Below, one piece after another: positions 1-64,000 of a stretch of 64,000 bases of DNA; position 1 is the first letter of the stretch; each line of letters opens with the position of its first letter. The translations under genes and the position numbers were made by a program. Origin of the DNA: Streptomyces sp. JB150 (GTDB taxonomy: Bacteria > Actinomycetota > Actinomycetes > Streptomycetales > Streptomycetaceae). A model generated the notes under the pieces. It was given only the letters and a program-made list of their open reading frames with translations. It did not search any database and had not been told where the DNA came from. The stretch covers positions 5,003,803-5,067,802 of the forward strand of contig NZ_CP049780.1 of assembly GCF_011193355.1 (NCBI RefSeq). The letters are read 5' to 3'.

Positions 1-2300
1 GTCGCAGCCGCTGCGGTGGGCTCGGCGGCCTTGCGCGTGCGGCGGGTCTTCGGCTTGGCCTCGGTGCCCTCGGCGGTCTCCACTGCCGTCTCGGCCGTGG
101 CGGCGGTCTTGCGGGTGCGCTTCGGCTTCGCCTCGGCCTCCGCAGCCTCCGTCGTCGCGGCGGGCTCGGCGGCCTTCCGCGTACGGCGGGTCCTCGGCTT
201 GGCCTCGGCACCCTCGGCGGTGTCGGCCGCCGTCTCGGCCGTGGCGGCCGTCTTGCGGGTGCGCTTCGGCTTGGCCTCGGTTTCCGAAGCCTCCGCTGCG
301 ACCGGGGCCTCCGCCGCCGTGGCGGGCTCGGCGGCCTTCCGCGTACGGCGGGTCCTCGGCTTGGCCTCGGTGACCTCGGTCGCCTCGGCGGTGTCGGTCG
401 CCGTCTCGGCCGCCGCAGCGGTCTTGCGGGTGCGGGTGCGGGTCCTCGGCTTGGCCTCCGTGGCCTCGGCGGTGTCGACCGTCGCCTGAGCGGGGGTATC
501 CCGCTGCTCCGGCTCGGTCACCGCGGCCACCGGCTCGACGGGCGCCGCGGTCTCGACGGCCGGGGCGGCGGTCTCGACCGGCGCCGCCGACTCGGCGGAC
601 CGGCGGGTGCGGCGGCGGCGCGGCTTGGCCGGCGCCTCGGAGGCGTCGACGGCGGTGCTCGGGCCCTCTGCGGTGGTCACCGCGGCCTCGGCGGCGGGAG
701 CCGTCGCCTCGGTCGTGGCGGCCTGTCCGGCCGGGGCGCCGCCGCGGGTACGGCGACGGCGGCGCGGCGTGCGCGGCGCGGTGACGGCCTCGGCGGAGCC
801 GGCCGTCTCCGTGGCCTCCGCGGTGGTGCCGGCGGACGGCGCCGGGGCCGCGGCGTCGAGGGGGGCTCCGCCGCGCGTACGACGACGGCGGCGCGGCGTG
901 CGCTCACCGCGCTCCGAACGCTCCCGCTCGGCCGGACGGGACTCGTCGCGGCCATCGCGGCCGTCGCGGCCGTCACGGCGACCGCCTCGGGCGGTGCGTC
1001 CGCGGCCACGGCCGCCCGGCTCGCCCAGGTCCTCCAGCTCCTCCGCGTCGAGTCCGGCGCGGGTGCGCTCGGCGCGCGGCAGGACGCCCTTGGTGCCCGG
1101 CGGGATGCCGAGGTCCTCGAACAGGTGCGGGGACGTGGAGTAGGTCTCCACGGGGTCGTGGAAGTCCAGGTCCAGCGCCTTGTTGATCAGCTGCCAGCGC
1201 GGGATGTCGTCCCAGTCGACGAACGTGATCGCCGTACCCTTGGCGCCCGCGCGGCCGGTGCGGCCCACGCGGTGCAGGTACGTCTTCTCGTCCTCCGGGG
1301 ACTGGTAGTTGATGACGTGGGTGACGCCCTCGACGTCGATGCCGCGGGCGGCGACGTCGGTGCAGACGAGGACGTCGACCTTGCCGTTGCGGAAGGCGCG
1401 CAGCGCCTGCTCGCGGGCGCCCTGGCCGAGGTCGCCGTGGACCGCGCCGGCCGCGAAGCCGCGGCGCTGGAGCTGCTCGGCGATGTCGGCGGCGGTGCGC
1501 TTGGTACGGCAGAAGATCATCGCCAGTCCGCGGCCCTCGGCCTGCAGGATGCGGGCGATCATCTCCGGCTTGTCCATGGAGTGCCCGCGGTAGACGAACT
1601 GCTTGATGTTCGCGACCGTCGCGCCCTCGTCGTCCGGGGCCGTGGCGCGGATGTGGGTGGGCCGGTTCATGTACCGGCGGGCCAGGCCGATGACCGCGCC
1701 CGGCATGGTCGCCGAGAACAGCATGGTCTGGCGCCTGGCCGGGAGCATGTTGATGATCTTCTCGACGTCGGGCAGGAAGCCCAGGTCGAGCATCTCGTCG
1801 GCCTCGTCGAGGACGAGCGACCTGATGTGGTTCAGGTTCAGCTTCTTCTGGCCCGCGAGGTCGAGCAGCCGGCCCGGGGTGCCGACGACCACGTCGACGC
1901 CCTTCTTCAGGGCTTCCACCTGCGGCTCGTAGGCCCGGCCGCCGTAGATCGCGAGGACGCGTACGTTACGGACCTTGCCCGCGGTCAGCAGGTCGTTGGT
2001 GACCTGGGTGCACAGCTCGCGGGTGGGGACCACGACGAGCGCCTGCGGGGCGTCGGTCAGGTCCTCGGGCCGGGCGCGCCCGGCCTCCACGTCGGCGGGG
2101 ACGGTGACGCGCTCGAGGAGCGGGAGGCCGAAGCCCAGCGTCTTGCCGGTGCCGGTCTTGGCCTGGCCGATGACGTCCGTGCCGGCGAGGGCGACGGGGA
2201 GGGTCATCTCCTGGATGGGGAACGGGGTGACGATGCCGACGGCCTCCAGGGCCTCGGCGGTCTCGGGAAGGATCCCGAGCTCTCGGAACGTCGTAGTCAG
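1..2300 (-). CDS. DEAD-box ATP-dependent RNA helicase, 3' end cut by window edge
   Basis: An RNA-remodelling helicase of the RhlE/DeaD type; 766 residues are visible. Seen: Q motif near residues 5-30, Walker A AKTGTGKT (47-54), PTREL (92-96), DEAD (165-168), SAT (196-198) and the C-terminal HRVGRTGRAG near 350. After about residue 400 a long basic Ala/Glu/Arg/Lys tail runs off the window with repeated TRRTRK and KRTRKT blocks, likely an RNA-binding extension. The frame is closed by an upstream in-frame TAA and holds no ATG, GTG or TTG before the Q motif. The only well placed start is CTG (2300-2298), giving MTTTFRELG, 7 nt after AGAGG. The homologue I recall in mycobacteria (rhlE) lies beside the same ferritin-like gene. 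Confidence 0.93.
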   Translation of the reverse strand, partial: MTTTFRELGILPETAEALEAVGIVTPFPIQEMTLPVALAGTDVIGQAKTGTGKTLGFGLPLLERVTVPADVEAGRARPEDLTDAPQALVVVPTRELCTQVTNDLLTAGKVRNVRVLAIYGGRAYEPQVEALKKGVDVVVGTPGRLLDLAGQKKLNLNHIRSLVLDEADEMLDLGFLPDVEKIINMLPARRQTMLFSATMPGAVIGLARRYMNRPTHIRATAPDDEGATVANIKQFVYRGHSMDKPEMIARILQAEGRGLAMIFCRTKRTAADIAEQLQRRGFAAGAVHGDLGQGAREQALRAFRNGKVDVLVCTDVAARGIDVEGVTHVINYQSPEDEKTYLHRVGRTGRAGAKGTAITFVDWDDIPRWQLINKALDLDFHDPVETYSTSPHLFEDLGIPPGTKGVLPRAERTRAGLDAEELEDLGEPGGRGRGRTARGGRRDGRDGRDGRDESRPAERERSERGERTPRRRRRTRGGAPLDAAAPAPSAGTTAEATETAGSAEAVTAPRTPRRRRRTRGGAPAGQAATTEATAPAAEAAVTTAEGPSTAVDASEAPAKPRRRRTRRSAESAAPVETAAPAVETAAPVEPVAAVTEPEQRDTPAQATVDTAEATEAKPRTRTRTRKTAAAAETATDTAEATEVTEAKPRTRRTRKAAEPATAAEAPVAAEASETEAKPKRTRKTAATAETAADTAEGAEAKPRTRRTRKAAEPAATTEAAEAEAKPKRTRKTAATAETAVETAEGTEAKPKTRRTRKAAEPTAAAA
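20..460 (-). repeat. Tandem degenerate repeats encoding the basic helicase tail
   Basis: Units with the core ggcttggcctcgg preceded by ggcggccttccgcgtacgg recur near 26-66, 167-206 and 329-371. They alternate with a second unit (gcggtcttgcgggtgcg) near 105, 247 and 420. In protein they read as alternating AKPRTRRTRKAAEP and AKPKRTRKTAATAE blocks. Length variation between strains is likely. Confidence 0.7.
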
Positions 2301-2744
2301 GGTGCTGCCTCTTCTGTGTGGGCGGTGCGAGGCGAGCGCGGGGGGTCGTGTCAGACCGTGCCGGGGACGTCGGCTGCCTTTACGGGCGGGCCGTGGGGCA
2401 CGGGACCGCGCCGACGCTCTAGCGCTCGTACCGCTGAGGGTTCCCTCCGATCGTCGTACGCGTAGTGCCGTACGGTCAGGGAGAGCTGTCGGGTCGGAGC
2501 CGATCGGGCCACCGACCGGGCATCCTCATACGTGCGGCCTGTCGAGGCACATCGGAATCAGCCGACGTACCAGCAGGCGCATTACCACCATACCCCGGAT
2601 TCGCGCACATGCGATGGCCGATTCGGTCACGTAGTCGTCGTCACACCGAATCACGCGGTCAGCCAGGTGGCCCCGCGGGTCGTCGTTGTCACACTGAATG
2701 ACCAGGGACTTCCCCGACGCGGTGGGCGGGCTATTGTGCGCTTC
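2301..2744. other. Intergenic region between helicase and ferritin-like gene
   Basis: 444 bp without a convincing gene; long frames here are extensions or antisense of the neighbours. It holds the helicase leader and a block at 2621-2703. In that block ATTCGGT (2621-2627) faces ACCGAAT (2645-2651), and the sequence gtcgtcgtcacaccgaatcac (2634-2654) is repeated with small changes at 2679-2702. A TATTGT -10-like hexamer at 2732-2737 lies 8 nt from the ATG at 2745, so the downstream message may be leaderless. Confidence 0.5.
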
Positions 2745-3497
2745 ATGACGAGCTCTGACAAGCCTGCGCACGCCGCCGACACCCCCGAAGCCGCCGCTCA
2801 CACCGGCGTCGCCGCCCAGGACTGGGCGACGGCCGCCGCCGACCCGCAGTACCGGGCCGCGGTCGTAGACCTGCTGGGCGCGCTCGCGTACGGGGAGCTC
2901 GCCGCGTTCGAACGGCTCGCGGAGGACGCCAAGCTGGCGCCGACCCTGGAGGACAAGGCGGAGCTGGCGAAGATGGCGTCGGCCGAGTTCCACCACTTCG
3001 AGCGGCTGCGCGCCCGGCTCACGGAGATCGGCGCGGAGCCGACCGCGGCCATGGAGCCGTTCGTCGCCGCGCTGGACGGCTTCCACAAGCAGACGGCGCC
3101 CTCGGACTGGCTGGAAGGTCTCGTCAAGGCCTACGTCGGCGACTCCATCGCCAGCGACTTCTACCGCGAGGTCGCGGCCCGGCTGGACTCCGACACCCGT
3201 GAGCTGGTGCTCGCCGTGCTCGACGACACCGGTCACGCGGACTTCGCCGTGGAGAAGGTGCGCGCGGCGATCGACGCCGACCCGCGCGTGGGCGGGCGGC
3301 TCGCGCTGTGGGCGCGGCGGCTGATGGGGGAGGCGCTGTCGCAGTCGCAGCGGGTGGTCGCGGAGCGCGACGCGCTGTCGACGATGCTCGTGGGGGGTGT
3401 CGCGGACGGGTTCGACCTCGCCGAGGTCGGGCGGATGTTCTCGCGGATCACCGAGGCGCACACCAAGCGGATGGCCGCGCTGGGGCTGGCGGCCTGA
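2745..3497 (+). CDS. Ferritin-like fold protein (MiaE-like diiron family)
   Basis: A 250-residue protein of the actinobacterial ferritin-like family related to tRNA hydroxylase MiaE. Its reaction is not known. The all-helical sequence carries paired acidic/His ligand candidates: YGELAAFERLAEDA near residue 50 and AEFHHFERL near 82, with later helices containing DSIASDFYREV and DDTGHADF. These fit a four-helix metal bundle. ATG at 2745 was chosen because the conserved protein starts just after it and a TATTGT -10 box lies 8 nt upstream; in-frame codons further upstream give an unconserved, compositionally odd extension. The gene is followed by a short gap and a convergent small membrane gene. 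Confidence 0.85.
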   Translation: MTSSDKPAHAADTPEAAAHTGVAAQDWATAAADPQYRAAVVDLLGALAYGELAAFERLAEDAKLAPTLEDKAELAKMASAEFHHFERLRARLTEIGAEPTAAMEPFVAALDGFHKQTAPSDWLEGLVKAYVGDSIASDFYREVAARLDSDTRELVLAVLDDTGHADFAVEKVRAAIDADPRVGGRLALWARRLMGEALSQSQRVVAERDALSTMLVGGVADGFDLAEVGRMFSRITEAHTKRMAALGLAA

Positions 3498-3662
3498 ACC
3501 GGCGCCCGGGCGCGGGCGTGTTCCCCGCGCCCCTTCCTTCGCCGGCCGTTCCGCCAGCCATTCCCTCCGGCCGGTTCCGCTAGCCGGGATCTCCGTCGCG
3601 CCGTCGCCGTCCGTCGCGCCGTCGGTGTCCCGCGCGCGGGCGCGGGGCCGCGCGGCGGCGGC

Positions 3663-3932
3663 TCAGGCCGTCGCCGAGTGACGGCGGAGTCTTCCCGCGG
3701 GGCGCAGCAGCAGCGACAGGGAGGCGACGGCGACCACGGCCGCGCCGATCAGGGTGAGCAGGAAACCACCGGCGTCGAGGGCGCCGCGCGCGAGGAACGC
3801 GCCGAAGAGGCCCCCGGCCGCACCGGTCGACAGCACCAGGGGGCGGGCCGGCAGTCGGTGCGGCAGCCGGTGGACGTACGCCCACGCCAGGACCAGGCCG
3901 AGGATCGCGGAGCTGAAGGCTTCCAAGAGCAT
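3663..3932 (-). CDS. Small integral membrane protein
   Basis: 89 residues with three hydrophobic stretches: a segment around LEAFSSAILGLVLAWAYV at the N-terminus, LSTGAAGGLFGAFLA in the middle and FLLTLIGAAVVAVASLSLLL near the end, with a basic C-terminus. It fits a small multi-pass membrane protein of unknown function. The ATG at 3932 has GGAGG about 9 nt upstream. In mycobacteria a small membrane gene occupies a similar place beside the DUF3107 gene (recalled). The gene converges on the ferritin-like gene. Confidence 0.75.
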   Translation of the reverse strand: MLLEAFSSAILGLVLAWAYVHRLPHRLPARPLVLSTGAAGGLFGAFLARGALDAGGFLLTLIGAAVVAVASLSLLLRPAGRLRRHSATA

Positions 3933-4052
3933 GTAGGGGTCCTCCCACGTGGCCGTCCTGCCCTAACGGTCACAGCCGGTCTTACCCCTGACCTGCGGAA
4001 TCCAATCCACTCTGTGGAGGGTATGTGTGCTTCCCGCGAAGGCGCGGGCGCA

Positions 4053-4094
4053 CGGCGAGGGCCCGCCGGGTGTGCACCCGACGGGCCCTCGCCG
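4053..4094. terminator. Rho-independent-type hairpin after the DUF3107 gene
   Basis: Near-perfect inverted repeat with arms cggcgagggcccg and cgggccctcgccg around a short loop, placed just past the stop of the minus-strand DUF3107 gene. The T-run is weak, as is common in Streptomyces. Confidence 0.75.
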
Positions 4095-4156
4095 TTGTCT
4101 GTCGCGGTCTGCCGCGTCCGCCCTCGCCTGCGGCGCGCGGAAGCCGGCTTCGCGCC

Positions 4157-4384
4157 TTACAACGCGCCGAAGCCGACCTTGCGCGGCGCCGGCTCGCCCA
4201 GCTCCACGTACGCGAGGCGGTCGGCCGGGACCAGGACCTTGCGGCCGTGCTCGTCCACGAGGCTCAGCAGCTGCGACTTGCCGGCCAATGCCTCGGCCAC
4301 CACGCGCTCGACCTCCTCGGCACTCTGACCGCTCTCCAGAACGATCTCGCGGGGCGCGTGCTGCACGCCGATCTTGACCTCCAC
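4157..4384 (-). CDS. DUF3107 family protein
   Basis: A 75-residue protein matching DUF3107, small actinobacterial proteins of unknown function. Seen: VEVKIGVQHAPREIVLES at the start, then an amphipathic segment EEVERVVAEALAG and the ending APRKVGFGAL. GTG at 4384 was chosen because GGAGGG lies 8 nt upstream; longer in-frame versions lack conserved sequence. Its neighbours are a TetR regulator upstream on the same strand and a strong hairpin downstream. The same DUF3107-TetR pair is recalled from mycobacteria (Rv3208A/Rv3208). Confidence 0.88.
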   Translation of the reverse strand: MEVKIGVQHAPREIVLESGQSAEEVERVVAEALAGKSQLLSLVDEHGRKVLVPADRLAYVELGEPAPRKVGFGAL

Positions 4385-4529
4385 GGCTATGTCCCTCCGA
4401 ACGGTCAGTGTTGCGCGGGCGTCCGCGCCGTACCCAGCACACATTAGCCCGGTGAGGGGACGCGCACGCTCCGCGCGAGAACGCCAGGAGCGAACAGCGG
4501 ACGGGAACAAACGTGCCCCACCCGTGGCG

Positions 4530-5192
4530 TCAGTGGTGCGGCTGCTCGCCGTGGTGCTGTTCGCTGTGGTGCAGCGGGAAGCCGGCGATGCCCCGCCAGG
4601 CGAGTGACGCCAGCAGCTGCACCGCCTGGTCACGCGGCACGCTGCGGTCGCTGTGCAGCCACGACCGGGCCACCACCTGGGCGAGGCCGCCCAGGCCGGA
4701 GGCGAGCAGCATCGACTCCGCGCGGGAGAGCCCGGTGTCCTCGGCGATGACGTCGCAGATGGCCTCCGCGCAGTCGTTGGTGACCTTGTCGACGCGCTCG
4801 CGCACGGCGGGCTCGTTGGTCAGGTCCGACTCGAAGACCAGGCGGAAGGCACCGCCGTCGTCCTCGACGTACGCGAAGTACGCGTCCATCGTCGCCCGTA
4901 CGCGCTGCTTGTTGTCGGTGGTCGACGCCAGAGCGTTGCGCACGGCCTGGATCAGGGACTCGCAGTGCTGGTCCAGCAGTGCGAGATAGAGGTCGAGCTT
5001 GCCCGGGAAGTGCTGGTAGAGCACCGGCTTGCTGACGCCGGCGCGTTCGGCGATGTCGTCCATCGCGGCCGCGTGGTACCCCTGCGCCACGAAGACTTCC
5101 TGGGCGGCGCCCAGCAGCTGGTTCCGTCGGGCACGGCGCGGCAGGCGCGTACCCCGCGGGCGTGCCGCCTCTGTCTGCTCGATGGCTGTCAC
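4530..5192 (-). CDS. TetR/AcrR family transcriptional regulator
   Basis: A 220-residue repressor-type regulator. The N-terminal helix-turn-helix spans about residues 22-68 (RRNQLLGAAQEVFVAQGYHAA, then MDDIAERAGVSKPVLYQHF), followed by a variable all-helical ligand domain and a His-rich C-terminus (HHSEQHHGEQPHH). The GTG start at 5192 has GGAGG 5 nt upstream. The ligand is unknown; the family arrangement is conserved in mycobacteria (Rv3208, recalled). Upstream on the same strand, CGGTTACCGAAAAGTACGAT (about 5247-5266) combines a short inverted repeat with a TACGAT -10-like box, a plausible self-operator. Confidence 0.9.
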   Translation of the reverse strand: MTAIEQTEAARPRGTRLPRRARRNQLLGAAQEVFVAQGYHAAAMDDIAERAGVSKPVLYQHFPGKLDLYLALLDQHCESLIQAVRNALASTTDNKQRVRATMDAYFAYVEDDGGAFRLVFESDLTNEPAVRERVDKVTNDCAEAICDVIAEDTGLSRAESMLLASGLGGLAQVVARSWLHSDRSVPRDQAVQLLASLAWRGIAGFPLHHSEQHHGEQPHH

Positions 5193-5389
5193 GCCGCCTC
5201 CCAAAGTCGTCCACATGCGGTGTGCGCCGCGCCGCCATCGTACTTTTCGGTAACCGTGACGCGCGCGGTGCGCCCGCAGAATTTCACGTACCGGACGGTG
5301 GCGATAACGGCACAAGAGGTTTCAAACAGGTGCGGAGCGGGCAAAAATCGGCTCCGTTCCTGGTCAGCGGTGCCGCGCGGCCGCGCGGT

Positions 5390-5614
5390 TCACCGGTAGT
5401 CGTCCTCGTCGAGGGAGACCACGCGGGCCTGCTCGACGAGATCCGCCTCGTTCGCCCGGTCGGGGATCACCCCGGTCAGCGGGTCGTCGCGGTCCGGCTT
5501 CACTTCCGCGTGCTGCTCCGCCGCGTCGACCTCGGGGGCCTCGACGCCGAACTGCGGGGCTTCCTCCGCCTCGCCGTTGTCGAAGGTCTCGGGGTCGGTG
5601 GGGTCTACGGCCAT
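5390..5614 (-). CDS. Small acidic hypothetical protein
   Basis: 74 residues, strongly acidic, ending in SLDEDDYR; no domain recognised. ATG at 5614 was chosen because GGAAGGGAG lies about 8 nt upstream; an in-frame start 45 bp earlier lacks a ribosome site. The sequence MAVDPTDPETFDNGEAEEAP and a Pro/Asp-rich middle suggest an intrinsically disordered protein. The gene stands alone, followed by the TetR gene on the same strand. Confidence 0.65.
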   Translation of the reverse strand: MAVDPTDPETFDNGEAEEAPQFGVEAPEVDAAEQHAEVKPDRDDPLTGVIPDRANEADLVEQARVVSLDEDDYR

Positions 5615-5867
5615 GATGGGCTCCCTTCCTACGAACGTCCCTGGGAAAGCAGGGGCCACACGCGGGTGCCCTCTGTAAGAGCCTAGGAGACACTCGATCA
5701 GGACGCTATGCGATCCGCGTCCGTATCGTCACACCGCGCGTCATTCATCTGTCCCCGTTCGCCGGATCTCGGTGAAACCGGGTGTCCCGAGGCGGTGCTG
5801 AAACGACTCTGCACCCTGTGACGGCGAACACATGAACCACCACGTGATCACCTCGTAACATTGCCGC

Positions 5868-6857
5868 ATGTCTTCGACCGAGCCCGCCTTCGTGCCGCCC
5901 GCCAACGTGCTCCCGAAGGTGGCGCCCGTCCGGGTCGCGGAGGGCGAACGGCTCAGGTCGGTCCGGCTGCCGGGGATCACCCTCTCGGTCCGCTCCCGGC
6001 CGCCCGCGCGCGAGGGACTGCCGCCCGCGCTCTACGTCCACGGCCTCGGCGGTTCCTCGCTGAACTGGTCGGCGCTCATGCCCCTGCTGGACGACGTCGT
6101 CGACAGCGAGGCCGTCGACCTGCCGGGCTTCGGCGACTCGCCGCCACCGGACGACGGCGACTACTCGGTCACCGGGCACGCCCGCGCGGTCATCCGCTAT
6201 CTGGACTCCGCCGGCCGCGGGCCCGTCCACCTCTTCGGCAACTCCCTCGGCGGCGCGATCGCCACCCGCGTCGCCGCGGTACGGCCCGACCTCGTCCGGA
6301 CCCTGACCCTCGTCTCGCCCGCGCTGCCCGAGCTGCGGGTCCAGCGCAGCGCCGTCCCCACGGCGCTGCTGGCGGTGCCGGGAGTGGCCGCGCTGTTCAC
6401 CCGGTACACCCGGGGGTGGACGGCCGAGCAGCGCGTGCGCGGCGTCACCGCGCTCTGCTACGGCGATCCCACGCGGGTGACGCCGGAGGGCTTCCGCAAC
6501 GCGGTCGAGGAGATGGAGCGGCGGCTGCGGCTGCCGTACTTCTGGGACGCGATGGCGCGCTCCGCGCGGGGCATCGTCAACGCCTACACCCTCGGCGGGC
6601 AGCACGGCCTGTGGCGCCAGGCCGAACGGGTGCTCGCGCCGACCCTCCTCGTCTACGGCGGGCGCGACCAGCTCGTCGGCTTCCGCATGGCCCAGAAGGC
6701 GGCCCGCGCGTTCCGCGACTCCCGCCTCGTCACCCTGCCGGACGCCGGACACGTGGCGATGATGGAGTATCCGGAGACGGTCGCCGGCGCGGTGCGCGAC
6801 CTGCTGGCCGAACAGGCCGCCCGTGACACCACCGAGTCCGCGAACGCGGGGAGCTGA
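5868..6857 (+). CDS. Alpha/beta hydrolase
   Basis: A 329-residue cytoplasmic alpha/beta-fold hydrolase. Seen: oxyanion-loop motif VHGLGGSS near residue 55, nucleophile elbow GNSLGG near 124-129 (Ser is the catalytic residue), acid in YGGRDQLV near 266 and catalytic His in DAGHVAMMEYPE near 295. No signal peptide. The substrate cannot be told from sequence. TAACAT lies a few bases before the ATG, so a leaderless message is possible. The DUF3152 gene begins 8 bp after its stop, so the two are probably co-transcribed. Confidence 0.88.
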   Translation: MSSTEPAFVPPANVLPKVAPVRVAEGERLRSVRLPGITLSVRSRPPAREGLPPALYVHGLGGSSLNWSALMPLLDDVVDSEAVDLPGFGDSPPPDDGDYSVTGHARAVIRYLDSAGRGPVHLFGNSLGGAIATRVAAVRPDLVRTLTLVSPALPELRVQRSAVPTALLAVPGVAALFTRYTRGWTAEQRVRGVTALCYGDPTRVTPEGFRNAVEEMERRLRLPYFWDAMARSARGIVNAYTLGGQHGLWRQAERVLAPTLLVYGGRDQLVGFRMAQKAARAFRDSRLVTLPDAGHVAMMEYPETVAGAVRDLLAEQAARDTTESANAGS

Positions 6858-6865
6858 GACGCCAC

Positions 6866-8821
6866 GTGGGACGCCACAGCCGCCGGGGGCCGGCCCCCAA
6901 GGACGGGACCACCGGAACCACCGGCGCCAGCGCCAGGGGGACGGGACGACGGAGAGCCGCGGGGACGGCGGCCGAGGCCGCGCCTGCGGGGGAAGCGGGA
7001 CCTGCGGGGCCTGCGGGGGATTCGGGACCCGCGGGACGCGGGGGGCAGGCGGGTTACTCGGGCCACTCGGGGCTGTCCGGATCCGCGGAGGGGTCGGGGG
7101 TTGCCGGGGAGGCGCCGCTTGCCGGGGCATCCGGAGCGCCGGGGGCACCTGGGGCTGCGGGAGCCGCGGGGAGAGCGAGGGCGGTGAGGCCCGGTTTTCC
7201 CGACGGGACGCCGCCTCGTGGCGTACCCGGATTCTCCGCCGGCACGCCCGGACAGGGCGTGCCGCGCTTTGTCGAGGGCACGCCGGCTCATGGCGTACCG
7301 AGGCTGCCCGACGGGACGCCGGCACGCGGTGTCCCCAGGTTTCCTGACGGGACGCCGGCGCGCGGAGTCCCGAGGCTCGCTGAGGGGACGCCTCCGCGCG
7401 GTGTGCCCCGCTTCGCTGAAGGGACGCCTCCGCGCGGTGTGCCCCGCTTCGCTGAAGGGACGCCTCCGCGCGGTGTCCCTCGTTTCGCTGACGGGACGCC
7501 GGCGCAGGGTGTGCCCCGCCTTCCTGACGGGACGCCGGCGCAGGGTGTGCCCCGCTTCCCGGACGGCACCCCCGCGCACGGCACGCCCCGTCGCTCCGGT
7601 GGCACCCCCGCGCGCGGGGTCCCCCATGTGCGCGGCGGGCACCCCGAGCAGCGGGAAGCCGGCGGAGGCTGGGGTGAGACGGCAGGTCCGGGGGCGCACG
7701 ATGCCGGGATACCGCCACAGCGGCCGAGCACGGGCCAGGCGGGCCAGGCGGGCAAGGCGCGTCGGGCGAGTCGGGCCGGGGCGGCGGGAAGCGCGCCGGG
7801 TGCCACCGGTGGCAGGCCGCGGCAGGACTACCTCGACGCCTTCGCCGCGGACGAGGCGGCCGACGACGTCTTCACCCGCCGTACGCACCGTACGCACGCG
7901 GCGGGCCCGGCCGAGCCGGCGGAACGCACGGACGGCGCGGAGCCGTACGCCTCCACCGCCCGCCGGGACGGCACCGGCGGCACCCCGCCCACCGACGCGT
8001 CCGCGCGCGGGCGGGGCGGCAAGGGGCGGGCGTTCGCCGGAGTCGCCGCAGCGGCGGTGACCACCGTGCTCGCCGTGGTGGTCGCGGGGCAGGTCGCCGA
8101 CGGGCAGGAGGGCGGCGCCGTACGCTCGCAGGCCGGAGCCGGCGGGGCGCGGGCGGACCACGACTCCGCCTCGCGGGGCGACGGCCGGCCGACGCCGTCC
8201 GGCACACCGACCCCGGTGCCGCTGACGTACGAGCAGAGGATGGCCCGGAAGTACCCGCTGAGCCCGTCGCTGGAGGGCTCCGGGAAGTTCGAGGCGATCC
8301 CCGGCATCGACAAGGCGCCGGGGAGGGGCGAGAAGTACACCTACCGGGTGGACGTCGAGGAAGGGCTCGGGCTGGACGGCGAGCTGTTCGCGCAGGCCGT
8401 GCAGCGGACCCTCAACGACGACCGCAGCTGGGCGCACAACGGTGGCCGCACCTTCGAACGTGTCCACTCCGGCGAGGTCGACTTCGTGATCACCCTCGCC
8501 AGCCCGGGTACGACCGCCGACTGGTGCGCCAGATCGGGACTCGACACGACGATCGACAACGTCTCGTGCGACTCCGCGGCCACCGAACGCGTGATGATCA
8601 ACGCCTACCGCTGGGCGCAGGGCTCGCCGACGTACGGCGACGAGATCCACGCCTACCGCCAGATGCTGATCAACCACGAGGTCGGCCACCGGCTCGGCTA
8701 CTCGCACGTGACCTGCGACAAGGACGGTGATCTCGCCCCGGTCATGCAGCAGCAGACCAAGTTCCTGGAACACGACGGGATCCGGTGCGAGCCCAATCCC
8801 TGGCCGTATCCACGAAGTTGA
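6866..8821 (+). CDS. DUF3152 membrane-anchored putative zinc metalloprotease with long repeat region
   Basis: 651 residues with three parts. Residues 1-110 are basic, then Gly-rich with collagen-like GxP/GxA triplets. Residues about 113-260 are a tandem array of 12-residue units of the form GTPxxGVPRFxE/D. After a disordered stretch, one hydrophobic segment (about 392-412, AAAAVTTVLAVVVAGQV) should anchor the protein with its C-terminus outside. The C-terminal DUF3152 domain contains HEVGHRLGYSH near residues 609-619, the HExxHxxGxxH zinc signature of metzincin-like proteases. The family occurs next to moeZ in mycobacteria (Rv3207c, recalled). Substrate unknown. GTG start; the 12-mer array looks recently expanded because several units are identical in DNA. 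Confidence 0.85.
   Translation: MGRHSRRGPAPKDGTTGTTGASARGTGRRRAAGTAAEAAPAGEAGPAGPAGDSGPAGRGGQAGYSGHSGLSGSAEGSGVAGEAPLAGASGAPGAPGAAGAAGRARAVRPGFPDGTPPRGVPGFSAGTPGQGVPRFVEGTPAHGVPRLPDGTPARGVPRFPDGTPARGVPRLAEGTPPRGVPRFAEGTPPRGVPRFAEGTPPRGVPRFADGTPAQGVPRLPDGTPAQGVPRFPDGTPAHGTPRRSGGTPARGVPHVRGGHPEQREAGGGWGETAGPGAHDAGIPPQRPSTGQAGQAGKARRASRAGAAGSAPGATGGRPRQDYLDAFAADEAADDVFTRRTHRTHAAGPAEPAERTDGAEPYASTARRDGTGGTPPTDASARGRGGKGRAFAGVAAAAVTTVLAVVVAGQVADGQEGGAVRSQAGAGGARADHDSASRGDGRPTPSGTPTPVPLTYEQRMARKYPLSPSLEGSGKFEAIPGIDKAPGRGEKYTYRVDVEEGLGLDGELFAQAVQRTLNDDRSWAHNGGRTFERVHSGEVDFVITLASPGTTADWCARSGLDTTIDNVSCDSAATERVMINAYRWAQGSPTYGDEIHAYRQMLINHEVGHRLGYSHVTCDKDGDLAPVMQQQTKFLEHDGIRCEPNPWPYPRS
7200..7640 (+). 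repeat. 36-bp tandem repeats within the DUF3152 gene
   Basis: About twelve 36-bp units, each encoding a 12-residue block (GTPxxGVPRFxE or close). Copies around 7390-7490 are nearly identical in DNA, with gggacgcctccgcgcggtgt repeated, so the array should be prone to slippage or recombination. The frame is kept throughout. Confidence 0.9.
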
Positions 8822-8907
8822 CGCACGCGTGACCTTCCGTACGCGTGTGATGCCTTAGCGCGACAAACGCGGTCCGCGCGGGAAAGTCACGACCGTTCAC
8901 CCCTTTT

Positions 8908-8941
8908 GGTGGCGCGATGGACAACCGTCCGTCGCGCCACC
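8908..8941 (+). terminator. Strong 15-bp hairpin upstream of the Pel-like operon
   Basis: Arms ggtggcgcgatggac and gtccgtcgcgccacc with one G-U pair and an AACC loop. It lies 86 bp after the DUF3152 stop and 79 bp before the glycosyltransferase start. It could terminate the upstream gene or sit in the operon leader. No T-run follows. Confidence 0.6.
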
Positions 8942-9020
8942 GGCTTGTCCGCATACGTTCGTCCCGCTGCGAGCCGCCGGCCGACGGCGGCTCCCCACAC
9001 GGGAGATCGGGGGTGCACTC

Positions 9021-10982
9021 GTGCGCATCGGACTGCTGACCGAGGGTGGCTATCCGTATGTGAGCGGTGATGCCAGGATCTGGTGCGACCGGCTGGTGCG
9101 CGGACTCGGGCAGCACGAGTTCGACGTCTACGCGCTCAGCGGCAGCGAACGCCAGGAGGACGAGGGCTGGGTCCCGCTCCCGCCCCAGGTCACCCGGGTC
9201 CGGACGGCACCGCTGTGGACGGTGGAGGACGACGGCGTCGTTCACGGGCGGCGCGCGCGCCGGCGCTTCTCGGAGGCGTACGGCGAGCTGGCCGTCGCGC
9301 TGTGCTCCGGTTCCGCGGAGACGGTGGTACTGACGCAGGACGCCTGCGCCGTTGAGGCGGACCGTTTCGCCAGCGCTCTGTACGGGCTCGCCGAGCTGGC
9401 CCGCGAGGAGGGCGGACTGGCCCGCGCGCTCCGCTCCGAGACCGCCGTCCGCGCGCTGGAGCGCGCCTGTCGCGCGCCCGGCGCGCCCCGCACGGCGCGT
9501 GCGGCGCGCGTACCGGATCTGCTCGCCGTCGCCGCACACCTCGAACGCGCCCTGCGCCCCCTCTCGCTCGACTGGTACGAGGACGACGGGCTCGGCTCGG
9601 TCGACCTCTGCCACGCCGCCTCCGGCGGTGCCGCCGCCCTCTGCGGACTCCTCGCCCGGCACTTCCACGGCGTACCGCTGCTCGTGACCGAGTACGGCGT
9701 GCGGCTGCGGAGCCACTACCTGGACGCCGGCCACCACACCCCGGCCGTACGGGCCCTGGCCGCCGCCTTCCACGGCCGGCTCGCCGCCGAGATCTACCGG
9801 CGGGCCGAACGCATCACACCCGGCAACGCGCACGCCCGCCGCTGGCAGGAACGCTGCGGCGCCGACCGGGCCAAGCTGCGCACCGTCTACCCCGGCATGG
9901 ACGCCGCCCCCTTCGCGGAGGTGGGCGAGGCGCCGGAGGCCGCCGGCCCCGGCACGCTGGTCTGGGTGGGCCGGATAGAACCGGCCAAGGACCTCGTCTC
10001 GCTGCTGCACGCCTTCGCCGAGGCGCGCAGGGAGGAGCCGAAGACCCGGCTGAGGATCATCGGCGCGCCCGCCGGAACCGAGGGCGCCGCCTATCTCGCC
10101 CACTGCCGGGCGCTCGCCGCGCAGCTCTTCCCCGACGAGGCCGACGGGCCGCACGCCGTCGGCGACAACCCCGTCTCCTTCGAGGAGATCGGTGACCCGG
10201 AGGTCCCGACGCGCGCCGAGGCGTACGCCTCCGGCGCGGTGGTCGTGCTGTCCAGCGTCGTCGAGGGCTTCCCGGTCGGCCTCGTGGAGGCCATGTTCTG
10301 CGCCCGCGCGACCGTCTCCACCGACGTCGGCGCGGTGGTGGAAGTCATCGGCGGCACGGGGCTCGTGGTGCCGCCGCGCAACCCCAGGGCGCTCGCGGAG
10401 GCGTGCGTGGCGCTGCTGCGCGATCCCGAGCGCCGTGCGCGCCTCGGGGCCGCGGCGCGCGCCCGGGCGCTCGAACTCTTCACCGTCGAGCAGAACATCG
10501 CCGCCTTCCACGGCATCTACCTGGAGATCGTCGCGCAGTGCCCGGTCCGCCGGATCGTCGTCGACGACAACGGGGAGCCGCTGCCGTTCGCCGTGCCCGC
10601 GGAGGCGCGGGTGGCGGGGAGGTGGACGACCGGGGTGGTGGCGCGGGAAGCGGGAGCGAGGGCTGAGGTCGGAGCCGGAGCCGGAGCCGGGCTGGGGGCT
10701 GGGTCGGGAGCCGGAGTCGAGGCGGGGGCGGGTTCCAGGGCAGAGGCGCGGGGCGTGGGGGCGCAGGGCGCGAGGGCGCGCGGTGTGGGGGCGCGTGGGC
10801 CCCGGTGGGCGGGGGAGTGGGAGCCGGCGCGGGGCGCGGGGGCGGCCTTATCCGCCGGACCTGCGGTGTCGGCCGGATCCGCGATGTCTGCTGTGTCTGC
10901 TGTATCTGCTGTGTCTGCGGTGTCGCAGGCGTCGTCGGGCGCGGGTGGGGCGGTCGTGTCTGGCGTGGAGGTGGGCCGATGA
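9021..10982 (+). CDS. PelF-like GT4 glycosyltransferase (DUF3492)
   Basis: 653 residues. The N-terminal DUF3492 signature LLTEGGYPYVSGDARIWCDR is characteristic of PelF, the cytoplasmic transferase that builds Pel polysaccharide from UDP-GalNAc in characterised systems. Further PelF-like landmarks: TEYGVRLRSHYL near 227, ERITPGNAHARRWQ near 268, GRIEPAKDL near 316 and the donor-site EX7E motif EGFPVGLVE near 414-422. From about residue 545 the protein becomes a low-complexity Ala/Gly/Val/Ser tail with AVSAVSAVS repeats, not part of the family fold. GTG start preceded by a GGGGG stretch. Its stop overlaps the next start by ATGA. Substrate assignment is inference; other GT4 roles remain possible. 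Confidence 0.85.
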   Translation: MRIGLLTEGGYPYVSGDARIWCDRLVRGLGQHEFDVYALSGSERQEDEGWVPLPPQVTRVRTAPLWTVEDDGVVHGRRARRRFSEAYGELAVALCSGSAETVVLTQDACAVEADRFASALYGLAELAREEGGLARALRSETAVRALERACRAPGAPRTARAARVPDLLAVAAHLERALRPLSLDWYEDDGLGSVDLCHAASGGAAALCGLLARHFHGVPLLVTEYGVRLRSHYLDAGHHTPAVRALAAAFHGRLAAEIYRRAERITPGNAHARRWQERCGADRAKLRTVYPGMDAAPFAEVGEAPEAAGPGTLVWVGRIEPAKDLVSLLHAFAEARREEPKTRLRIIGAPAGTEGAAYLAHCRALAAQLFPDEADGPHAVGDNPVSFEEIGDPEVPTRAEAYASGAVVVLSSVVEGFPVGLVEAMFCARATVSTDVGAVVEVIGGTGLVVPPRNPRALAEACVALLRDPERRARLGAAARARALELFTVEQNIAAFHGIYLEIVAQCPVRRIVVDDNGEPLPFAVPAEARVAGRWTTGVVAREAGARAEVGAGAGAGLGAGSGAGVEAGAGSRAEARGVGAQGARARGVGARGPRWAGEWEPARGAGAALSAGPAVSAGSAMSAVSAVSAVSAVSQASSGAGGAVVSGVEVGR

Positions 10983-12343
10983 GGGACGTCGACCTGGACC
11001 GGCCCGGGACGCCCGACAGCCCCGGAGCGTGGGACGCCCGCTCGGAGCAGTGGCTGGCGGTAGGCGGCGTGGCGGCGGACGAGCCGGTGGAGGGCGCCGG
11101 TGACGCGCCCGCCGGTCCGCGCCCAGGCGCCGCTTCCGGTTCCGCCGCCTCCGGGGGTGTGGCCGCGGACGGCCGTCCGGGCCGCGCAGGTGGCCGTGAG
11201 TCCGCCGTACCTCCCCGCCGAGGGCCCGCCGACCCCGTCAAGGCCCTGATGCACCGTCACCGGGAGCTCTGCGCGCGGGCCGTGGACCCGCTGGAGATCG
11301 CGGCCGGTCTGGAAGCGCACGGCATCACCGACCGTACCGCCGCCCGGTTTCGCCACCGGGACGTGTTCTCCCTCGCCGAGGAGATGTTCGCGCGCGTCCC
11401 GCGCGCCGCCGACGCGCCGACGCGCCCGGTCGCGGCCGACCCGCCACGGGTGCGCGCGGAGTGGATCGTCCGCAGCCTGCTGCCCGGTGCCGCGGGCGTC
11501 GCGACCCTCGCCGGGCTGCGCCTCACCGACGGGCAGGTGCGCCTCGTCGTGGCCGCCGTGGGCGTGGTGACCCTCGCGCTCGCCGTACGCGCCGCCCTGA
11601 CCCGGGGACCGCTGAGCGCGCACCGTACCCGCCCGAAGTCCCCACCCCCCGCCACCGGCCTGCGCGTGTGGACCTGCTGGCTCCTCGCCTACGCCGTCTT
11701 GGGCGACGGCCTGCTGACCGCCGTCGCCACCGGTGGCCCCGACACCCTGCCCACCGGCACCCCGCACTCCTCCTGGCCGGTCGACACGGCCGTCCTGTCG
11801 GCCCTCGCCCTCTCCTGCGCCCCCGCCGCCTGGAGCGCGCACCTGCTGACGGCCGGCGCGCGCCGCAGACTCACGGCCAGCCGTGGCCTGGAGGAGTTCG
11901 CCGGCGCCGTACGGCCGCTGCTGCTCGGCGCGTCCGCCCTGTACCTGGCGGCCCTGGCCATGCTCCACGCCCTCACGGCCGCCGTCCTGCAGGAGCCCGC
12001 CGACCACGCCCGGACCCTCACCCTGGGCGCCCTGCTGCTGCTCGCCCGCCTCCTCGTCGCGCACGGCTTCCGCCACGCTCCGGCGCTGGTCCTGGGCGTC
12101 GCGGCGGCGGCCGAGGCGCTGGCCGTCGCCGCGCTGTTCGCCGCCCGCCTGCCGGGCTGCGGATTGCTCGCGCTGCCCGTGCGCGGCCTCCTGGACGGCT
12201 GGGGCGCGGGCAGTGTCCCGGTCCTCGTCTGCGGCGCCGGTGCCCTGACCTTGCTGATCCACGCGGGCCGCAGGCTCACCCGCGCCTCGGCGCACGCCGT
12301 GGCGCAGGCGCCGGCTTTGGTCGTACGGGACGACCGATGCTGA
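10979..12343 (+). CDS. Polytopic membrane protein of the Pel-like operon
   Basis: 454 residues starting at an ATG that overlaps the preceding stop (ATGA), so translation is coupled. Residues 1-160 are hydrophilic and contain a compact block around HRELCARAVDPLEIAAGLEAHG and FRHRDVFSLAEEMFARVPR that recurs in actinobacterial membrane proteins (recalled). About eight hydrophobic segments follow from residue 160 to 440, giving a cytoplasmic N-terminus and an integral membrane body. It is not recognisably PelG or PelE, but its place after PelF suggests it supplies the membrane export or platform function. Function inferred from context only. Confidence 0.75.
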   Translation: MRDVDLDRPGTPDSPGAWDARSEQWLAVGGVAADEPVEGAGDAPAGPRPGAASGSAASGGVAADGRPGRAGGRESAVPPRRGPADPVKALMHRHRELCARAVDPLEIAAGLEAHGITDRTAARFRHRDVFSLAEEMFARVPRAADAPTRPVAADPPRVRAEWIVRSLLPGAAGVATLAGLRLTDGQVRLVVAAVGVVTLALAVRAALTRGPLSAHRTRPKSPPPATGLRVWTCWLLAYAVLGDGLLTAVATGGPDTLPTGTPHSSWPVDTAVLSALALSCAPAAWSAHLLTAGARRRLTASRGLEEFAGAVRPLLLGASALYLAALAMLHALTAAVLQEPADHARTLTLGALLLLARLLVAHGFRHAPALVLGVAAAAEALAVAALFAARLPGCGLLALPVRGLLDGWGAGSVPVLVCGAGALTLLIHAGRRLTRASAHAVAQAPALVVRDDRC

Positions 12344-12537
12344 CCGCCGTCGACGCCATGGCCGCCGGCTCCGCCGCCTCCGCCGCTTCCCCGGCGTCGG
12401 AACGCCTCGGCCGTCCCGCATCCGGCGCCGCACCGGCCACGCGGCCGTGCCGCCGCCCCGAACCATCCATCCGCCGCCCCGGCGCCCGGCCAGGCCGCCA
12501 CAGGCAGCCGCACCACCCCCTCGAAGGAGAACACCAG

Positions 12538-12861
12538 ATGACCACCTCCCGACCCGGACACCCCGGAGCGCCCGGAGCCACCGGCGCGTTCGGCGTTCCC
12601 TCAGGAGCGAGCGGACCTGCCGTAGCCGGCGGAGCCGCCACAACCGGCGGACCTGCCGCAGCCGGCGGACCTGCCGTGATCGGCGGAGTCACCGTGACCG
12701 GCGGAGCCGCCGTGACTCGCGAAGTCACCGTGACCGGTGGAGCCGTCACAGCCGGCGGCGGAGTCGCCGTAGCGAACGGCGGACCCGGCGGCGCCCCGAG
12801 GCCGCCGGTGGCAGCCGGAACCCTCACCTCCGCCGCGCTCACCCGGGGAGGCGCCCGATGA
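12538..12861 (+). CDS. Low-complexity Gly/Ala/Val/Thr-rich small protein
   Basis: 107 residues beginning MTTSRPGHPGAPG, dominated by repeated GGAAVTGG-like units. The ATG at 12538 has AAGGAG 10 nt upstream, the best ribosome site in this operon, and its stop overlaps the epimerase start by ATGA. The same frame is open back to an ATG at 12337 that overlaps the previous stop, giving 174 residues, but without a good ribosome site. No domain recognised; it may be a structural peptide or mainly a translational coupling element. Reality as a protein is uncertain. Confidence 0.5.
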   Translation: MTTSRPGHPGAPGATGAFGVPSGASGPAVAGGAATTGGPAAAGGPAVIGGVTVTGGAAVTREVTVTGGAVTAGGGVAVANGGPGGAPRPPVAAGTLTSAALTRGGAR

Positions 12862-13898
12862 GGGTCCTGCTGATCGGAGCCAACGGCTACATCGGCCGCT
12901 TCGTCGCCGACCGCCTGCTCGCCGACCCGGCCGTGCAGCTCACCGCCCTCGGCCGCGGCGACGACGCCGACGTCCGCTTCGACCTCGCGTCCGGCAGCCC
13001 CGGCGCGCTCACCCGCTTCCTCGACGCGGTCCACCCCGGCGTCGTGATCAACTGCGCGGGAGCCACCCGGGGCGGAGCGCGGGAACTCACCCGGCACAAC
13101 ACCGTCGCCGTCGCCACCGTGTGCGAGGCGCTGCGGCGCAGCGGCTGCGGGGCCCGCCTGGTGCAGATCGGCTGTTCCGCCGAGTACGGCCCCAGCCAGC
13201 CCGGCTCGTCCACCGCGGAGGACGCCGTTCCGCGCCCCGGCGGTCCGTACGGCGTCAGCAAGCTCGCCGCCACCGAGCTGGTCCTCGGCTCCGGCCTGGA
13301 TGCGGTCGTCCTGCGCGTCTTCTCGCCCGCCGGGCCCGGCACCCCCGCCGGATCGCCGCTCGGCCGCCTCGCCGAGGCCATGCGCCGGGCCATGCAGACC
13401 GGCGACGGCGAACTCAAACTCGGCGGCCTGGGCGTCCAGCGGGACTTCGTCGACGTACGGGACGTCGCCCGCGCGGTGCACGCCGCCTCGCTCTCCGCCG
13501 CGCAGGGCATCATCAACATCGGCTCCGGCCGTGCCGTACGGCTGCGCGACGCGGCCGCGACGCTCGCGCGCGTGGCCGGCTACGGCGGCGCCCTGCACGA
13601 ACTGGACGGCCCGCCCGGCCCGCACCGCCCGTCCATCGGGCACCCGCGCCCCGAAGTCCTCGGCCACCACCGCGGCGAGGTCCTCGCCCACCACCGGGGC
13701 GAAGCCCTGGGCCACCACCGCGGCGACGCCGACCACCCGCAGCACACCGCCCCGGTCGCCTACCCCTACCCGGACGGCTGCGGCAGCTGGCAGCAGGCGG
13801 ACGTCCGCACCGCCCGCGACCGGCTCGGCTGGCGGCCCCGCATCAACCTCGAGGAGTCCCTGGCCGACATCTGGATGGAGGCGGCATGCCGCATCTGA
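12858..13898 (+). CDS. NAD-dependent sugar-nucleotide epimerase/dehydratase
   Basis: 346 residues of the extended short-chain dehydrogenase fold. Seen: NAD-binding GANGYIG (7-13), catalytic Ser region IGCSAEYG near 110 and YGVSK near 132 (YxxxK), then a C-terminal substrate domain ending RLGWRPRINLEESL. In Pel systems a C4-epimerase (PelX type) makes UDP-GalNAc from UDP-GlcNAc; the same role is inferred here from the adjacent PelF-like gene. Residues 265-296 form a His-rich insert of four 8-residue repeats absent from the normal fold. ATG overlaps the upstream stop; the 3' end overlaps the next gene by 13 nt. Confidence 0.87.
   Translation: MRVLLIGANGYIGRFVADRLLADPAVQLTALGRGDDADVRFDLASGSPGALTRFLDAVHPGVVINCAGATRGGARELTRHNTVAVATVCEALRRSGCGARLVQIGCSAEYGPSQPGSSTAEDAVPRPGGPYGVSKLAATELVLGSGLDAVVLRVFSPAGPGTPAGSPLGRLAEAMRRAMQTGDGELKLGGLGVQRDFVDVRDVARAVHAASLSAAQGIINIGSGRAVRLRDAAATLARVAGYGGALHELDGPPGPHRPSIGHPRPEVLGHHRGEVLAHHRGEALGHHRGDADHPQHTAPVAYPYPDGCGSWQQADVRTARDRLGWRPRINLEESLADIWMEAACRI
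13650..13745 (+). repeat. 24-bp tandem repeat encoding His-rich octapeptides
   Basis: Four consecutive in-frame 24-bp units (13650, 13674, 13698, 13722) encode PEVLGHHR, GEVLAHHR, GEALGHHR and the decayed GDADHPQH. The insert is near the end of the epimerase and is unlike other members of the family that I know. Confidence 0.9.
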
Positions 13899-14635
13899 CC
13901 AGCCGGCCGGTCCCCGCCGCGGGCACCGGCGTCCGCACCGGCCTCGGCGCCCCCGGCTACGCCCACCCGCTGCTCGCCCCGGCCGAGTGGGGCGAGCTGA
14001 CCCGCCCGGGTACGCCCGTGCACTGGGCGGTGCTCAACGTCGCTCAGGGACCGGGCACCCGCCCCGACCCGCACTGCCTCCAGGCGGCCGTCCGCCTGCG
14101 CGCGGCGGGCGTCCGCGTCCTCGCCCACCTGGACCTGACCTACGGCGCCCGCCGGTTCGGGGACGTGATCTCCGACGCGCACCGCTACCTCGACTGGTAC
14201 CGGGTCGACGGCTTCCTGCTGGACCGCTGTCCGTCCGACCGCGTCTCGCTGTCCGAGACACGCCGTATCGCCACCACGCTCCGCGCGCTGCGTGACGGTG
14301 CCCACATCGTGCTGGGCCACGGCACCCACCCGTACCCCGGCTACGCCGACACCGCGGACCAGCTGGTCACCTTCAACGGCCCCTGGAGCGACTACCGCTG
14401 GTCGCAGGCGGCGGAGTGGACCGCCGACCATCCGCCCGAACGGTTCTGTCACTTGGTGCACGGCGTTCCCCGAGGTCACCTGGACGAGGCGCTGCGCGTG
14501 GCCCGCTGGCAGGGAGCGGCGACGATCTGGTTCACCGACCGCACGGGCGCGGGCGGCCGCACCGACCCCTGGGAGGCCCTGCCCGGCTACTGGGACGACA
14601 TCGTCTCGCGTGTCGGAACAGGTGTCTCGGAATGA
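13886..14635 (+). CDS. Spherulation-specific family 4 (Spherulin-4) glycoside hydrolase-like protein
   Basis: 249 residues matching the Spherulin-4 family, a TIM-barrel group related to the polygalactosaminidase/PelA hydrolase domains. Seen: GAPGYAHPLL at the start, WAVLNVAQGPGTRPDP near 50, VLAHLDLTYGARR near 80 and DGFLLDRCP near 110, which carries the likely catalytic acid, then LGHGTHPYPGY. No signal peptide, so export would need another route. ATG at 13886 with GGAGG 5 nt upstream lies inside the end of the epimerase gene (13-nt overlap). It probably trims or modifies the polymer made by the operon. Family call is firm; substrate is inferred. Confidence 0.85.
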   Translation: MPHLTSRPVPAAGTGVRTGLGAPGYAHPLLAPAEWGELTRPGTPVHWAVLNVAQGPGTRPDPHCLQAAVRLRAAGVRVLAHLDLTYGARRFGDVISDAHRYLDWYRVDGFLLDRCPSDRVSLSETRRIATTLRALRDGAHIVLGHGTHPYPGYADTADQLVTFNGPWSDYRWSQAAEWTADHPPERFCHLVHGVPRGHLDEALRVARWQGAATIWFTDRTGAGGRTDPWEALPGYWDDIVSRVGTGVSE

Positions 14636-14697
14636 AAAAGGCCGTGGCAGTGTTACGGGTGAACAACCGTACTGATTGACCGACCAACGGAGTCCCC

Positions 14698-15876
14698 GTG
14701 TCGCTGCCACCCCTGGTCGAGCCGGCTGCCGAGCTCACCGTAGACGAGGTCCGCAGGTACTCCCGCCACCTGATCATCCCCGACGTGGGGATGGACGGGC
14801 AGAAGCGGCTGAAGAACGCGAAGGTGCTCTGTGTGGGCGCCGGCGGCCTGGGCTCGCCGGCCCTGATGTACCTGGCCGCGGCGGGCGTGGGCACGCTCGG
14901 CATCGTGGAGTTCGACGAGGTCGACGAGTCGAACCTGCAGCGCCAGATCATCCACAGCCAGGCCGACATCGGCCGCTCCAAGGCCGAGTCCGCGCGCGAC
15001 AGCGTCCTGGGGATCAACCCGTACGTGAACGTGGTCCTTCACGAGGAGCGGCTCGAGGCCGACAACGTGATGGACATCTTCAGCCAGTACGACCTGATCG
15101 TCGACGGCACGGACAACTTCGCGACCCGCTACCTGGTCAACGACGCCTGCGTGCTGCTGAACAAGCCGTACGTCTGGGGCTCGATCTACCGCTTCGACGG
15201 CCAGGCCTCCGTCTTCTGGTCCGAGCACGGTCCCTGCTACCGCTGCCTCTACCCGGAGCCCCCGCCCCCCGGCATGGTCCCCTCCTGTGCCGAGGGCGGC
15301 GTGCTGGGCGTGCTGTGCGCGTCCATCGGCTCCATCCAGGTCACCGAGGCGATCAAGGTCCTCACCGGCACCGGCGAGCCGCTGGTCGGCCGGCTGATGA
15401 TCTACGACGCCCTGGAGATGCAGTACCGCCAGGTCAAGGTCCGCAAGGACCCCGACTGCGCGGTCTGCGGCGAGAACCCCACCGTCACCGAGCTCATCGA
15501 CTACGAGGCCTTCTGCGGCGTCGTCTCCGAGGAGGCCCAGGCGGCGGCCGCCGACTCGACGATCACTCCCAAGCAGCTCAAGGAGTGGATCGACGACGGC
15601 GAGAACATCGAGATCATCGACGTCCGCGAGGTCAACGAGTACGAGATCGTCTCGATCCCCGGCGCCCGCCTGATCCCGAAGAACGAGTTCCTCATGGGCA
15701 CCGCCCTGGAGACCCTGCCCCAGGACAAGAAGATCGTCTTGCACTGCAAGACGGGTGTCCGCAGTGCGGAAGTCCTCGCTGTCCTCAAGTCCGCCGGCTT
15801 CGCGGACGCCGTCCACGTCGGCGGCGGAGTCATCGGCTGGGTCAACCAGATCGAACCGCACAAGCCGGTCTACTGA
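14698..15876 (+). CDS. moeZ: MoeZ, sulfur-carrier adenylyltransferase/sulfurtransferase
   Basis: 392 residues: an N-terminal ThiF/MoeB E1-like domain and a C-terminal rhodanese domain. Seen: ATP site GAGGLGSP near 50-57, YxxxYPEPPPPGMVPSCAEGG with the zinc/catalytic Cys region and paired CAVC, then the rhodanese loop HCKTGVRS near 350. It adenylates the C-terminal glycine of MoaD/CysO/ThiS-type carriers and loads sulfur as a thiocarboxylate, serving molybdopterin, cysteine and thio-natural products. GTG start. It has its own 62-bp gap after the Pel-like operon and is followed by a hairpin terminator. Confidence 0.95.
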   Translation: MSLPPLVEPAAELTVDEVRRYSRHLIIPDVGMDGQKRLKNAKVLCVGAGGLGSPALMYLAAAGVGTLGIVEFDEVDESNLQRQIIHSQADIGRSKAESARDSVLGINPYVNVVLHEERLEADNVMDIFSQYDLIVDGTDNFATRYLVNDACVLLNKPYVWGSIYRFDGQASVFWSEHGPCYRCLYPEPPPPGMVPSCAEGGVLGVLCASIGSIQVTEAIKVLTGTGEPLVGRLMIYDALEMQYRQVKVRKDPDCAVCGENPTVTELIDYEAFCGVVSEEAQAAAADSTITPKQLKEWIDDGENIEIIDVREVNEYEIVSIPGARLIPKNEFLMGTALETLPQDKKIVLHCKTGVRSAEVLAVLKSAGFADAVHVGGGVIGWVNQIEPHKPVY

Positions 15877-15906
15877 TCCCCTTATCACCGGCGCCGGCGA
15901 GTCACG

Positions 15907-15950
15907 GGAGCCCACGGCCGCTCCGACCAGTTCGGGGGCCGTGGGCTTCC
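15907..15950 (+). terminator. Hairpin terminator after moeZ
   Basis: Arms ggagcccacggcc and ggccgtgggcttcc with a loop of about 17 nt, 31 bp past the moeZ stop, followed by a modest pyrimidine run. Confidence 0.75.
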
Positions 15951-15997
15951 GCCGTTTCCGCCCGCGGCAAAACGCGCACCAGTCCGCGTAACCGCGT

Positions 15998-16361
15998 GTG
16001 CGGTGTTCGGTGTCGTGCTGTGTCGTGGACATAGCCGAGCCGCGATCGCCGAGTTGTCTGCCCTGCGTCGCCTCCGCGTCGTTCGGGGTCGCTGTGGGCT
16101 GTGTCATCGGGTCGCTGACCGTCTGGGCGCGCGCGTACTGCGGTGCGGGTGACGACGCCGGCGGGCGCTTCGAGCTCACCTTTCTGCTGCCGGTGGTGGT
16201 GACCGAAGCCCTCCTCGGGGCTGCTGGTGCTGGTGGCGACGGCATGGTTGGCATGGTGGTTCTTCGCGATCCGCGGCACCCTGGACGGCTGTCCCGGAGA
16301 CTCGGGCCTCCGCCCCGCGAGCAACGTCCCGCCACAGTGGCCCGAGTGCATCCCCGTCTGA
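15998..16361 (+). pseudogene. Frameshifted small membrane protein gene
   Basis: Two frames together read as one membrane protein. The first runs from about 15998 with AVGCVIGSLTVWARAYCG and FELTFLLPVVVTEALLG. At the GGGG run at 16217-16220 this frame stops looking like a membrane protein. The frame one base later continues as LLVLVATAWLAWWFFAIRG and ends ECIPV at a TGA (16359-16361). Removing one G joins the halves into LLGLLVLVATAWLAW, a continuous transmembrane segment. The second frame has an in-frame TGA just before the junction, so it cannot stand alone. Start uncertain. Could be a real frameshift or a base-call error in the G run. Confidence 0.6.
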
Positions 16362-16363
16362 TG

Positions 16364-17875
16364 TCAGTCGCAGACCTTGCCGTCCTTCGGGACCGTGCCG
16401 TCCAGCAGGTAGGCGTTCACCGTCGAGTCGACGCAGGAGCTGCCGCTGCCGTAGGCGCCGTGGCCGTCGCCGTTCCAGGTGAGGACCACGCCTACGCCCT
16501 TGCCCAGTTCGTCGGCCATCCGGCGGGCACCCTCGACCGGGGTCGCCGGGTCGCCGGTGTTGCCGACCGTGAGGATGGGGGCCGCGCCGGGGGCACGCAC
16601 GTCCGGGGTGTCGTGCAGGCCGGGCACCGGCCAGTCGTGGCACCAGCCCGCGGTGTCCCAGCCCAGGAAGGCGCCGAACACGGGGGAGATCTTCTCGAAC
16701 TCGGGCAGCAGCGCCTTGGTCTGTGCGGCGGTGGGCCGCTGCCGGTCGTCGAGGCACGATATGACCCGCTGTGAGTGGGTCGTCGTGCCGTAGCGGCCGG
16801 ACGCGTCGCGTTCGTTGTAGCCGTCGGCGAGGGCCAGCAGCTCCGCGCCGTCGCCCTCCTCGGCGGCCTTGAGGGCGCTGGTCAGTGTGGGCCAGCTGTC
16901 CTTGCCGTACAGCGGGAGCACGATGCCGGTCAGGGCGAGGGTCTGGGTGAGTTCGCGGCCGGGGGTGGAGGTGGGCAGCGGCTCGGCGTCGATGCGCCTC
17001 AGCAGGTCCGCGATCTCACGCGTGCCCTGCTCGGGGTCCCGGCCCGTCGACCTCAGGTAGTCGTCGAGCGCGCGCTGGAAGCCGAGGGTCTGGTTCTTGG
17101 CGTGCCCGATCGTGTCGGCGCTCGGGTCGACGACCGCGTCCAGCACCATCCGGCCGACGTTCTTCGGGAACAGGTGGGCGTAGACGCCGCCCAGTTCGGT
17201 GCCGTAGGAGATGCCGAAGTAGTGCAGCTTGTCGTCGCCGAGGGCCTGGCGCATCAGGTCCATGTCGCGGGCCGTGTCGGTGGTGGACACGTGCTTGAGC
17301 AGCTTGCCGGCGGCCTGCCGGCAGCCGCGGCCGAAGTCCGCCGCGTCCTCGAGGTAGGCCTTCTCCTCGGCCGGGGTGTCCGGGGTGGCGTCCACCTTCG
17401 CCTCGGCGGCCTGGATCTCCTTGTCGTCGCGGCAGCGCACGCCCTCACTGGCCGCCACCCCGCGCGGGTCGAAGCTGACCAGGTCGTACCGCTCGCGCAG
17501 CGACGAGACGGCGGAGGCGTACGACGGCATCATCGACACACCCGAGCCGCCGGGACCGCCGAAGTTGAACAGCAGGGAGCCGATGCGGTCGTCACCGGTC
17601 GCCTTGGCGCGGATCAGCGCTATCCCGATCGTCTCGCCGTCGGACTTCGACCAGTCCAGCGGCGCCCGGAGCGTCGCGCACTGCCACTCGCTGCCGGGGG
17701 CGGGAGCGTCCGCGGTGGCCTCGCAGCGGCCCCAGTCGAGCTTCTGCGACGCCGGTGACGCGCCCGAGGACCGCTCCCCGCCGTCCCCGGACCGGCCGTC
17801 ACCGGTCGAGTCGCAGCCCGACACCAGGAGTGCCGCCGCTGCACCCAGCGCCGCCCACCGTACGAATCGCGCCAT
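16364..17875 (-). CDS. Secreted lipoprotein tripeptidyl aminopeptidase-like hydrolase
   Basis: 503 residues of the alpha/beta-fold tripeptidyl aminopeptidase (SlpD/Tap) family. Signal peptide with lipobox LLVSGC gives a lipid-anchored Cys near residue 21. Seen: oxyanion motif NFGGPGGSG near 105, nucleophile elbow GISYGTELGG, acid in VGNTGDPATP and catalytic His in GDGHGAYGSG near the end. ATG at 17875 was chosen because the GGGG ribosome site is 8 nt upstream; a GTG two codons earlier is possible. The next gene upstream encodes a close paralogue, so the pair arose by tandem duplication. Likely degrades peptides outside the cell. Confidence 0.9.
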   Translation of the reverse strand: MARFVRWAALGAAAALLVSGCDSTGDGRSGDGGERSSGASPASQKLDWGRCEATADAPAPGSEWQCATLRAPLDWSKSDGETIGIALIRAKATGDDRIGSLLFNFGGPGGSGVSMMPSYASAVSSLRERYDLVSFDPRGVAASEGVRCRDDKEIQAAEAKVDATPDTPAEEKAYLEDAADFGRGCRQAAGKLLKHVSTTDTARDMDLMRQALGDDKLHYFGISYGTELGGVYAHLFPKNVGRMVLDAVVDPSADTIGHAKNQTLGFQRALDDYLRSTGRDPEQGTREIADLLRRIDAEPLPTSTPGRELTQTLALTGIVLPLYGKDSWPTLTSALKAAEEGDGAELLALADGYNERDASGRYGTTTHSQRVISCLDDRQRPTAAQTKALLPEFEKISPVFGAFLGWDTAGWCHDWPVPGLHDTPDVRAPGAAPILTVGNTGDPATPVEGARRMADELGKGVGVVLTWNGDGHGAYGSGSSCVDSTVNAYLLDGTVPKDGKVCD

Positions 17876-18009
17876 GGACACATCCCCCCTCGCAGGCCTC
17901 CGCGTCCGTTCCGCGGATGGCTGTCACGCCATGGTAGGCGTATCCCGCCGAGCCCGTCCGAGCCTGTGGATAACCCTCTGATCTGCGCTTTCCTGGCAAG
18001 CTCGGGTGA

Positions 18010-19554
18010 TCAGGAGCAGACGGTCCCGGCCTTCGGCAGCTTTCCGTCCAGCAGATAGCCGTGCACGGCGTCCTGCACGCACCTGTTCTTGCTGTCGTAC
18101 GCGCCGTGCCCCTGGCCCCTGTACGTCAGCTCCACACCGACCCCCTCGCCCAGCGCCCGCACCATCCTGCGCGCGCCCTCGTACGGGGTGGCCGGGTCGC
18201 CGGTGTTGCCGATGACCAGGATCGGCGCCGCTCCCGGCGCGCTCACGTCGGGATGGTCGGCGGCGCCCGGCACCGGCCAGTCGGTGCAGCCGAGCATGCC
18301 CCAGGCGAGGTACTCCCCGAACAGCGGCGAGGCGGCCCGGAACGCGGGCAGCCGGCGCTCCACGTGCGCGACGTCGTACCGCGGCTTGTCGTCGGCGCAG
18401 GTGATGGCCGTGTTGGCCGCGACGATGTTGCTGTACTCGCCGTTGGTCCTGCGTCCGTTCAACGTGTCGGACAGCAGCATCAGGATCTGCCCGTTGCCGT
18501 CGTAGGCCTGGTCCAGGCCCTCCGTCAGGTAGTCCCAGAACTCCTGCGAGTACAGGGCCTGCGCGATGCCGCCGGTCGCGGCGGTCTGGGTCAGTTCGCG
18601 CGGGAAGACGCCGGGGATGGGTTTGCTGTCGAGGTCCCTCAGCAGTGCGGCGATGCGGCCCTCGACGTCCTGCGCGCTGTCCCCGATCGGGCACTCCTCC
18701 GTCTTCGACACACAGTTCTCGGCGAAGTTGCCGAGCGCGCGCTGGAAGCCCCTGGCCTGTCCGAGCGAGCCCTGCTCGGGCGTCTGAGTCGGGTCCACCA
18801 CGGCGTCGAAGACGGCGCGGCCGACGTTCCTCGGGAACAGGTGGGCGTAGACGCCGCCCAGTTCGGTGCCGTAGGAGATGCCGAAGTAGTGCAGCTTCTC
18901 GTCGCCGAGGACCTGGCGCATCAGGTCCATGTCGCGGGCCGCGTCGGCGGTGAGCACATGCGGCAGCATCGTCGCGGAGTTCTTCTCGCAGGCCGCGTTG
19001 AAGTCCTCTACGTCCTCCAGCAGTTCCGTGCGCTCGGCCGCGTCGTCGGGGGTCGCGTCCTGCTGGAAGTACGCGTCGAGCCGCTGGTCGTTCAGGCACC
19101 GCACGGGCGCGCTGCGCCCCACTCCGCGCGGGTCGAAGCTGACCAGGTCGTAGCGGGTGCGCAGCTCCTCGTAGTCGTTGCCGAAGGCGGGCAGCGCGGC
19201 GACGCCGGAGCCGCCCGGGCCGCCGAAGTTGAAGATCAGGGAGCCGATGCGCCGGCCGGTGCCGGTGGCCTCCGCGCGGATCAGCGACAGCTCGATCGTG
19301 TCGCCCTCGGGGTCGTCCCAGTCGCGGGGCGCCTTCATGGTGGCGCACTCCCACTCCCCGCCGTTCGGCAGCGGCGACGGGGAGTTCCCGCCGCCCTGCG
19401 CCTGCGACGGCGCCGGGCAGTCCTCCCAGCTGAGCCTCTGCCGCGTCAGGTCCTCGTCCTCGGCGCCGTCGTCGCCGCATCCCGCCAGCAGCGACGTCAG
19501 CAGCAGGGCGGAGGCGGTCACGGCGGCCGCGCGCAGCGGGGAGGGCTTCGGCAT
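18010..19554 (-). CDS. Second secreted lipoprotein tripeptidyl aminopeptidase-like hydrolase
   Basis: 514 residues, paralogous to the following gene along most of its length. Signal peptide with lipobox LLAGC, oxyanion motif NFGGPGGSG, nucleophile elbow GISYGTELGG, acid region IGNTGDPATP and His in GQGHGAYDSKN, ending with a Cys as its neighbour nearly does. The ATG at 19554 has GGGG 3-7 nt upstream. The Ser-Asp-His set is complete, so both copies should be active. A 129-bp gap separates it from the next copy, so each may have its own promoter. Confidence 0.9.
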   Translation of the reverse strand: MPKPSPLRAAAVTASALLLTSLLAGCGDDGAEDEDLTRQRLSWEDCPAPSQAQGGGNSPSPLPNGGEWECATMKAPRDWDDPEGDTIELSLIRAEATGTGRRIGSLIFNFGGPGGSGVAALPAFGNDYEELRTRYDLVSFDPRGVGRSAPVRCLNDQRLDAYFQQDATPDDAAERTELLEDVEDFNAACEKNSATMLPHVLTADAARDMDLMRQVLGDEKLHYFGISYGTELGGVYAHLFPRNVGRAVFDAVVDPTQTPEQGSLGQARGFQRALGNFAENCVSKTEECPIGDSAQDVEGRIAALLRDLDSKPIPGVFPRELTQTAATGGIAQALYSQEFWDYLTEGLDQAYDGNGQILMLLSDTLNGRRTNGEYSNIVAANTAITCADDKPRYDVAHVERRLPAFRAASPLFGEYLAWGMLGCTDWPVPGAADHPDVSAPGAAPILVIGNTGDPATPYEGARRMVRALGEGVGVELTYRGQGHGAYDSKNRCVQDAVHGYLLDGKLPKAGTVCS

Positions 19555-19691
19555 GTCCCCATCCTGCGGCGGCACCGGAGGGGGCGCGCGGGGCACGAGC
19601 CGTACGAGGTACGCGCGCGTGGGTGCCGCGCACGCCGAGGGAACGCGTACGCACGCCGGGCGAGGCACGCGTACGCGCGCGTGCTCCCGCG

Positions 19692-22613
19692 CTAGAGGGC
19701 GCCCTTGCGGGTGAGGTGGTTGAAGGCGATCCAGCCCGGCAGCACCGGCAGCCACAGCGTCAGCATCCGGAACAGCAGGACGGACGGGGCGGCGACCTCG
19801 CTGGGCAGGCCGACGGCGATCAGGCCGACCGTCAGGGTCACGTCGACCGCGCCGACACCACCCGGCGTGGGCGCCGCGGACCCCAGCGCGTTGCCCGCGA
19901 GGAACACGACGGCCACGCTGGCGAGGCTGATGGAGGTCGTCTCGTTGTCGAAGGCCCGGATGGACGCGTCCAGGCACATCACGAAGCAGGCCGTGAGCAG
20001 CAGCATGCCGCCGATGCCGGTGAGCAGCTTCTGGGGCCGCTGCAGCACGTCCAGCATGCGGGGCACGACGCCCGCGAAGAGCGACCTCACGCGCGTGACG
20101 ACGAACTTGCGCAGAAACGGCACCGAGGTCACCACGAGCACCAGCACTGCCACCGTGAGCAGACCCGCGATGACCGTCCGGGACGGCGACAGCGAGGGCG
20201 TCTTCTCGGTACCGGTCAGATAGCCGAAGGACAGCAGCATGAGGATGTGGCAGCCGAGGCCGAACAACTGCGAGGCGCCGACACTGGCCACCGCCAGGCC
20301 CGGACGTACGCCCGCGCGCTGGAGGAACCGCGTGTTCAGCGCCACGCCGCCGACCGCGGCCGGTGCCACGATCTTCACGAAGGACCCGGCGACCTGGGCC
20401 GCCACGGTCCGCAGGAACGGCACTCGCTCCGGCACGAACCCCAGCAGGCTCATGGCGGCGGCCAGATAGCTCAGCGCCGAGAACAGCACCGCCGCCACCA
20501 CCCAGCCCCACTCGGCGTTGGCGATGAGCGGACCGAACTCGATGTGCGTGAGCTGCGTCAGCAGGAAGTACGCGGCGATGGCGCCGGCGATGAAACTGAT
20601 CAGCGTGCGCGGCCGGATCCGCTCCAGGCGGGCGGGCTCGACGGGCGCCTGCGGCCTGATCCGCAGCACCTCGTGGCGGATCTGGGTGAGCAGATCCTCC
20701 TCGCGCGCCTCCTCCAGCGCCTCGTCGATGGCCCGCTTCTCGGCCCGCGCCTGCGCGCGTACGGCCTTCTTGCCCGGCTTCTCCGGGGCGGCCGGGGCCT
20801 CCTCGCCGTCGGCGGCCTCCGCGCGGGCGGCCTTTGCCAGCCGGGACGCCTCCAGGACCGCCTCGCGCTCCCGCTCGGCCCGCTCCCGGGCCAGCCGGCG
20901 CAGGGTCGCCCGCGTGGAGCGGGTCAGCGCGATGGGCTGGAGCATCGGGAGGCAGTCCGCCACCGCGTCGGGCCCGAGCACGCCGACCGCCGAGGCCACC
21001 GCGCGCTCGGCGCCCACCCGCAGCGCGAGCGTCGTCATCAGCTGGGCGACGTCCATGCGCAGCAGCAGGTCACCGGCCGCGATCTCGCCGCCGCGCAGAT
21101 CCGTGAGGATCACCCTGCTGGAACGATCCACCAGGATGGCGTCCCCGGCGAGCCTGCGGTGCGCGATCCGCCGCGACTGCAGGGCGCGCACCTGGTGCCA
21201 GGTGTTGCGCAGCAGTTCGTCCGTGATCTCCTCGTCGGCCAGCGAGTCCAGGGTGCGCCCGCCGGTGTGCTCGTAGACGAGCATCACGGCGTCCGGTCCC
21301 AGCTCGGAGGTGGCGATCAGCTTCGGGGCGTTGGCGCCGGCCGCGATGGCCGCGTAGGCGAGCAGCGCCTCCTGCTCCAGGGCCTGGCGCAGCGACTGGA
21401 GGCTGCGGCGGGTGGCGAAGCCGCGCAGGGTCAGATTGCGCCACACCCGGTAGAAGAAGCCCTGGGCCTGCTGCTCGCGGTCGACGACCGTGACGTCGAG
21501 GGGCGGGCCGTCCTCCAGGGTGACGAAGTAGCGCCGGCCGCGGTCGCCGCTGTCGGGGGTGTCCCCGGTGTCCTCGCGGGCCGCGCTCACCGGGCGGAAC
21601 CCGACGGTCCGCAGGCCTGCCATCAGGGTCCGCCCGGTGGGGCGGACGTTGGGCGAGCCGACCGCGTACAGCGTGCCGTAGGCCACGGTCCAGCCGATCA
21701 GCACCGTCAGGATGATCGAGAACGGTGTCGTGTAGCCGGTGACCAGCATCGAGAACGCGTCGAGGAGGAGCACGATCCACAGCACCGCGCGCCAGCGCGG
21801 CCTGCGCGACATGCCAACGGCCGTCATGTACGCGATGACGGGCGCCAGGTAGCCGTGCACCGGGTCGGTGAGGGCGCTGAGGTCTCCGGGCGAGGGCTGG
21901 GTCAGGGCCTCCTGGATGGAGTCCGGGGCGGCACGGGCGACCCAGAGGTCGGTGGCGAGGGTCACACCGTGGGCGAGGACGGCCGCGAGCACGCCGTCGG
22001 CGATCCGCAGCCCGTCCCGTTTGATCAGCCGTTCGATCGCGAAGGCGACCGGCACCAGGAGGATCGCGATGCTGGAGGCCAGTCCCGCGATCTTGATGAG
22101 CAGGTCGGGGGCCTGGCCGGTGCCCTTGGTGATGTCCTGTTCGAGGCCCGAAGTGGTGCCGTGCGCGAACGCGGCGATGGCGAGCAGCACGATGACCGCG
22201 AGCACGCCCACCAGGAGCCGCATCAGATCCGAGGGGCGGTGCACGCGCGCCGGGAGGAGCGGTTCGTCGCCTTCGACGGCGTCGGTCGGGGCGTCGGGGT
22301 CGATGGGGGCGTCGGGGCCGGTCGGGGCGTCGCGGCCGGTGCCGCCGGCGTTGCCGCCGGACGCGTCCGCGGTCGTGGCTTCGCGCGGGTCGTGCTCGCC
22401 CGCTTCCGGATCCTGATCACCCGCTGCCGCCGGGTCCTCGCGCGGTTCCTGCCCGGCCTGCGCCCCGGCCTCCGCCTGTGCCTCGGCCGCCTGTGGCGCC
22501 CCGCCCTGACCCGGCTCCCGGGCACTCTCGCCGGCCGTGTCGACGGTGTCCGGGCGCGACGACGCATCAGAGGTGCTGTCCGCGTCCTCCGGGTGCACAC
22601 CCTGCTGCTTCAT
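19692..22613 (-). CDS. Membrane protein joining a kinase-like domain to an UPF0104/LPG-synthase-type flippase domain
   Basis: 973 residues. Residues 1-110 are acidic and disordered (Ala/Asp/Glu/Pro). About six or seven hydrophobic segments follow. The central block (about 350-600) resembles a protein-kinase fold: FYRVWRNLTLRGF, LVYEHTGGRTL, HRRLAGDAILVD in the catalytic-loop place and VILTDLRGGEIA in the metal-loop place. A charged linker precedes a C-terminal domain with seven or more hydrophobic segments typical of the lysylphosphatidylglycerol synthase transmembrane family (PFLRTVAAQVAGSF, SAAPTPGGVGAVD). It may couple lipid translocation to a regulatory or substrate-binding kinase fold. 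ATG at 22613 preferred over a GTG eight codons earlier, on position of AGAAGAGA. Confidence 0.82.
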   Translation of the reverse strand: MKQQGVHPEDADSTSDASSRPDTVDTAGESAREPGQGGAPQAAEAQAEAGAQAGQEPREDPAAAGDQDPEAGEHDPREATTADASGGNAGGTGRDAPTGPDAPIDPDAPTDAVEGDEPLLPARVHRPSDLMRLLVGVLAVIVLLAIAAFAHGTTSGLEQDITKGTGQAPDLLIKIAGLASSIAILLVPVAFAIERLIKRDGLRIADGVLAAVLAHGVTLATDLWVARAAPDSIQEALTQPSPGDLSALTDPVHGYLAPVIAYMTAVGMSRRPRWRAVLWIVLLLDAFSMLVTGYTTPFSIILTVLIGWTVAYGTLYAVGSPNVRPTGRTLMAGLRTVGFRPVSAAREDTGDTPDSGDRGRRYFVTLEDGPPLDVTVVDREQQAQGFFYRVWRNLTLRGFATRRSLQSLRQALEQEALLAYAAIAAGANAPKLIATSELGPDAVMLVYEHTGGRTLDSLADEEITDELLRNTWHQVRALQSRRIAHRRLAGDAILVDRSSRVILTDLRGGEIAAGDLLLRMDVAQLMTTLALRVGAERAVASAVGVLGPDAVADCLPMLQPIALTRSTRATLRRLARERAEREREAVLEASRLAKAARAEAADGEEAPAAPEKPGKKAVRAQARAEKRAIDEALEEAREEDLLTQIRHEVLRIRPQAPVEPARLERIRPRTLISFIAGAIAAYFLLTQLTHIEFGPLIANAEWGWVVAAVLFSALSYLAAAMSLLGFVPERVPFLRTVAAQVAGSFVKIVAPAAVGGVALNTRFLQRAGVRPGLAVASVGASQLFGLGCHILMLLSFGYLTGTEKTPSLSPSRTVIAGLLTVAVLVLVVTSVPFLRKFVVTRVRSLFAGVVPRMLDVLQRPQKLLTGIGGMLLLTACFVMCLDASIRAFDNETTSISLASVAVVFLAGNALGSAAPTPGGVGAVDVTLTVGLIAVGLPSEVAAPSVLLFRMLTLWLPVLPGWIAFNHLTRKGAL

Positions 22614-22769
22614 CGTCTCTTCTTGGTCTCGTATCACCAGTCACCGCCCGCACGATGGTGGCATGCTCCACCGACACTCGCGGGCATCAGGGTGCGCATG
22701 CGGGGGCGCACAGTCTGCCCGAAGCGCCGCTGCGGGGCGAGGGTCACGCATGGTCACGACCGCGTCACA

Positions 22770-22792
22770 TTGTCGGTGGCATGCGGCAGGAT
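22770..22792 (+). promoter_or_regulatory. RecA-NDp/PafBC-like promoter of the alkyltransferase-like gene
   Basis: TTGTCGGTG, 8 bp, then CAGGAT. The -35-like half matches the known TTGTCRGTG consensus at 9 of 9; the -10 starts with C rather than T. The ATG lies 8 nt after the last T of the -10, so the message may be leaderless. Confidence 0.55.
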
Positions 22793-22799
22793 GGGACGA

Positions 22800-23186
22800 A
22801 TGAGTGAGGAGAGCCTTCCCGACGACGCCCGCGTGGAGTACTCCGAAGCCCTGCCGGAATACGCCGAGCGGGTCCTCGACGTCGCGGAGATGATCCCGCC
22901 GGGGCGTGTCATGACCTACGGCGACGTCGCCGAGTGGCTGGAGGAGGGCGGTCCGCGTCAGGTCGGCCGGGTGATGGCGCTCTACGGCGGTGCCGTGCCC
23001 TGGTGGCGGGTCGTCCGCGCGGACGGCGTCCTGCTCCCCGGCCACGAACAGGAGGCCATGGCCCGTTACCGCGCGGAGGGCACGCCCCTGAAGGAGGCGA
23101 GCCGGGCGGCCGAGGGCCACCTGCCACGGGTCGACATGCGACGGGCGCGGTGGGACGGCGGGGAACGCGCGAAGGGTCACACCTGA
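22800..23186 (+). CDS. Alkyltransferase-like protein (ATL, MGMT family without the active Cys)
   Basis: 128 residues of the O6-alkylguanine transferase DNA-binding fold. The helix-turn-helix part reads MIPPGRVMTYGDVAEWL and RQVGRVMA. In place of the PCHRV active-site motif it has PWWRVV, so the alkyl-acceptor Cys is replaced by Trp. In characterised ATL proteins this means the lesion is bound and handed to nucleotide-excision repair rather than reversed. It sits upstream of adnA on the same strand, and a DNA-damage-type promoter precedes it. ATG at 22800; no ribosome site is needed if leaderless. A homologue (Rv3204) is recalled next to adn genes in mycobacteria. Confidence 0.9.
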   Translation: MSEESLPDDARVEYSEALPEYAERVLDVAEMIPPGRVMTYGDVAEWLEEGGPRQVGRVMALYGGAVPWWRVVRADGVLLPGHEQEAMARYRAEGTPLKEASRAAEGHLPRVDMRRARWDGGERAKGHT

Positions 23187-23442
23187 CAGCTTCCGCCATC
23201 GGCGAAGGCCGTGGGTGACGCGTGATCCGTACGGGGGAGGCTGGGCACTCCCGTGACATGACGTACGTTCGAGAGGAAAGGGACGTACGGTTCCACTGAG
23301 CCGGGAGAGAGCAACCGGAAGCCCTGCTTCCGGCCCAGGTGCCGGCGTAGCGTCGGCTCCGCGCGTCCCCTCATCCCCCGGCCACCGCCGTCCCCGCACG
23401 GCGATCGGCACACCAGCACACCCACCAGGACCGGCGAACCAC

Positions 23443-26400
23443 GTGAGCTCCTCTTTCTCCACCAGGCGCCTGTCGCACCCCGCGGTGCGACAGGGGAACC
23501 GTGGCGCTTACCGGCTCGTCCGTACCCCTCCGGCCCGACCGGATCCCCCTGATCTGGACGCCGCACAGCGCTCCGTGGTTGACCACCGGTCCGGTCCGCT
23601 GCTCGTCCTCGCCGGTCCGGGCACCGGCAAGACGACCACGCTGGTGGAGTCGGTGGCCGCGCGGATCGCCCGCGGAGCCGACCCCGAACGCATCCTCGTG
23701 CTGACCTTCAGCCGCAAGGCGGCCGTCGAACTGCGCGACCGCATGGCCCTGCGCATGGGCGCCGCCCGCGCGCCCCGGGCGACCACCTTCCACTCGTTCG
23801 GCTACGCCCTGGTCCGCGCCCACCAGGACAGCGACCTGTTCGTCGAGCCGCTGCGGCTGCTGTCCGGTCCCGAGCAGGACGTCGCCGTCCGGGAGCTGCT
23901 CGCCGGCCAGCGCGAACTCGAGCGGAGCGGTCTGGCCCATGTGCGCTGGCCTGACGAGCTGCGCGCCTGCCTGACCACCCGCGGCTTCGCCGACGAGGTC
24001 CGCGCGGTCCTCGCCCGCACCCGCGAGCTGGGCCTCGGCCCGGACGCCCTCGACGCCTTCGCCCGGCGCATCGGCCGCCCGGACTGGCGCGCGGCGGCCG
24101 CCTTCCTCGCCGAATACCTCGACGTGCTCGACCTGCACGGGGTCATCGACTACGCCGAACTCGTCCACCGCGCGGTGCTGCTCGCCCAGCGCCCCGAGGT
24201 GGCCACATGGCTCGCCGGGCAGTACGACGCGGTGTACGTGGACGAGTACCAGGACACCGACCCGGCGCAGGTACGGCTGCTGCACGCCCTCGCCGGCGGT
24301 GGGCACACCCTCGTCGCGTTCGGCGACCCCGACCAGTCGATCTACGCCTTCCGCGGTGCCGACGTGAACGGCATCCTCGACTTCCCGCACACCTTCCCGC
24401 GCGCCGACGGCCGCCCCGCCCCCGTCCAGGTCCTGCGCACCTCCCGCCGCTCCGGCGCGACGCTGCTGGCCGCGACCCGGCTGCTCACCCAGCGCATGCC
24501 GCTGACCCGGCTCCCGGCCGAGAAGGTGCGCGCCCACCGGGAGCTGACCCCGGTGCGCGACGGCGGGCGCGTGGAGGTGTACACCTACCCGACGCCCGGC
24601 ACCGAGCTGGACAACATCGCCGACATCCTGCGCCGCGCCCACCTGGAGGACGACGTCCCCTGGCGGGACATGGCCGTCCTCGTGCGCGCGGGCTCCCGGA
24701 CCATCCCCGCGGTCCGCCGCGCCCTCACCGCCGCGGGCGTCCCCCTCGACATCGACGGCGACGACCTGCCGCTGCGGCACGAGCCGGCGGTGGCGCCCCT
24801 GCTGACCGCGCTGCGGGCGGTGGCGACGGCGGAGGCGGGGACCGCGGCCGCGTCCGAGGAGACCGGCTCGGAGGGGGGCACTCCCGAGGCCGCCGGCGCG
24901 CAGGACAGCGGCTCGCAGGACGCCGATCGTCAGGACATCGGCCGGCGGGACTCCGATCCGCAGGAAGTCGACCCGGCCGACACCGGCCGGCAGGCACTCA
25001 ACCAGCATTCCCTCGACCAGCCGGCCCTCGACCCGGCCGACACAGACCGGCAGGGCTCCGACCCGCAGGGCACCGACGCGCAGGACCTCGACCCGTCCGG
25101 CACGGACTCGCAGGACACCGCCCCGGCGCCAACCGCCCCGACGCAACCCGTTCCGACGCAACCCGCCCTTGCGGACCTCGCCCCGGACGCCCCCGACCCC
25201 TGCTGGCTCGACACCGAGACCGCCCTCACCCTCCTCACCTCCCCCCTCGCCGGCATGGACGCCGCCGACCTGCGGCGCCTGGGGCGTGCCCTGCGCGAGG
25301 AGGAGCGCGCCGCGGGCAACCCCGTACCGCCGCCGTCGGACGTGCTGCTCGCGCGGGCGCTCGCCGAACCGGAGCGCCTGGTCGCGCACGACCCGGCGTA
25401 CGCGCGCGGAGCCCAGCGCCTCGGCGCGTTGTTGCGCACGGCGCGCGAGCGCCTGGCGCGTGGCGGTACGGCCGAGGAGGCGCTGTGGGACCTCTGGTCG
25501 GGCACGCCCTGGCCCGCGCGGCTGGAGCGCGCCGCGCGGCGCGGCGGCGCGGCGGGCCGCAACGCCGACCGGGACCTGGACGCCGTGTGCGCCCTGTTCG
25601 CGACGGCCGCCCGCGCGGAGGAGCGCACCGGCGGCCGGGGCGCCCTCAACTTCCTGGAGCAGATCGAGGCCGAGGACATCGCCGCGGACACCCTCACGCG
25701 GCGCGCCCTGCGCCCCGACGCGGTGCGCCTGATGACCGCGCACCGCGCGAAGGGCCTGGAATGGCGGCTTGTCGTCGTGGCCGGTGTGCAGGAGGGTCTG
25801 TGGCCGGACCTGCGCCGCCGTGGCTCCCTCCTGGAGGCCGACCGCATCGGCCGCGACGGCCTCGCCGAACCACTCACCCCGGGCGCCCTGCTCGCCGAGG
25901 AGCGCCGCCTGTTCTACGTGGCCGCCACGCGCGCGCGGGACCGGCTCGTCGTCACCGCGGTCAAGGCTCCCGCGGACGACGGCGACCAGCCCTCCCGCTT
26001 CCTCACCGAACTCGGCGTCGAACCCAAGGACGTCACCGGCCGCCCGCGCCGGCCCCTGTCGGTCGCCGCGCTCGTCGCCGAGCTGCGCGCGACGGTCGTC
26101 GACCCGCGCGTGTCGGAGGCGCTGCGCGAGGCCGCCGCGCGCCGGCTGGCCCGGCTCGCCGCGCTCGCCGACGAGGACGGCCGGCCCCTGGTGCCCGCCG
26201 CCCACCCCTACCGCTGGTGGGGCATGTTCGAGCCGACCGAGAGCAAGGTGCCGCTGCGCCACCGCGACCAGCCCCTGGAGCTGTCCGGCAGCGCCCTCGA
26301 CCAGCTCGCCAACACCTGCTCCCTCCAGTGGTTCCTCAGCCGCGAGGTGAAGGCCGACGCGCCCGCCACCGCCGCCCAGGGCTTCGGCAACGTGGTGCAC

Positions 26401-27084
26401 GTGCTCGCCGACGAGGTCGCCTCCGGACGCACCCCGGCCGACCTCGACGTGCTCATGGAACGCCTCGACTCCGTGTGGGACGCGCTGGCCTTCGACGCGC
26501 CGTGGAAGTCGGCGCAGGAGAAGGAGCACGCGCGCGTGGCGCTCGAACGGTTCCTGAAGTGGCACGTCATGGACCGCACCGGGCGCACCCCGGTGGCCAG
26601 CGAGCACGACTTCGACGTCACCCTGGAGGCGGGCGACTACGAGGTCCGCATCCGCGGTCAGATGGACCGCGTGGAGGCGGACGGCGAGGGCCGCGCGTAC
26701 GTCGTCGACTTCAAGACCGGCAAGCAGGCGCCCAGCGCCGCCGAGGTGGCCCGCCACCCGCAGCTCGCCGTCTACCAGCTCGCCGTCCGCGAGGGCGCCG
26801 TGGACGACGTCTTCGACGGGGTACGCCCCGAGCCGGGCGGCGCCGAACTGGTCCACCTGCGGCAGGGCGCCGCCAAGCGGGACGGCGGCGAGACGCTGCC
26901 GAAGGTCCAGGCGCAGGAAGCCCTGGAGGGCGCGGCGGGGGAGTGGGTCGGCGAGCTGCTGGCCACGGCCGCCGGCAAGGTCCTCGACGAGCGGTTCACC
27001 CCGACCACCGGCCAGCACTGCACGCACTGCGCCTTCCGGGCCGCGTGCAGCGCCCGCCCCGAGGGCCGCCACGTCGTGGAGTGA
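23443..27084 (+). CDS. adnA: AdnA-type UvrD/RecB helicase-nuclease subunit
   Basis: 1213 residues. The UvrD-like motor shows Walker A GPGTGKT near 59-65, DEYQDTDP near 267, QSIYAFRGAD near 295 and VAATRARDRL near 827. The C-terminal RecB-family nuclease shows VVDFKTGK near 1087 plus Cys residues NTC near 957 and CTHCAFRAAC near 1192 that fit an iron-sulfur cluster. With AdnB it should resect double-strand breaks. Residues about 480-580 are a low-complexity insert rich in Asp, Gln and Ser (repeated DPxxTDxQ-like units) between motor motifs. GTG at 23443 has a weak ribosome site; an in-frame GTG at 23484 is an alternative. A 10-bp hairpin (23469-23494) lies in the first codons. Confidence 0.92.
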   Translation: MSSSFSTRRLSHPAVRQGNRGAYRLVRTPPARPDPPDLDAAQRSVVDHRSGPLLVLAGPGTGKTTTLVESVAARIARGADPERILVLTFSRKAAVELRDRMALRMGAARAPRATTFHSFGYALVRAHQDSDLFVEPLRLLSGPEQDVAVRELLAGQRELERSGLAHVRWPDELRACLTTRGFADEVRAVLARTRELGLGPDALDAFARRIGRPDWRAAAAFLAEYLDVLDLHGVIDYAELVHRAVLLAQRPEVATWLAGQYDAVYVDEYQDTDPAQVRLLHALAGGGHTLVAFGDPDQSIYAFRGADVNGILDFPHTFPRADGRPAPVQVLRTSRRSGATLLAATRLLTQRMPLTRLPAEKVRAHRELTPVRDGGRVEVYTYPTPGTELDNIADILRRAHLEDDVPWRDMAVLVRAGSRTIPAVRRALTAAGVPLDIDGDDLPLRHEPAVAPLLTALRAVATAEAGTAAASEETGSEGGTPEAAGAQDSGSQDADRQDIGRRDSDPQEVDPADTGRQALNQHSLDQPALDPADTDRQGSDPQGTDAQDLDPSGTDSQDTAPAPTAPTQPVPTQPALADLAPDAPDPCWLDTETALTLLTSPLAGMDAADLRRLGRALREEERAAGNPVPPPSDVLLARALAEPERLVAHDPAYARGAQRLGALLRTARERLARGGTAEEALWDLWSGTPWPARLERAARRGGAAGRNADRDLDAVCALFATAARAEERTGGRGALNFLEQIEAEDIAADTLTRRALRPDAVRLMTAHRAKGLEWRLVVVAGVQEGLWPDLRRRGSLLEADRIGRDGLAEPLTPGALLAEERRLFYVAATRARDRLVVTAVKAPADDGDQPSRFLTELGVEPKDVTGRPRRPLSVAALVAELRATVVDPRVSEALREAAARRLARLAALADEDGRPLVPAAHPYRWWGMFEPTESKVPLRHRDQPLELSGSALDQLANTCSLQWFLSREVKADAPATAAQGFGNVVHVLADEVASGRTPADLDVLMERLDSVWDALAFDAPWKSAQEKEHARVALERFLKWHVMDRTGRTPVASEHDFDVTLEAGDYEVRIRGQMDRVEADGEGRAYVVDFKTGKQAPSAAEVARHPQLAVYQLAVREGAVDDVFDGVRPEPGGAELVHLRQGAAKRDGGETLPKVQAQEALEGAAGEWVGELLATAAGKVLDERFTPTTGQHCTHCAFRAACSARPEGRHVVE

Positions 27085-27162
27085 CCGACCCAGGGTGTGA
27101 CGAGTGGCACCACAGCGCCTGACCTGCGCTTCTCCCGCCGCGGGTGATGACTGGGGCATCCG

Positions 27163-27185
27163 CTGTCAGTGCCCGCCGCTAGCCT
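27163..27185 (+). promoter_or_regulatory. RecA-NDp/PafBC-like promoter of adnB
   Basis: (C)TGTCAGTG, 8 bp, TAGCCT: 8 of 9 in the -35-like half and a perfect TAnnnT -10. The GTG at 27193 is 8 nt after the -10, so it should be the first transcribed codon. The alternative GTG at 27169 lies inside this motif. Confidence 0.7.
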
Positions 27186-27192
27186 CTCTGAG

Positions 27193-30100
27193 GTGCCCGC
27201 ACGAATCACCGACCCCGAGCAGCTCAAGGAGCTCCTCGGCATCCCGTTCACCCCGGAGCAGACGGCCTGCATCACCGCGCCGCCCGCCCCGCAGGTGATC
27301 GTGGCCGGAGCGGGCTCCGGCAAGACCACCGTGATGGCGGCCCGCGTGGTGTGGCTGGTCGGCACCGGCCAGGTCGCACCCGAACAGGTGCTCGGCCTGA
27401 CCTTCACCAACAAGGCCGCCGGCGAGCTGGCCGAGCGTGTCCGCAAGGCACTGATCAAGGCGGGTGTCACCGACCCCGACGTCATCGACCCGGACAACCC
27501 GCCGGGCGAGCCGGTCATCTCCACGTACCACGCCTTCGCGGGCCGCCTGCTGACCGACCACGGCCTGCGCATCGGCCTGGAGCCGTCCTCCCGCCTGCTC
27601 GCCGACGCCACCCGCTACCAGCTGGCCGCGCGGGTGCTGCGCGAGGCCCCCGGGCCCTACCCCGCGCTGACCCGCTCCTTCGCCGACCTGGTCAGCGACC
27701 TGCTCACCCTCGACTCGGAGCTGGCCGAACACCTCGTACAGCCCGAGGACCTGCGCGCGTGGGACGCCGGCCTGCTGCGCACCCTTCAGGGCGCCAAGCT
27801 CACCAACGCCGACCTGCGCAAGGTCCCCGAGACCGCTGCCGCGCGCCGCGAACTGGCCGAGCTGGTGGTGCGCTACCGGGCCGCCAAACGCGAGCGGGAC
27901 CTGCTCGACTTCGGCGACCAGATCGCCCTCGCCGCCCGCCTCGCCCAGCTGCCCGAGGTGGGCCGCATCCTGCGGGACGAGTTCCGCGTGGTGCTCCTCG
28001 ACGAGTACCAGGACACCTCGGTCGCCCAGCGCGTCCTCCTCGCCGGCCTCTTCGGCGGCGGCACCGGCCACCCGGTGACCGCCGTCGGCGACCCCTGCCA
28101 GGCGATCTACGGCTGGCGCGGCGCCTCCGTCGCCAACCTCGACGACTTCCCGCAGCACTTCGCCCACGCCGACGGCCGCCCCGCCTCCCGCCAGGCGCTC
28201 AGCGAGAACCGCCGCAGCGGCGGCCGGCTCCTCGACCTCGCCAACGGCCTCGCCGAGCCGCTGCGCGCCATGCACGCGGGTGTGGAGGCCCTGCGCCCCG
28301 CCCCCGGCGCCGAACGCGACGGCCTGGTCCGCTGCGCGCTGCTGCGCACCCACGCGGAGGAGATCGACTGGATCGCCGACTCGATCGCCCACCTGGTGAA
28401 CACCGGCAAGGCGCCGGGCGAGATCGCCGTCCTGTGCCGTACGGCCACCGACTTCGCCGAGATCCAGGCCGCCCTCGTCGCGCGGGACATTCCCGTCGAG
28501 GTGGTCGGCCTCTCCGGGCTGCTGCACCTGCCCGAGGTCGCCGACCTGGTCGCCGTCTGCGAGGTCCTCCAGGACCCGGGCGCCAACGCCGCCCTCGTCC
28601 GGCTGCTCACCGGCCCCCGCTGGCGCATCGGCCCGCGCGACCTCGCCCTGCTCGGCCGGCGCGCCCGGCGACTCGTCGCGCACGCGCGCGTGGACACCGG
28701 CGACGACCCCGACCGGCGGCTCGCCGAGGCCGTCGAGGGCGTCGACCCGGCCGAGGTGATCTCCCTCGCCGATGCCCTCGACACCTTCCTGGAGACCCCG
28801 CTGGAGGGCGGCGGGGACGACGACGGACTGCCCTTCTCACCGGACGCGCGGGTGCGCTTCGCCCGCCTCGCCGCCGAACTGCGCGACCTGCGCCGCTCGC
28901 TCGCCGACCCGCTCATGGACGTCCTCCACCGCGTCCTCGCGGTCACCGGCCTGGAGGTCGAGCTGTCCGCGTCCCCGCACGCGCTGGCCGCCCGCCGCCG
29001 CGAGACCCTGTCGAACTTCCTGGACATCGCCGCGTCCTTCGCCGCCCACGAGAGCCAGGCCAGTCTGCTGGCCTTCCTGGGGTTCCTGCGCACCGCCGCC
29101 CAGTACGAGAAGGGCCTCGACAACGCCCTGCCCGGCGGTGAGAACACCGTCAAGGTGCTCACCGCGCACAAGTCCAAGGGCCTGGAATGGGACGTCGTCG
29201 CCGTCCCCGGCCTGGTCACCGGCACCTTCCCGAGTACTCAGGGCCGCGAGAAGTGGACCGCGCAGGCCAAGGTGCTGCCGCACGAGCTGCGCGGTGACGC
29301 CGACACGCTGCCGGACATCGAAGCGTGGGACTCGCGCGGCATGAAGGCCTTCCACGAGGCCATGAAGGAGCACCAGCACACCGAGGAACTGCGCCTCGGT
29401 TACGTCACCTTCACCCGCCCCCGCTCCCTGCTCCTCGGCTCCGGCCACTGGTGGGGCCCCACCCAGAAGAAGCCCCGCGGCCCGTCCGACTTCCTCCTCG
29501 CCCTCCACGACCACTGCGCCGCCGGCCACGGCGAAATCGAGGTCTGGGCCGACAAGCCCGCCGAAGACGAGGAGAACCCGGCCCTGCACCAGGCCACCGC
29601 CGACCAGGCCTGGCCGCTGCCCCTGGACGGCACGGCCCTGGCCCGCCGCCGCGCGGCCGCCGACACGGTCCTCGCCCACCTCGACGCCCTCGCCACCGCC
29701 GCCGACACCGGCCACCCGGCGGCCGCACACGACCCCGACACCTACGAGGACCCGGAGTGGCCCGCGCCCCCGGAGGAGGACGACTTCCCGTACGACGAGC
29801 CCTTGTACGAGGAGATGCCGTACGAGGAGATCACGGACGACGAAGTCCCGTTCGAGGCGGAGCCGTACGCCGACGACCCCTTCGCTGACGATCCGTACGC
29901 CGGCGACGCCAACGCCGACAATCCCTACGCGGGCGAAAACGCCCTCCCCGAGGAGCACGCCCCCGCCGACGAGCCCCCCGTCGGCGAACCCCCAGCCCCC
30001 GTCCCCGCCCAGTCCCCGGCCGGCTGGGACTCCCGTACCCCCGGCCACCACCCGACCGTCCCCCACCAGGCGACGGCCTCCCGCGCGGACATCGCCCCCC

Positions 30101-30858
30101 GCGCGGACACCCCCGAGGCCCGCCGCCTCACCCCGGAGGAGGCCCGCGTCGTCGCTTCCTGGGACCGCGACCTCGACGCCCTCGCCGGAGAACTGCTGCG
30201 CGCGCGGGAGAGCGTGACGGAGGTCCCCCTGCCCGCGTCCCTCACGGCGACCCAGCTGCTGTGGCTGGCCGACGACCCGGACGGGTTCGCGCGGGAGCTG
30301 GCCCGCCCCATGCCCCGCCCCCCGCAGCCCGCCGCCCGTCGCGGCACCCGCTTCCACGCGTGGGTCGAGGCCCGCTTCGAGGCGCTGACGCTGCCCATGC
30401 TGGAGCCCGAGGAACTGCCCGGCAGCGAGGCCGAGATCGCCGACGAACGCGACCTGGAAGCGCTGAAGGACGCCTTCGAACGCACCGAGTACGCCCACCG
30501 CACGCCGTACCGCGTGGAGGCCCCCTTCCAGATCACCATCGCCGGCCGGGTCGTACGCGGCCGTATCGACGCCGTCTACCGGGAGGGCGACGGCGAGGAC
30601 GCCACGTACGAGATCGTCGACTGGAAGACCGGCCGCGACCAGAGTGCCGACCCCCTCCAGCTCGCCCTGTACCGGCTCGCGTGGGCCGAGCAGCAGCGCA
30701 TCCCGCCGGAGCGGGTCACGGCCGCGTTCGTGTACGTACGCAGCGGCGATGTCGTCCGACCCGGGGACCTGCCCGGCCGGGAGGCGCTGGAGCGGCTGCT
30801 GCGCGAGGAGCCCAGCGGTGACGAACAGCACGACCGGGCCGTCGGTGCGGGCCGATAG
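27193..30858 (+). CDS. adnB: AdnB-type UvrD/RecB helicase-nuclease subunit
   Basis: 1221 residues, partner of AdnA in end resection. Motor motifs: Walker A GAGSGKTT near 39-46, LTFTNKAAGEL, LDEYQDTS near 267, QAIYGWRGA, and LTAHKSKGLEWD near 656. The nuclease domain near the C-terminus carries YEIVDWKTGR near 1139. Residues about 850-920 are a very acidic insert built from repeated PY(A/E)(D/E)-like units (EEMPYEEITDDE, DDPYAGD), absent from the standard fold. Start GTG 27193 chosen because the only earlier GTG falls in the promoter motif; the gap to adnA is 108 bp, so adnB can be transcribed separately. Order adnA-adnB matches mycobacteria (recalled). Confidence 0.93.
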   Translation: MPARITDPEQLKELLGIPFTPEQTACITAPPAPQVIVAGAGSGKTTVMAARVVWLVGTGQVAPEQVLGLTFTNKAAGELAERVRKALIKAGVTDPDVIDPDNPPGEPVISTYHAFAGRLLTDHGLRIGLEPSSRLLADATRYQLAARVLREAPGPYPALTRSFADLVSDLLTLDSELAEHLVQPEDLRAWDAGLLRTLQGAKLTNADLRKVPETAAARRELAELVVRYRAAKRERDLLDFGDQIALAARLAQLPEVGRILRDEFRVVLLDEYQDTSVAQRVLLAGLFGGGTGHPVTAVGDPCQAIYGWRGASVANLDDFPQHFAHADGRPASRQALSENRRSGGRLLDLANGLAEPLRAMHAGVEALRPAPGAERDGLVRCALLRTHAEEIDWIADSIAHLVNTGKAPGEIAVLCRTATDFAEIQAALVARDIPVEVVGLSGLLHLPEVADLVAVCEVLQDPGANAALVRLLTGPRWRIGPRDLALLGRRARRLVAHARVDTGDDPDRRLAEAVEGVDPAEVISLADALDTFLETPLEGGGDDDGLPFSPDARVRFARLAAELRDLRRSLADPLMDVLHRVLAVTGLEVELSASPHALAARRRETLSNFLDIAASFAAHESQASLLAFLGFLRTAAQYEKGLDNALPGGENTVKVLTAHKSKGLEWDVVAVPGLVTGTFPSTQGREKWTAQAKVLPHELRGDADTLPDIEAWDSRGMKAFHEAMKEHQHTEELRLGYVTFTRPRSLLLGSGHWWGPTQKKPRGPSDFLLALHDHCAAGHGEIEVWADKPAEDEENPALHQATADQAWPLPLDGTALARRRAAADTVLAHLDALATAADTGHPAAAHDPDTYEDPEWPAPPEEDDFPYDEPLYEEMPYEEITDDEVPFEAEPYADDPFADDPYAGDANADNPYAGENALPEEHAPADEPPVGEPPAPVPAQSPAGWDSRTPGHHPTVPHQATASRADIAPRADTPEARRLTPEEARVVASWDRDLDALAGELLRARESVTEVPLPASLTATQLLWLADDPDGFARELARPMPRPPQPAARRGTRFHAWVEARFEALTLPMLEPEELPGSEAEIADERDLEALKDAFERTEYAHRTPYRVEAPFQITIAGRVVRGRIDAVYREGDGEDATYEIVDWKTGRDQSADPLQLALYRLAWAEQQRIPPERVTAAFVYVRSGDVVRPGDLPGREALERLLREEPSGDEQHDRAVGAGR

Positions 30859-30861
30859 GCT
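30839..30861 (+). promoter_or_regulatory. RecA-NDp/PafBC-like promoter of the dipeptidase gene, inside the adnB 3' end
   Basis: (CC)GTCGGTG, 8 bp, TAGGCT: 7 of 9 in the -35-like half with a perfect -10. The ATG at 30869 is 8 nt after the -10, the same spacing as at adnB and the ATL gene. Confidence 0.55.
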
Positions 30862-30868
30862 CGTGACC

Positions 30869-32272
30869 ATGAGCCAGACCCCGGACAGCGCCGTCCGCGC
30901 GTACATCGACCAGCACCGTGCCGCCTTCCTCGACGACCTCGCGGAGTGGCTGCGCATACCGTCGGTGTCCGCCCAGCCGCACCACGCGGCCGACGTGCGG
31001 CGCAGCGCCGAGTGGCTCGCCGGCAAGCTCAAGGAGACCGGCTTCCCGACCGCCGAGGTCTGGGAGACGCCGGGCGCCCCCGCCGTCTACGGGGAGTGGC
31101 CGTCCGACGATCCGGCGGCGCCGACGGTCCTGGTCTACGGCCACCACGACGTGCAGCCCGCCGCGCGGGAGGACGGCTGGGACAGCGAGCCCTTCGAGCC
31201 CGTCATCCGCGAGAACCGGCTCTACGCGCGCGGGGCGGCCGACGACAAGGGCCAGGTGTTCTTCCACACCCTCGGCGTGCGCGCCCACCTCGCGGCGACC
31301 GGCCGCACCGTCCCGGCCGTCCACCTGAAGCTGCTGATCGAAGGCGAGGAGGAGTCGGGCTCCCCGCACTTCCGCGCCCTCGTCGAGGAGCACGCCGCCC
31401 GGCTCGCCGCGGACGCCGTGATCGTCTCCGACACCGGCATGTGGTCCGAGGACACCCCCACGGTCTGCACCGGCATGCGCGGCCTCGCCGAGTGCGAGAT
31501 CCGGCTGTACGGCCCCGACCAGGACATCCACTCCGGCTCCTTCGGCGGCGCCGTGCCCAACCCCGCCACCGCCGTCGCCCGCCTGGTCGCCGCCCTCCAC
31601 GACGAGCAGGGACGCGTGGCGATCCCCGGCTTCTACGATGGTGTGGTCGACCTCACCGACCGCGAGCGCGAGCTGTTCGCCGAGCTGCCCTTCGACGAGG
31701 CGCGCTGGCTGCGCACCGCCAAGTCGTACGCCGCCCAGGGCGAGGCCGGCTACACCACACTGGAACGCGTCTGGGCCCGCCCGACGGCCGAGGTCAACGG
31801 CATCGGCGGCGGCTACCAGGGCCCGGGCAGCAAGACGATCATCCCGTCCACGGCCATGGTGAAGCTCTCGTTCCGCCTGGTCGCGGGCCAGGACCTGGAC
31901 CACGTCGAGCGGGTGGTCCGCGCGTGGGCCGCCGACCGGCTGCCCGCCGGCATCCGCCACGAGATCGCCTTCTCCGCGGGCACCCGCCCGTGTCTGACCC
32001 CGCTGGACCACCCGGCCCTGCGGTCCGTCGCCCGCGCCATGGGCCGCGCGTTCGGCACCGAGGTCCGCTTCACCCGCGAGGGCGGCTCCGGCCCGGCCGC
32101 CGACCTCCAGGACGTCCTCGGCGCACCCGTCCTCTTCCTGGGCATCTCCGTCCCGTCCGACGGCTGGCACGCCCCCAACGAGAAGGTGGAGCTGGACCTG
32201 CTCCTCAAGGGCGCCGTGACCGGCGCCTACCTGTGGGGCGATCTCGCGGCGACCTGGCGCCATGCCCCCTGA
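30869..32272 (+). CDS. M20 family dipeptidase
   Basis: 467-residue metallopeptidase of the M20 (carnosinase/PepV-like) family. Seen: VYGHHDVQP near 90 (metal His and Asp), RGAADDKGQ near 125 (bridging Asp), EGEEESGS near 158 (catalytic and metal Glu), SDTGMW near 188 and a final metal His in GWHAPNEKVEL near 432. A dimerisation domain lies between. No signal peptide, so it should cleave dipeptides in the cytoplasm. ATG at 30869 starts 10 bp after the adnB stop and 8 nt after a TAGGCT -10; earlier in-frame codons overlap adnB and are not conserved. Confidence 0.92.
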   Translation: MSQTPDSAVRAYIDQHRAAFLDDLAEWLRIPSVSAQPHHAADVRRSAEWLAGKLKETGFPTAEVWETPGAPAVYGEWPSDDPAAPTVLVYGHHDVQPAAREDGWDSEPFEPVIRENRLYARGAADDKGQVFFHTLGVRAHLAATGRTVPAVHLKLLIEGEEESGSPHFRALVEEHAARLAADAVIVSDTGMWSEDTPTVCTGMRGLAECEIRLYGPDQDIHSGSFGGAVPNPATAVARLVAALHDEQGRVAIPGFYDGVVDLTDRERELFAELPFDEARWLRTAKSYAAQGEAGYTTLERVWARPTAEVNGIGGGYQGPGSKTIIPSTAMVKLSFRLVAGQDLDHVERVVRAWAADRLPAGIRHEIAFSAGTRPCLTPLDHPALRSVARAMGRAFGTEVRFTREGGSGPAADLQDVLGAPVLFLGISVPSDGWHAPNEKVELDLLLKGAVTGAYLWGDLAATWRHAP

Positions 32273-32428
32273 GCACGCCGGCCGCCCGGGACCCCGCACC
32301 GCGCGGGGCACACTGGAAGGGCCGCCCGTCCCACCGAGCCCGGCCGGCGCCGGTGGCCTTCCGCCCGGACGACCCGCCGAACCGCCCGCCGAACCCAACC
32401 GCTTGCACCGGGGGAGTTGGAAGCACCC

Positions 32429-33373
32429 GTGACCACCTGGACCGACCACACCGCCGACCGCCCCATCTCGCTCACCGCGCCGAGCGGCATCGACCGGGCC
32501 GCCCACCACCGGCTCGACGAGGCCTGGCTCGCCGCGGCGTGGAGCCACCCGACGACGCGCTGTTTCGTGGTCTCCGGCGGCCAGGTCCTCATCGACGAGA
32601 CACCGGACGGCCGTACCGAACTCGTCATGACCCCGTCCTTCGAGGCTCCGCTCACCGAGGCCCACCGCTACTTCCTGGGCATCGACGAGGACGGCGTCAG
32701 CTACTTCGCCCTCCAGAAGGACTCCCTCCCGGGCCGGATCGACCAGTCCGCCCGCCCGGCGGGTTTGCGTGAGGCCGGCCTGCTGCTGTCCCCGCGCGAC
32801 GCCGGGCTCATGGTGCACGCCGTCGGACTGGAGAACTGGCAGCGCACCCACCGCTTCTGCTCGCGCTGCGGCGAGCGCACCGTGATCGCGGCGGCCGGCC
32901 ACATCCGCCGCTGCCCCGCCTGCGGCGCCGAGCACTACCCGCGCACCGACCCCGCGGTGATCATGGCCGTGACCGACGAGGACGACCGCATCCTCCTCGG
33001 TCGTCAGGTCCACTGGCCCGAGGGCCGCTTCTCGACGCTCGCGGGCTTCGTCGAGCCCGGCGAGTCCATCGAGCAGGCCGTGCGCCGCGAGGTCTACGAG
33101 GAGGCGGGCGTCACCGTCGGGCAGGTCGAGTACATCGCCAGCCAGCCCTGGCCCTTCCCGTCCAGCCTGATGCTCGGCTTCATGGCGCGCGCCACCTCGA
33201 CCGACATCGACGTCGACGGCGACGAGATCCACGAGGCCCGCTGGTTCTCCCGCGACGAACTGGGCGCCGCTTTCGACAGTGGCGAGGTGATGCCGCCGTA
33301 CGGCATCTCCATCGCGGCCCGCCTGATCGAGCTGTGGTACGGCAAGCCGCTGCCGACCCGCAGCGTCATCTGA
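32429..33373 (+). CDS. nudC: NAD(+) diphosphatase NudC
   Basis: 314 residues. Hydrolyses NAD(H) to NMN(H) and AMP and can remove NAD caps from RNA in characterised members. Seen: zinc ribbon CSRC near 144 and CPAC near 162, the Nudix box GFVEPGES...REVYEEAG (about 207-229) and the NADH-specificity motif SQPWPFP near 237. GTG at 32429 has GGAAG 6 nt upstream; an in-frame TTG four codons earlier lacks proper spacing. It lies on the same strand as the dipeptidase after a 156-bp gap and converges on the mycoredoxin gene across a shared terminator. The nudC-mrx1-uvrD2 order is recalled from mycobacteria. Confidence 0.94.
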   Translation: MTTWTDHTADRPISLTAPSGIDRAAHHRLDEAWLAAAWSHPTTRCFVVSGGQVLIDETPDGRTELVMTPSFEAPLTEAHRYFLGIDEDGVSYFALQKDSLPGRIDQSARPAGLREAGLLLSPRDAGLMVHAVGLENWQRTHRFCSRCGERTVIAAAGHIRRCPACGAEHYPRTDPAVIMAVTDEDDRILLGRQVHWPEGRFSTLAGFVEPGESIEQAVRREVYEEAGVTVGQVEYIASQPWPFPSSLMLGFMARATSTDIDVDGDEIHEARWFSRDELGAAFDSGEVMPPYGISIAARLIELWYGKPLPTRSVI

Positions 33374-33424
33374 GCGGCGAACGCGGTCATCGAGGCCGGC
33401 GGACGACAAGCCGGCCTCGAACGA

Positions 33425-33460
33425 GAAGGCGGCCCCCCGGATCTCCGGAGGGCCGCCTTC
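33425..33460. terminator. Bidirectional terminator between nudC and mycoredoxin gene
   Basis: Arms gaaggcggccc and gggccgccttc around a CGGATCTCCGG-type core, between two convergent genes, with TTC on one side and GAA on the other. Confidence 0.8.
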
Positions 33461-33502
33461 CTGCGCTTCACACGGCCGCGCGGGCCGTGCGGGCCGTCGT
33501 CC

Positions 33503-33745
33503 TCAGACGCCGATCTTCTGCTTGACCTGGGCCAGCGACGGGTTCGTCAGCGTGGTCCCGTCCGGGAACAGCACGGTCGGAACGGTCTGGTTCCCGCCGT
33601 TCGCCTTCTCCACGAACGCGGCGGACTCCGGGTCCTGCTCGATGTTGATCTCGGTGTACGCGATGCCCTCACGGTCCAGCTGGCTCTTCAGCCGGCGGCA
33701 GTAGCCGCACCACGTGGTGCTGTACATCGTCACAGTGCCCAGCAT
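33503..33745 (-). CDS. mrx1: Mycoredoxin (Mrx1-type glutaredoxin-like protein)
   Basis: 80-residue thioredoxin-fold oxidoreductase. Active-site WCGYC (Cys 13 and Cys 16), cis-Pro region TVPTVLF near 55 and the short all-domain length match mycoredoxin-1, which uses mycothiol to reduce mixed disulfides in actinobacteria. ATG at 33745 was chosen because the family starts one beta-strand before CGYC; the longer frame upstream overlaps the uvrD2 promoter side. Divergent from uvrD2, as recalled in mycobacteria. Confidence 0.92.
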   Translation of the reverse strand: MLGTVTMYSTTWCGYCRRLKSQLDREGIAYTEINIEQDPESAAFVEKANGGNQTVPTVLFPDGTTLTNPSLAQVKQKIGV

Positions 33746-33910
33746 CTGTTTCGCGCTCCTTCGACGGGTCGGGGACGGTGCTCGCAGAGGGGAACGTACG
33801 TGAAACGGCCACCATTCCCGCACCCGGTCGGGGCGTGATGAGTATGACTAATGGGCCCCGCCTGTGGACAACCGGCTCGGCGGTCTCCGGCGACCTGGCA
33901 GCATGGCTGT

Positions 33911-36109
33911 GTGACAGCAGCAACGCACTCCACCCTCTTCCCGCAGGTACCGGACTCGGCCGACGCGGTGCTCGAAGGGCTCGATCCCGAACAGCGCGAG
34001 GTCGCCACCGCGCTGCACGGCCCGGTGTGCGTGCTCGCCGGAGCCGGTACGGGCAAGACGCGGGCGATCACCCACCGCATCGCCTACGGCGTGCGCGCCG
34101 GCATCCTCCAGCCCTCCAGCGTGCTCGCCGTCACCTTCACCAACCGCGCGGCCGGGGAGATGCGCGGCCGCCTCCGCCAGCTCGGCGCCACCGGAGTGCA
34201 GGCCCGCACCTTCCACTCCGCCGCCCTGCGGCAGCTCCAGTACTTCTGGCCGAAAGCGATCGGTGGCTCCATGCCCCGGCTCGTCGACCGCAAGGTCCAG
34301 CTCGTCGCCGACGCGGCCGCCGCCTGCCGCATCCGCCTCGACCGGGGCGAGCTGCGGGACGTCACCGCCGAGATCGAATGGTCCAAGGTCACCCAGACCG
34401 TCCCCGCCGACTACGCCCTCGCCGCCGCGAAGGCCGGCCGCGAGACCCCGCGCGACCCGGCCGAGATCGCCCAGCTGTACTCGGCCTACGAAGACCTCAA
34501 GCGCGACCGCGCGGTCATCGACTTCGAGGACGTCCTGCTGCTGACCGTCGCGATCCTCCAGGACCGCCAGGACATCGCCGAACAGGTCCGCGCCCAGTAC
34601 CAGCACTTCGTCGTCGACGAGTACCAGGACGTCAGCCCCCTCCAGCAGCGCCTGCTGGAGCTGTGGCTCGGCGACCGCGACGACCTGTGCGTCGTCGGCG
34701 ACGCCAGCCAGACGATCTACTCCTTCACGGGAGCGACCCCCGACCACCTCCTCGACTTCCGCGTCCGGCACCCGGGCGCCACCGTCGTCAAACTGGTCCG
34801 CGACTACCGCTCCACACCCCAGGTCGTCCGCCTCGCCAACGGGCTGCTCGCCCAGGCCCGCGGCCGCGCCGCCGACCACCGGCTGGAACTCGTCTCCCAG
34901 CGCCCCGCCGGTCCGGAACCCGTCTATACGGAGTACGGCGACGAACCCGCCGAGGCCGAGGGCGCCGCCCGCCGGATCCGCGAGCTGCTCGACGCCGGCA
35001 TCCCGGCGAGCGAGATCGCCGTCCTGTTCCGCACCAACGCCCAGTCCGAAACGTACGAGCAGGCCCTCGCCGACGCCGGCATCCCCTATCAGCTGCGCGG
35101 CGCCGAGCGGTTCTTCGACCGGCCCGAGGTCCGCAAGGCGGGCATCGCCCTGCGTGGCGCCGCCCGCTTCGGCGGCAACGACGCCGCCCTGGAGGAAGCC
35201 GTCGACCTGCCCTCCCAGGTCCGCGCCGTCCTCTCCTCCGACGGCTGGACCCCGCAGCCCCCGGCCGGCTCCGGCGCCGTCCGGGAACGCTGGGAGTCCC
35301 TGGCCGCGCTGGTGAACCTCGCGCAGGACTTCGCCGCCGCCCAGCCCGGCGCCGGCCTCGCCGACTTCGTCGCCGAACTCGACGAACGCGCGAACGTCCA
35401 GCACGCCCCGACCGTCCAAGGCGTCACCCTCGCCTCCCTGCACTCGGCCAAGGGCCTGGAGTGGGAGGTCGTCTTCCTGGTCGGCGTCGCCGAAGGGATG
35501 ATGCCGATCACCTACGCCAGAACCGACGAGCAGATCGAGGAGGAACGCCGTCTCCTGTATGTAGGAGTCACCCGCGCCCGCACCCATCTGTACGTCTCCT
35601 GGGCGCTCGCCCGCTCACCCGGCGGCCGCCCCAGCCGCCGCCCCAGCCGGTTCCTCGACGGACTGCGCCCCGGCTCGGGCACCGCGGCGGGCCGGGCCGG
35701 CTCCGGCGGCGGCGCGGGCGGTGTCGAGCGGGGCTTCACCGGCCGCACCGAGGCGGCCCCCCGGCGCACCCAGCGCACCCCCGCCCGCTGCCGGGTGTGC
35801 GGCCGCACCCTCACCGACGGCGGCGAGCTGAAACTGCTGCGCTGCGAGGACTGCCCCTCCGACATGGACGAAGGCCTGTACGAGCGGCTGCGCGAGTGGC
35901 GCGCGGACCAGGCCCGGCTCAGCGGCCAGCCCGCGTTCTGCGTCTTCACCGACAAGACACTGATGGCGATCGCCGAGACCGTCCCCGACGACGCGGGCGA
36001 GCTGGCCCGGATTCCCGGCGTCGGAGCCCGCAAACTCAAGCGGTACGGAGCCGATGTGCTGGCGCTCTGCGCGGGCCGGGACCCCGCCGGAAGAGAAGAC
36101 GACGACTGA
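33911..36109 (+). CDS. uvrD2: UvrD2-type ATP-dependent DNA helicase
   Basis: 732 residues, 3'-5' superfamily 1 helicase. Seen: Walker A GAGTGKTRA near 43-49, LAVTFTNRAAGEM, VDEYQDVSPLQ near 234, QTIYSFTGA near 270, SLHSAKGLEWE near 515 and VGVTRARTHL near 552. Past the motor it has a tetracysteine element (CRVCG...RCEDC, about 627-648) and a C-terminal HRDC domain (GQPAFCVFTDKTL to the end), the diagnostic layout of actinobacterial UvrD2. GTG at 33911 gives the usual N-terminus; an ATG 60 bp upstream adds unconserved residues. CAGCAT lies 7 nt before the GTG, compatible with a leaderless start. The wblC promoter begins within 30 bp of its stop. Confidence 0.93.
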   Translation: MTAATHSTLFPQVPDSADAVLEGLDPEQREVATALHGPVCVLAGAGTGKTRAITHRIAYGVRAGILQPSSVLAVTFTNRAAGEMRGRLRQLGATGVQARTFHSAALRQLQYFWPKAIGGSMPRLVDRKVQLVADAAAACRIRLDRGELRDVTAEIEWSKVTQTVPADYALAAAKAGRETPRDPAEIAQLYSAYEDLKRDRAVIDFEDVLLLTVAILQDRQDIAEQVRAQYQHFVVDEYQDVSPLQQRLLELWLGDRDDLCVVGDASQTIYSFTGATPDHLLDFRVRHPGATVVKLVRDYRSTPQVVRLANGLLAQARGRAADHRLELVSQRPAGPEPVYTEYGDEPAEAEGAARRIRELLDAGIPASEIAVLFRTNAQSETYEQALADAGIPYQLRGAERFFDRPEVRKAGIALRGAARFGGNDAALEEAVDLPSQVRAVLSSDGWTPQPPAGSGAVRERWESLAALVNLAQDFAAAQPGAGLADFVAELDERANVQHAPTVQGVTLASLHSAKGLEWEVVFLVGVAEGMMPITYARTDEQIEEERRLLYVGVTRARTHLYVSWALARSPGGRPSRRPSRFLDGLRPGSGTAAGRAGSGGGAGGVERGFTGRTEAAPRRTQRTPARCRVCGRTLTDGGELKLLRCEDCPSDMDEGLYERLREWRADQARLSGQPAFCVFTDKTLMAIAETVPDDAGELARIPGVGARKLKRYGADVLALCAGRDPAGREDDD

Positions 36110-36121
36110 AACGAACTCGTC

Positions 36122-36162
36122 GAAAAAATAGTTTGCGCATGCCCCAGCAATCCCCATAGGTT
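36122..36162 (+). promoter_or_regulatory. WblC/WhiB7-type autoregulated promoter
   Basis: GAAAAAATA sits 2 bp before TTGCGC (-35, 36133-36138), followed by an 18-bp spacer and TAGGTT (-10, 36157-36162). An AT-rich block touching the -35 is the known binding signature for WhiB7/WblC with its AT-hook and the principal sigma factor. Such an A/T run is rare in this GC-rich window. Confidence 0.8.
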
Positions 36163-36273
36163 CTTACGCGTGGGAACGGCGGCCTTCTCGGAGGCGCCGA
36201 TTCCGTGTTGTACTTGCATATCCGCGGACTGGTTCACCCCAGTCCCCCGAGACGCCGAGAGGAGGCGAGTCCA

Positions 36274-36600
36274 GTGATCAGCATCAACGCCAGCGCCATC
36301 AGCACCGTCAAACTGACCGATCGCTCGGTCGTCGCCTCCCTGTGCATGCTCGGCTCCTCGGACCAGGGCACCGGTCTGTCCGGCATCCGTGCCGTCCGTC
36401 CGGCGTCCTCCGTCGCTCCCGCGGGTCTTCCCGTCCGCGAGCGCAATGAGCGACCGACCAAGGCACTGGAAGCGGCAGTAGAGGCTCAGGCGCAGGCCTA
36501 TGCCTTTACGGCGACCGGTGCCGGATTCCGGAAGCAGACGACGCAGCACCACCTGATGTGGGCCTTCCGTGGGCCAGAACCCTGGAGTGATCCAGCCTGA
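36274..36600 (+). CDS. Upstream ORF in the wblC leader
   Basis: 108 codons starting at GTG 36274, with GGAGG 8-9 nt upstream, and ending 23 nt before the attenuator hairpin. The peptide starts MISINASAISTVKLTDRSVV; no domain recognised. Codon use weakens in the second half (GCA, GTA, AAT, TTT, CCA), unlike normal genes here, which fits a regulatory rather than functional product. In whiB7/wblC systems, ribosome slowing on an upstream ORF prevents termination and raises WblC during translation-inhibiting antibiotic stress. That role is inferred here from position. Confidence 0.7.
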   Translation: MISINASAISTVKLTDRSVVASLCMLGSSDQGTGLSGIRAVRPASSVAPAGLPVRERNERPTKALEAAVEAQAQAYAFTATGAGFRKQTTQHHLMWAFRGPEPWSDPA

Positions 36601-36623
36601 TCGGCGATCAGGCCGGCGCCTTC

Positions 36624-36665
36624 AGGGCCGCGGAACCCCATCCGGGATCCGCGGCCCTTCTGTTT
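36624..36665 (+). terminator. Intrinsic attenuator in the wblC leader
   Basis: Perfect 11-bp stem (agggccgcgga and tccgcggccct) followed by TTCTGTTTG, one of the few hairpins here with a real T-rich tail. It lies between the upstream ORF stop and wblC. A smaller hairpin cctgatc-ggc-gatcagg (36596-36612) covers the upstream ORF stop and could compete or pause. Confidence 0.8.
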
Positions 36666-36779
36666 GCCCACGAACGTGGGCGACAGAGCGAAGAGGCCTC
36701 GGGACAAGAGCAAAAGAGCCCGGTACCAGCCGCCAACCGGTCCACCCGACCGGAACGACCAGACGAGGAAGACGAAACC

Positions 36780-37148
36780 GTGCAACTCGAAGCGCACGCC
36801 CCGTCCGTACCGCCTTCCGAAACGATCCCCCCGCCCGGCCTCACGGAGGACTCCACCTTGACCCCGCTCACCGCGCTCACCGCGCTCGACGACGCCATCG
36901 AGAACCTGGGCGTACCCGTCCCGTGCCGCTCCTACGACCCGGAGGTCTTCTTCGCCGAGTCGCCGGCCGACGTGGAGTACGCCAAGTCCCTCTGCCGCAC
37001 CTGCCCGCTGATCGAGGCCTGCCTCGCCGGCGCCAAGGAGCGGCGTGAGCCCTGGGGCGTCTGGGGTGGCGAGCTGTTCGTCCAGGGTGTCGTCGTCGCC
37101 CGGAAGCGGCCGCGTGGCCGCCCGCGGAAGAACCCGGTCACGGCATGA
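36780..37148 (+). CDS. wblC: WblC/WhiB7 antibiotic-stress transcription factor
   Basis: 122 residues. Iron-sulfur cluster cysteines at 49, 72, 75 and 81 (PVPC, LCRTC, EAC), the GVWGG turn at 93-97 and a C-terminal AT-hook RGRPRK at 112-117, which together identify WhiB7 rather than other Wbl proteins. It binds the principal sigma factor and A/T-rich DNA upstream of -35 boxes, activating ribosome-protection, efflux and drug-modification genes and itself. GTG 36780 has GAGGAAG 9 nt upstream. TTG 36858, preceded by GGAGGA, is a possible second start. The leader of about 600 nt carries the autoregulated promoter, upstream ORF and attenuator described separately. Confidence 0.96.
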   Translation: MQLEAHAPSVPPSETIPPPGLTEDSTLTPLTALTALDDAIENLGVPVPCRSYDPEVFFAESPADVEYAKSLCRTCPLIEACLAGAKERREPWGVWGGELFVQGVVVARKRPRGRPRKNPVTA

Positions 37149-37468
37149 ACACCGCAGGAACGATCGACCGTCCCCTCACGCACGACCCCCAGAAGCAGGC
37201 CCCGATGAAGCCGTCCACCAACGAGCCCACCGGCTCCGCAACCCCAGACGTCACCACCACCGGCGCGACCGACTCGCGTCAGAACAGGACCCGAGAGATG
37301 CAACTCATCCCAGAAGCCCTGGCTCGTGCGCATATGCACGACCGCCTGCATGAGGCGCAGCGGGAGCGCCGGGCCATCAGCCTGGCGGCCGCCCGCCGGA
37401 TGCAGCGCCGGGCCGAGCGCGCCTCGCTGCGCGCCCGCCGGGCGCTCGCCCTCGCCGTCATGCAGTAA
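37145..37468 (+). CDS. Small basic protein translationally coupled to wblC
   Basis: 107 residues. Its ATG overlaps the wblC stop (ATGA), so it is co-translated. The N-terminal half is Thr/Pro-rich and disordered. From MQLIPEALARAHMHDRLHEAQ onward it is a strongly Arg/Ala-rich helix ending RRALALAVMQ. No known domain. Coupling to wblC suggests a role in the same stress response, for instance ribosome or RNA binding through the basic helix, but that is inference. A strong hairpin terminator follows. Confidence 0.75.
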   Translation: MNTAGTIDRPLTHDPQKQAPMKPSTNEPTGSATPDVTTTGATDSRQNRTREMQLIPEALARAHMHDRLHEAQRERRAISLAAARRMQRRAERASLRARRALALAVMQ

Positions 37469-37519
37469 CACCACCACGCCCGAAGCGGCGGCCTCCCTCA
37501 CCGGGAGACATGAGCTTCC

Positions 37520-37559
37520 CCGCGGGGGCCGGTCCTGTCGAAGGGACCGGTCCCCGCGG
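37520..37559 (+). terminator. Hairpin terminator of the wblC operon
   Basis: 16-bp arms ccgcgggggccggtcc and ggaccggtccccgcgg with one G-U pair and an 8-nt loop, 51 bp after the last gene of the wblC unit. No T-run. Confidence 0.75.
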
Positions 37560-37605
37560 TGCGTTGTGCCCGGCGATCACCCGGCGACGGCGTTATCGTC
37601 GCCGG

Positions 37606-37818
37606 GTGACGAGTCTTCCCGGAGGCAGCGGCAGGGGCGGCGGTTCCGCCATGAGGCCCGGGCGCGTCGTGTGCGCGCGCTGCGGCACCGTCGCCGACGG
37701 GCCCCAGCCCACCTGGACCTGCTCCGTGGAGAACGGCACCCGCCAGTACTTCTGCGACAGCTGCTCCCGCGAGTACCTCAGAGCCATCGAAGGGCGCCTC
37801 GACTCGGCCTGGTGGTAG
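37606..37818 (+). CDS. Small zinc-ribbon-like protein
   Basis: 70 residues with CARCG near 23-27, one further Cys (WTCSVENG) and FCDSCSREYL near 52, a spacing suited to a zinc ribbon. It ends DSAWW. GTG at 37606 was chosen because the TATCGT -10-like box (37594-37599) lies 7 nt upstream; longer in-frame starts run through the terminator hairpin and are unlikely. Function unknown. It converges on the UbiB-type kinase gene. Confidence 0.7.
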   Translation: MTSLPGGSGRGGGSAMRPGRVVCARCGTVADGPQPTWTCSVENGTRQYFCDSCSREYLRAIEGRLDSAWW

Positions 37819-37879
37819 GCCACGGCCGCCCGCCGCATGCCCCGCCGCATGCCACGCGGGACGTCGGTTCGCTCGTGGC

Positions 37880-39247
37880 TCAGGCCTCCGCCGCGGACTC
37901 CTCGGGCAGCTCCTCCTCCGGCACGAACCCCGGCAGCCACTCCTCCAGCTCCTCGCGCAGCCGGACGGTCGCGCCGAGCTGGCACAGGACACCGATGGTG
38001 CTGAGGGTGACACGGTGGATCAGGAGGTACGCCGGCGGCAGGTTCAGCCGCTTGCCGAGCTGGTAGGCGGGGGAGCGCGGGTCGGCTATCCGGGCCGCCT
38101 GGCTGCGCATCCAGCCGCGGGTGAAGGTGAACTCGTCGACCTGGGCCGGTTCGATGATCGGCAGGAGATAGTCGAGCACCGCGTCGGGGTCCAGCTCGAT
38201 GGACTCCTTGACGAAGCCCTCCGCGCACAGCAGGTCGTAGACGGCCTGGGCCTCGCCGTCGAGGGTCATGCGCAGCGACTCCCCGATCGGGGCCGGCAGG
38301 CCGCCCGGCAGACGGTCGACCGTGCCGAAGTCGAGCACGCCCAGCCGCCAGTCGTCCTCGCCCTCCGGGCCGCCGGGCAGCAGCCGGAAGTTGCCGGGGT
38401 GCGGGTCGGCGTGCAGCAGGCCGGTGCGGGCGGGGCCGGAGAAGAGGAAACGGGCGAGCAGCTGGCCGGCCCGGTCGCGCTGTTCCGGCGTGCCGTCGGA
38501 GATGATCTCCGACAGGGGGATGCCGTCGATCCACTCGGTGACGAGGACCTGGTCGCACTGGTGGACCACGGCGGGCACCAGTACGTCCGGGTCGCCGGCG
38601 AACTCCTCGGCGTGCGCTCGCTGGGCCTGCGCCTCCAGGCCGTAGTCCAGCTCCTCGGAGACCCGGTCCTTCAGCTCCGTGATCAAGGGCTTGATGTCCA
38701 TGCCGGGGACCAGGGGTCCCAACAGGCGGGCGAAGCGGCTCAACTGGGTCAGATCGGACAGCAGGGCCTCGCCGGCACCGGGGTACTGCACTTTCACCGC
38801 GACCGCGCGGCCGTCGTGCCACACTCCCCGGTGCACCTGGCCGATCGAGGCGGCCGCCGACGGCTTGTCCTCGAACTCCAGGAACAGCTCCCGCCACTGT
38901 GGCCCCAGCCGCTCCGCGAGCACCGAGTGCACGGTGCGCGTGGGCATCGGCGGGGCCGCCTCCTGGAGCTTGGTCAGCGCCGCGCGGTAGGGGCCGGCGA
39001 CCTCCTCGGGCAGCGCCGACTCGAAGACGGACAGTGCCTGCCCGAACTTCATCGCACCGCCCTTGAGCTCGCCGAGCACCTTGAACAGCTGCTCCGCCGT
39101 GCGCTGTTGCAGCTCACGGCCGACGATCTCCGCGGACTCGCCGACGATCCGCTTGCCCAGCCCCCAGGTCGCCCGGCCGGCGAAGCCGAGCGGGAGCGCG
39201 GCGAGCTTGGCGGTCCGGGTGACCGCCTTCCGGGGAAGATCAGACAT
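37880..39247 (-). CDS. ABC1/AarF/UbiB family kinase-like protein
   Basis: 455 residues of the atypical kinase family. Seen: signature KFGQALS (KxGQ) near 66-72, ASIGQVHRG near 130, VAVKVQYPG (nucleotide-binding Lys) near 148, LLHADPHPGNF near 288 and LDFGTVDR near 322. Members act on lipid or isoprenoid metabolism as ATPases rather than protein kinases. The mycobacterial counterpart (Rv3197) lies beside whiB7 and is tied to macrolide tolerance (recalled). ATG with GGAGGG 3-8 nt upstream. Its first codons overlap the end of the upstream ThiF-family gene by 8 nt, so the two are co-translated. Confidence 0.9.
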   Translation of the reverse strand: MSDLPRKAVTRTAKLAALPLGFAGRATWGLGKRIVGESAEIVGRELQQRTAEQLFKVLGELKGGAMKFGQALSVFESALPEEVAGPYRAALTKLQEAAPPMPTRTVHSVLAERLGPQWRELFLEFEDKPSAAASIGQVHRGVWHDGRAVAVKVQYPGAGEALLSDLTQLSRFARLLGPLVPGMDIKPLITELKDRVSEELDYGLEAQAQRAHAEEFAGDPDVLVPAVVHQCDQVLVTEWIDGIPLSEIISDGTPEQRDRAGQLLARFLFSGPARTGLLHADPHPGNFRLLPGGPEGEDDWRLGVLDFGTVDRLPGGLPAPIGESLRMTLDGEAQAVYDLLCAEGFVKESIELDPDAVLDYLLPIIEPAQVDEFTFTRGWMRSQAARIADPRSPAYQLGKRLNLPPAYLLIHRVTLSTIGVLCQLGATVRLREELEEWLPGFVPEEELPEESAAEA

Positions 39248-40451
39248 GCGCCCTCCAAGTCCCAGCCGGCCGCGCCGCGCCTGTCGGACGGCGTACCCGC
39301 GTTGACGACCCTTGCTCAGTCATTGTCTCGTGTGCGGCGGCATTCTCCGCGGCCTGTGTCCCTTCGGCTTTCCCGGCGGCCCCGCACGGGCATGCGGAGT
39401 GTGCCCGAACCGGCCTCGCGTGCCACTGGAGCCCGGGGAGCGAGACCTCCCAGCGGGCGCCCGCGGCGGAGGGCGTCCGGCCGTCGAGGAAGGCGAGCGC
39501 GTGGGCGGCCGCCAGCCCGGCCACCGTGGTGGCCAGCGCCAGATCGCAGGGCCGTACCTGCCGCTGCCGGCCGGACCGCCACTGGGCGACCAGCCGGGGC
39601 CAGGCCGGGTCCCGTTCGGCGCGCGCCTCGTGCAGACAGCCGGCGCAGCCGGTCTCACCGGGCAGGACGAGCGGACCGACCATACCGGTTCCCTCCACCA
39701 CCCCGGCGTACAGATGCGGGGTGCCCGAGGCCATGAGGGGAGCGGCGGTGTCCGGGGCGGGGGCATGGACGGCCACGTCGTCGCGCGGGGCGAGGATCAC
39801 CAGGGAGAAACCGGGGTCGGCCGTGGCCTCGGGGGCCTGGGAGCGGCGGGGCGGGCGGTCCGGGGCGGCGGCCCGCACCACCCGCCGGGCGGCCTCGTCG
39901 CGCCGGGCGCCCACGGTGTCGGGCGGCAGCCCGGCCGGGCTCACGTCCCACGGCTCCACCTGCCCGCCGTCGCGCACGTCGACCGTGCCGACGCCCGCCC
40001 CCGCCAGCAGCGCGGCCAGCGCGGTGCCCACCCGGCCGGCGCCGCGCACCTGCACGCGCAGGGCGCGGCGCGCGGCCAGCCGCTCGAGGGCCTCGCCCGG
40101 TTCCGACGTGGTCAGCGACAGTGTGGCCAGGTCGGGACGCAGCCGGTCGAGGACTTCCGGTTTCTCGCGCAGTGCCTGCGCGGCAGGTCCGCCGCCCCGG
40201 GCGTCGTCGAGGAGCCCGGCTCGGGTCAGCCGCCGCACCAGCGCGTCGACATGGCCGTCGGGCAGGTCCATCCGCCGGCCCTCGTCCCGCAGCAGGTCCA
40301 GTCCGCGGGTGCCGTTGAGGAGATCGAGGAAGCTGCCGGTCGCGGTGTCCAGCGGGCCCAGTGTCATCGCGTGCGCGGGAGTCATCCCGAACTGCACGGT
40401 GCGGAGATCGCGCCAGCCGCGCCGGAGCGCGGGCTTCACCATCGGATGCAT
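39240..40451 (-). CDS. ThiF-family protein with N-terminal peptide-recognition-like (RRE) domain
   Basis: 403 residues. The first ~90 residues (RTVQFGMTPAHAMTLG, FLDLLNGTRGLDLL, DGHVDALVRRLTRAGLLDD) look like the winged-helix RiPP recognition element found in TOMM leader-binding proteins. A Rossmann core follows with VRGAGRVGTALAALLAG, and later CAGC (GCAGCLHEARAERDP) and CDLALATT typical of truncated E1-like proteins. The adenylation residues look incomplete, so it may bind rather than activate. ATG at 40451; stop overlaps the UbiB-type kinase start. A 30-codon ORF ends inside its first codons. Role in peptide modification is inferred from family resemblance. Confidence 0.75.
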   Translation of the reverse strand: MHPMVKPALRRGWRDLRTVQFGMTPAHAMTLGPLDTATGSFLDLLNGTRGLDLLRDEGRRMDLPDGHVDALVRRLTRAGLLDDARGGGPAAQALREKPEVLDRLRPDLATLSLTTSEPGEALERLAARRALRVQVRGAGRVGTALAALLAGAGVGTVDVRDGGQVEPWDVSPAGLPPDTVGARRDEAARRVVRAAAPDRPPRRSQAPEATADPGFSLVILAPRDDVAVHAPAPDTAAPLMASGTPHLYAGVVEGTGMVGPLVLPGETGCAGCLHEARAERDPAWPRLVAQWRSGRQRQVRPCDLALATTVAGLAAAHALAFLDGRTPSAAGARWEVSLPGLQWHARPVRAHSACPCGAAGKAEGTQAAENAAAHETMTEQGSSTRVRRPTGAARPAGTWRAHV

Positions 40452-40528
40452 GACAGGCCCCCGTTGTCCAGGAAAGTCGTAGTCGTAATCGACGCCTTGT
40501 TGGCCGGGGGAGCGGTGAACCTGACCAT
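40436..40528 (-). CDS. Possible 30-residue precursor peptide overlapping the ThiF gene start
   Basis: Small ORF from ATG 40528 to TGA 40436-40438, overlapping the ThiF-family start by 16 nt in another frame. The peptide reads MVRFTAPPANKA, then ITTTTFLDNGG, then LSCIRW: a short N-terminal part, a Thr run and a Cys-containing C-terminus. The ribosome site (GACGAG) is weak and codon bias is mixed, so it may be a chance frame. It is noted because a leader-binding-like ThiF protein follows directly. Confidence 0.35.
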   Translation of the reverse strand: MVRFTAPPANKASITTTTFLDNGGLSCIRW

Positions 40529-40761
40529 GTCGACTCGTCTGCGCCAGATGCCCGCTCTGGCATCCGTGCCCGATCCGCGTTCGTCCGTGCCGGTCCGTGC
40601 TCCCTCGACGCAGGCCAGCATGCCCGGAGCGGGTGGCGGGTGTCGGGAGTTGTCCACAGGTGGTGGATGATTGTCGTACAAATCAAACGCGCGGTGAGGC
40701 ATCCCGGCAGAACCGTCCCGGACTCGGGACTTCCCCTGTGCGCAGCGGGTAACGTCGGGGC
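40452..40761. other. Divergent intergenic region
   Basis: 310 bp between the ThiF-family gene (minus) and the metallopeptidase gene (plus). It holds the small ORF above, a TTGTCCACA sequence at 40650-40658 that equals the Streptomyces DnaA-box consensus, and TAACGT (40750-40755) 7 nt before the GTG at 40762, a probable leaderless -10. No other gene is seen. Confidence 0.55.
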
Positions 40762-41436
40762 GTGCCCGCCGACCCACTGCACCGTGCCGGAACCCCACAG
40801 CGCAGCACGACGAGCCAGCCGCTCCGCGGCTGGCAGGCGAGCGCGATCGAGGTACGCAGGAGCGCCCGCCGGCGACGGACGGTGTCCGCGTACCGCGAGG
40901 GCGATCGCACCGTCGTGCTCATCCCCGCCCGGATGTCCGAGGCCGAGGAGCAGCGCTGGGTGAGCGTCATGCTCGACAAGCTCGCCGCCCAGGAGAGCAA
41001 GCGCACCCTCGGCGACGCCGAGCTGGCCGCGCGCGCCGAGCGGCTGTCGGCCCAGTATCTCGACGGCCGCGCGCGGCCCACCTCGGTCCGCTGGGTCACC
41101 AACCAGAACACCCGCTGGGGTTCGTGCACCCCGGCCGAGGGCAGCATCCGGCTCTCCCACCGGCTCCAGGGCATGCCCGAGTACGTCGTCGACTACGTGC
41201 TCGTCCACGAGCTGGCCCATCTGCTGGTGCCCGGCCACGGGCCCCGGTTCTGGCGACTGCTGGAGGCGTATCCGCGGACCGAGCGCGCCCGGGGCTACCT
41301 CGAAGGGGTGGTCGCGGCGGAGCGGCTGCCCCCACCTGCCCGGCGCGCGCGGAGAGTGATCCGCCGCGCGGAGAGTGACCCCCTCCCGCGCGGTCGGCGA
41401 TCCTCCGCGATCGGCGATCCTCCGCGCGGTCGGTGA
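40762..41436 (+). CDS. YgjP/DUF45-type zinc metallopeptidase
   Basis: 224 residues. Zinc motif HELAHLLVPGH near 154-164 (HExxH plus third His) followed by FWRLLEAYP, and the upstream TRWGSCTP near 125, identify the YgjP/SprT-like group (M48-related). The N-terminus (IEVRRSARRRRTVSAYREGDR) carries the typical beta-hairpin of the family. The last 35 residues are basic and arise from short repeated DNA units, unlike the family. GTG at 40762 with TAACGT 7 nt upstream suggests a leaderless message. Substrate unknown; diverges from the ThiF-kinase pair. Confidence 0.87.
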   Translation: MPADPLHRAGTPQRSTTSQPLRGWQASAIEVRRSARRRRTVSAYREGDRTVVLIPARMSEAEEQRWVSVMLDKLAAQESKRTLGDAELAARAERLSAQYLDGRARPTSVRWVTNQNTRWGSCTPAEGSIRLSHRLQGMPEYVVDYVLVHELAHLLVPGHGPRFWRLLEAYPRTERARGYLEGVVAAERLPPPARRARRVIRRAESDPLPRGRRSSAIGDPPRGR

Positions 41437-41460
41437 CGCTCCGCGCGCGGTCCGTGAGCT
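41350..41460 (+). repeat. Short direct repeats at the 3' end of the metallopeptidase gene
   Basis: Units such as cgcgcggagagtga (twice) and gatcctccgcg with cgcgcggtcgg (each at least twice) make up the last codons and run past the stop. They look like a locally expanded simple repeat. Confidence 0.55.
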
Positions 41461-41524
41461 GCGGTGCTCGGGTTCGCCACCGGTCGGCGGAGGTTCTGTA
41501 CCGGGTCTGTACCGGCCGCGTCCG

Positions 41525-41547
41525 TTGTCGGACTTTGCCGTTAGCCT
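41525..41547 (+). promoter_or_regulatory. RecA-NDp/PafBC-like promoter of the TerD-AIM24 operon
   Basis: TTGTCGG(AC), 8 bp, TAGCCT: 7 of 9 in the -35-like half and a perfect TAnnnT. Unlike the other sites here it gives a leader of about 36 nt with GGGGGAC before the start. Confidence 0.5.
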
Positions 41548-41590
41548 GGCGCGACGCACTCACATTCGGGATGGGGGACGGTCGTAACGC

Positions 41591-43453
41591 ATGGCCAGGG
41601 AATTCCAACGCGGCCACAAGGCCAGGATCAGTGACCTCACCGCGGGCACGGATCTGTACGTAGGCGTGCAGATCTCCGGCCCCGGACTGACCTTCGACAT
41701 CAGCTGTTTCGGCCTCGACGCCGACGAACGGCTCTCGGACGACCGGTACTTCGTCTTCTTCAACCAGCCGAAGTCCCCCGAGGAGGCCATCCAGCTGCTG
41801 GGTGCCCAGGCGGGCGACACCGAGTCCTTCCGGGTCACCCTCGACCGGATCCCGCCGCAGATCCAGAAGCTGTCGTTCACGGCGACGATCGACGGCGCCG
41901 GGCAGATGTCGCAGATCGGCCCCGGATACCTCCGGATCGTCGCGGGCGGCGAGGAAGTGGCCCGGTACTCCTTCAACGGCTCCGAGTTCTCCACCGAGCG
42001 CGCCGTGATGCTGGGCGACTTCTACCTCAAGGACGTCTGGCGGTTCGCGGCCGTCGGCCAGGGCTTCGACGGCGGTCTGGAGGCGCTGCTGCGGAACTTC
42101 GGCGGCGAGGTCGCGGAAGAGGAGACCTCTGCGCCGCAGCAGGCCCAGGCCGCGTCCGCCGCTCCCGGCTTCGCCCCGCCCGCCCAGGCCGCCGTCGCCC
42201 CGCCCGCCTTCGCCGCCCCGGCCGCCGCGCCCACCCCCGCTCCGGCGCCCGCGCCCGCGCAGGGCTTCGCGCCCCCGCAGGGAGCCACGCCACCCCCGGC
42301 CCCCCAGCCGCAGGCGGCGCAGCCTCACACGCCGCAGCCTCACCCGCCGCAGGCGCCTCAGCCGCAGGTGCACGCCGCGCCCACCATCGCCGCGCCCCTC
42401 ACGCCGCCCGGCGGCACCGTCCCGCCGCCCGCCCCGGCCCCGACGCCGCCGTACGGCCAGCCGGCGCCGGCCGCCACCCCGCCGTACGGCCAGCCCGCGC
42501 CGCAGCAGCCGTACGGCCAGCCGCCCCAGCAGGCCCCCTACGGCCAGCCGCCTCAGCAGCAGCCGTACGGGCAGGCCCCGGCCCCGACCGCCCCGCTGCC
42601 GCCCGGCTACGGTCAGCCTCCGGCGGCCCCCATGCCCCACACGCCCCACGCACCCCAGGCCCCGACACCGCCCCCCGGCTACGGCCAGCAGCCGCCCTTC
42701 GGTCAGGCCCCGGGCCAGCCCGCGCCCTACGGTGCCCCGCAGCACATGCCCCCGGGCATGCAGCAGAGCATGCCCCAGGCCGCCCCGCAGGCACCCGGCG
42801 TCGCCGCCGCGCTCCAGCAGTTCCGGGAGTCGCCCACCGGACAGCGCTGGACGCAGCAGAACAAGAAGATGGTCCGCGTCGACCTCGGCATCGGCGGCCA
42901 GCCCGTCCTCGCCCGCCAGGGCAGCATGGTGCTCTACCAGGGCAAGGTCGACTTCGGCTACAAGGGCGCCGGTTTCGCCGGCCGGATCGTCGGCAACGCC
43001 ACCGGCCAGGAGATGCAGCTGATGCGCTGCACCGGCCAGGGCCAGGTCTTCCTCGCCGAAGACTCCACGATGCTGCACCCGATCGAGCTCCAGGGCGACG
43101 GCATCTGCGTCTCCGCCGAGAACGTGCTCGCCTTCGACGAGAGCCTGCAGTACGAGGTCCGCCGGATCGAGGGGCACGGCATCCCCGGCGGCGCGCTGTT
43201 CACGATGCAGTTCACCGGCACCGGCACGATCGTCGTCAAGACGCACGGCACGCCCGTCGTGCTGCCCGTCACGCCGACCACGTTCGCCGACTGCAACGCC
43301 GTGGTCGCCTGGTCGGCCGCCGCCCAGGTGGTCGTCTCCAGCCAGGTCCGCATGCGCCGCAACGCGTACCCGGGCGACACCGGAGAGAGCGTCAACCTCC
43401 AGTTCCGGGGCGCGCCCGGCAACTTCATCGTCGTCCAGCCGTACGAGGTCTGA
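41591..43453 (+). CDS. TerD-AIM24 fusion protein with Pro/Gln/Tyr-rich linker
   Basis: 620 residues. Residues 1-185 form a TerD domain: FQRGHKARISDLTAGTDLYV, FDISCFGLDADERLSDD near 37 and YFVFFNQPKSPE, with the acidic calcium-site character of the family. Residues about 190-410 are an Ala/Pro/Gln-rich linker containing repeated PYGQP units, a prion-like or condensate-prone composition. Residues 425-620 are an AIM24 (mitochondrial biogenesis-like beta-helix) domain with ARQGSMVLYQGKVDF and the ending NFIVVQPYEV. TerD domains appear in tellurite/stress membrane complexes. Two AIM24 paralogues follow within 20 bp, forming one operon. Confidence 0.9.
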   Translation: MAREFQRGHKARISDLTAGTDLYVGVQISGPGLTFDISCFGLDADERLSDDRYFVFFNQPKSPEEAIQLLGAQAGDTESFRVTLDRIPPQIQKLSFTATIDGAGQMSQIGPGYLRIVAGGEEVARYSFNGSEFSTERAVMLGDFYLKDVWRFAAVGQGFDGGLEALLRNFGGEVAEEETSAPQQAQAASAAPGFAPPAQAAVAPPAFAAPAAAPTPAPAPAPAQGFAPPQGATPPPAPQPQAAQPHTPQPHPPQAPQPQVHAAPTIAAPLTPPGGTVPPPAPAPTPPYGQPAPAATPPYGQPAPQQPYGQPPQQAPYGQPPQQQPYGQAPAPTAPLPPGYGQPPAAPMPHTPHAPQAPTPPPGYGQQPPFGQAPGQPAPYGAPQHMPPGMQQSMPQAAPQAPGVAAALQQFRESPTGQRWTQQNKKMVRVDLGIGGQPVLARQGSMVLYQGKVDFGYKGAGFAGRIVGNATGQEMQLMRCTGQGQVFLAEDSTMLHPIELQGDGICVSAENVLAFDESLQYEVRRIEGHGIPGGALFTMQFTGTGTIVVKTHGTPVVLPVTPTTFADCNAVVAWSAAAQVVVSSQVRMRRNAYPGDTGESVNLQFRGAPGNFIVVQPYEV

Positions 43454-43464
43454 GGGAGCCCGTC

Positions 43465-44145
43465 ATGAACCAGCCGCTCGCGGGCTACGCCCCCGCACCC
43501 GTCACCGCCCGCATGGAGAACCACGGCAACCACATGCTGAAGGTCGCCATGCAGACCGGGAACGACCTCCTCGCGCGCGTGGGGTCGATGGTCGCCTACG
43601 AAGGCTTCATCCAGTACGAGCCCAACCCGCCCGCCGTGCGCCAGATCGCCAAGGACTGGCTCACCGGCGAGGGCGCGCCCCTGATGAAGTGCTCCGGCGA
43701 CGGCCTGCTCTACCTCGCCGACTACGGCGCCAACGTCGTCGTGATCAACCTCAACGGCGACGGCATCTCGGTCAACGCCACCAACCTGCTCGCCTTCGAC
43801 GCGCACCTCACCTGGGGCGTGGAGCGGGTCAAGGGGCTGGCGAAGTTCGCCGGGCAGGGCCTGTGGAACACGAAGATCTCCGGGCAGGGCTGGGTCGCGC
43901 TGACCTCCCGGGGCAAGCCGATCGTCGTCGAGTGCGGTGGCGGCGAGGACGAGACGTACGTCGACCCGGACGCCCTCGTCGCCTGGTCCCCGAACCTCAA
44001 GGTGAAGGGCAAGCGCAGCTTCAAGGCGCAGTCGCTGATCGGCCGGGGCAGCGGGGAGGCCTACCAGATGGCCTTCTCCGGCCAGGGCATCGTCGTCGTC
44101 CAGCCCAGCGAGGACAGCACCGACCGCCTTCGGGTCCGGGGCTGA
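43465..44145 (+). CDS. AIM24 family protein
   Basis: 226 residues, a free-standing AIM24 beta-helix domain paralogous to the C-terminus of the preceding fusion. Seen: ARVGSMVAYEGFIQYEP near 34, GDGLLYLADYG, NGDGISVNATNLLAFD and the ending GIVVVQPSED. No signal peptide or membrane segment. ATG lies 11 bp after the fusion stop with GGGAGC upstream. Molecular function of bacterial AIM24 proteins is unknown; co-expression with a TerD protein suggests a shared complex. Confidence 0.9.
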   Translation: MNQPLAGYAPAPVTARMENHGNHMLKVAMQTGNDLLARVGSMVAYEGFIQYEPNPPAVRQIAKDWLTGEGAPLMKCSGDGLLYLADYGANVVVINLNGDGISVNATNLLAFDAHLTWGVERVKGLAKFAGQGLWNTKISGQGWVALTSRGKPIVVECGGGEDETYVDPDALVAWSPNLKVKGKRSFKAQSLIGRGSGEAYQMAFSGQGIVVVQPSEDSTDRLRVRG

Positions 44146-44161
44146 GGGGAGCCAGAAACAC

Positions 44162-44917
44162 ATGCAGAGTCCGCTTTTCGCCCACGCCGAGCAGCAGACC
44201 CAGGAGCGCTGGAGCCTGCAGAACAAGCAGATGCTGCGCGTCGCCCTGGAGGGCCACGACGACATCCTGGCCCGCAAGGGCACCATGGTCGCCTACCAGG
44301 GGATGGTCGAGTTCGACGCCGAGTTCCAGAGCAGCGGCCGGTCGCGCGACCGCGCCCGCACCGGTGAGGGCCTGGACCTGATGCGCTGCCACGGGCAGGG
44401 CACGGTCTACCTCGCCAACCTCAAGCAGCACATCCACCTGGTGGACGTCGACCAGGACGGGCTCACCGTCGACAGCAGCTACGTCCTCGCCATGGACTCC
44501 TCGCTGCACCACGAGGTCATCGCCGTGGACAGCCTCTACGGCATCTCCGGCTCCGGGAAGTACCAGCTCAACATCACCGGCCGCGGCAAGGTCGCGCTGA
44601 TGACTTCCGGGATGCCGCTGATGCTGCAGGTGACGCCGGACAAGTACGTCAACTGCGACGCCGACGCGATCGTCGCCTGGTCCACCGCGCTGCGGGTGCA
44701 GATGCAGGCCCAGACGCACTCGTCCGGGGTCTGGCGGCGCCGCGGCAACACCGGTGAGGGCTGGGAGCTGAGCTTCATGGGCACCGGGTTCGCGCTGGTC
44801 CAGCCGAGTGAGATGCTGCCGCCGCAGAACGCCCAGATCGGCTCCGGGCTCGCCGCGCAGTACGGGATGGGCCAGCAGGGGGCCCGCGGGCAGAACCAGG
44901 GCAACGTCTGGAACTGA
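44162..44917 (+). CDS. AIM24 family protein, third copy
   Basis: 251 residues, third AIM24 domain of the operon. Seen: ARKGTMVAYQGMVEFDAEF near 42, GQGTVYLANLKQHIHLVDVD, DGLTVDSSYVLAMD and FALVQPSEM near the end, followed by a Gly/Gln/Asn-rich tail (GQNQGNVWN). ATG 16 bp after the previous stop with GGGGAGC upstream. The three AIM24 domains may assemble as a heterotrimer, which is inference. A perfect 17-bp terminator ends the operon. Confidence 0.9.
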   Translation: MQSPLFAHAEQQTQERWSLQNKQMLRVALEGHDDILARKGTMVAYQGMVEFDAEFQSSGRSRDRARTGEGLDLMRCHGQGTVYLANLKQHIHLVDVDQDGLTVDSSYVLAMDSSLHHEVIAVDSLYGISGSGKYQLNITGRGKVALMTSGMPLMLQVTPDKYVNCDADAIVAWSTALRVQMQAQTHSSGVWRRRGNTGEGWELSFMGTGFALVQPSEMLPPQNAQIGSGLAAQYGMGQQGARGQNQGNVWN

Positions 44918-44933
44918 TCCCACCGCGACAACC

Positions 44934-44970
44934 GGTAAGGGGTGACCGCCACCGGCGGTCACCCCTTACC
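44934..44970. terminator. Bidirectional terminator after the AIM24 operon
   Basis: Perfect 17-bp arms ggtaaggggtgaccgcc and ggcggtcaccccttacc with a 3-nt loop, between convergent genes. Confidence 0.88.
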
Positions 44971-44993
44971 CATTCAGACAGCCCGGCGCTCGT

Positions 44994-45515
44994 TCACAGC
45001 CTCGCCCGGGTGGCCTCCAGCAGCCGTACGACCGACTCGTCGGCCACGCCCGCCACCTCGTCGTAGGCGAACCAGCGCAGGTCCAGGGACTCGTCACTGA
45101 TCTGCTGGACGGCGTCCCGCGGGGCCAGCGCCGCGTACTGCACGTCCAGGTGGACGTGGCACGGCGGCGGGATCGGATGCCGGTCCAGCCGCACCGGGCC
45201 GCCCGGCAGCAGGGCCAGCCCCGCGATGCCGGACTCCTCCGTGGCCTCCCGCAGGGCCGCGGCGGCCAGGGTGGCGTCCGCCGGCTCGCAGTGGCCGCCC
45301 ATCTGGAGCCACCTCCCCAGCTTGCGGTGGAGCGTGAGCAGCACCCGCCCGCGCGCCGGGTCGATCACCAGGGCGCTCGCCGTGAGGTGACCCGCGTGGC
45401 AGGCCTTCCACATGCCGTCCGGGTGGGCCGCCAAGTGGTCCAGATAGGCCTGGCGCAGGTCTTCCTGGCCCTCGTACTCCTTCAGGACGAGGGCCGCGTC
45501 GTCGTGCAGGCTCAC
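44994..45515 (-). CDS. Nudix hydrolase
   Basis: 173 residues. Nudix box reads GGHCEPADATLAAAALREATEESG, close to GX5EX7REUXEEXGU. N-terminal helix MSLHDDAALVLKEYEG and ASALVIDPARGRVLLTLH precede it. The His in HCEP and the conserved RWLQMGGH resemble actinobacterial Nudix proteins of unknown substrate. GTG start overlaps the stop of the upstream DUF2342 gene (GTGA), so the pair is translationally coupled. Confidence 0.9.
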   Translation of the reverse strand: MSLHDDAALVLKEYEGQEDLRQAYLDHLAAHPDGMWKACHAGHLTASALVIDPARGRVLLTLHRKLGRWLQMGGHCEPADATLAAAALREATEESGIAGLALLPGGPVRLDRHPIPPPCHVHLDVQYAALAPRDAVQQISDESLDLRWFAYDEVAGVADESVVRLLEATRARL

Positions 45516-47005
45516 GCGGTGCCGTCGCCCTTGCCTTCGCTCTGGCCCTTGCCCTCGCCCTTGCCGGTGTCCTCGCCGTCGGCGCCGGCTTCACCCTTGT
45601 CCTGGCCCTTCTTGCGCAGGTCGGGCTTGCCCGCGGCCTCGCCGAGCATCTTGTCCCAGTCGGAGAAGTCCATCTGCTCGCGGTGCACGAAACCGTCCGG
45701 GTCGTCCAGGTCGGTGGCCGTCGGCAGCATGTCCGGGTGGGCCCACAGGGCGTCCCGGCCGTCCACCCCGCGCGCGTCCGTGAGCGAGGCCCACAGGCGG
45801 GAGGCGTCGCGCAGGCGCCGCGGACGCAGCTCCAGGCCGATCAGCGTGGCGAACGTCTGCTCGGCCGGACCGCCCGAGGCGCGGCGGCGCCGCAGGGTCT
45901 CGCGCAGCGCGTCGGCGGAGCCCAGACGGGGCTTGGCGGCGGCGTGCACCACCGCGTCCACCCAGCCCTCGACGAGTGCCAGCGCCGTCTCCAGCCGGGC
46001 CAGGGCCGCCTTCTGCTCCGGCGTGTCCTCCGGCTGGAACATGCCCTGCTGGAGGGCGTCCTGAAGCTGCTCCGGGTTCTGCGGGTCGAACTGGCCGACC
46101 ACGTCCTCCAGCTTGGCGGTGTCCACCTTGATGCCGCGCGCGTACCCGTCGACCGCGCCGAACAGGTGCGAGCGCAGCCACGGCACGTGCGCGAAGAGGC
46201 GCTGGTGGGCGGCCTCGCGCAGGGCGAGATACAGCCGCACCTCCTCCTTGGGCACGCCCAGGTCCTTGCCGAACGTCTCGATGTTCACCGGCAGCAGCGC
46301 GGCCTTGCCGGCCGGGCCGAGCGGCAGGCCGATGTCCGTGGAGCCGACGACCTCGCCCGCGAGCACGCCCACGGCCTGGCCGATCTGGGTGCCGAACATG
46401 GCGCCGCCCATGGAGCGCATCATGCCGATCAGCGGGCCGGCCATGGCCTGCATCTCCTCCGGCAGGACGTCGCCCATCGCGTTGCCGACGCGCTCGGCGA
46501 CCGGGTCGACCAGCTCGCGCCAGGCGGGCAGGGTGGCCTCCACCCACTCCGCGCGGCTCCAGGCCACGGCGGAGCCGGCGCCGGACGGCAGGGAGGTCGC
46601 GTCGTCCAGCCAGAGGTCGGCCAGGCGGACGGCCTCCTGGACGGCGGTGCGCTCGGCGGGGCCGACGCTCGCGTCCTTGACGCCGTCAGCGGTGCCCTGG
46701 GCGACCGTCTGCCGGGCGATCTGCTTGGCCATGTCCCAGTTCACCGGGCCGCCCTCGTAGGAGAGCATCTGGCCCAGCTGCTGGAACGCGGCGCCCAGGT
46801 CGGTGGGGTTCAGGGAACCGAACATGGCAGCGAGCGGATTCTCCGCCCCGGGGCCTCCAAAGCCTCCGGCGCCGGGCAGCGACCCGAAACCGAACGGGTT
46901 GGCCGGTCCCTGCCCACCACCGCTCTGCTGGTCCTTCTTCTTGCCCTCGTCGCCGTTCTCCGGCTCCTCCGGCGGAAGGCCGAATCCGAATGGGGTGTCA
47001 CTCAC
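45512..47005 (-). CDS. Zinc-dependent metallohydrolase of the DUF2342 family
   Basis: 497 residues of an actinobacterial family described as zinc-dependent proteases/hydrolases (mycobacterial Rv3195 nearby, recalled). N-terminus is disordered with FGFGLPP and Lys/Gln-rich stretch. The conserved core includes EGGPVNWDMAKQIARQ, GGAMFGTQIGQAVG, LPVNIETFGKDL and EAAHQRLFAHVPWL, whose His pair are metal-ligand candidates. C-terminal tail is Lys/Gly/Glu-rich. GTG at 47005 chosen because GAGGAA lies just upstream and the family begins near MSDTPFGF; an upstream ATG-type extension is unconserved. Confidence 0.87.
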   Translation of the reverse strand: MSDTPFGFGLPPEEPENGDEGKKKDQQSGGGQGPANPFGFGSLPGAGGFGGPGAENPLAAMFGSLNPTDLGAAFQQLGQMLSYEGGPVNWDMAKQIARQTVAQGTADGVKDASVGPAERTAVQEAVRLADLWLDDATSLPSGAGSAVAWSRAEWVEATLPAWRELVDPVAERVGNAMGDVLPEEMQAMAGPLIGMMRSMGGAMFGTQIGQAVGVLAGEVVGSTDIGLPLGPAGKAALLPVNIETFGKDLGVPKEEVRLYLALREAAHQRLFAHVPWLRSHLFGAVDGYARGIKVDTAKLEDVVGQFDPQNPEQLQDALQQGMFQPEDTPEQKAALARLETALALVEGWVDAVVHAAAKPRLGSADALRETLRRRRASGGPAEQTFATLIGLELRPRRLRDASRLWASLTDARGVDGRDALWAHPDMLPTATDLDDPDGFVHREQMDFSDWDKMLGEAAGKPDLRKKGQDKGEAGADGEDTGKGEGKGQSEGKGDGTA

Positions 47006-47199
47006 GGGATTCCTCGGCTGGTAAGGCCGCCGGTTCTTTTCCCGACGGCACGACTGCCCGACAACACCACCCAGCGTAGACACCCGGGGCGGTTCGGGCC
47101 TCGGTGCTTCGCCGACTGAAGGCCTGCGGCAGGATGGATGCCACCTGGTACGTACGCGTCACTCGCGTCCGTACTGAAGACAACCGCTGGAGACGCCCG

Positions 47200-48312
47200 G
47201 TGAGTTCCCCAGACCCGCAGGTTCGCGCAGCGCGAAACCACTCAACCCCTCCCGCCGCGCGCGGGCCCGTCGTCGCGGTCACCGGTGCCGCGTCCGGGGT
47301 CGGCGCGCTGCTCACCGCGCGGCTGGCCGCGTCGGAGGAGATCAAGCAGGTCATCGCCATCGACGAGCGGCGCGGTGAGTGCGCGCAAGCGCAGTGGCAC
47401 ATCCTCGATGTGCGCGATCCGGCCATCGCGGAGAAACTGCGCGGGGCGGACGTCGTCGTCCACCTCGCGCTCGACCTCGACCTGGAGACCGACCCCGCCG
47501 CCCGGACGGCGTACAACGTGCGGGGCACGCAGACCGTGCTGACCGCCGCCGCGGCCGCCGGGGTGCACCGCGTGGTGCTGTGTACCTCCGCGATGGTCTA
47601 CGGCGCGCTGCCGGACAACGAGCTGCCCCTGTCGGAGGACGCCGAGCTGCGCGCGACAGCCGAGGCCACCGGTGTCGGTGACCTGCTGGAGATCGAGCGG
47701 CTGGCGCGGCGGGCGCCCCGCGCGCATCCCGGTCTGAACGTCACCGTGGTGCGCCCGGCGGTGCTGGTCGGAGGCACCGACACCGCGCTGACCAGGTACT
47801 TCGAGTCGCCTCGGCTGCTGGTGGTGGCCGGGTCGCGGCCCGCGTGGCAGTTCTGCCACGTCGAGGATCTGTGCAGCGCTCTGGAGTACGCCGTCCTGGA
47901 GAAGGTCGACGGCGAGCTGGCCGTCGGATGTGACGGGTGGCTGGAACAGGAGGAGGTCGAGGAGCTGAGCGGGATCCGGCGCATGGAGCTGCCGTCGGCG
48001 GTCGCGCTCGGCGCGGCGGCCCGGCTGCACCGGATCGGGCTCACGCCGTCGCCCGCGGGCGATCTGGCCTACACCATGTACCCCTGGGTGGTGAGCGGCA
48101 GCCGGCTGCACGACGCCGGGTGGCGGCCGCAGTGGACCAACGAGGAGGTCCTCGCGGAGCTGCTGGAGGAGGTCTCCGGACGGCACACCGTGGCCGGGCG
48201 CCGGCTGGGCCGCAAGGACGCCACGGCGGCCGGGGCGGCCGGGGCGACGGTGGCCCTGCTGGGTGCGGCGGCGGTGGTACGGCGGGCACGGAAGGCGCGA
48301 CGGCGGATCTGA
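47200..48312 (+). CDS. Atypical SDR / NAD-dependent epimerase-like protein with C-terminal membrane segment
   Basis: 370 residues. Rossmann motif TGAASGVGALL near 30 is the NAD site, followed by LDVRDPA and VVHLALDLD. After TSAMVYGAL the expected catalytic YxxxK is missing (the region reads GDLLEIERLARRA), so it may bind rather than oxidise. The C-terminus has a hydrophobic stretch GAAGATVALLGAAAVV followed by RRARKARRR, suggesting membrane attachment. GTG at 47200 has GGAGA upstream; an earlier in-frame start adds basic, unconserved residues. Diverges from the DUF2342 gene. Confidence 0.82.
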   Translation: MSSPDPQVRAARNHSTPPAARGPVVAVTGAASGVGALLTARLAASEEIKQVIAIDERRGECAQAQWHILDVRDPAIAEKLRGADVVVHLALDLDLETDPAARTAYNVRGTQTVLTAAAAAGVHRVVLCTSAMVYGALPDNELPLSEDAELRATAEATGVGDLLEIERLARRAPRAHPGLNVTVVRPAVLVGGTDTALTRYFESPRLLVVAGSRPAWQFCHVEDLCSALEYAVLEKVDGELAVGCDGWLEQEEVEELSGIRRMELPSAVALGAAARLHRIGLTPSPAGDLAYTMYPWVVSGSRLHDAGWRPQWTNEEVLAELLEEVSGRHTVAGRRLGRKDATAAGAAGATVALLGAAAVVRRARKARRRI

Positions 48313-48478
48313 GGCCCGTACGGCCACCCGCGCCCGTCCCCCCTATGGGCGGGCTCCGCCCCTCCCGCCCCACCGGGGCTCCACCCCTGGACCCCTTCCA
48401 CGGTCACCGCGCGGCGCAGTGCACTGTAGGAGGCTCCAAAGACGGCCGTCGGGTGCCGGGGGGAACGGCTATTCCGGG

Positions 48479-48501
48479 TTGTCGGTGGGGTGAGGCACGA
48501 T
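48479..48501 (+). promoter_or_regulatory. RecA-NDp/PafBC-like promoter of moaE
   Basis: TTGTCGGTG, 8 bp, CACGAT: full 9/9 -35-like half, -10 with C in first position. ATG lies 7 nt after the -10. Confidence 0.5.
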
Positions 48502-48507
48502 GGGGGC

Positions 48508-48969
48508 ATGGCAGCCACGAACGATCATCCCGGTGAGCAGGGCGCTCAGGATCCCGTCAAGCTGATCGGCATCCGGGAGACGCCGCTCTCCGTGGACGAG
48601 GTGTTCCGGGCGGTCGGGGACGACGCCGCCGGGGGGACGGCGCTGTTCGTGGGGACGGTGCGCAATCACGACGGCGGGGCGGATGTCGACGCGCTCGGCT
48701 ATTCGTGCCACCCGAGCGCCGAGGCCGAGATGCGCCGGATCGCGGAGAGGGTCGTCGCCGAGTTCCCGGTGCGCGCGCTGGCGGCCGTGCACCGCGTGGG
48801 CGACCTGCGGGTCGGGGACCTCGCCGTCGTCGTCGCCGTGTCCTGCCCGCACCGCGGCGAGGCCTTCGAGGCCTGCCGCAAGCTGATCGACGACCTCAAG
48901 CACGAGGTGCCCATCTGGAAGCACCAGCGGTTCTCCGACGGCACCGAGGAGTGGGTCGGCGCCTGCTGA
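48508..48969 (+). CDS. moaE: Molybdopterin synthase catalytic subunit MoaE
   Basis: 153 residues. MoaE adds sulfur from thiocarboxylated MoaD to precursor Z. Seen: GGTALFVGTVRNHD near 43, YSCHPSAEAEMRRI near 66, VGDLAVVVAVSCPHRGEAFEACR and the closing VPIWKHQRFSDGTEEWVG motif with the active-site Lys. ATG at 48508 fits the CACGAT -10 spacing; an in-frame GTG 18 bp upstream lies within that promoter. moeZ, which charges the partner carrier, lies 33 kb away. No moaD is seen nearby. Confidence 0.94.
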   Translation: MAATNDHPGEQGAQDPVKLIGIRETPLSVDEVFRAVGDDAAGGTALFVGTVRNHDGGADVDALGYSCHPSAEAEMRRIAERVVAEFPVRALAAVHRVGDLRVGDLAVVVAVSCPHRGEAFEACRKLIDDLKHEVPIWKHQRFSDGTEEWVGAC

Positions 48970-49050
48970 ACGCGGCGCCGGCACAGGCTCCGCGCAGACC
49001 CCCCGTTCAGCCGTCCCCCCGCTTGCGTAACCGCACCCCCGGCGTGAGCG

Positions 49051-49073
49051 TTGTCACTGCGGATGGTTAATCT
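49051..49073 (+). promoter_or_regulatory. RecA-NDp/PafBC-like promoter upstream of the small membrane gene
   Basis: TTGTCACTG, 8 bp, TAATCT: 8 of 9 in the -35-like half and a perfect TAnnnT. The transcript would have a leader of about 40 nt containing GGGAGG. Confidence 0.55.
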
Positions 49074-49119
49074 GCTGATCAGTCAGTTGCGGACGCTCGT
49101 ACGGGGTTGGGAGGTCGGC

Positions 49120-49284
49120 ATGGCGGCGCTCGCCTGGTTGCTGATTCCGCTGGTGGCTGCGATCGGCGCGGGTCTGTGGGGCGTGTGGGCCAACAGGACC
49201 CGCAAGGTGCGTGGTGACGGACCCGAGCTCGACGGGTACGCCCGCTTCCGCGCGGCCATGGAGAAGTCCACCTCGGGCAGCTGA
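49120..49284 (+). CDS. Small single-pass membrane protein
   Basis: 54 residues: hydrophobic segment ALAWLLIPLVAAIGAGLWGVW (residues 3-23), then a basic and mixed tail RTRKVRGDGPELDGYARFRAAMEK. ATG at 49120 is supported by GGGAGG 5 nt upstream; earlier in-frame starts at 49051 and 49063 fall in the promoter. It precedes the PDZ/Lon-like protease gene by 55 bp and may be co-transcribed. Function unknown. Confidence 0.8.
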   Translation: MAALAWLLIPLVAAIGAGLWGVWANRTRKVRGDGPELDGYARFRAAMEKSTSGS

Positions 49285-49339
49285 CCGGCAGTGGCCGCCC
49301 TGACGGTGTGCTGACAGAAGCGTCCCGTACTGTCGAGAC

Positions 49340-50434
49340 ATGCCACGCCGCACTGCGACGATGCTCGCCTCCACCCTGATGCTGATCGCGCTCCTGTGCG
49401 CGGGAGTGCTCATCCCCGTGCCGTATTCGGAGATGTCCCCGGGGCCGACGGTGAACACGCTGGGCGAGCACGACGGCGAACCGGTGCTGCAGATCTCCGG
49501 GCGCAAGACCTATCCGACCGACGGTCACCTGAACATGACCACCGTCCGCGTCACCAGCGCCGACTACCGGATGAACCTGGTCGAGGCGGTCTACGGCTGG
49601 CTCGCGCACGACAACAAGGTCGTGCCGCACGACACCCTCTACCCGGACGGCAAGACCGAGGAGGAGTCCACCCAGGAGAACGCCGAGGAGTTCAGCCAGT
49701 CCCAGGAGAGCGCCAAGGTCGCCGCCCTGAAGGAGCTGGACATCCCGGTGCGCTCCTGGGTGATCGTCTCCACCGTCGTGAAGGGCTCCCCCGCCGAGGG
49801 CAGGCTGCACGCGGGCGATGTGATCAAGGCGGTCGACGGTACGGCCGTCAAGGAGCCCGCCGACGTCGCCGAGCTGGTGACCGAGCACAAGCCGGGCGAG
49901 GACGTGCGTTTCACGATCGTGCCGGCCAAGGAGCAGGCCGCCGCGGAGAAGGAGAAGCGGGCGCCGCGCAGGACCGAGCAGGTCACCATCACCACGAAGA
50001 CCTCCGACGACGGCGGCGAGAAGCGCGCCATCGTCGGCATCTCCGCCGGTATCGATCACACGTTCCCGTTCACCGTCGACATCAAGCTCGCCGACGTGGG
50101 CGGCCCCAGCGCCGGGCTGATGTTCGCGCTCGGCATCTACGACAAGCTCACCCCGGGCAGCCTCACCGGCGGCCGCTTCGTCGCCGGCACGGGGACCATC
50201 GACGACGACGGCAAGGTCGGGCCGATCGGCGGTGTCGAGATGAAGACCGTCGGCGCGCGCGACAAGGGCGCCGAGTTCTTCCTGACGCCCGCCGACAACT
50301 GCGCGGCCGCCGCGAAGGACACCCCCGAGGGCCTCACCCTGGTCAAGGTGGACACCATCGACGATGCGCTCGGCGCCCTGCGGGACATCCGCGCCGGCGA
50401 CACCGCCGGCCTGCCGAAGTGCGCCGCGGGCTGA
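49340..50434 (+). CDS. Membrane-anchored PDZ and Lon-like (S16) protease
   Basis: 364 residues. N-terminal signal anchor (TMLASTLMLIALLCAGVLIPV), then an extracellular region, a PDZ domain around residues 135-200 (VVKGSPAEGRLHAGDVIKAVDG) and a C-terminal Lon-type protease domain. Predicted catalytic dyad: Ser257 in GGPSAGLMFAL and Lys302 in GGVEMKTVGARDKGA, with spacing close to that of Lon. It should act outside the membrane on unknown targets. Same family and neighbourhood as mycobacterial Rv3194c (recalled). Confidence 0.92.
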   Translation: MPRRTATMLASTLMLIALLCAGVLIPVPYSEMSPGPTVNTLGEHDGEPVLQISGRKTYPTDGHLNMTTVRVTSADYRMNLVEAVYGWLAHDNKVVPHDTLYPDGKTEEESTQENAEEFSQSQESAKVAALKELDIPVRSWVIVSTVVKGSPAEGRLHAGDVIKAVDGTAVKEPADVAELVTEHKPGEDVRFTIVPAKEQAAAEKEKRAPRRTEQVTITTKTSDDGGEKRAIVGISAGIDHTFPFTVDIKLADVGGPSAGLMFALGIYDKLTPGSLTGGRFVAGTGTIDDDGKVGPIGGVEMKTVGARDKGAEFFLTPADNCAAAAKDTPEGLTLVKVDTIDDALGALRDIRAGDTAGLPKCAAG

Positions 50435-50460
50435 GCGGCTGAGCCGGCAGCGGCGCGGAC

Positions 50461-50502
50461 ACGGCTGGGGGCGCTCCGCACCGCGCGAGCGCCCCCAGCC
50501 GT
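50461..50502. terminator. Bidirectional terminator between the PDZ protease and PPA1309 genes
   Basis: 16-bp arms acggctgggggcgctc and gagcgcccccagccgt, shared by two convergent genes. Confidence 0.85.
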
Positions 50503-50515
50503 CTGATCGTGCCGG

Positions 50516-51061
50516 TCAGTCCTCGAACGTCGCGGCCAGCGCCTCCGCCAGGCCCGGCACCAGGTCGGAGCCGGTGAGCACCTCGGTCGGCGAGTCCTTC
50601 TCCCGCAGCCGCAGGGCCGACTCGCGGGAGCCGTCGCGCAGCACGGCCACCGTCATCCGCACCTCCTGCCGCTCGGGGTGCTCGGCCACCCACTTGGTCA
50701 GCGCGGCCTCGTCCAGGTTCTGCGGGACCTGGGCCTCCGCGGACGGCGGCAGCATCAGGCGCTCCACCGTGAGCGCGCAGCCGTCCACCGCGTCGGGCCA
50801 GGCGATGGTGCCGAGGAACTCGTCGAGCGGCTTGTCCGTCGGAACTTCGTCCTGCTCGATCGGGGTGAGGCCGGCGGCGGCCTCCTGCTCGTCCCCCAGG
50901 CCGAGCTGCGCCGCGAGGGCGGGTTCCTGGGCCCGCAGCCGCGCGGTGTCTACGAGGGCGAAAAGGCGGGCGGGCTGGTCCCAGCCGAGGCCGGAGGCGT
51001 ACTCGTCGATCTCGAGCACGGCCCGGGTGAGCGGGCTCGCCGCCATGGGAGTGTTGGACAT
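50516..51061 (-). CDS. PPA1309 family protein
   Basis: 181 residues matching the actinobacterial PPA1309 family (function unknown). Seen: PLTRAVLEIDEYASGLGWDQPARLFALVDT at residues 10-39 in pieces, a linker with PTDKPLDEFLGTIAWPD, CALTVERLMLPPSAE near 100 and PGLAEALAATFED at the end. ATG at 51061; CAGGAT lies 8 nt upstream on the minus strand, so the message may be leaderless. Divergent from the UPF0182 gene. Confidence 0.88.
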   Translation of the reverse strand: MSNTPMAASPLTRAVLEIDEYASGLGWDQPARLFALVDTARLRAQEPALAAQLGLGDEQEAAAGLTPIEQDEVPTDKPLDEFLGTIAWPDAVDGCALTVERLMLPPSAEAQVPQNLDEAALTKWVAEHPERQEVRMTVAVLRDGSRESALRLREKDSPTEVLTGSDLVPGLAEALAATFED

Positions 51062-51211
51062 GGTCACAATCCTGCCTCGTTCCCGCCCGGAATCGGGAAC
51101 CGAGTAAAGCGTGAGTAAGTTGCATAGGTGAGGGCCTACGATCACGGGGCCCTCCCACGGCCCGCGAACTCGGGGGCCTGACAGACCAACAGCGACTTTC
51201 GAGGTGCCACC

Positions 51212-54200
51212 TTGGCTTTCCAGATGCCGGACCGCGGCGGAGGCCCGACGGGGCCACGGATCAGAGTGGGCCGCCCGTCCCGGCGTGTCCGGACCCTGCT
51301 CATGACACTGGGCGTCCTTGCCGTCCTCGGCATGGCGTTCACCATGTTCGCGGGCTTCTGGACGGACTGGCTCTGGTACCGGTCGGTGAACTACTCGTCC
51401 GTCTTCACCACCACCCTGTGGACCAAGATCGGACTCTTCTTCGTCTTCGGCCTGCTCATGGCCCTGGCGGTCGGCTTCAACATCTGGCTGGCGCACCGGC
51501 TGCGGCCGCCGCTGAGCGCGATGTCCATGGAGCAGCAGAGCCTCGACCGCTACCGGATGGGCATCGCGCCGTACAAGAAGTGGCTGCTGCTCGGGATCAC
51601 GGCCCTGGTGGGCCTGATCGCCGGCGCCTCCGCCTCCGGCCAGTGGCGCACCTGGCTGATGTGGGTGAACGGCGTGCCCTTCGGCCAGAAAGACCCGCAG
51701 TTCCACCTGGACGTCAAGTTCTACGCGTTCGACCTGCCCTGGTACCGGTTCCTGCTCGGCTTCGGCTTCGCCGCCGTGATCCTCTCCGTGATCGCCGCCG
51801 CGCTCACCCACTACCTGTACGGCGGGCTGCGCGTCACCAGCCCCGGTGCCCGCGCCACGGCCGCCGCCACCGGGCATCTGTCGGTGCTGATCGGCATCTT
51901 CGTCGCCCTGAAGGCGGTGGCCTACTGGCTCGACCGGTACGGCCTCGCGGTGAAGTCCAGCGACTTCAAGGCGACGGACAACTGGACCGGCCTCAGGTAC
52001 GTCGACGCCAACGCCTATCTGCCGGCCAAGACGATCCTGTTCTGCATCGCCGTCATCTGCGCGCTGCTGTTCTTCGCGACCATCTGGCGCCGCACCTGGC
52101 AGCTGCCGCTGATCGGCTTCGGCCTGATGGTGCTCTCGGCGATCCTCATCGGCGGGCTGTACCCGGCGATCGTCCAGAAGTTCCAGGTCCAGCCGAACGA
52201 GCAGGCCAAGGAAGCGCCGTACGTCGAGAAGAACCTCAAGGCCACGCGTGAGGCCTACGGCATCGACGGGACCAAGGTCAGCGACTACCCGGGGACCAGC
52301 AAGACCGAGGACAAGGCGCAGCTGCGGGACGACGCGGACGGCGCGGCGAGCATCCGGATCATGGACCCGAACATCGTCTCGCCGACGTTCCAGCAGCTCC
52401 AGCAGATGCGGAACTACTACGCGTTCCCGACCAACCTGGACGTCGACCGCTACAGCCAGGACGGCAAGGACCAGGACACGGTCATCGGTCTGCGCGAGCT
52501 GAACCTGGCCGGCATCCCGAAGAAGAACTGGATCAACAACCACTTCCGCTACACCCACGGCTACGGCGTGGTCGCCGCCAAGGGCACCACCGCCGACTCC
52601 GAGGGCCGCCCGGTCTTCACCGAGTCGGACCTGCCGTCCAAGGGTGACCTGCCGGAGTACCAGCAGCGGATCTACTACGGCGAGAAGACCACCACGTACT
52701 CGATCGTCGGCGGTCCCCAGAAGGAGATCGACTACTCCGACGACAGCGGCGAGAAGACCTACAGCTACCAGGCGGACAGCGGGGTCAACCTCTCCAGCCC
52801 GGTCAACCGGGCCGCGTACGCGGTGGCGTTCAACGAGCCGCAGATCCTCTACTCGGGCGCCATCGGCGAGGGTTCGCGGATCCTGTACAACCGCACGCCC
52901 AAGGAGCGCGTCGAGGCGGTCGCCCCGTGGCTGACCATCGACGGCGACGCCTACCCGGCGGTGGTCAACGGCAAGATCCAGTGGATCGTCGACGCGTACA
53001 CGACGACCAACGGCTACCCGTACGCCTCCCGGACGACCCTCGGTGACACCACCGCCGACTCGCTGACCGCGACCAACGACCAGCGCGCGGTGGTCGCCCA
53101 GCAGAACCAGGTCAACTACATCCGCAACTCGGTGAAGGCGACCGTCGACGCGTACACCGGCGAGGTCAAGCTCTACCAGTGGGACACCCAGGACCCGGTC
53201 CTGAAGACCTGGATGAAGGCGTTCCCGGACACGGTGGAGCCCAAGAGCGCCATCTCCGAGGAGCTGATGGCCCATCTGCGCTACCCGCAGGACCTGTTCA
53301 AGGTGCAGCGCGAACTGCTCACCCGCTACCACGTGAAGGACGCCGAGACGTTCCTGAGCGGCAGCGAGGTGTGGCAGGTGCCGGACGACCCGACCAACAG
53401 GACGGGCGACGCGGTGCCGCCGTACTACCTGAGCATGAAGATGCCCGACCAGAAGGAACAGGCGTTCTCGCTGACGACCACCTTCACGCCCAACGGCCGC
53501 GACAACCTGAGCGCGTTCATGGCCGTCGACGCGGAGGCGGGCACCAGCGGCTACGGGCAGATCAGGATCCTGAAACTGCCGACGAGCACCACGGTCTCCG
53601 GACCCAAGCAGGTGCAGAGCCAGTTCAACTCCGAACAGGACATCGCCGAGTCCATCAGGCTGCTGCGAGGCGGCGACTCGGAGGTCGAGTACGGCAACCT
53701 GCTCACGGTGCCGCTGGACGGCGGACTGCTCTACGTGGAGCCGGTGTACGTCCGCGGTGGCGGGCTGAAGTACCCACTGCTGCGCAAGGTGCTGGTGACC
53801 TACGGCGGCAACACCGCGTTCGAGAACACCCTGGAGGAAGCCCTCAACAAGGTGTTCGGCGCGGAGGGTTCGGCGCCGCAGCCGCCCGAGGACGAGGGCG
53901 GTGAGGGCGACGGCGACACCCCGACGCCGCCGCCGGCGACCGGTGATCCCACCGTCGAAGAGGCCCTCGCCGACGCGCAGAAGGCGTTCGACGCCGGCCA
54001 GGAGGCGCTGCAGAAGGGCGACTGGGAGGCGTACGGCCGGGCGCAGCAGGACCTGGAGGACGCGCTCGAACGAGCCGAGGAGGCCCAGGGGCGCGCCGAC
54101 CGGACCGGCGGGGGCGGGGGCTCCGGCGGGGAGTCCGGCGGTGACGGCGGCGGGGAAGGCGGCGGCGACAGCGGCGCCTCCGCCAGTCCCCGTCCGAAGC

Positions 54201-54217
54201 CGGCCTCCAGCAGCTGA
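51212..54217 (+). CDS. UPF0182 family large membrane protein
   Basis: 1001 residues. About seven hydrophobic segments in the first 330 residues (from [19 protein letters not shown] onward) are followed by a very large extracytoplasmic domain (about 330-900) and an acidic Pro/Gly/Asp-rich C-terminal tail. Function unknown; the family is universal in actinobacteria and also found in some cyanobacteria and Gram-positives, near the PDZ protease gene as in mycobacteria (Rv3193c, recalled). TTG start at 51212 with GAGGTG 7 nt upstream gives [11 protein letters not shown]. Initiator tRNA follows after 43 bp. Confidence 0.92.
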
Positions 54218-54260
54218 TCAAGTGTTCCCCCCGCGCCGTGATACGGTGGAGAAACAACGG

Positions 54261-54334
54261 CGCGGGGTGGAGCAGCTCGGTAGCTCGCTGGGCTCATAAC
54301 CCAGAGGTCGCAGGTTCAAATCCTGTCCCCGCTA
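54261..54334 (+). tRNA. Initiator tRNA-fMet (CAT), copy 1
   Basis: 74 nt, CCA not encoded. Anticodon loop CTCATAA. Initiator marks: three G-C pairs in the anticodon stem (CTGGG/CCCAG) and an unpaired first position (C1 against U72). T loop TTCAAAT. A TACGGT -10-like box lies 14 nt upstream; a hairpin terminator follows. Confidence 0.96.
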
Positions 54335-54342
54335 CTGAAAGA

Positions 54343-54378
54343 CGAAGGCCCGGATCCTCACAGGGATCCGGGCCTTCG
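54343..54378 (+). terminator. Terminator of initiator tRNA copy 1
   Basis: Arms cgaaggcccggatcc and gatccgggccttcg around a short loop, 8 bp after the tRNA. Confidence 0.85.
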
Positions 54379-54541
54379 TCGTGTGCGAACTCATGTGCCG
54401 ACGCGGCGTATCGCCGTGCCGCCGTGGGGAGTTGGGCGATCTGTGTTTGACTTGTCTCTCTGTGGGCATGTCGACAAAACGCTGAAGTGACCTCACTGGC
54501 TTCGGTATACGAGGTGTACCCGGGTTGCGGGTGGTGCGACG

Positions 54542-56374
54542 ATGGACGTTATGGGGGACATGGCAACTCTGTTCGAGACAGGGCGGTTTGTGCAGCCGAC
54601 CGGCCAGGAGGAAACCCGTGACGAGGCCGCCGAGGCGGCCGAGGAGGCGCGGCACCGCATCGCCGCGGAGGCCGGTGACATCGAGGCGATGAGCGTTCTC
54701 GGGGCGATGCTGCTGCGCCGTGGCGATCTCGACGGAGCCGAGCCCCATCTGCGCGCCGCCACCGCCGCCGGGGACCGGGCCGCCGCCAACAACCTGGGCG
54801 TCCTGCTGCACCAGCGCGGATACCCCGACGAGGCCGCCGGATGGTGGCGGATCGCCGCCGTCGCCGGTTCCGCCCCGGCGGCGCACGCACTCGGGCGCCA
54901 CTACCGCGAGCGCGGGGACGAGCCCGCCGCCGAGTACTGGCTGCGCCAGTCCGCCGAGCAGGGCCATGTGCTGGGCGCGTACGCGCTCGCGGACCTGCTG
55001 GAGCACCGCGGGGACGCCGAGGCCGAGAAGTGGCTGCGGGCCGCCGCCGAGCGCGGGCACCGCGAAGGGGCGTACCGGCTGGCGCGGGCGCTGGACCGCA
55101 GAGCCGCCGCCGCGGGGGACACCGACGGTGACAACGGTGTCGGTGGGGCCGGGGGAGCGGTGGGAGCGGCGGAGGAGGCCGAGCAGTGGTACCGGCAGGC
55201 CGCCGCGCGCGGGCACCGCCGGGCCGCGCTGTACCTCGGGGCGATCCTGGAGCGGCGCGGCGAGCTGAAGGAGGCCGGGCGCTGGTATCTGACGTCCGCG
55301 AAGGACGGGGAGGCGCGGGCCGCGTGCGCGCTCGGGTTCCTGCTGCGCGACGCCGGCGACGAGGAGAGCGCCGCCGTGTGGTGGCTGCGCGCCGCGCAGG
55401 AGGGCGACGGCAACGCGGCCAACGCGCTCGGCGCGCTGCACGCCGAGCGCGGGCAGACGCAGACCGCGGAGCGCTGGTACCGGGCGGCGATGGACGCCGG
55501 GGACGTGAACGGCGCGTACAACCTCGGGCTGCTCTGCGCCGAGCAGGGGCGGACCGCGCAGGCCGAACAGTGGTACCGGCGGGCGGCGTACGCCGGGCAC
55601 CGGGAGGCGGCGAACGCGCTGGCGATCCTGCTGCTGCAGGGCGGGGACGAGTCCGGGGCGGAACCGTGGTTCTCCAAGGCCGCGGAGGCGGGGAGCGTGG
55701 ACGCGGCCTTCAACCTCGGGATTCTCTACGCGGGCCGGGGGGAGGAGGAGGCTGCCCTGCGGTGGTACGAGCGGGCGGCGGCGGCCGGGCACACCGAAGC
55801 GGCGCTCCAGGTCGGGATCGCGCGCCTGCGGGAGGGCGACGAGCTGGAGGCGGAGCGGCATCTGCGGTGCGCGGCGGGCGGGGGGAGTGCGGAGGCGGCG
55901 TACCGGCTGGCGACCGTGCTCGACGCGCGGCAGCCGGCGGGGGCCGGGCCCGAGCTGGGGGAGCCGGTGCACCGGCGGACCGAGTGCGAGGAGTGGTACG
56001 AGCGGGCGGCGTCGCAGGGGCACCGGCGGGCACAGGTGCGGGTGGGGATGCTGGCGGCGGCGCGCGGGGACGTCGTCGAGGCGGCGCGGTGGTACCGGGA
56101 GGCGGCCGAGGCGGGCTCCCGCAACGGGGCGTTCAACCTCGGGCTGCTGCTGGCCCGGGAGGGGAGCGAGCCCGAGGCGGTCCTGTGGTGGAAGCGGGCC
56201 GCACACGACGGGCACGGACGGGCGGCGCTGCGGCTCGCCCTCGTCTACGCGCGTCGCGGTGAGCTGGACGAAGGGCAGCGCTGGGCGGACCTCGCGGTGT
56301 CCCTGGGGCCGGCGGAGGTGGGCGAGCGGGCGGCGCGGCTGCGGGACGCGCTGCGGGAGGAGCTGTCGGCGTGA
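54542..56374 (+). CDS. Sel1/TPR repeat protein
   Basis: 610 residues made of about 14 tandem Sel1-like repeats of 30-36 residues (pattern AAxxLGxLLxxRGxxxxAExWYRxAAxxGH), a helical solenoid for protein binding. A Gly/Asp-rich gap near 190-205 interrupts the array. No signal peptide. ATG 54542 gives MDVMGDMATLFETGRF; ATGs at 54551 and 54560 are alternatives, the last with GGGGGAC too close. It lies alone between two identical initiator tRNA genes. Partner unknown. Confidence 0.85.
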   Translation: MDVMGDMATLFETGRFVQPTGQEETRDEAAEAAEEARHRIAAEAGDIEAMSVLGAMLLRRGDLDGAEPHLRAATAAGDRAAANNLGVLLHQRGYPDEAAGWWRIAAVAGSAPAAHALGRHYRERGDEPAAEYWLRQSAEQGHVLGAYALADLLEHRGDAEAEKWLRAAAERGHREGAYRLARALDRRAAAAGDTDGDNGVGGAGGAVGAAEEAEQWYRQAAARGHRRAALYLGAILERRGELKEAGRWYLTSAKDGEARAACALGFLLRDAGDEESAAVWWLRAAQEGDGNAANALGALHAERGQTQTAERWYRAAMDAGDVNGAYNLGLLCAEQGRTAQAEQWYRRAAYAGHREAANALAILLLQGGDESGAEPWFSKAAEAGSVDAAFNLGILYAGRGEEEAALRWYERAAAAGHTEAALQVGIARLREGDELEAERHLRCAAGGGSAEAAYRLATVLDARQPAGAGPELGEPVHRRTECEEWYERAASQGHRRAQVRVGMLAAARGDVVEAARWYREAAEAGSRNGAFNLGLLLAREGSEPEAVLWWKRAAHDGHGRAALRLALVYARRGELDEGQRWADLAVSLGPAEVGERAARLRDALREELSA

Positions 56375-56375
56375 T

Positions 56376-56404
56376 TTGCCTCTGGCGGCACGTTGACGTA
56401 ATGT
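56376..56404 (+). promoter_or_regulatory. Promoter of initiator tRNA copy 2
   Basis: TTGCCT (56376-56381), 17 bp, TAATGT (56399-56404), ending 12 nt before the tRNA. Confidence 0.65.
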
Positions 56405-56416
56405 TGCGTTCGTCGA

Positions 56417-56490
56417 CGCGGGGTGGAGCAGCTCGGTAGCTCGCTGGGCTCATAACCCAGAGGTCGCAGGTTCAAATCCTGTCCCCGCTA
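56417..56490 (+). tRNA. Initiator tRNA-fMet (CAT), copy 2
   Basis: 74 nt, identical base for base to copy 1, with the same initiator features and no encoded CCA. Flanks differ, so this is not a recent large duplication of the whole segment. Confidence 0.96.
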
Positions 56491-56498
56491 CTGAAGAT

Positions 56499-56532
56499 CG
56501 AGGGCCGGAATCCGCAAGGATTCCGGCCCTCG
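56499..56532 (+). terminator. Terminator of initiator tRNA copy 2
   Basis: Arms cgagggccggaatcc and ggattccggccctcg with loop GCAA, then GTGTTTCC. Confidence 0.85.
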
Positions 56533-56654
56533 GTGTTTCCTCGTGTACCCGCGCCCCGCGTCCCCGTGTCGTGTGCTCCCGTGCTCCTGTGCTTCAGGGC
56601 ATGCGGCAAGGCCCCGGCACCCATGGGGGCCGGGGCCTTGCCGTGGAGCGGGAA

Positions 56655-57071
56655 CTACGCCGACGCGCAGTTCGGGCAGATGCCGCGGTAGGTGACCTCG
56701 ACGTCCGAGACCGTGAAGCCGAAGCGCTCGGAGTCGGGGAGGTCGGCCAGCGGGTTGCCGGTCGGGTGGACGTCGCGGATCGAGCCGCACTGGGCGCACA
56801 CCAGGTGGTGGTGCGGCCGGTGCGCGTTCGGGTCGTACCGCTTGGCCCGCTTGTCGGTGGTGACCTCGATGACCTCCCCCAGGGAGACCAGCTCGCCGAG
56901 GGTGTTGTAGACGGTCGCCCGGGAGATCTCGGGCAGCTTCGTGACGGCTCGGGCGTGGACCTCGTCGGCCGTGAGGTGAACGTGCTCGCCGTCGAGGACC
57001 TCGGCCACAACGCGCCGCTGCGCGGTCATCCGCCATCCGCGTCCGCGCAGTCGATCAAGAAGGTCGCTCAT
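56655..57071 (-). CDS. catR: CatR/FurA-type peroxide-sensing Fur family repressor
   Basis: 138 residues. Winged helix (MTAQRRVVAEVL, then ISRATVYNTLGELV) in residues 15-65, metal site HRPHHHLVCAQCG near 84-96 and a second CPNC near the end (structural zinc). Position next to a catalase gene with a perfect operator in the catalase promoter identifies it as the catalase regulator: it represses until peroxide oxidises the metal site. TAGGCT lies 7 nt before the ATG on its strand, so the message is likely leaderless. Divergent from the catalase gene. Confidence 0.9.
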   Translation of the reverse strand: MSDLLDRLRGRGWRMTAQRRVVAEVLDGEHVHLTADEVHARAVTKLPEISRATVYNTLGELVSLGEVIEVTTDKRAKRYDPNAHRPHHHLVCAQCGSIRDVHPTGNPLADLPDSERFGFTVSDVEVTYRGICPNCASA

Positions 57072-57147
57072 GGCACCAGCCTAACAGCAAGGGACCTATG
57101 TCCCGAATGGGTGTGAAGTTGGAGTCTCCCCTGGATTGGAGACTTGC

Positions 57148-57175
57148 TTGACTTAGACATTGTCTATTGTAGGAT
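57148..57175 (+). promoter_or_regulatory. Catalase promoter with Fur-family (CatR) operator
   Basis: TTGACT (-35, 57148-57153), 16 bp, TAGGAT (-10, 57170-57175). Between them lies the perfect palindrome TAGACA-T-TGTCTA (57154-57166), so bound repressor would block polymerase. Confidence 0.85.
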
Positions 57176-57223
57176 CGAGGTCGGCGTTAGAACAAGGGAC
57201 AGGAAAGACAGGAAGGTGCGTCC

Positions 57224-58678
57224 GTGACTCAGGGACCGCTCACCACCGAGGCCGGTGCTCCGGTAGCCGACAACCAGAACAGCGAGACGGCGGGCGTCGG
57301 TGGCCCGGTGCTCGTCCAGGACCAGCTCCTGCTCGAGAAGCTGGCCCACTTCAACCGTGAGCGCATCCCGGAGCGTGTCGTGCACGCCCGCGGCGCCGGT
57401 GCCTACGGCACCTTCACGGTGACCGCCGACGTCACCAGGTACACGCGGGCCAAGTTCCTCTCCGAGGTCGGCAAGCAGACCGAGGTCTTCCTGCGGTTCT
57501 CCACCGTGGCCGGCAACCTCGGTGCCGCGGACGCCGTCCGCGACCCGCGCGGTTTCGCGGTGAAGTTCTACACCGAGGAGGGCAACTACGACCTCGTCGG
57601 CAACAACACCCCGGTGTTCTTCATCCGGGACGCAATCAAGTTCCCGGACTTCATCCACACCCAGAAGCGCGACCCGTACACGGGCTCGCAGGAGGCGGAC
57701 AACGTCTGGGACTTCTGGAGCCTGAGCCCGGAGTCCACGCACCAGGTGACCTGGCTGTTCGGCGACCGCGGCATCCCCGCCTCGTACCGCCACATGGACG
57801 GCTTCGGCTCGCACACCTTCCAGTGGAACAACGAGGCCGGCGAGGTCTTCTGGGTCAAGTACCACTTCAAGACCGACCAGGGGATCAAGAACCTCACCCA
57901 GGAGGAGGCCAACCGGCTCGCCGGTGAGGACCCCGACTCCCACCAGCGCGACCTGCGCGAGGCCATCGAGCGCGGCGAGTTCCCGAGCTGGACCGTGGGT
58001 GTGCAGATCATGCCGGCGGCCGAGGCGGCGACGTACCGCTTCAACCCGTTCGACCTGACCAAGGTGTGGCCGCACGCGGACTACCCGGTCATCGAGATCG
58101 GCAAGCTGGAGCTGAACCGCAACCCACGGAACATCTTCGCCGAGGTCGAGCAGTCGATCTTCTCGCCCGCGCACTTCGTGCCCGGCATCGGCCCCTCGCC
58201 GGACAAGATGCTCCAGGGCCGGCTGTTCGCCTACGGCGACGCGCACCGCTACCGCGTCGGCATCAACGCCGACCACCTGCCGGTGAACCGCCCGCACGCG
58301 ACGGTCGCCCACACCAACTCCCGTGACGGCTTCCTCTACGACGGCCGGCACGGCGGCGCCAAGAACTACGAGCCGAACAGCTTCGGCGGTCCGCAGCAGA
58401 CCGGCCGGCCGCTGTGGCAGCCGTTCGACACGTTCGCCGGCGGCACCGGCAACCACCCGACGCCGCGCCACGCCGAGGACGACGACTTCGTCCAGGCGGG
58501 CAACCTCTACCGGCTGATGAGCGCGGACGAGCAGGAGCGGCTGATCGGCAACCTGGCGGGCTTCATCGCCAAGGTCTCGCGCGAGGACATCATCGAGCGC
58601 GCGATCGGCAACTTCCGCAACGCGGACGCCGACTTCGGCAAGCGGCTGGAGGCCGCGGTCCAGGCCCTGCGCGGCTGA
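57224..58678 (+). CDS. catA: Monofunctional haem catalase
   Basis: 484 residues. Splits hydrogen peroxide. Active His54 in RVVHARG, Asn in VGNNTPVFF near 127 and haem-ligand Tyr in [11 protein letters not shown] near 337. Small-subunit catalase length. GTG at 57224 with GGAAGG 7-12 nt upstream. Controlled by the CatR operator just upstream; strong terminator downstream. Confidence 0.95.
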
Positions 58679-58712
58679 ACGAACCCACCAGCACTGGATC
58701 GCTTGCCGTGGG

Positions 58713-58748
58713 CGGCGGGCCGGGTCCCCTCGGGGGCCCGGCCCGCCG
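58713..58748. terminator. Bidirectional terminator between catalase and CBS genes
   Basis: Arms cggcgggccgggtcc and ggcccggcccgccg with a loop CTCGGG, between convergent genes. Confidence 0.82.
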
Positions 58749-58754
58749 TGCGTG

Positions 58755-59165
58755 CTACGCCGGTACGGCCGGCGCCGCGGTGACGTGCGGCCGTGCCGGG
58801 GCCCAGCAGCGGATGATGTCGCGGACCGAGACGATGCCGACCGGTTCGTCGCGGTCGAGGACGATGAGGTGCCGGAAGCCGCCGTGCGCCATGGCGCGGG
58901 CCGCGTCCTCCAGGGTCCAGGCCGGGGTGGCGAAGACGACGTTGTTGGTGGTGTGGGCGTGCGCGCACTCCGTGTCCGGGTTCTGGCCGAGGCCGACGGA
59001 GTTGAGGATGTCGCGTTCGGTGAGGATGCCGAATGCACCGGCGTCCGGGTCGTGGACGACGGCCGCGCCGATTCTGCGCGCGGCCATCAGGGCGGCGGCC
59101 TGACGAAGGGTGTGCGTGGGGCCGATGGTCAGGACCACGGTGCTCATGGCGTCACGGACGAGCAT
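58755..59165 (-). CDS. CBS-domain pair protein
   Basis: 136 residues made almost entirely of two CBS motifs: VRDAMSTVVLTIGPTHTLRQ with GILTERDIL, then VFATPAWTLEDAARAMAHG with GIVSVRDII. Such modules bind adenine nucleotides and act as energy or redox sensors. ATG at 59165; GGAGGAGG lies about 15 nt upstream, farther than usual. Free-standing; partner unknown. Confidence 0.9.
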   Translation of the reverse strand: MLVRDAMSTVVLTIGPTHTLRQAAALMAARRIGAAVVHDPDAGAFGILTERDILNSVGLGQNPDTECAHAHTTNNVVFATPAWTLEDAARAMAHGGFRHLIVLDRDEPVGIVSVRDIIRCWAPARPHVTAAPAVPA

Positions 59166-59299
59166 GGGCTGGGAGCCACCTCCTCCTGAAGCCCTGACGA
59201 TCCCCGGGGTGGGGATTGTTCAGGGATTCACAAGTGCACAAGTGGGGGGACTCTCAGAGTGGCAGGCAAAGGGAGGGCCAACAAGGGGGCGCGTGAAGC

Positions 59300-60100
59300 T
59301 CAGTGACGCCGGTTCAGGTACCCCAGCAGCTCGTCGTGGAGCAGGCCGTTCGACGCCGCCGCGTTGCCGCTGTGCGGACCCGGGCGGCCGTCCAGGCCGG
59401 TGAAGGTGCCGCCCGCCTCGGTGACGATGATCGCGTTCGCGGCCATGTCCCACAGCGACAGCTCGGGCTCGGCGCACAGGTCGACCGACCCCTCGGCCAC
59501 CATCATGTACGGCCAGAAGTCGCCGTACGCGCGCGTGCGCCACACCTCGCGGGTCAGGTCCAGGAAGCCGTTCAGCCGGCCCTGCTCCTCCCAGCCGGAG
59601 AGCGAGGAGTACGCGAACGAGGCGTCCGCCAGCTTCGAGACCCGCGAGACGTGCAGCCGGGTCGCCTTCTGCAGGCTGCGGCCGGTGAACGCGCCGTGGC
59701 CCTTCGCCGCCCACCAGCGGCGGCCGAGCGCGGGCGCGGAGACCACGCCGGCGACGGGCTGGTAGCCGCCCTCGCCCGCTTCCATCAGCGCGATCAGGGT
59801 CGCCCAGACGGGGACGCCGCGCACGTAGTTCTTGGTGCCGTCGATCGGGTCGATCACCCAGCGGCGGGGGCCGGTGCCCTCGACGCCGTACTCCTCGCCG
59901 AGGATCGCGTCCCGTGGCCGGGCGCGCTGCAGTTGGCCGCGGATGAGCTCCTCGGCGGCCTGGTCCGCTTCGCTGACCGGTGTCATGTCCGGCTTGGTCT
60001 CGACCTTGAGGTCGATGGCCTGGAAGCGGTCCATGGTGGCGGCGTCTGCGGCGTCCGCGAGGACGTGGGCGAGGCGGAGGTCGTCGAGGTAGTCCGGCAT
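59300..60100 (-). CDS. hisN: Histidinol-phosphatase of the inositol-monophosphatase family
   Basis: 266 residues. Removes phosphate from histidinol phosphate in histidine synthesis; the Streptomyces enzyme of this step is known to belong to this family. Metal-site motifs: GEEYG near 69, DPIDGTKNY near 85-93 and LSLWDMAA near 220. ATG at 60100 with TACCGT 8 nt upstream suggests a leaderless message. It is not linked to other his genes in this window. Other IMPase substrates cannot be excluded. Confidence 0.88.
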
Positions 60101-60605
60101 GTGAGGAACGGTATCCGGCGTGCGCGGTGCGGGGCCACACGGGGCGGGCGTCTGTCACGGCCCGGCCTGGTCCGGGCCGCTGCGCGCGCTGCCGCCCTGG
60201 GCTGCTGCGCGCGCTGCCGTCCGAGGCCGTTCCGCCGGCGCGCTGCCGCGCCGTGCACTGCCGCGCGGGATCCCCGGCGCGCTGCCGCCCTGCGCCGCCC
60301 CGTCACGCGCTGCCGCGCCCGGGGCCGCTTCCGTCCCGGCACCCGCCGAGGGCCGTGCCCCGCGGCTCCGCCCGCGGCGGATGCCGCGCTCGCGGGCGAT
60401 GGCGGCGCATCCTGCTTCCGGTCTGCACGCCACTCGGTGTCGCGCATGTCGCCTGCCCGGTGTCCCGCCCGGTGTCGCACTCGGCGTCTCGTACCACCCC
60501 CAGGCGCGCAGCGCCCCGTGCGCCCTTTGTGCCTGCGTGGACCCTTGACAGTGGTTTTGACCGCGTCAAATCTGGGCGCAGGGCCGCCGGTCGGCGAGGG
60601 AGGCG
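60101..60605. other. Intergenic region with degenerate GCGCGCTGCCG repeats
   Basis: About 500 bp between hisN and the TetR gene. Positions 60175-60340 are filled with scattered copies of gcgcgctgccg-like words. Frames through it are Ala/Arg/Pro-rich in all readings and have no conserved look. The last 65 bp carry the TetR promoter and palindrome. Confidence 0.55.
60545..60573 (+). promoter_or_regulatory. TetR promoter with overlapping palindromic operator
   Basis: TTGACA (60545-60550), 17 bp, AAATCT (60568-60573). The palindrome TTTGAC-CGC-GTCAAA (60556-60570) covers the spacer and enters the -10, so it would allow autorepression. Confidence 0.7.
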
Positions 60606-60608
60606 ATG

Positions 60609-61232
60609 ATGCCTGCAGCGCGGGAGTCCCTGCTGGACGCCGCTTACCGGGCGCTGGCGCGCCGGCCGTGGCCGGCGGTGCGGATGGTGGAGGTGGCCGC
60701 GGCGGCCGGGGTGTCCCGGCAGACGCTGTACAACGAGTTCGGCAGCAAGGACGGACTCGCCCGCGCACTGGTGCGGCGGGAGGCGGACGCGTGTCTGGCC
60801 GGCGTCGACCGCGCGCTCACCGCACCCGCGGACACCGCGGAGCGGCTGACCGCCACCGCCGAGTGGATCGCGGCCGCCGCCCGGGAGAACGCGCTGGTCC
60901 GCGCTCTGCTCACCGGCTGCTGGAGCGAGCGGCTGCCCGCCCCGGCCCTCACGGCCGTACCGTCCACCGCCAACGTGCCCGCGCAGCGGCGCGCGGACGG
61001 TCCGCTGCCGTCACCCGGCGACTTCGTGGCCCTGGTCCGCGACCGGGCCGTCGCCGTCCTCACCGGGCCCGGCGAAGGGCCCGGCCACGACGACGGCAAG
61101 GCGGAGAGCGGCGAGCTGGCCCGTTGCTGCGAGCTGGTGGTCCGGGTCGCGCTGTCCTGTGTGGCCGCGCCGCCGGGGGAGGGCGGCATCGCCGAGCTGG
61201 TGCGTCATGTGCTGCCCCGGCAGCCCGGCTAA
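60609..61232 (+). CDS. TetR family transcriptional regulator
   Basis: 207 residues. Helix-turn-helix: ARESLLDAAYRALARRPW and VEVAAAAGVSRQTLYNEFGSKDGL (residues 4-50). C-terminal ligand domain has several Cys (LARCCELVVRVALSCV). ATG 60609 gives 5-nt spacing from GGAGG; the ATG one codon earlier is too close. A palindrome overlaps its own promoter, implying autoregulation. It converges on the SMR transporter gene with 7 bp between stops; whether it controls that gene is not shown, since no copy of the palindrome is seen upstream of the transporter. Confidence 0.88.
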   Translation: MPAARESLLDAAYRALARRPWPAVRMVEVAAAAGVSRQTLYNEFGSKDGLARALVRREADACLAGVDRALTAPADTAERLTATAEWIAAAARENALVRALLTGCWSERLPAPALTAVPSTANVPAQRRADGPLPSPGDFVALVRDRAVAVLTGPGEGPGHDDGKAESGELARCCELVVRVALSCVAAPPGEGGIAELVRHVLPRQPG

Positions 61233-61239
61233 GGAGGCG

Positions 61240-61563
61240 TCAGTGCGCCGAACCGGACAGCTGGAGTCCGATCACACCGAGGATCACCAGACTGATCGAG
61301 ACGATCTTCAGCGTGGACACGATGTCACCGAGGAAGATCATCCCGTAGATCGCGGTGCCCGCCGCCCCGATCCCGGTCCACACCGCGTACGCCGGGCCCA
61401 CGTCGAGCTTCTTCAGGGACAGGGTGAGCAGACCGAAGCTGCCCAGGGCGAAGACGGCGAAGGCGATCGTCGGCCACAGCCGGGTGAAACCGTGGGACAG
61501 CTTGAGACAGACGGCGAAACCGGTTTCGAGCAATCCGGCCACGATGACCAGCAGCCACGCCAT
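61240..61563 (-). CDS. SugE/Gdx-type small multidrug resistance transporter
   Basis: 107 residues with four transmembrane helices. Proton/substrate-site Glu13 in AGLLETGFAV, then SHGFTRLWPT and GPAYAVWTGIGAAGTAI. These features, in particular GLLE and HGF(T)RL, resemble the SugE/Gdx group, which exports guanidinium, more than EmrE. ATG with GGAGG 6-8 nt upstream. SMR dimers work as antiparallel pairs; no second SMR gene is adjacent, so a homodimer is expected. No guanidine riboswitch was recognised upstream. Confidence 0.87.
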   Translation of the reverse strand: MAWLLVIVAGLLETGFAVCLKLSHGFTRLWPTIAFAVFALGSFGLLTLSLKKLDVGPAYAVWTGIGAAGTAIYGMIFLGDIVSTLKIVSISLVILGVIGLQLSGSAH

Positions 61564-61698
61564 GTGCTGTCCTCCCGTTTGTCCCCGTAAATCCCGGTTG
61601 CGCACTGTGACCGCTTCGCTCGACTTCGGCCAAGCTTGCTGGTGGCTCGGTGCGATTATGCCCTTACCGGACCGTCCCACGGACAAACAACGCGGAGG

Positions 61699-62709
61699 TC
61701 AGTCGCCTTCCCGCCGCTCCCGCGTGGCGAGCAGCCGGCGCAGCGAGTACAGGCGCGCCGGGTCGGCGTGACCCTGAGCCACCCAGTCGTCCAGCGCGCA
61801 GTCCGGCTCGTCGTGACCGCACGCGCGCGGACACCCCTCGGTGCCCGGCACCAGGTCGGGGAAGGCGTTGATCACGCGGGCCGGATCGATGTGGGCCAGG
61901 CCGAAGGACCGTACGCCCGGGGTGTCGACCACCCAGCCGTCGGCGCCGGACAGGGGCAGCGCCAGCGCGGAGGTCGTGGTGTGCCGGCCGCGGCCCGTCA
62001 CCGCGTTCACATGGCCGGTCAGCCGCCGCCGGTCCCGCGGGACGAGCGCGTTCACCAGGGTCGTCTTGCCGACACCGGAGTGGCCGACGAAGGCGGTGAT
62101 CTTGCCGTCCAGATGCTCGCGCACCCGGTCCGCCGCGTCGCCGTTCTCCAGCTCCTCGCGGCTGGTCACGACGTACGGGATGTCCAGGTCGCCGTACAGC
62201 TCCAGCAGTTTGTCCGGCGGGGCCAGGTCCGACTTCGTCAGCACCAGCAGCGGGGTGAGGCCGCCGTCGTACGCCGCGACCAGGCAGCGGTCGATCAGCC
62301 GCGGGCGCGGCTCGGGGTCGGCGAGGGCGGTGACGACGGCGAGCTGGTCGGCGTTGGCGACGACCACCCGCTCGTACGGGTCGTCGTCGTCGGCCGTGCG
62401 GCGCAGCACCGAGGTGCGCGGCTCGATCCGCACGATCCGCGCGAGGGTGTCCTTCGTGCCGGACAGATCGCCGACCAGGGCGACCCGGTCGCCGACCACG
62501 GCCGCCTTGCGGCCCAGTTCGCGGGCCTTCATCGCCGTGACCGTCCGGTCCTCGACCAGGCAGGTCAGACGGCCCCGGTCGACGGTGAGGACCATGCCCT
62601 CGGCGGCGTCCTCGTGCTTGGGCCGGATGTGCGTGCGCGGCCGGTTCCCCTTGCGGTTGGGGCGGCTGCGGATGTCGTCCTCGTCGGTGTGCTTGCCGTA
62701 GCGGCGCAT
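61699..62709 (-). CDS. rsgA: Ribosome small-subunit-dependent GTPase RsgA
   Basis: 336 residues. GTPase that checks maturation of the 30S decoding centre. Basic N-terminus, OB fold, then circularly permuted G motifs in the order TKSD (G4), GHSGVGKTTL (G1) and DTPGVRSF (G3), and a C-terminal zinc knuckle with C-x3-C, H and C (CPRACGHDEPDC). ATG at 62709 chosen for GGAAAG just upstream; a longer frame runs into aroA. It begins 16 bp after the aroA stop, so the two form an operon. Confidence 0.94.
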   Translation of the reverse strand: MRRYGKHTDEDDIRSRPNRKGNRPRTHIRPKHEDAAEGMVLTVDRGRLTCLVEDRTVTAMKARELGRKAAVVGDRVALVGDLSGTKDTLARIVRIEPRTSVLRRTADDDDPYERVVVANADQLAVVTALADPEPRPRLIDRCLVAAYDGGLTPLLVLTKSDLAPPDKLLELYGDLDIPYVVTSREELENGDAADRVREHLDGKITAFVGHSGVGKTTLVNALVPRDRRRLTGHVNAVTGRGRHTTTSALALPLSGADGWVVDTPGVRSFGLAHIDPARVINAFPDLVPGTEGCPRACGHDEPDCALDDWVAQGHADPARLYSLRRLLATRERREGD

Positions 62710-62725
62710 GACTTTCCCCGCGTCC

Positions 62726-64000
62726 CTACGCCCCGAGCATCCCGGTCCACAGTTCGGGGAAGTCCGGGAGGGTCTTCGCCGTCGTCGCCACGTTCTCGAT
62801 CTGCACACCTTCCACCGCCAGGCCCAGGATCGCGCCGGCGGTCGCCATGCGGTGGTCCTCGTACGTGTGGAAGATCCCGCCGTGCAGCGGGCGCGGGCGG
62901 ATGTGCAGGCCGTCGGCGGTCTCGGTGACGTCGCCGCCCAGCTCGTTGATCTCCTTGGTGAGGGCCGCCAGACGGTCCGTCTCGTGCAGCCGCAGATGCG
63001 CCACGCCGCGCAGCGTGGACGGCGAGTCGGCGAGCGCGGCGACCGCCGCGATGCCCGGGGTCAGCTCACCGACCTCCCCCAGGTCGACGTCGATGCCGTG
63101 GATCGCGCCGGAACCGGTGAACCGCAGGCCCTGCTCGGTCAGCTCGCAGGAGCCGCCCATCTCCGTGAAGATCTCCCGCAGCCGGTCGCCGGGCTGCGTG
63201 GTGCGGGCCGGCCAGTCCGGGATGACCACCGTGCCGCCGGTCACCAGCGCCGCCGCCAAAAACGGCTGGGCGTTGGACAGATCCGGCTCGACCGTCAGGT
63301 CACGGCCCAGCAGCGCGCCCGGCGTGACCCGCCAGACGTTCGGCTCGCCGCCCGACTCCGGGGTGTCCACCTGGGCGCCGACCGCGCGCAGCATCTCCAC
63401 CGTCATCCGGATGTGCGGCAGGGACGGCAGCGTGGGGCCGGTGTGCCGCACCTCGACGCCCTGGTTGAAACGCGGCGCCGACAGCAGCAGCGCCGAGACG
63501 AACTGCGACGACGAGGACGCGTCGATCTCCACCCGGCCGCCGTCCAGGGCGCCCGAGCCGTGCACGGTCAGCGGCAGCGCGCCGCGGCCGTCGTCGTCGA
63601 TCCGGGCGCCGAGCACGCGCAGCGCGTCGATGACGCCGTTCAGGGGACGCTCGTAGGAGCGGGGGTCGCCGTCGAAGCGGACGGGGCCGTCGGCGAGCGC
63701 GGCGACCGGCGGCAGGAACCGCATCACCGTGCCGGCGTTGCCGACGTCGACCGCGGCCGGGCCGCGCAGACCGTTGGGGAGCACCCGCCAGGCCTCGCCC
63801 GTGACGTCACGGGCCCCCACACCGGCCGAGCTGGACGACACCGTCTCCTCGATCCCCACGCCCATCGCGCGCAGCGCACCGGCCATCAGCAGGGTGTCGC
63901 GCGAGCGCAGCGGGCGGCGCACCCAGCCGGGCTCGCTCGCCAGCGCGGCGAGCACGAGGGCGCGGTTCGTGACCGACTTGGACCCCGGCACGTGGACCGT
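62726..64000 (-). CDS. aroA: 3-phosphoshikimate 1-carboxyvinyltransferase (EPSP synthase), 5' end cut by window edge
   Basis: 425 codons visible. Sixth step of the shikimate pathway. Seen: substrate-site PGSKSVTNR near the cut end, [11 protein letters not shown] (class signature), [23 protein letters not shown], and RLHETDRL with EDHRMATAG near the C-terminus. The true start lies beyond the window, since family members carry some 25 residues before PGSKS. Followed at 16 bp by rsgA. Confidence 0.96.

What the first reader, a model, noticed from the sequence alone, without database searches (positions are those of the whole stretch)
9021..14635. Candidate Pel-like exopolysaccharide operon in Streptomyces
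A PelF-type transferase (DUF3492), a membrane protein, an epimerase and a Spherulin-4-type hydrolase overlap end to start. In Pel systems these are the polymerising enzyme, export platform, UDP-GalNAc source and hydrolase. No PelG, PelD, PelB or PelC is recognisable, so this is a reduced or different architecture. It lies between the DUF3152 and moeZ genes, which I recall as near neighbours in mycobacteria, suggesting an insertion.
Basis: partly seen in the sequence, partly recalled or inferred. Interest (0 to 1): 0.8.

Follow-up and report, generated by a model that had tools for sequence, protein, structure and literature searches.

The report
Reworked Pel/GAG-type sugar operon of Streptomyces
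In Streptomyces bacteria a small operon that resembles slime-polymer (Pel/galactosaminogalactan) machinery has kept its sugar-making enzyme almost unchanged, while its glycan-cutting enzyme has lost a residue needed to cut, so it probably serves colony development rather than making an ordinary biofilm polymer.

Summary
The four genes are real: a PelF-type glycosyltransferase, a membrane protein, an NDP-sugar SDR and a Spherulin-4/GH135 protein, inserted between DUF3152 and moeZ and inherited vertically across the Streptomycetaceae. It is not a reduced Pel cluster but a derived paralogue of the Agd3-type (galactosaminogalactan-like) operons known from bacteria. The same genome holds two fuller ones, each with an Agd3-like protein, PelF GT, membrane protein, GH135 and GH114. 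In the window's lineage the Agd3-like gene and GH114 are missing. The GH135 acid/base Glu is replaced in 99 of 99 readable Streptomyces copies; 26 of 26 readable other homologues keep it. The SDR's catalytic Ser is Cys in 99 of 99; the GT's TEHG motif is TEY in 91 of 93. The transporter model has 3+6 instead of 6+6 helices. All genes are under purifying selection, the SDR as strongly as moeZ. The SDR resembles 4-keto-reductases more than GalE. By gene order this is SCO5174-5177; three of the four are reported 8-14-fold up at 48-72 h in differentiating S. coelicolor, and SCO5174 mutants make less actinorhodin. Best reading: a repurposed developmental glycan system with a non-cutting GH135. No activity was tested.

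The parts
9021..10982 (+). PelF-type GT4 glycosyltransferase (DUF3492 + GT4), 653 aa, with a low-complexity, variable C-terminal tail
   Evidence: E(x7)E kept; HGGVS loop replaced by G-D/E-x-x and TEHG by TEYG (Tyr225, codon about 9693-9695)
10979..12343 (+). membrane protein, 454 aa: conserved N-terminal helical motif (about aa 91-142) and a shortened MOP-type transporter (3+6 long helices in the model)
12344..12857 (+). 514-bp spacer with 18/36-bp repeats; contains a small ORF that is not conserved
12858..13898 (+).
13886..14635 (+). Spherulin-4/GH135 homologue, 249 aa, predicted catalytically dead: acid/base Glu is Asn164 (codon about 14375-14377); Asp113 kept here
8908..8941 (.). inverted repeat, 15-bp arms and 4-nt loop, about 80 bp upstream of the GT start; candidate operator or leader hairpin of the operon
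6866..8821 (+). DUF3152 protein, left boundary of the insertion
14698..15876 (+). moeZ (MoeB/rhodanese), right boundary of the insertion

Best explanation
This is a repurposed paralogue of a galactosaminogalactan/Pel-like operon, working in Streptomyces development. SHOWN by sequence: a PelF-type GT, a membrane protein, an NDP-sugar SDR and a GH135 protein without its acid/base Glu form a vertically inherited unit between DUF3152 and moeZ, with its own conserved leader dyad, under purifying selection. SUGGESTED by models: the membrane protein is a shortened MOP-type transporter. REPORTED by others for S. coelicolor, with the gene mapping inferred by me: co-induction in the differentiating mycelium, and reduced actinorhodin in GT mutants. 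INFERRED: in the cytoplasm the SDR makes or interconverts an NDP-sugar (more likely by a 4-keto-sugar step than as UDP-GalNAc 4-epimerase). The GT adds it to a chain or lipid acceptor. The membrane protein anchors the GT and passes or holds the product at the membrane. The GH135 protein, in whose sequence I see no signal peptide (no tool run), binds the nascent glycan without cutting it (length or GT control) and has become dispensable in some genera.
For: Acid/base Glu: 0 of 99 readable Streptomyces copies keep it (S66 A16 R10 T2 Q2 D1 C1 N1) against 26 of 26 readable other Spherulin-4 homologues. Nucleophile Asp kept in 76 of 99. The tree puts all moeZ-locus copies together (SH-aLRT 100), with Glu kept only in L202. 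SDR Ser to Cys 99 of 99 against Ser 8 of 8; GT His to Tyr 91 of 93 against His 16 of 16. Median dN/dS over 12 pairs: SDR 0.07, Spherulin-4 0.25, GT 0.26, membrane 0.41, moeZ 0.10. MOP likeness. Fuller paralogous operons. Membrane-protein match in 45 of 45 same-genus genomes and 0 of 15 of other families of the order. SCO5174/5175/5177 up log2 3.0-3.8 at 48-72 h (PMC3610822 section 16); SCO5174 mutants lower actinorhodin (PMC6585502 passages).
Against: No activity, product or interaction was tested. A missing Glu predicts, but does not prove, loss of cleavage, and one copy has Asp there. The GT keeps E(x7)E, Arg and Lys in most rows, so it may be an ordinary polymerase. Cys for Ser in the SDR may only slow it. 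Both membrane models rest on shallow alignments (20 and 14 rows), and Foldseek alone found nothing for the window model. SCO numbers were mapped by gene order, not by sequence. The SDR also occurs without a recognised GT (L230, L237), so it may have a separate job; in L237 it even has Phe for the catalytic Tyr.
Confidence: 0.5

Rival explanations
1. Genuine Pel/GAG-type exopolysaccharide operon: SDR supplies the sugar, GT polymerises, membrane protein exports. Only the trimming hydrolase has been lost; deacetylation is done by the Agd3-like enzymes of the two other clusters, or the polymer stays acetylated.
For: GT above the curated PelF cut-off with the GT4 motif kept (Glu415 in 90 of 91 and Glu423 in 91 of 91 readable rows); MOP-like membrane protein; fuller paralogous operons in the same genome; galactosamine polymers and an endogalactosaminidase reported for Streptomyces (cited in PMC7229062, passages).
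Against: Shortened first transporter lobe in the model; GT donor loop and TEHG motif changed across the genus; SDR closer to 4-keto-reductases than to GalE; no CE18 or GH114 hit in 22 of 22 loci nor in 80 of 80.
Confidence: 0.22
2. Operon in decay: only the SDR has a selected function (an unrelated NDP-sugar step); GT, membrane protein and GH135 are passengers being lost.
For: Only the SDR is recognised between DUF3152 and moeZ in L230, and SDR plus GH135 before moeZ in L237; no GH135 hit in 11 of 20 family loci; eroded copy L063; GT of L062 lost further motifs; membrane dN/dS 0.41.
Against: dN/dS about 0.25 for GT and GH135; many GH135 residues outside the active site, C-terminal ones included, identical in 21 of 21 rows; 20 of 22 loci intact in order; reported co-induction of three of the four genes.
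Confidence: 0.23
3. The GH135 protein still acts as a hydrolase by an altered mechanism (another acid/base, or substrate-assisted).
For: Nucleophile Asp kept in 76 of 99 rows; clear family match.
Against: Position 164 varies among S, A, R, T, Q, D, C and N; Asp113 is lost in 23 of 99; position 144, Asn in 26 of 27 paralogue rows, is Gly in 97 of 99.
Confidence: 0.05

Closest known systems
Bacterial Agd3 (CE18) exopolysaccharide operons (Bamford et al. 2020, PMC7229062, section 13 and passages read)
   Same: Cytoplasmic GT, multi-spanning membrane protein and, in some Actinobacteria, a Spherulin-4 gene in one operon
   Different: Window locus has no CE18 and no GH114 gene; its GH135 lacks the acid/base Glu; its membrane protein is shorter than in the paralogues
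Gram-positive Pel operon pelDEADAFG (Whitfield et al. 2020, PMC7112168, passages read)
   Same: PelF-type GT; epimerase-type and hydrolase genes near by; MOP-like transporter as analogue of PelG (placing of PelG recalled)
   Different: No PelG by Pfam, no deacetylase here; PelD not detected (uninformative search); Spherulin-4/GH135 instead of a PelA-type hydrolase
Aspergillus Sph3 (GH135; PDB 5C5G, 5D6T)
   Same: Same family by sequence (E about 2e-6)
   Different: Sph3 Glu222 aligns with Asn164 of the window protein
GDP-6-deoxy-D-lyxo-4-hexulose reductase (PDB 2PK3)
   Same: Best solved match of the SDR profile (80.8 bits)
   Different: The Ser of 2PK3 is Cys in the window clade

Membership tests
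PelF (NCBIfam NF038011) | score above curated cut-off, better than other GT4 groups | tested here: met
   104.7 bits vs cut-off 100; next model EpsE 76.9. Paralogues in the same genome score 165 and 162
Pel biosynthesis cluster | PelG exporter (PF16933) | tested here: not met
   No Pfam match of the membrane protein; best in the genome 28 bits, cut-off 29, elsewhere
Pel biosynthesis cluster | PelA-type deacetylase in the operon | tested here: not met
   None of the four products matches a deacetylase family
Pel biosynthesis cluster | PelD c-di-GMP receptor | tested here: inconclusive
   PF16963 rang neither in the genome nor in any of the 14 controls
Pel biosynthesis cluster | GalN/GalNAc polymer product | not testable with these tools
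   needs chemistry
Bacterial Agd3-type (GAG-like) operon | cytoplasmic GT plus multi-spanning membrane protein | tested here: met
Bacterial Agd3-type (GAG-like) operon | CE18 deacetylase and, usually, GH114 | tested here: not met
   no hit at 22 of 22 and 80 of 80 orthologous loci; found in L013 and L014 of the same genome, the Agd3 match being below the Pfam cut-off
GH135 (active hydrolase) | Asp nucleophile and Glu acid/base | tested here: not met
   Asp113 kept, Glu is Asn164
Spherulin4 Pfam family PF12138 | score above gathering cut-off | tested here: met
   83.2 bits vs 30.2
UDP-glucose 4-epimerase (GalE) | GalE model score and Ser/Thr-Tyr-Lys triad | tested here: not met
   TIGR01179 33.5 bits vs cut-off 262.3; Ser is Cys106, Tyr131 and Lys135 kept
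MOP superfamily transporter | two six-helix lobes | tested here: inconclusive

The most novel reading that the evidence does not exclude
A complete polysaccharide synthesis-and-cleavage operon was converted step by step within one bacterial family into a developmental device. Its hydrolase became a non-cutting glycan-binding subunit, its transporter lost half a lobe, and its GT and SDR acquired new, fixed active-site residues for a different sugar or acceptor. Likely intermediates survive in living genera: L202 keeps hydrolase Glu and SDR Ser; L207-L213 keep GT His and SDR Ser but have no hydrolase hit; L230 keeps the SDR alone.
Probability: 0.35. Interest if true: 0.8.

Novelty: new variant of a known kind. 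Interest (0 to 1): 0.6.

Why it matters
A near-universal Streptomyces locus, apparently switched on in the differentiating mycelium, is read by family models as 'PelF' and 'Spherulin-4', and its active sites say otherwise. If right, it offers a testable envelope-glycan component of Streptomyces development in a laboratory strain, a graded natural series of enzyme-to-pseudoenzyme conversion inside one operon, and a warning against transferring Pel/GAG function by family hit. The two fuller paralogous operons, one with its own NDP-sugar genes, give the matching active controls.

Tried and rejected
Fifth gene between membrane protein and SDR: rejected (repeats, variable gap, weak scattered tblastn hits).

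PelG or PelD elsewhere in the genome: PelG only below cut-off; the PelD search is uninformative, as no control rang.

Foldseek for the window membrane model found nothing (best E 0.18); the MOP reading rests on the second aligner, the paralogue model and hhalign.

Rfam: no match over 8700-14800. Sigma-70 and T-run terminator scans: nothing.

Recent transfer of the locus: rejected, since the place beside moeZ is the same across the family.

Miscounts corrected: minus-strand loci were read in the wrong orientation, repeated correctly. In one search the GH135 columns of the eight type-B clusters come from a wrong-frame query (bSPH) and are not used. In one search the 'other genera' group includes L215, which is same-genus. 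The tree left out L063 and the other-homologue rows that were under 100 or over 260 residues. The 27 control Spherulin-4 rows are all matches that were given loci and do not lie at the moeZ locus; L078 gave no sequence, and one further match (G017:C426) was not examined.

Literature: no description of this derived locus seen in searches (open-licence PMC papers only; one of ten searches unused). The catalytic role of the GT's TEHG His and donor loop, the S/T-Y-K triad of SDRs and PelG's membership of the MOP superfamily are recalled, not from a call.

Full report
WHAT IS THERE. The window lies in a complete 7.3-Mb genome. Between DUF3152 (6866-8821) and moeZ (14698-15876) lie a PelF-type GT, a membrane protein, an NDP-sugar SDR and a Spherulin-4 protein. 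GT and membrane protein overlap by 4 bases; SDR and Spherulin-4 overlap by 13, as in 20 of the 21 same-genus loci measured, the exception being the eroded copy L063. The 514-bp spacer before the SDR holds repeats and no conserved gene.

DISTRIBUTION. With the window's membrane protein as single query, 23 of 25 same-genus genomes and 0 of 16 others matched; the two without a match are drafts of 630 and 1140 contigs. In 22 same-genus loci fetched, 20 have GT, membrane protein, SDR, Spherulin-4 and moeZ in this order; L060 is a 4.3-kb contig and L063 is eroded. In these 80 loci moeZ is found in 80, Spherulin-4 in 79, membrane protein in 77 and GT in 74, several loci being cut by contig ends. With the membrane-protein profile, 45 of 45 same-genus genomes match and 0 of 15 genomes of other families in the order. 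In the family draw, 48 of 61 genomes in 14 of 17 genera match, some perhaps only through paralogues. Twenty loci taken from that draw, 19 of them from ten other genera, all have SDR and moeZ hits; GT is found in 19 and Spherulin-4 in 9. In 4 of 11 further loci, from two other genera of the family and another family of the order, DUF3152 and moeZ lie about 106-190 bp apart with nothing recognised between. Of the other seven, one has the SDR only (L230), one SDR plus Spherulin-4 (L237), one is rearranged, and four gave no hit to DUF3152 or to the operon. This supports an insertion early in the family.

PARALOGUES. The same genome has two more DUF3492 GTs, each in a fuller operon. L013 (type A) has an Agd3-like protein (Agd3_CE E 1e-4, below the Pfam cut-off), PelF GT (165 bits), membrane protein, LegB-like dehydratase (446 bits, cut-off 475), nucleotidyltransferase, SDR, GH135 and GH114 (283 bits). 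L014 (type B) has an Agd3-like protein (E 0.005, below cut-off), PelF GT (162 bits), membrane protein, GH135 and GH114 (297 bits). Of 20 other GH135 neighbourhoods fetched, 7 are type A (GH114 hit in 4), 7 type B (GH114 hit in 5) and 6 neither. Such operons were described by Bamford et al. 2020 (PMC7229062, section 13). The window locus is therefore a third, derived type.

ACTIVE SITES. Sph3's catalytic pair is given in PMC12054363 (passages) as Asp196/Glu222; the alignment puts the Asp 56 residues before Glu222, so '196' is probably a misprint for 166. In the window protein the Glu is Asn164. Over window plus 98 further copies (same-genus loci and the named set, two duplicates dropped) the residue is S66, A16, R10, T2, Q2, D1, C1, N1 and never E, and the nucleophile Asp is kept in 76 of 99. 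Of 27 other Spherulin-4 homologues from the family search, 26 were readable and 26 keep both. In the tree all moeZ-locus copies group together (SH-aLRT 100); the two deepest rows are L237 (Asp in place of Glu) and L202 (Glu kept). The SDR keeps Tyr131 and Lys135, but the Ser of the triad (aligned to the Ser of 2PK3) is Cys in 99 of 99 readable rows of this set, against Ser in 8 of 8 type-A SDRs. In the 19 loci of other genera it is Cys in 10 and Ser in 9; L230 and L237 have Ser, and L237 has Phe for the catalytic Tyr. The GT's HGGVS loop has Asp or Glu for the second Gly in 92 of 92 readable rows against Gly in 15 of 15 canonical GTs; TEHG is TEY in 91 of 93 against His in 16 of 16. Glu415 is kept in 90 of 91, Glu423 in 91 of 91, Arg318 in 90 of 94, Lys323 in 93 of 93. 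GT and SDR positions are thus fixed to new residues, which looks like replacement and not random decay, whereas the GH135 position drifts.

SELECTION. Over 12 close pairs the median dN/dS is 0.07 (SDR), 0.25 (Spherulin-4), 0.26 (GT), 0.41 (membrane protein) and 0.10 (moeZ).

SUGAR. The SDR profile's best solved match is GDP-6-deoxy-D-lyxo-4-hexulose reductase (80.8 bits); GalE reaches 47.8. The type-A operon pairs its SDR homologue with a 4,6-dehydratase and a nucleotidyltransferase. So a 4-keto-sugar step is more likely than UDP-GalNAc supply; this is inference.

REGULATION AND PHENOTYPE. An inverted repeat with 15-bp arms at 8908-8941 is found in 102 of 132 loci examined with a pattern that fixes the inner 12 bases; several of the rest lack the region. 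It lies upstream of the lone SDR in L230 and was not found in the four empty sites, so it belongs to the insertion. At four variable pairs, changes that keep a G-U pair on the + strand outnumber the opposite ones 56 to 13 (related sequences, no tree control), hinting at RNA. The leader folds better than all 200 shuffles (z -5.8). In S. coelicolor SCO5178 is moeB/sulfurylase (PMC4340878, passages) and SCO5183-5184 are helicases (PMC6637917, passage), so the operon should be SCO5174-5177. SCO5174 ('Transferase'), SCO5175 and SCO5177 rise by log2 2.2-2.6 at 24 h and 3.0-3.8 at 48-72 h in the multinucleated over the first mycelium (PMC3610822, section 16); SCO5176 is not in that table. SCO5174 mutants, described as lacking a putative glycosyltransferase, make less actinorhodin (PMC6585502, passages).

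CONCLUSION. A real, family-wide locus, misread by family labels. It most likely works as a developmental glycan system with a non-cutting GH135 (0.5). Rivals are a genuine polymer operon that has lost trimming (0.22) and decay around a separately needed SDR (0.23).

Noticed in passing
window 8908-8941: Inverted repeat (15-bp arms, 4-nt loop) in the leader; found in 102 of 132 loci; compensatory and G-U-type changes suggest an RNA hairpin or operator.
   Followed up: partly
L013 6986-16637: Agd3-like, GT, transporter, LegB-like dehydratase, nucleotidyltransferase, SDR, GH135, GH114 operon: a GAG-like cluster with its own NDP-sugar genes, hinting at a 6-deoxy or otherwise modified polymer.
   Followed up: partly
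L014 5998-12919: Second Agd3-like, GT, transporter, GH135, GH114 operon in the same genome; its GH114 starts with a lipoprotein-like signal (LPAM_1 17.9 bits, cut-off 20).
   Followed up: partly
L063 (G010): Eroded copy of the operon beside an intact moeZ; GT, SDR and membrane hits are partial.
   Followed up: no
window 13631-13730: 24-bp tandem repeat in a variable loop of the SDR, which makes the window protein 346 aa against 304-337 in 20 orthologues.
   Followed up: no
L012 / L015 (G000:C1:1494908-1495285): Weak PelG-profile match (28 bits, cut-off 29) inside a 1278-aa open frame.
   Followed up: no
window 54261-54335 and 56417-56491: Two tRNA-Met (CAT) genes 2 kb apart.
   Followed up: no
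PMC12054363: Sph3 nucleophile printed as Asp196; its spacing to Glu222 in the alignment points to residue 166.
   Followed up: partly
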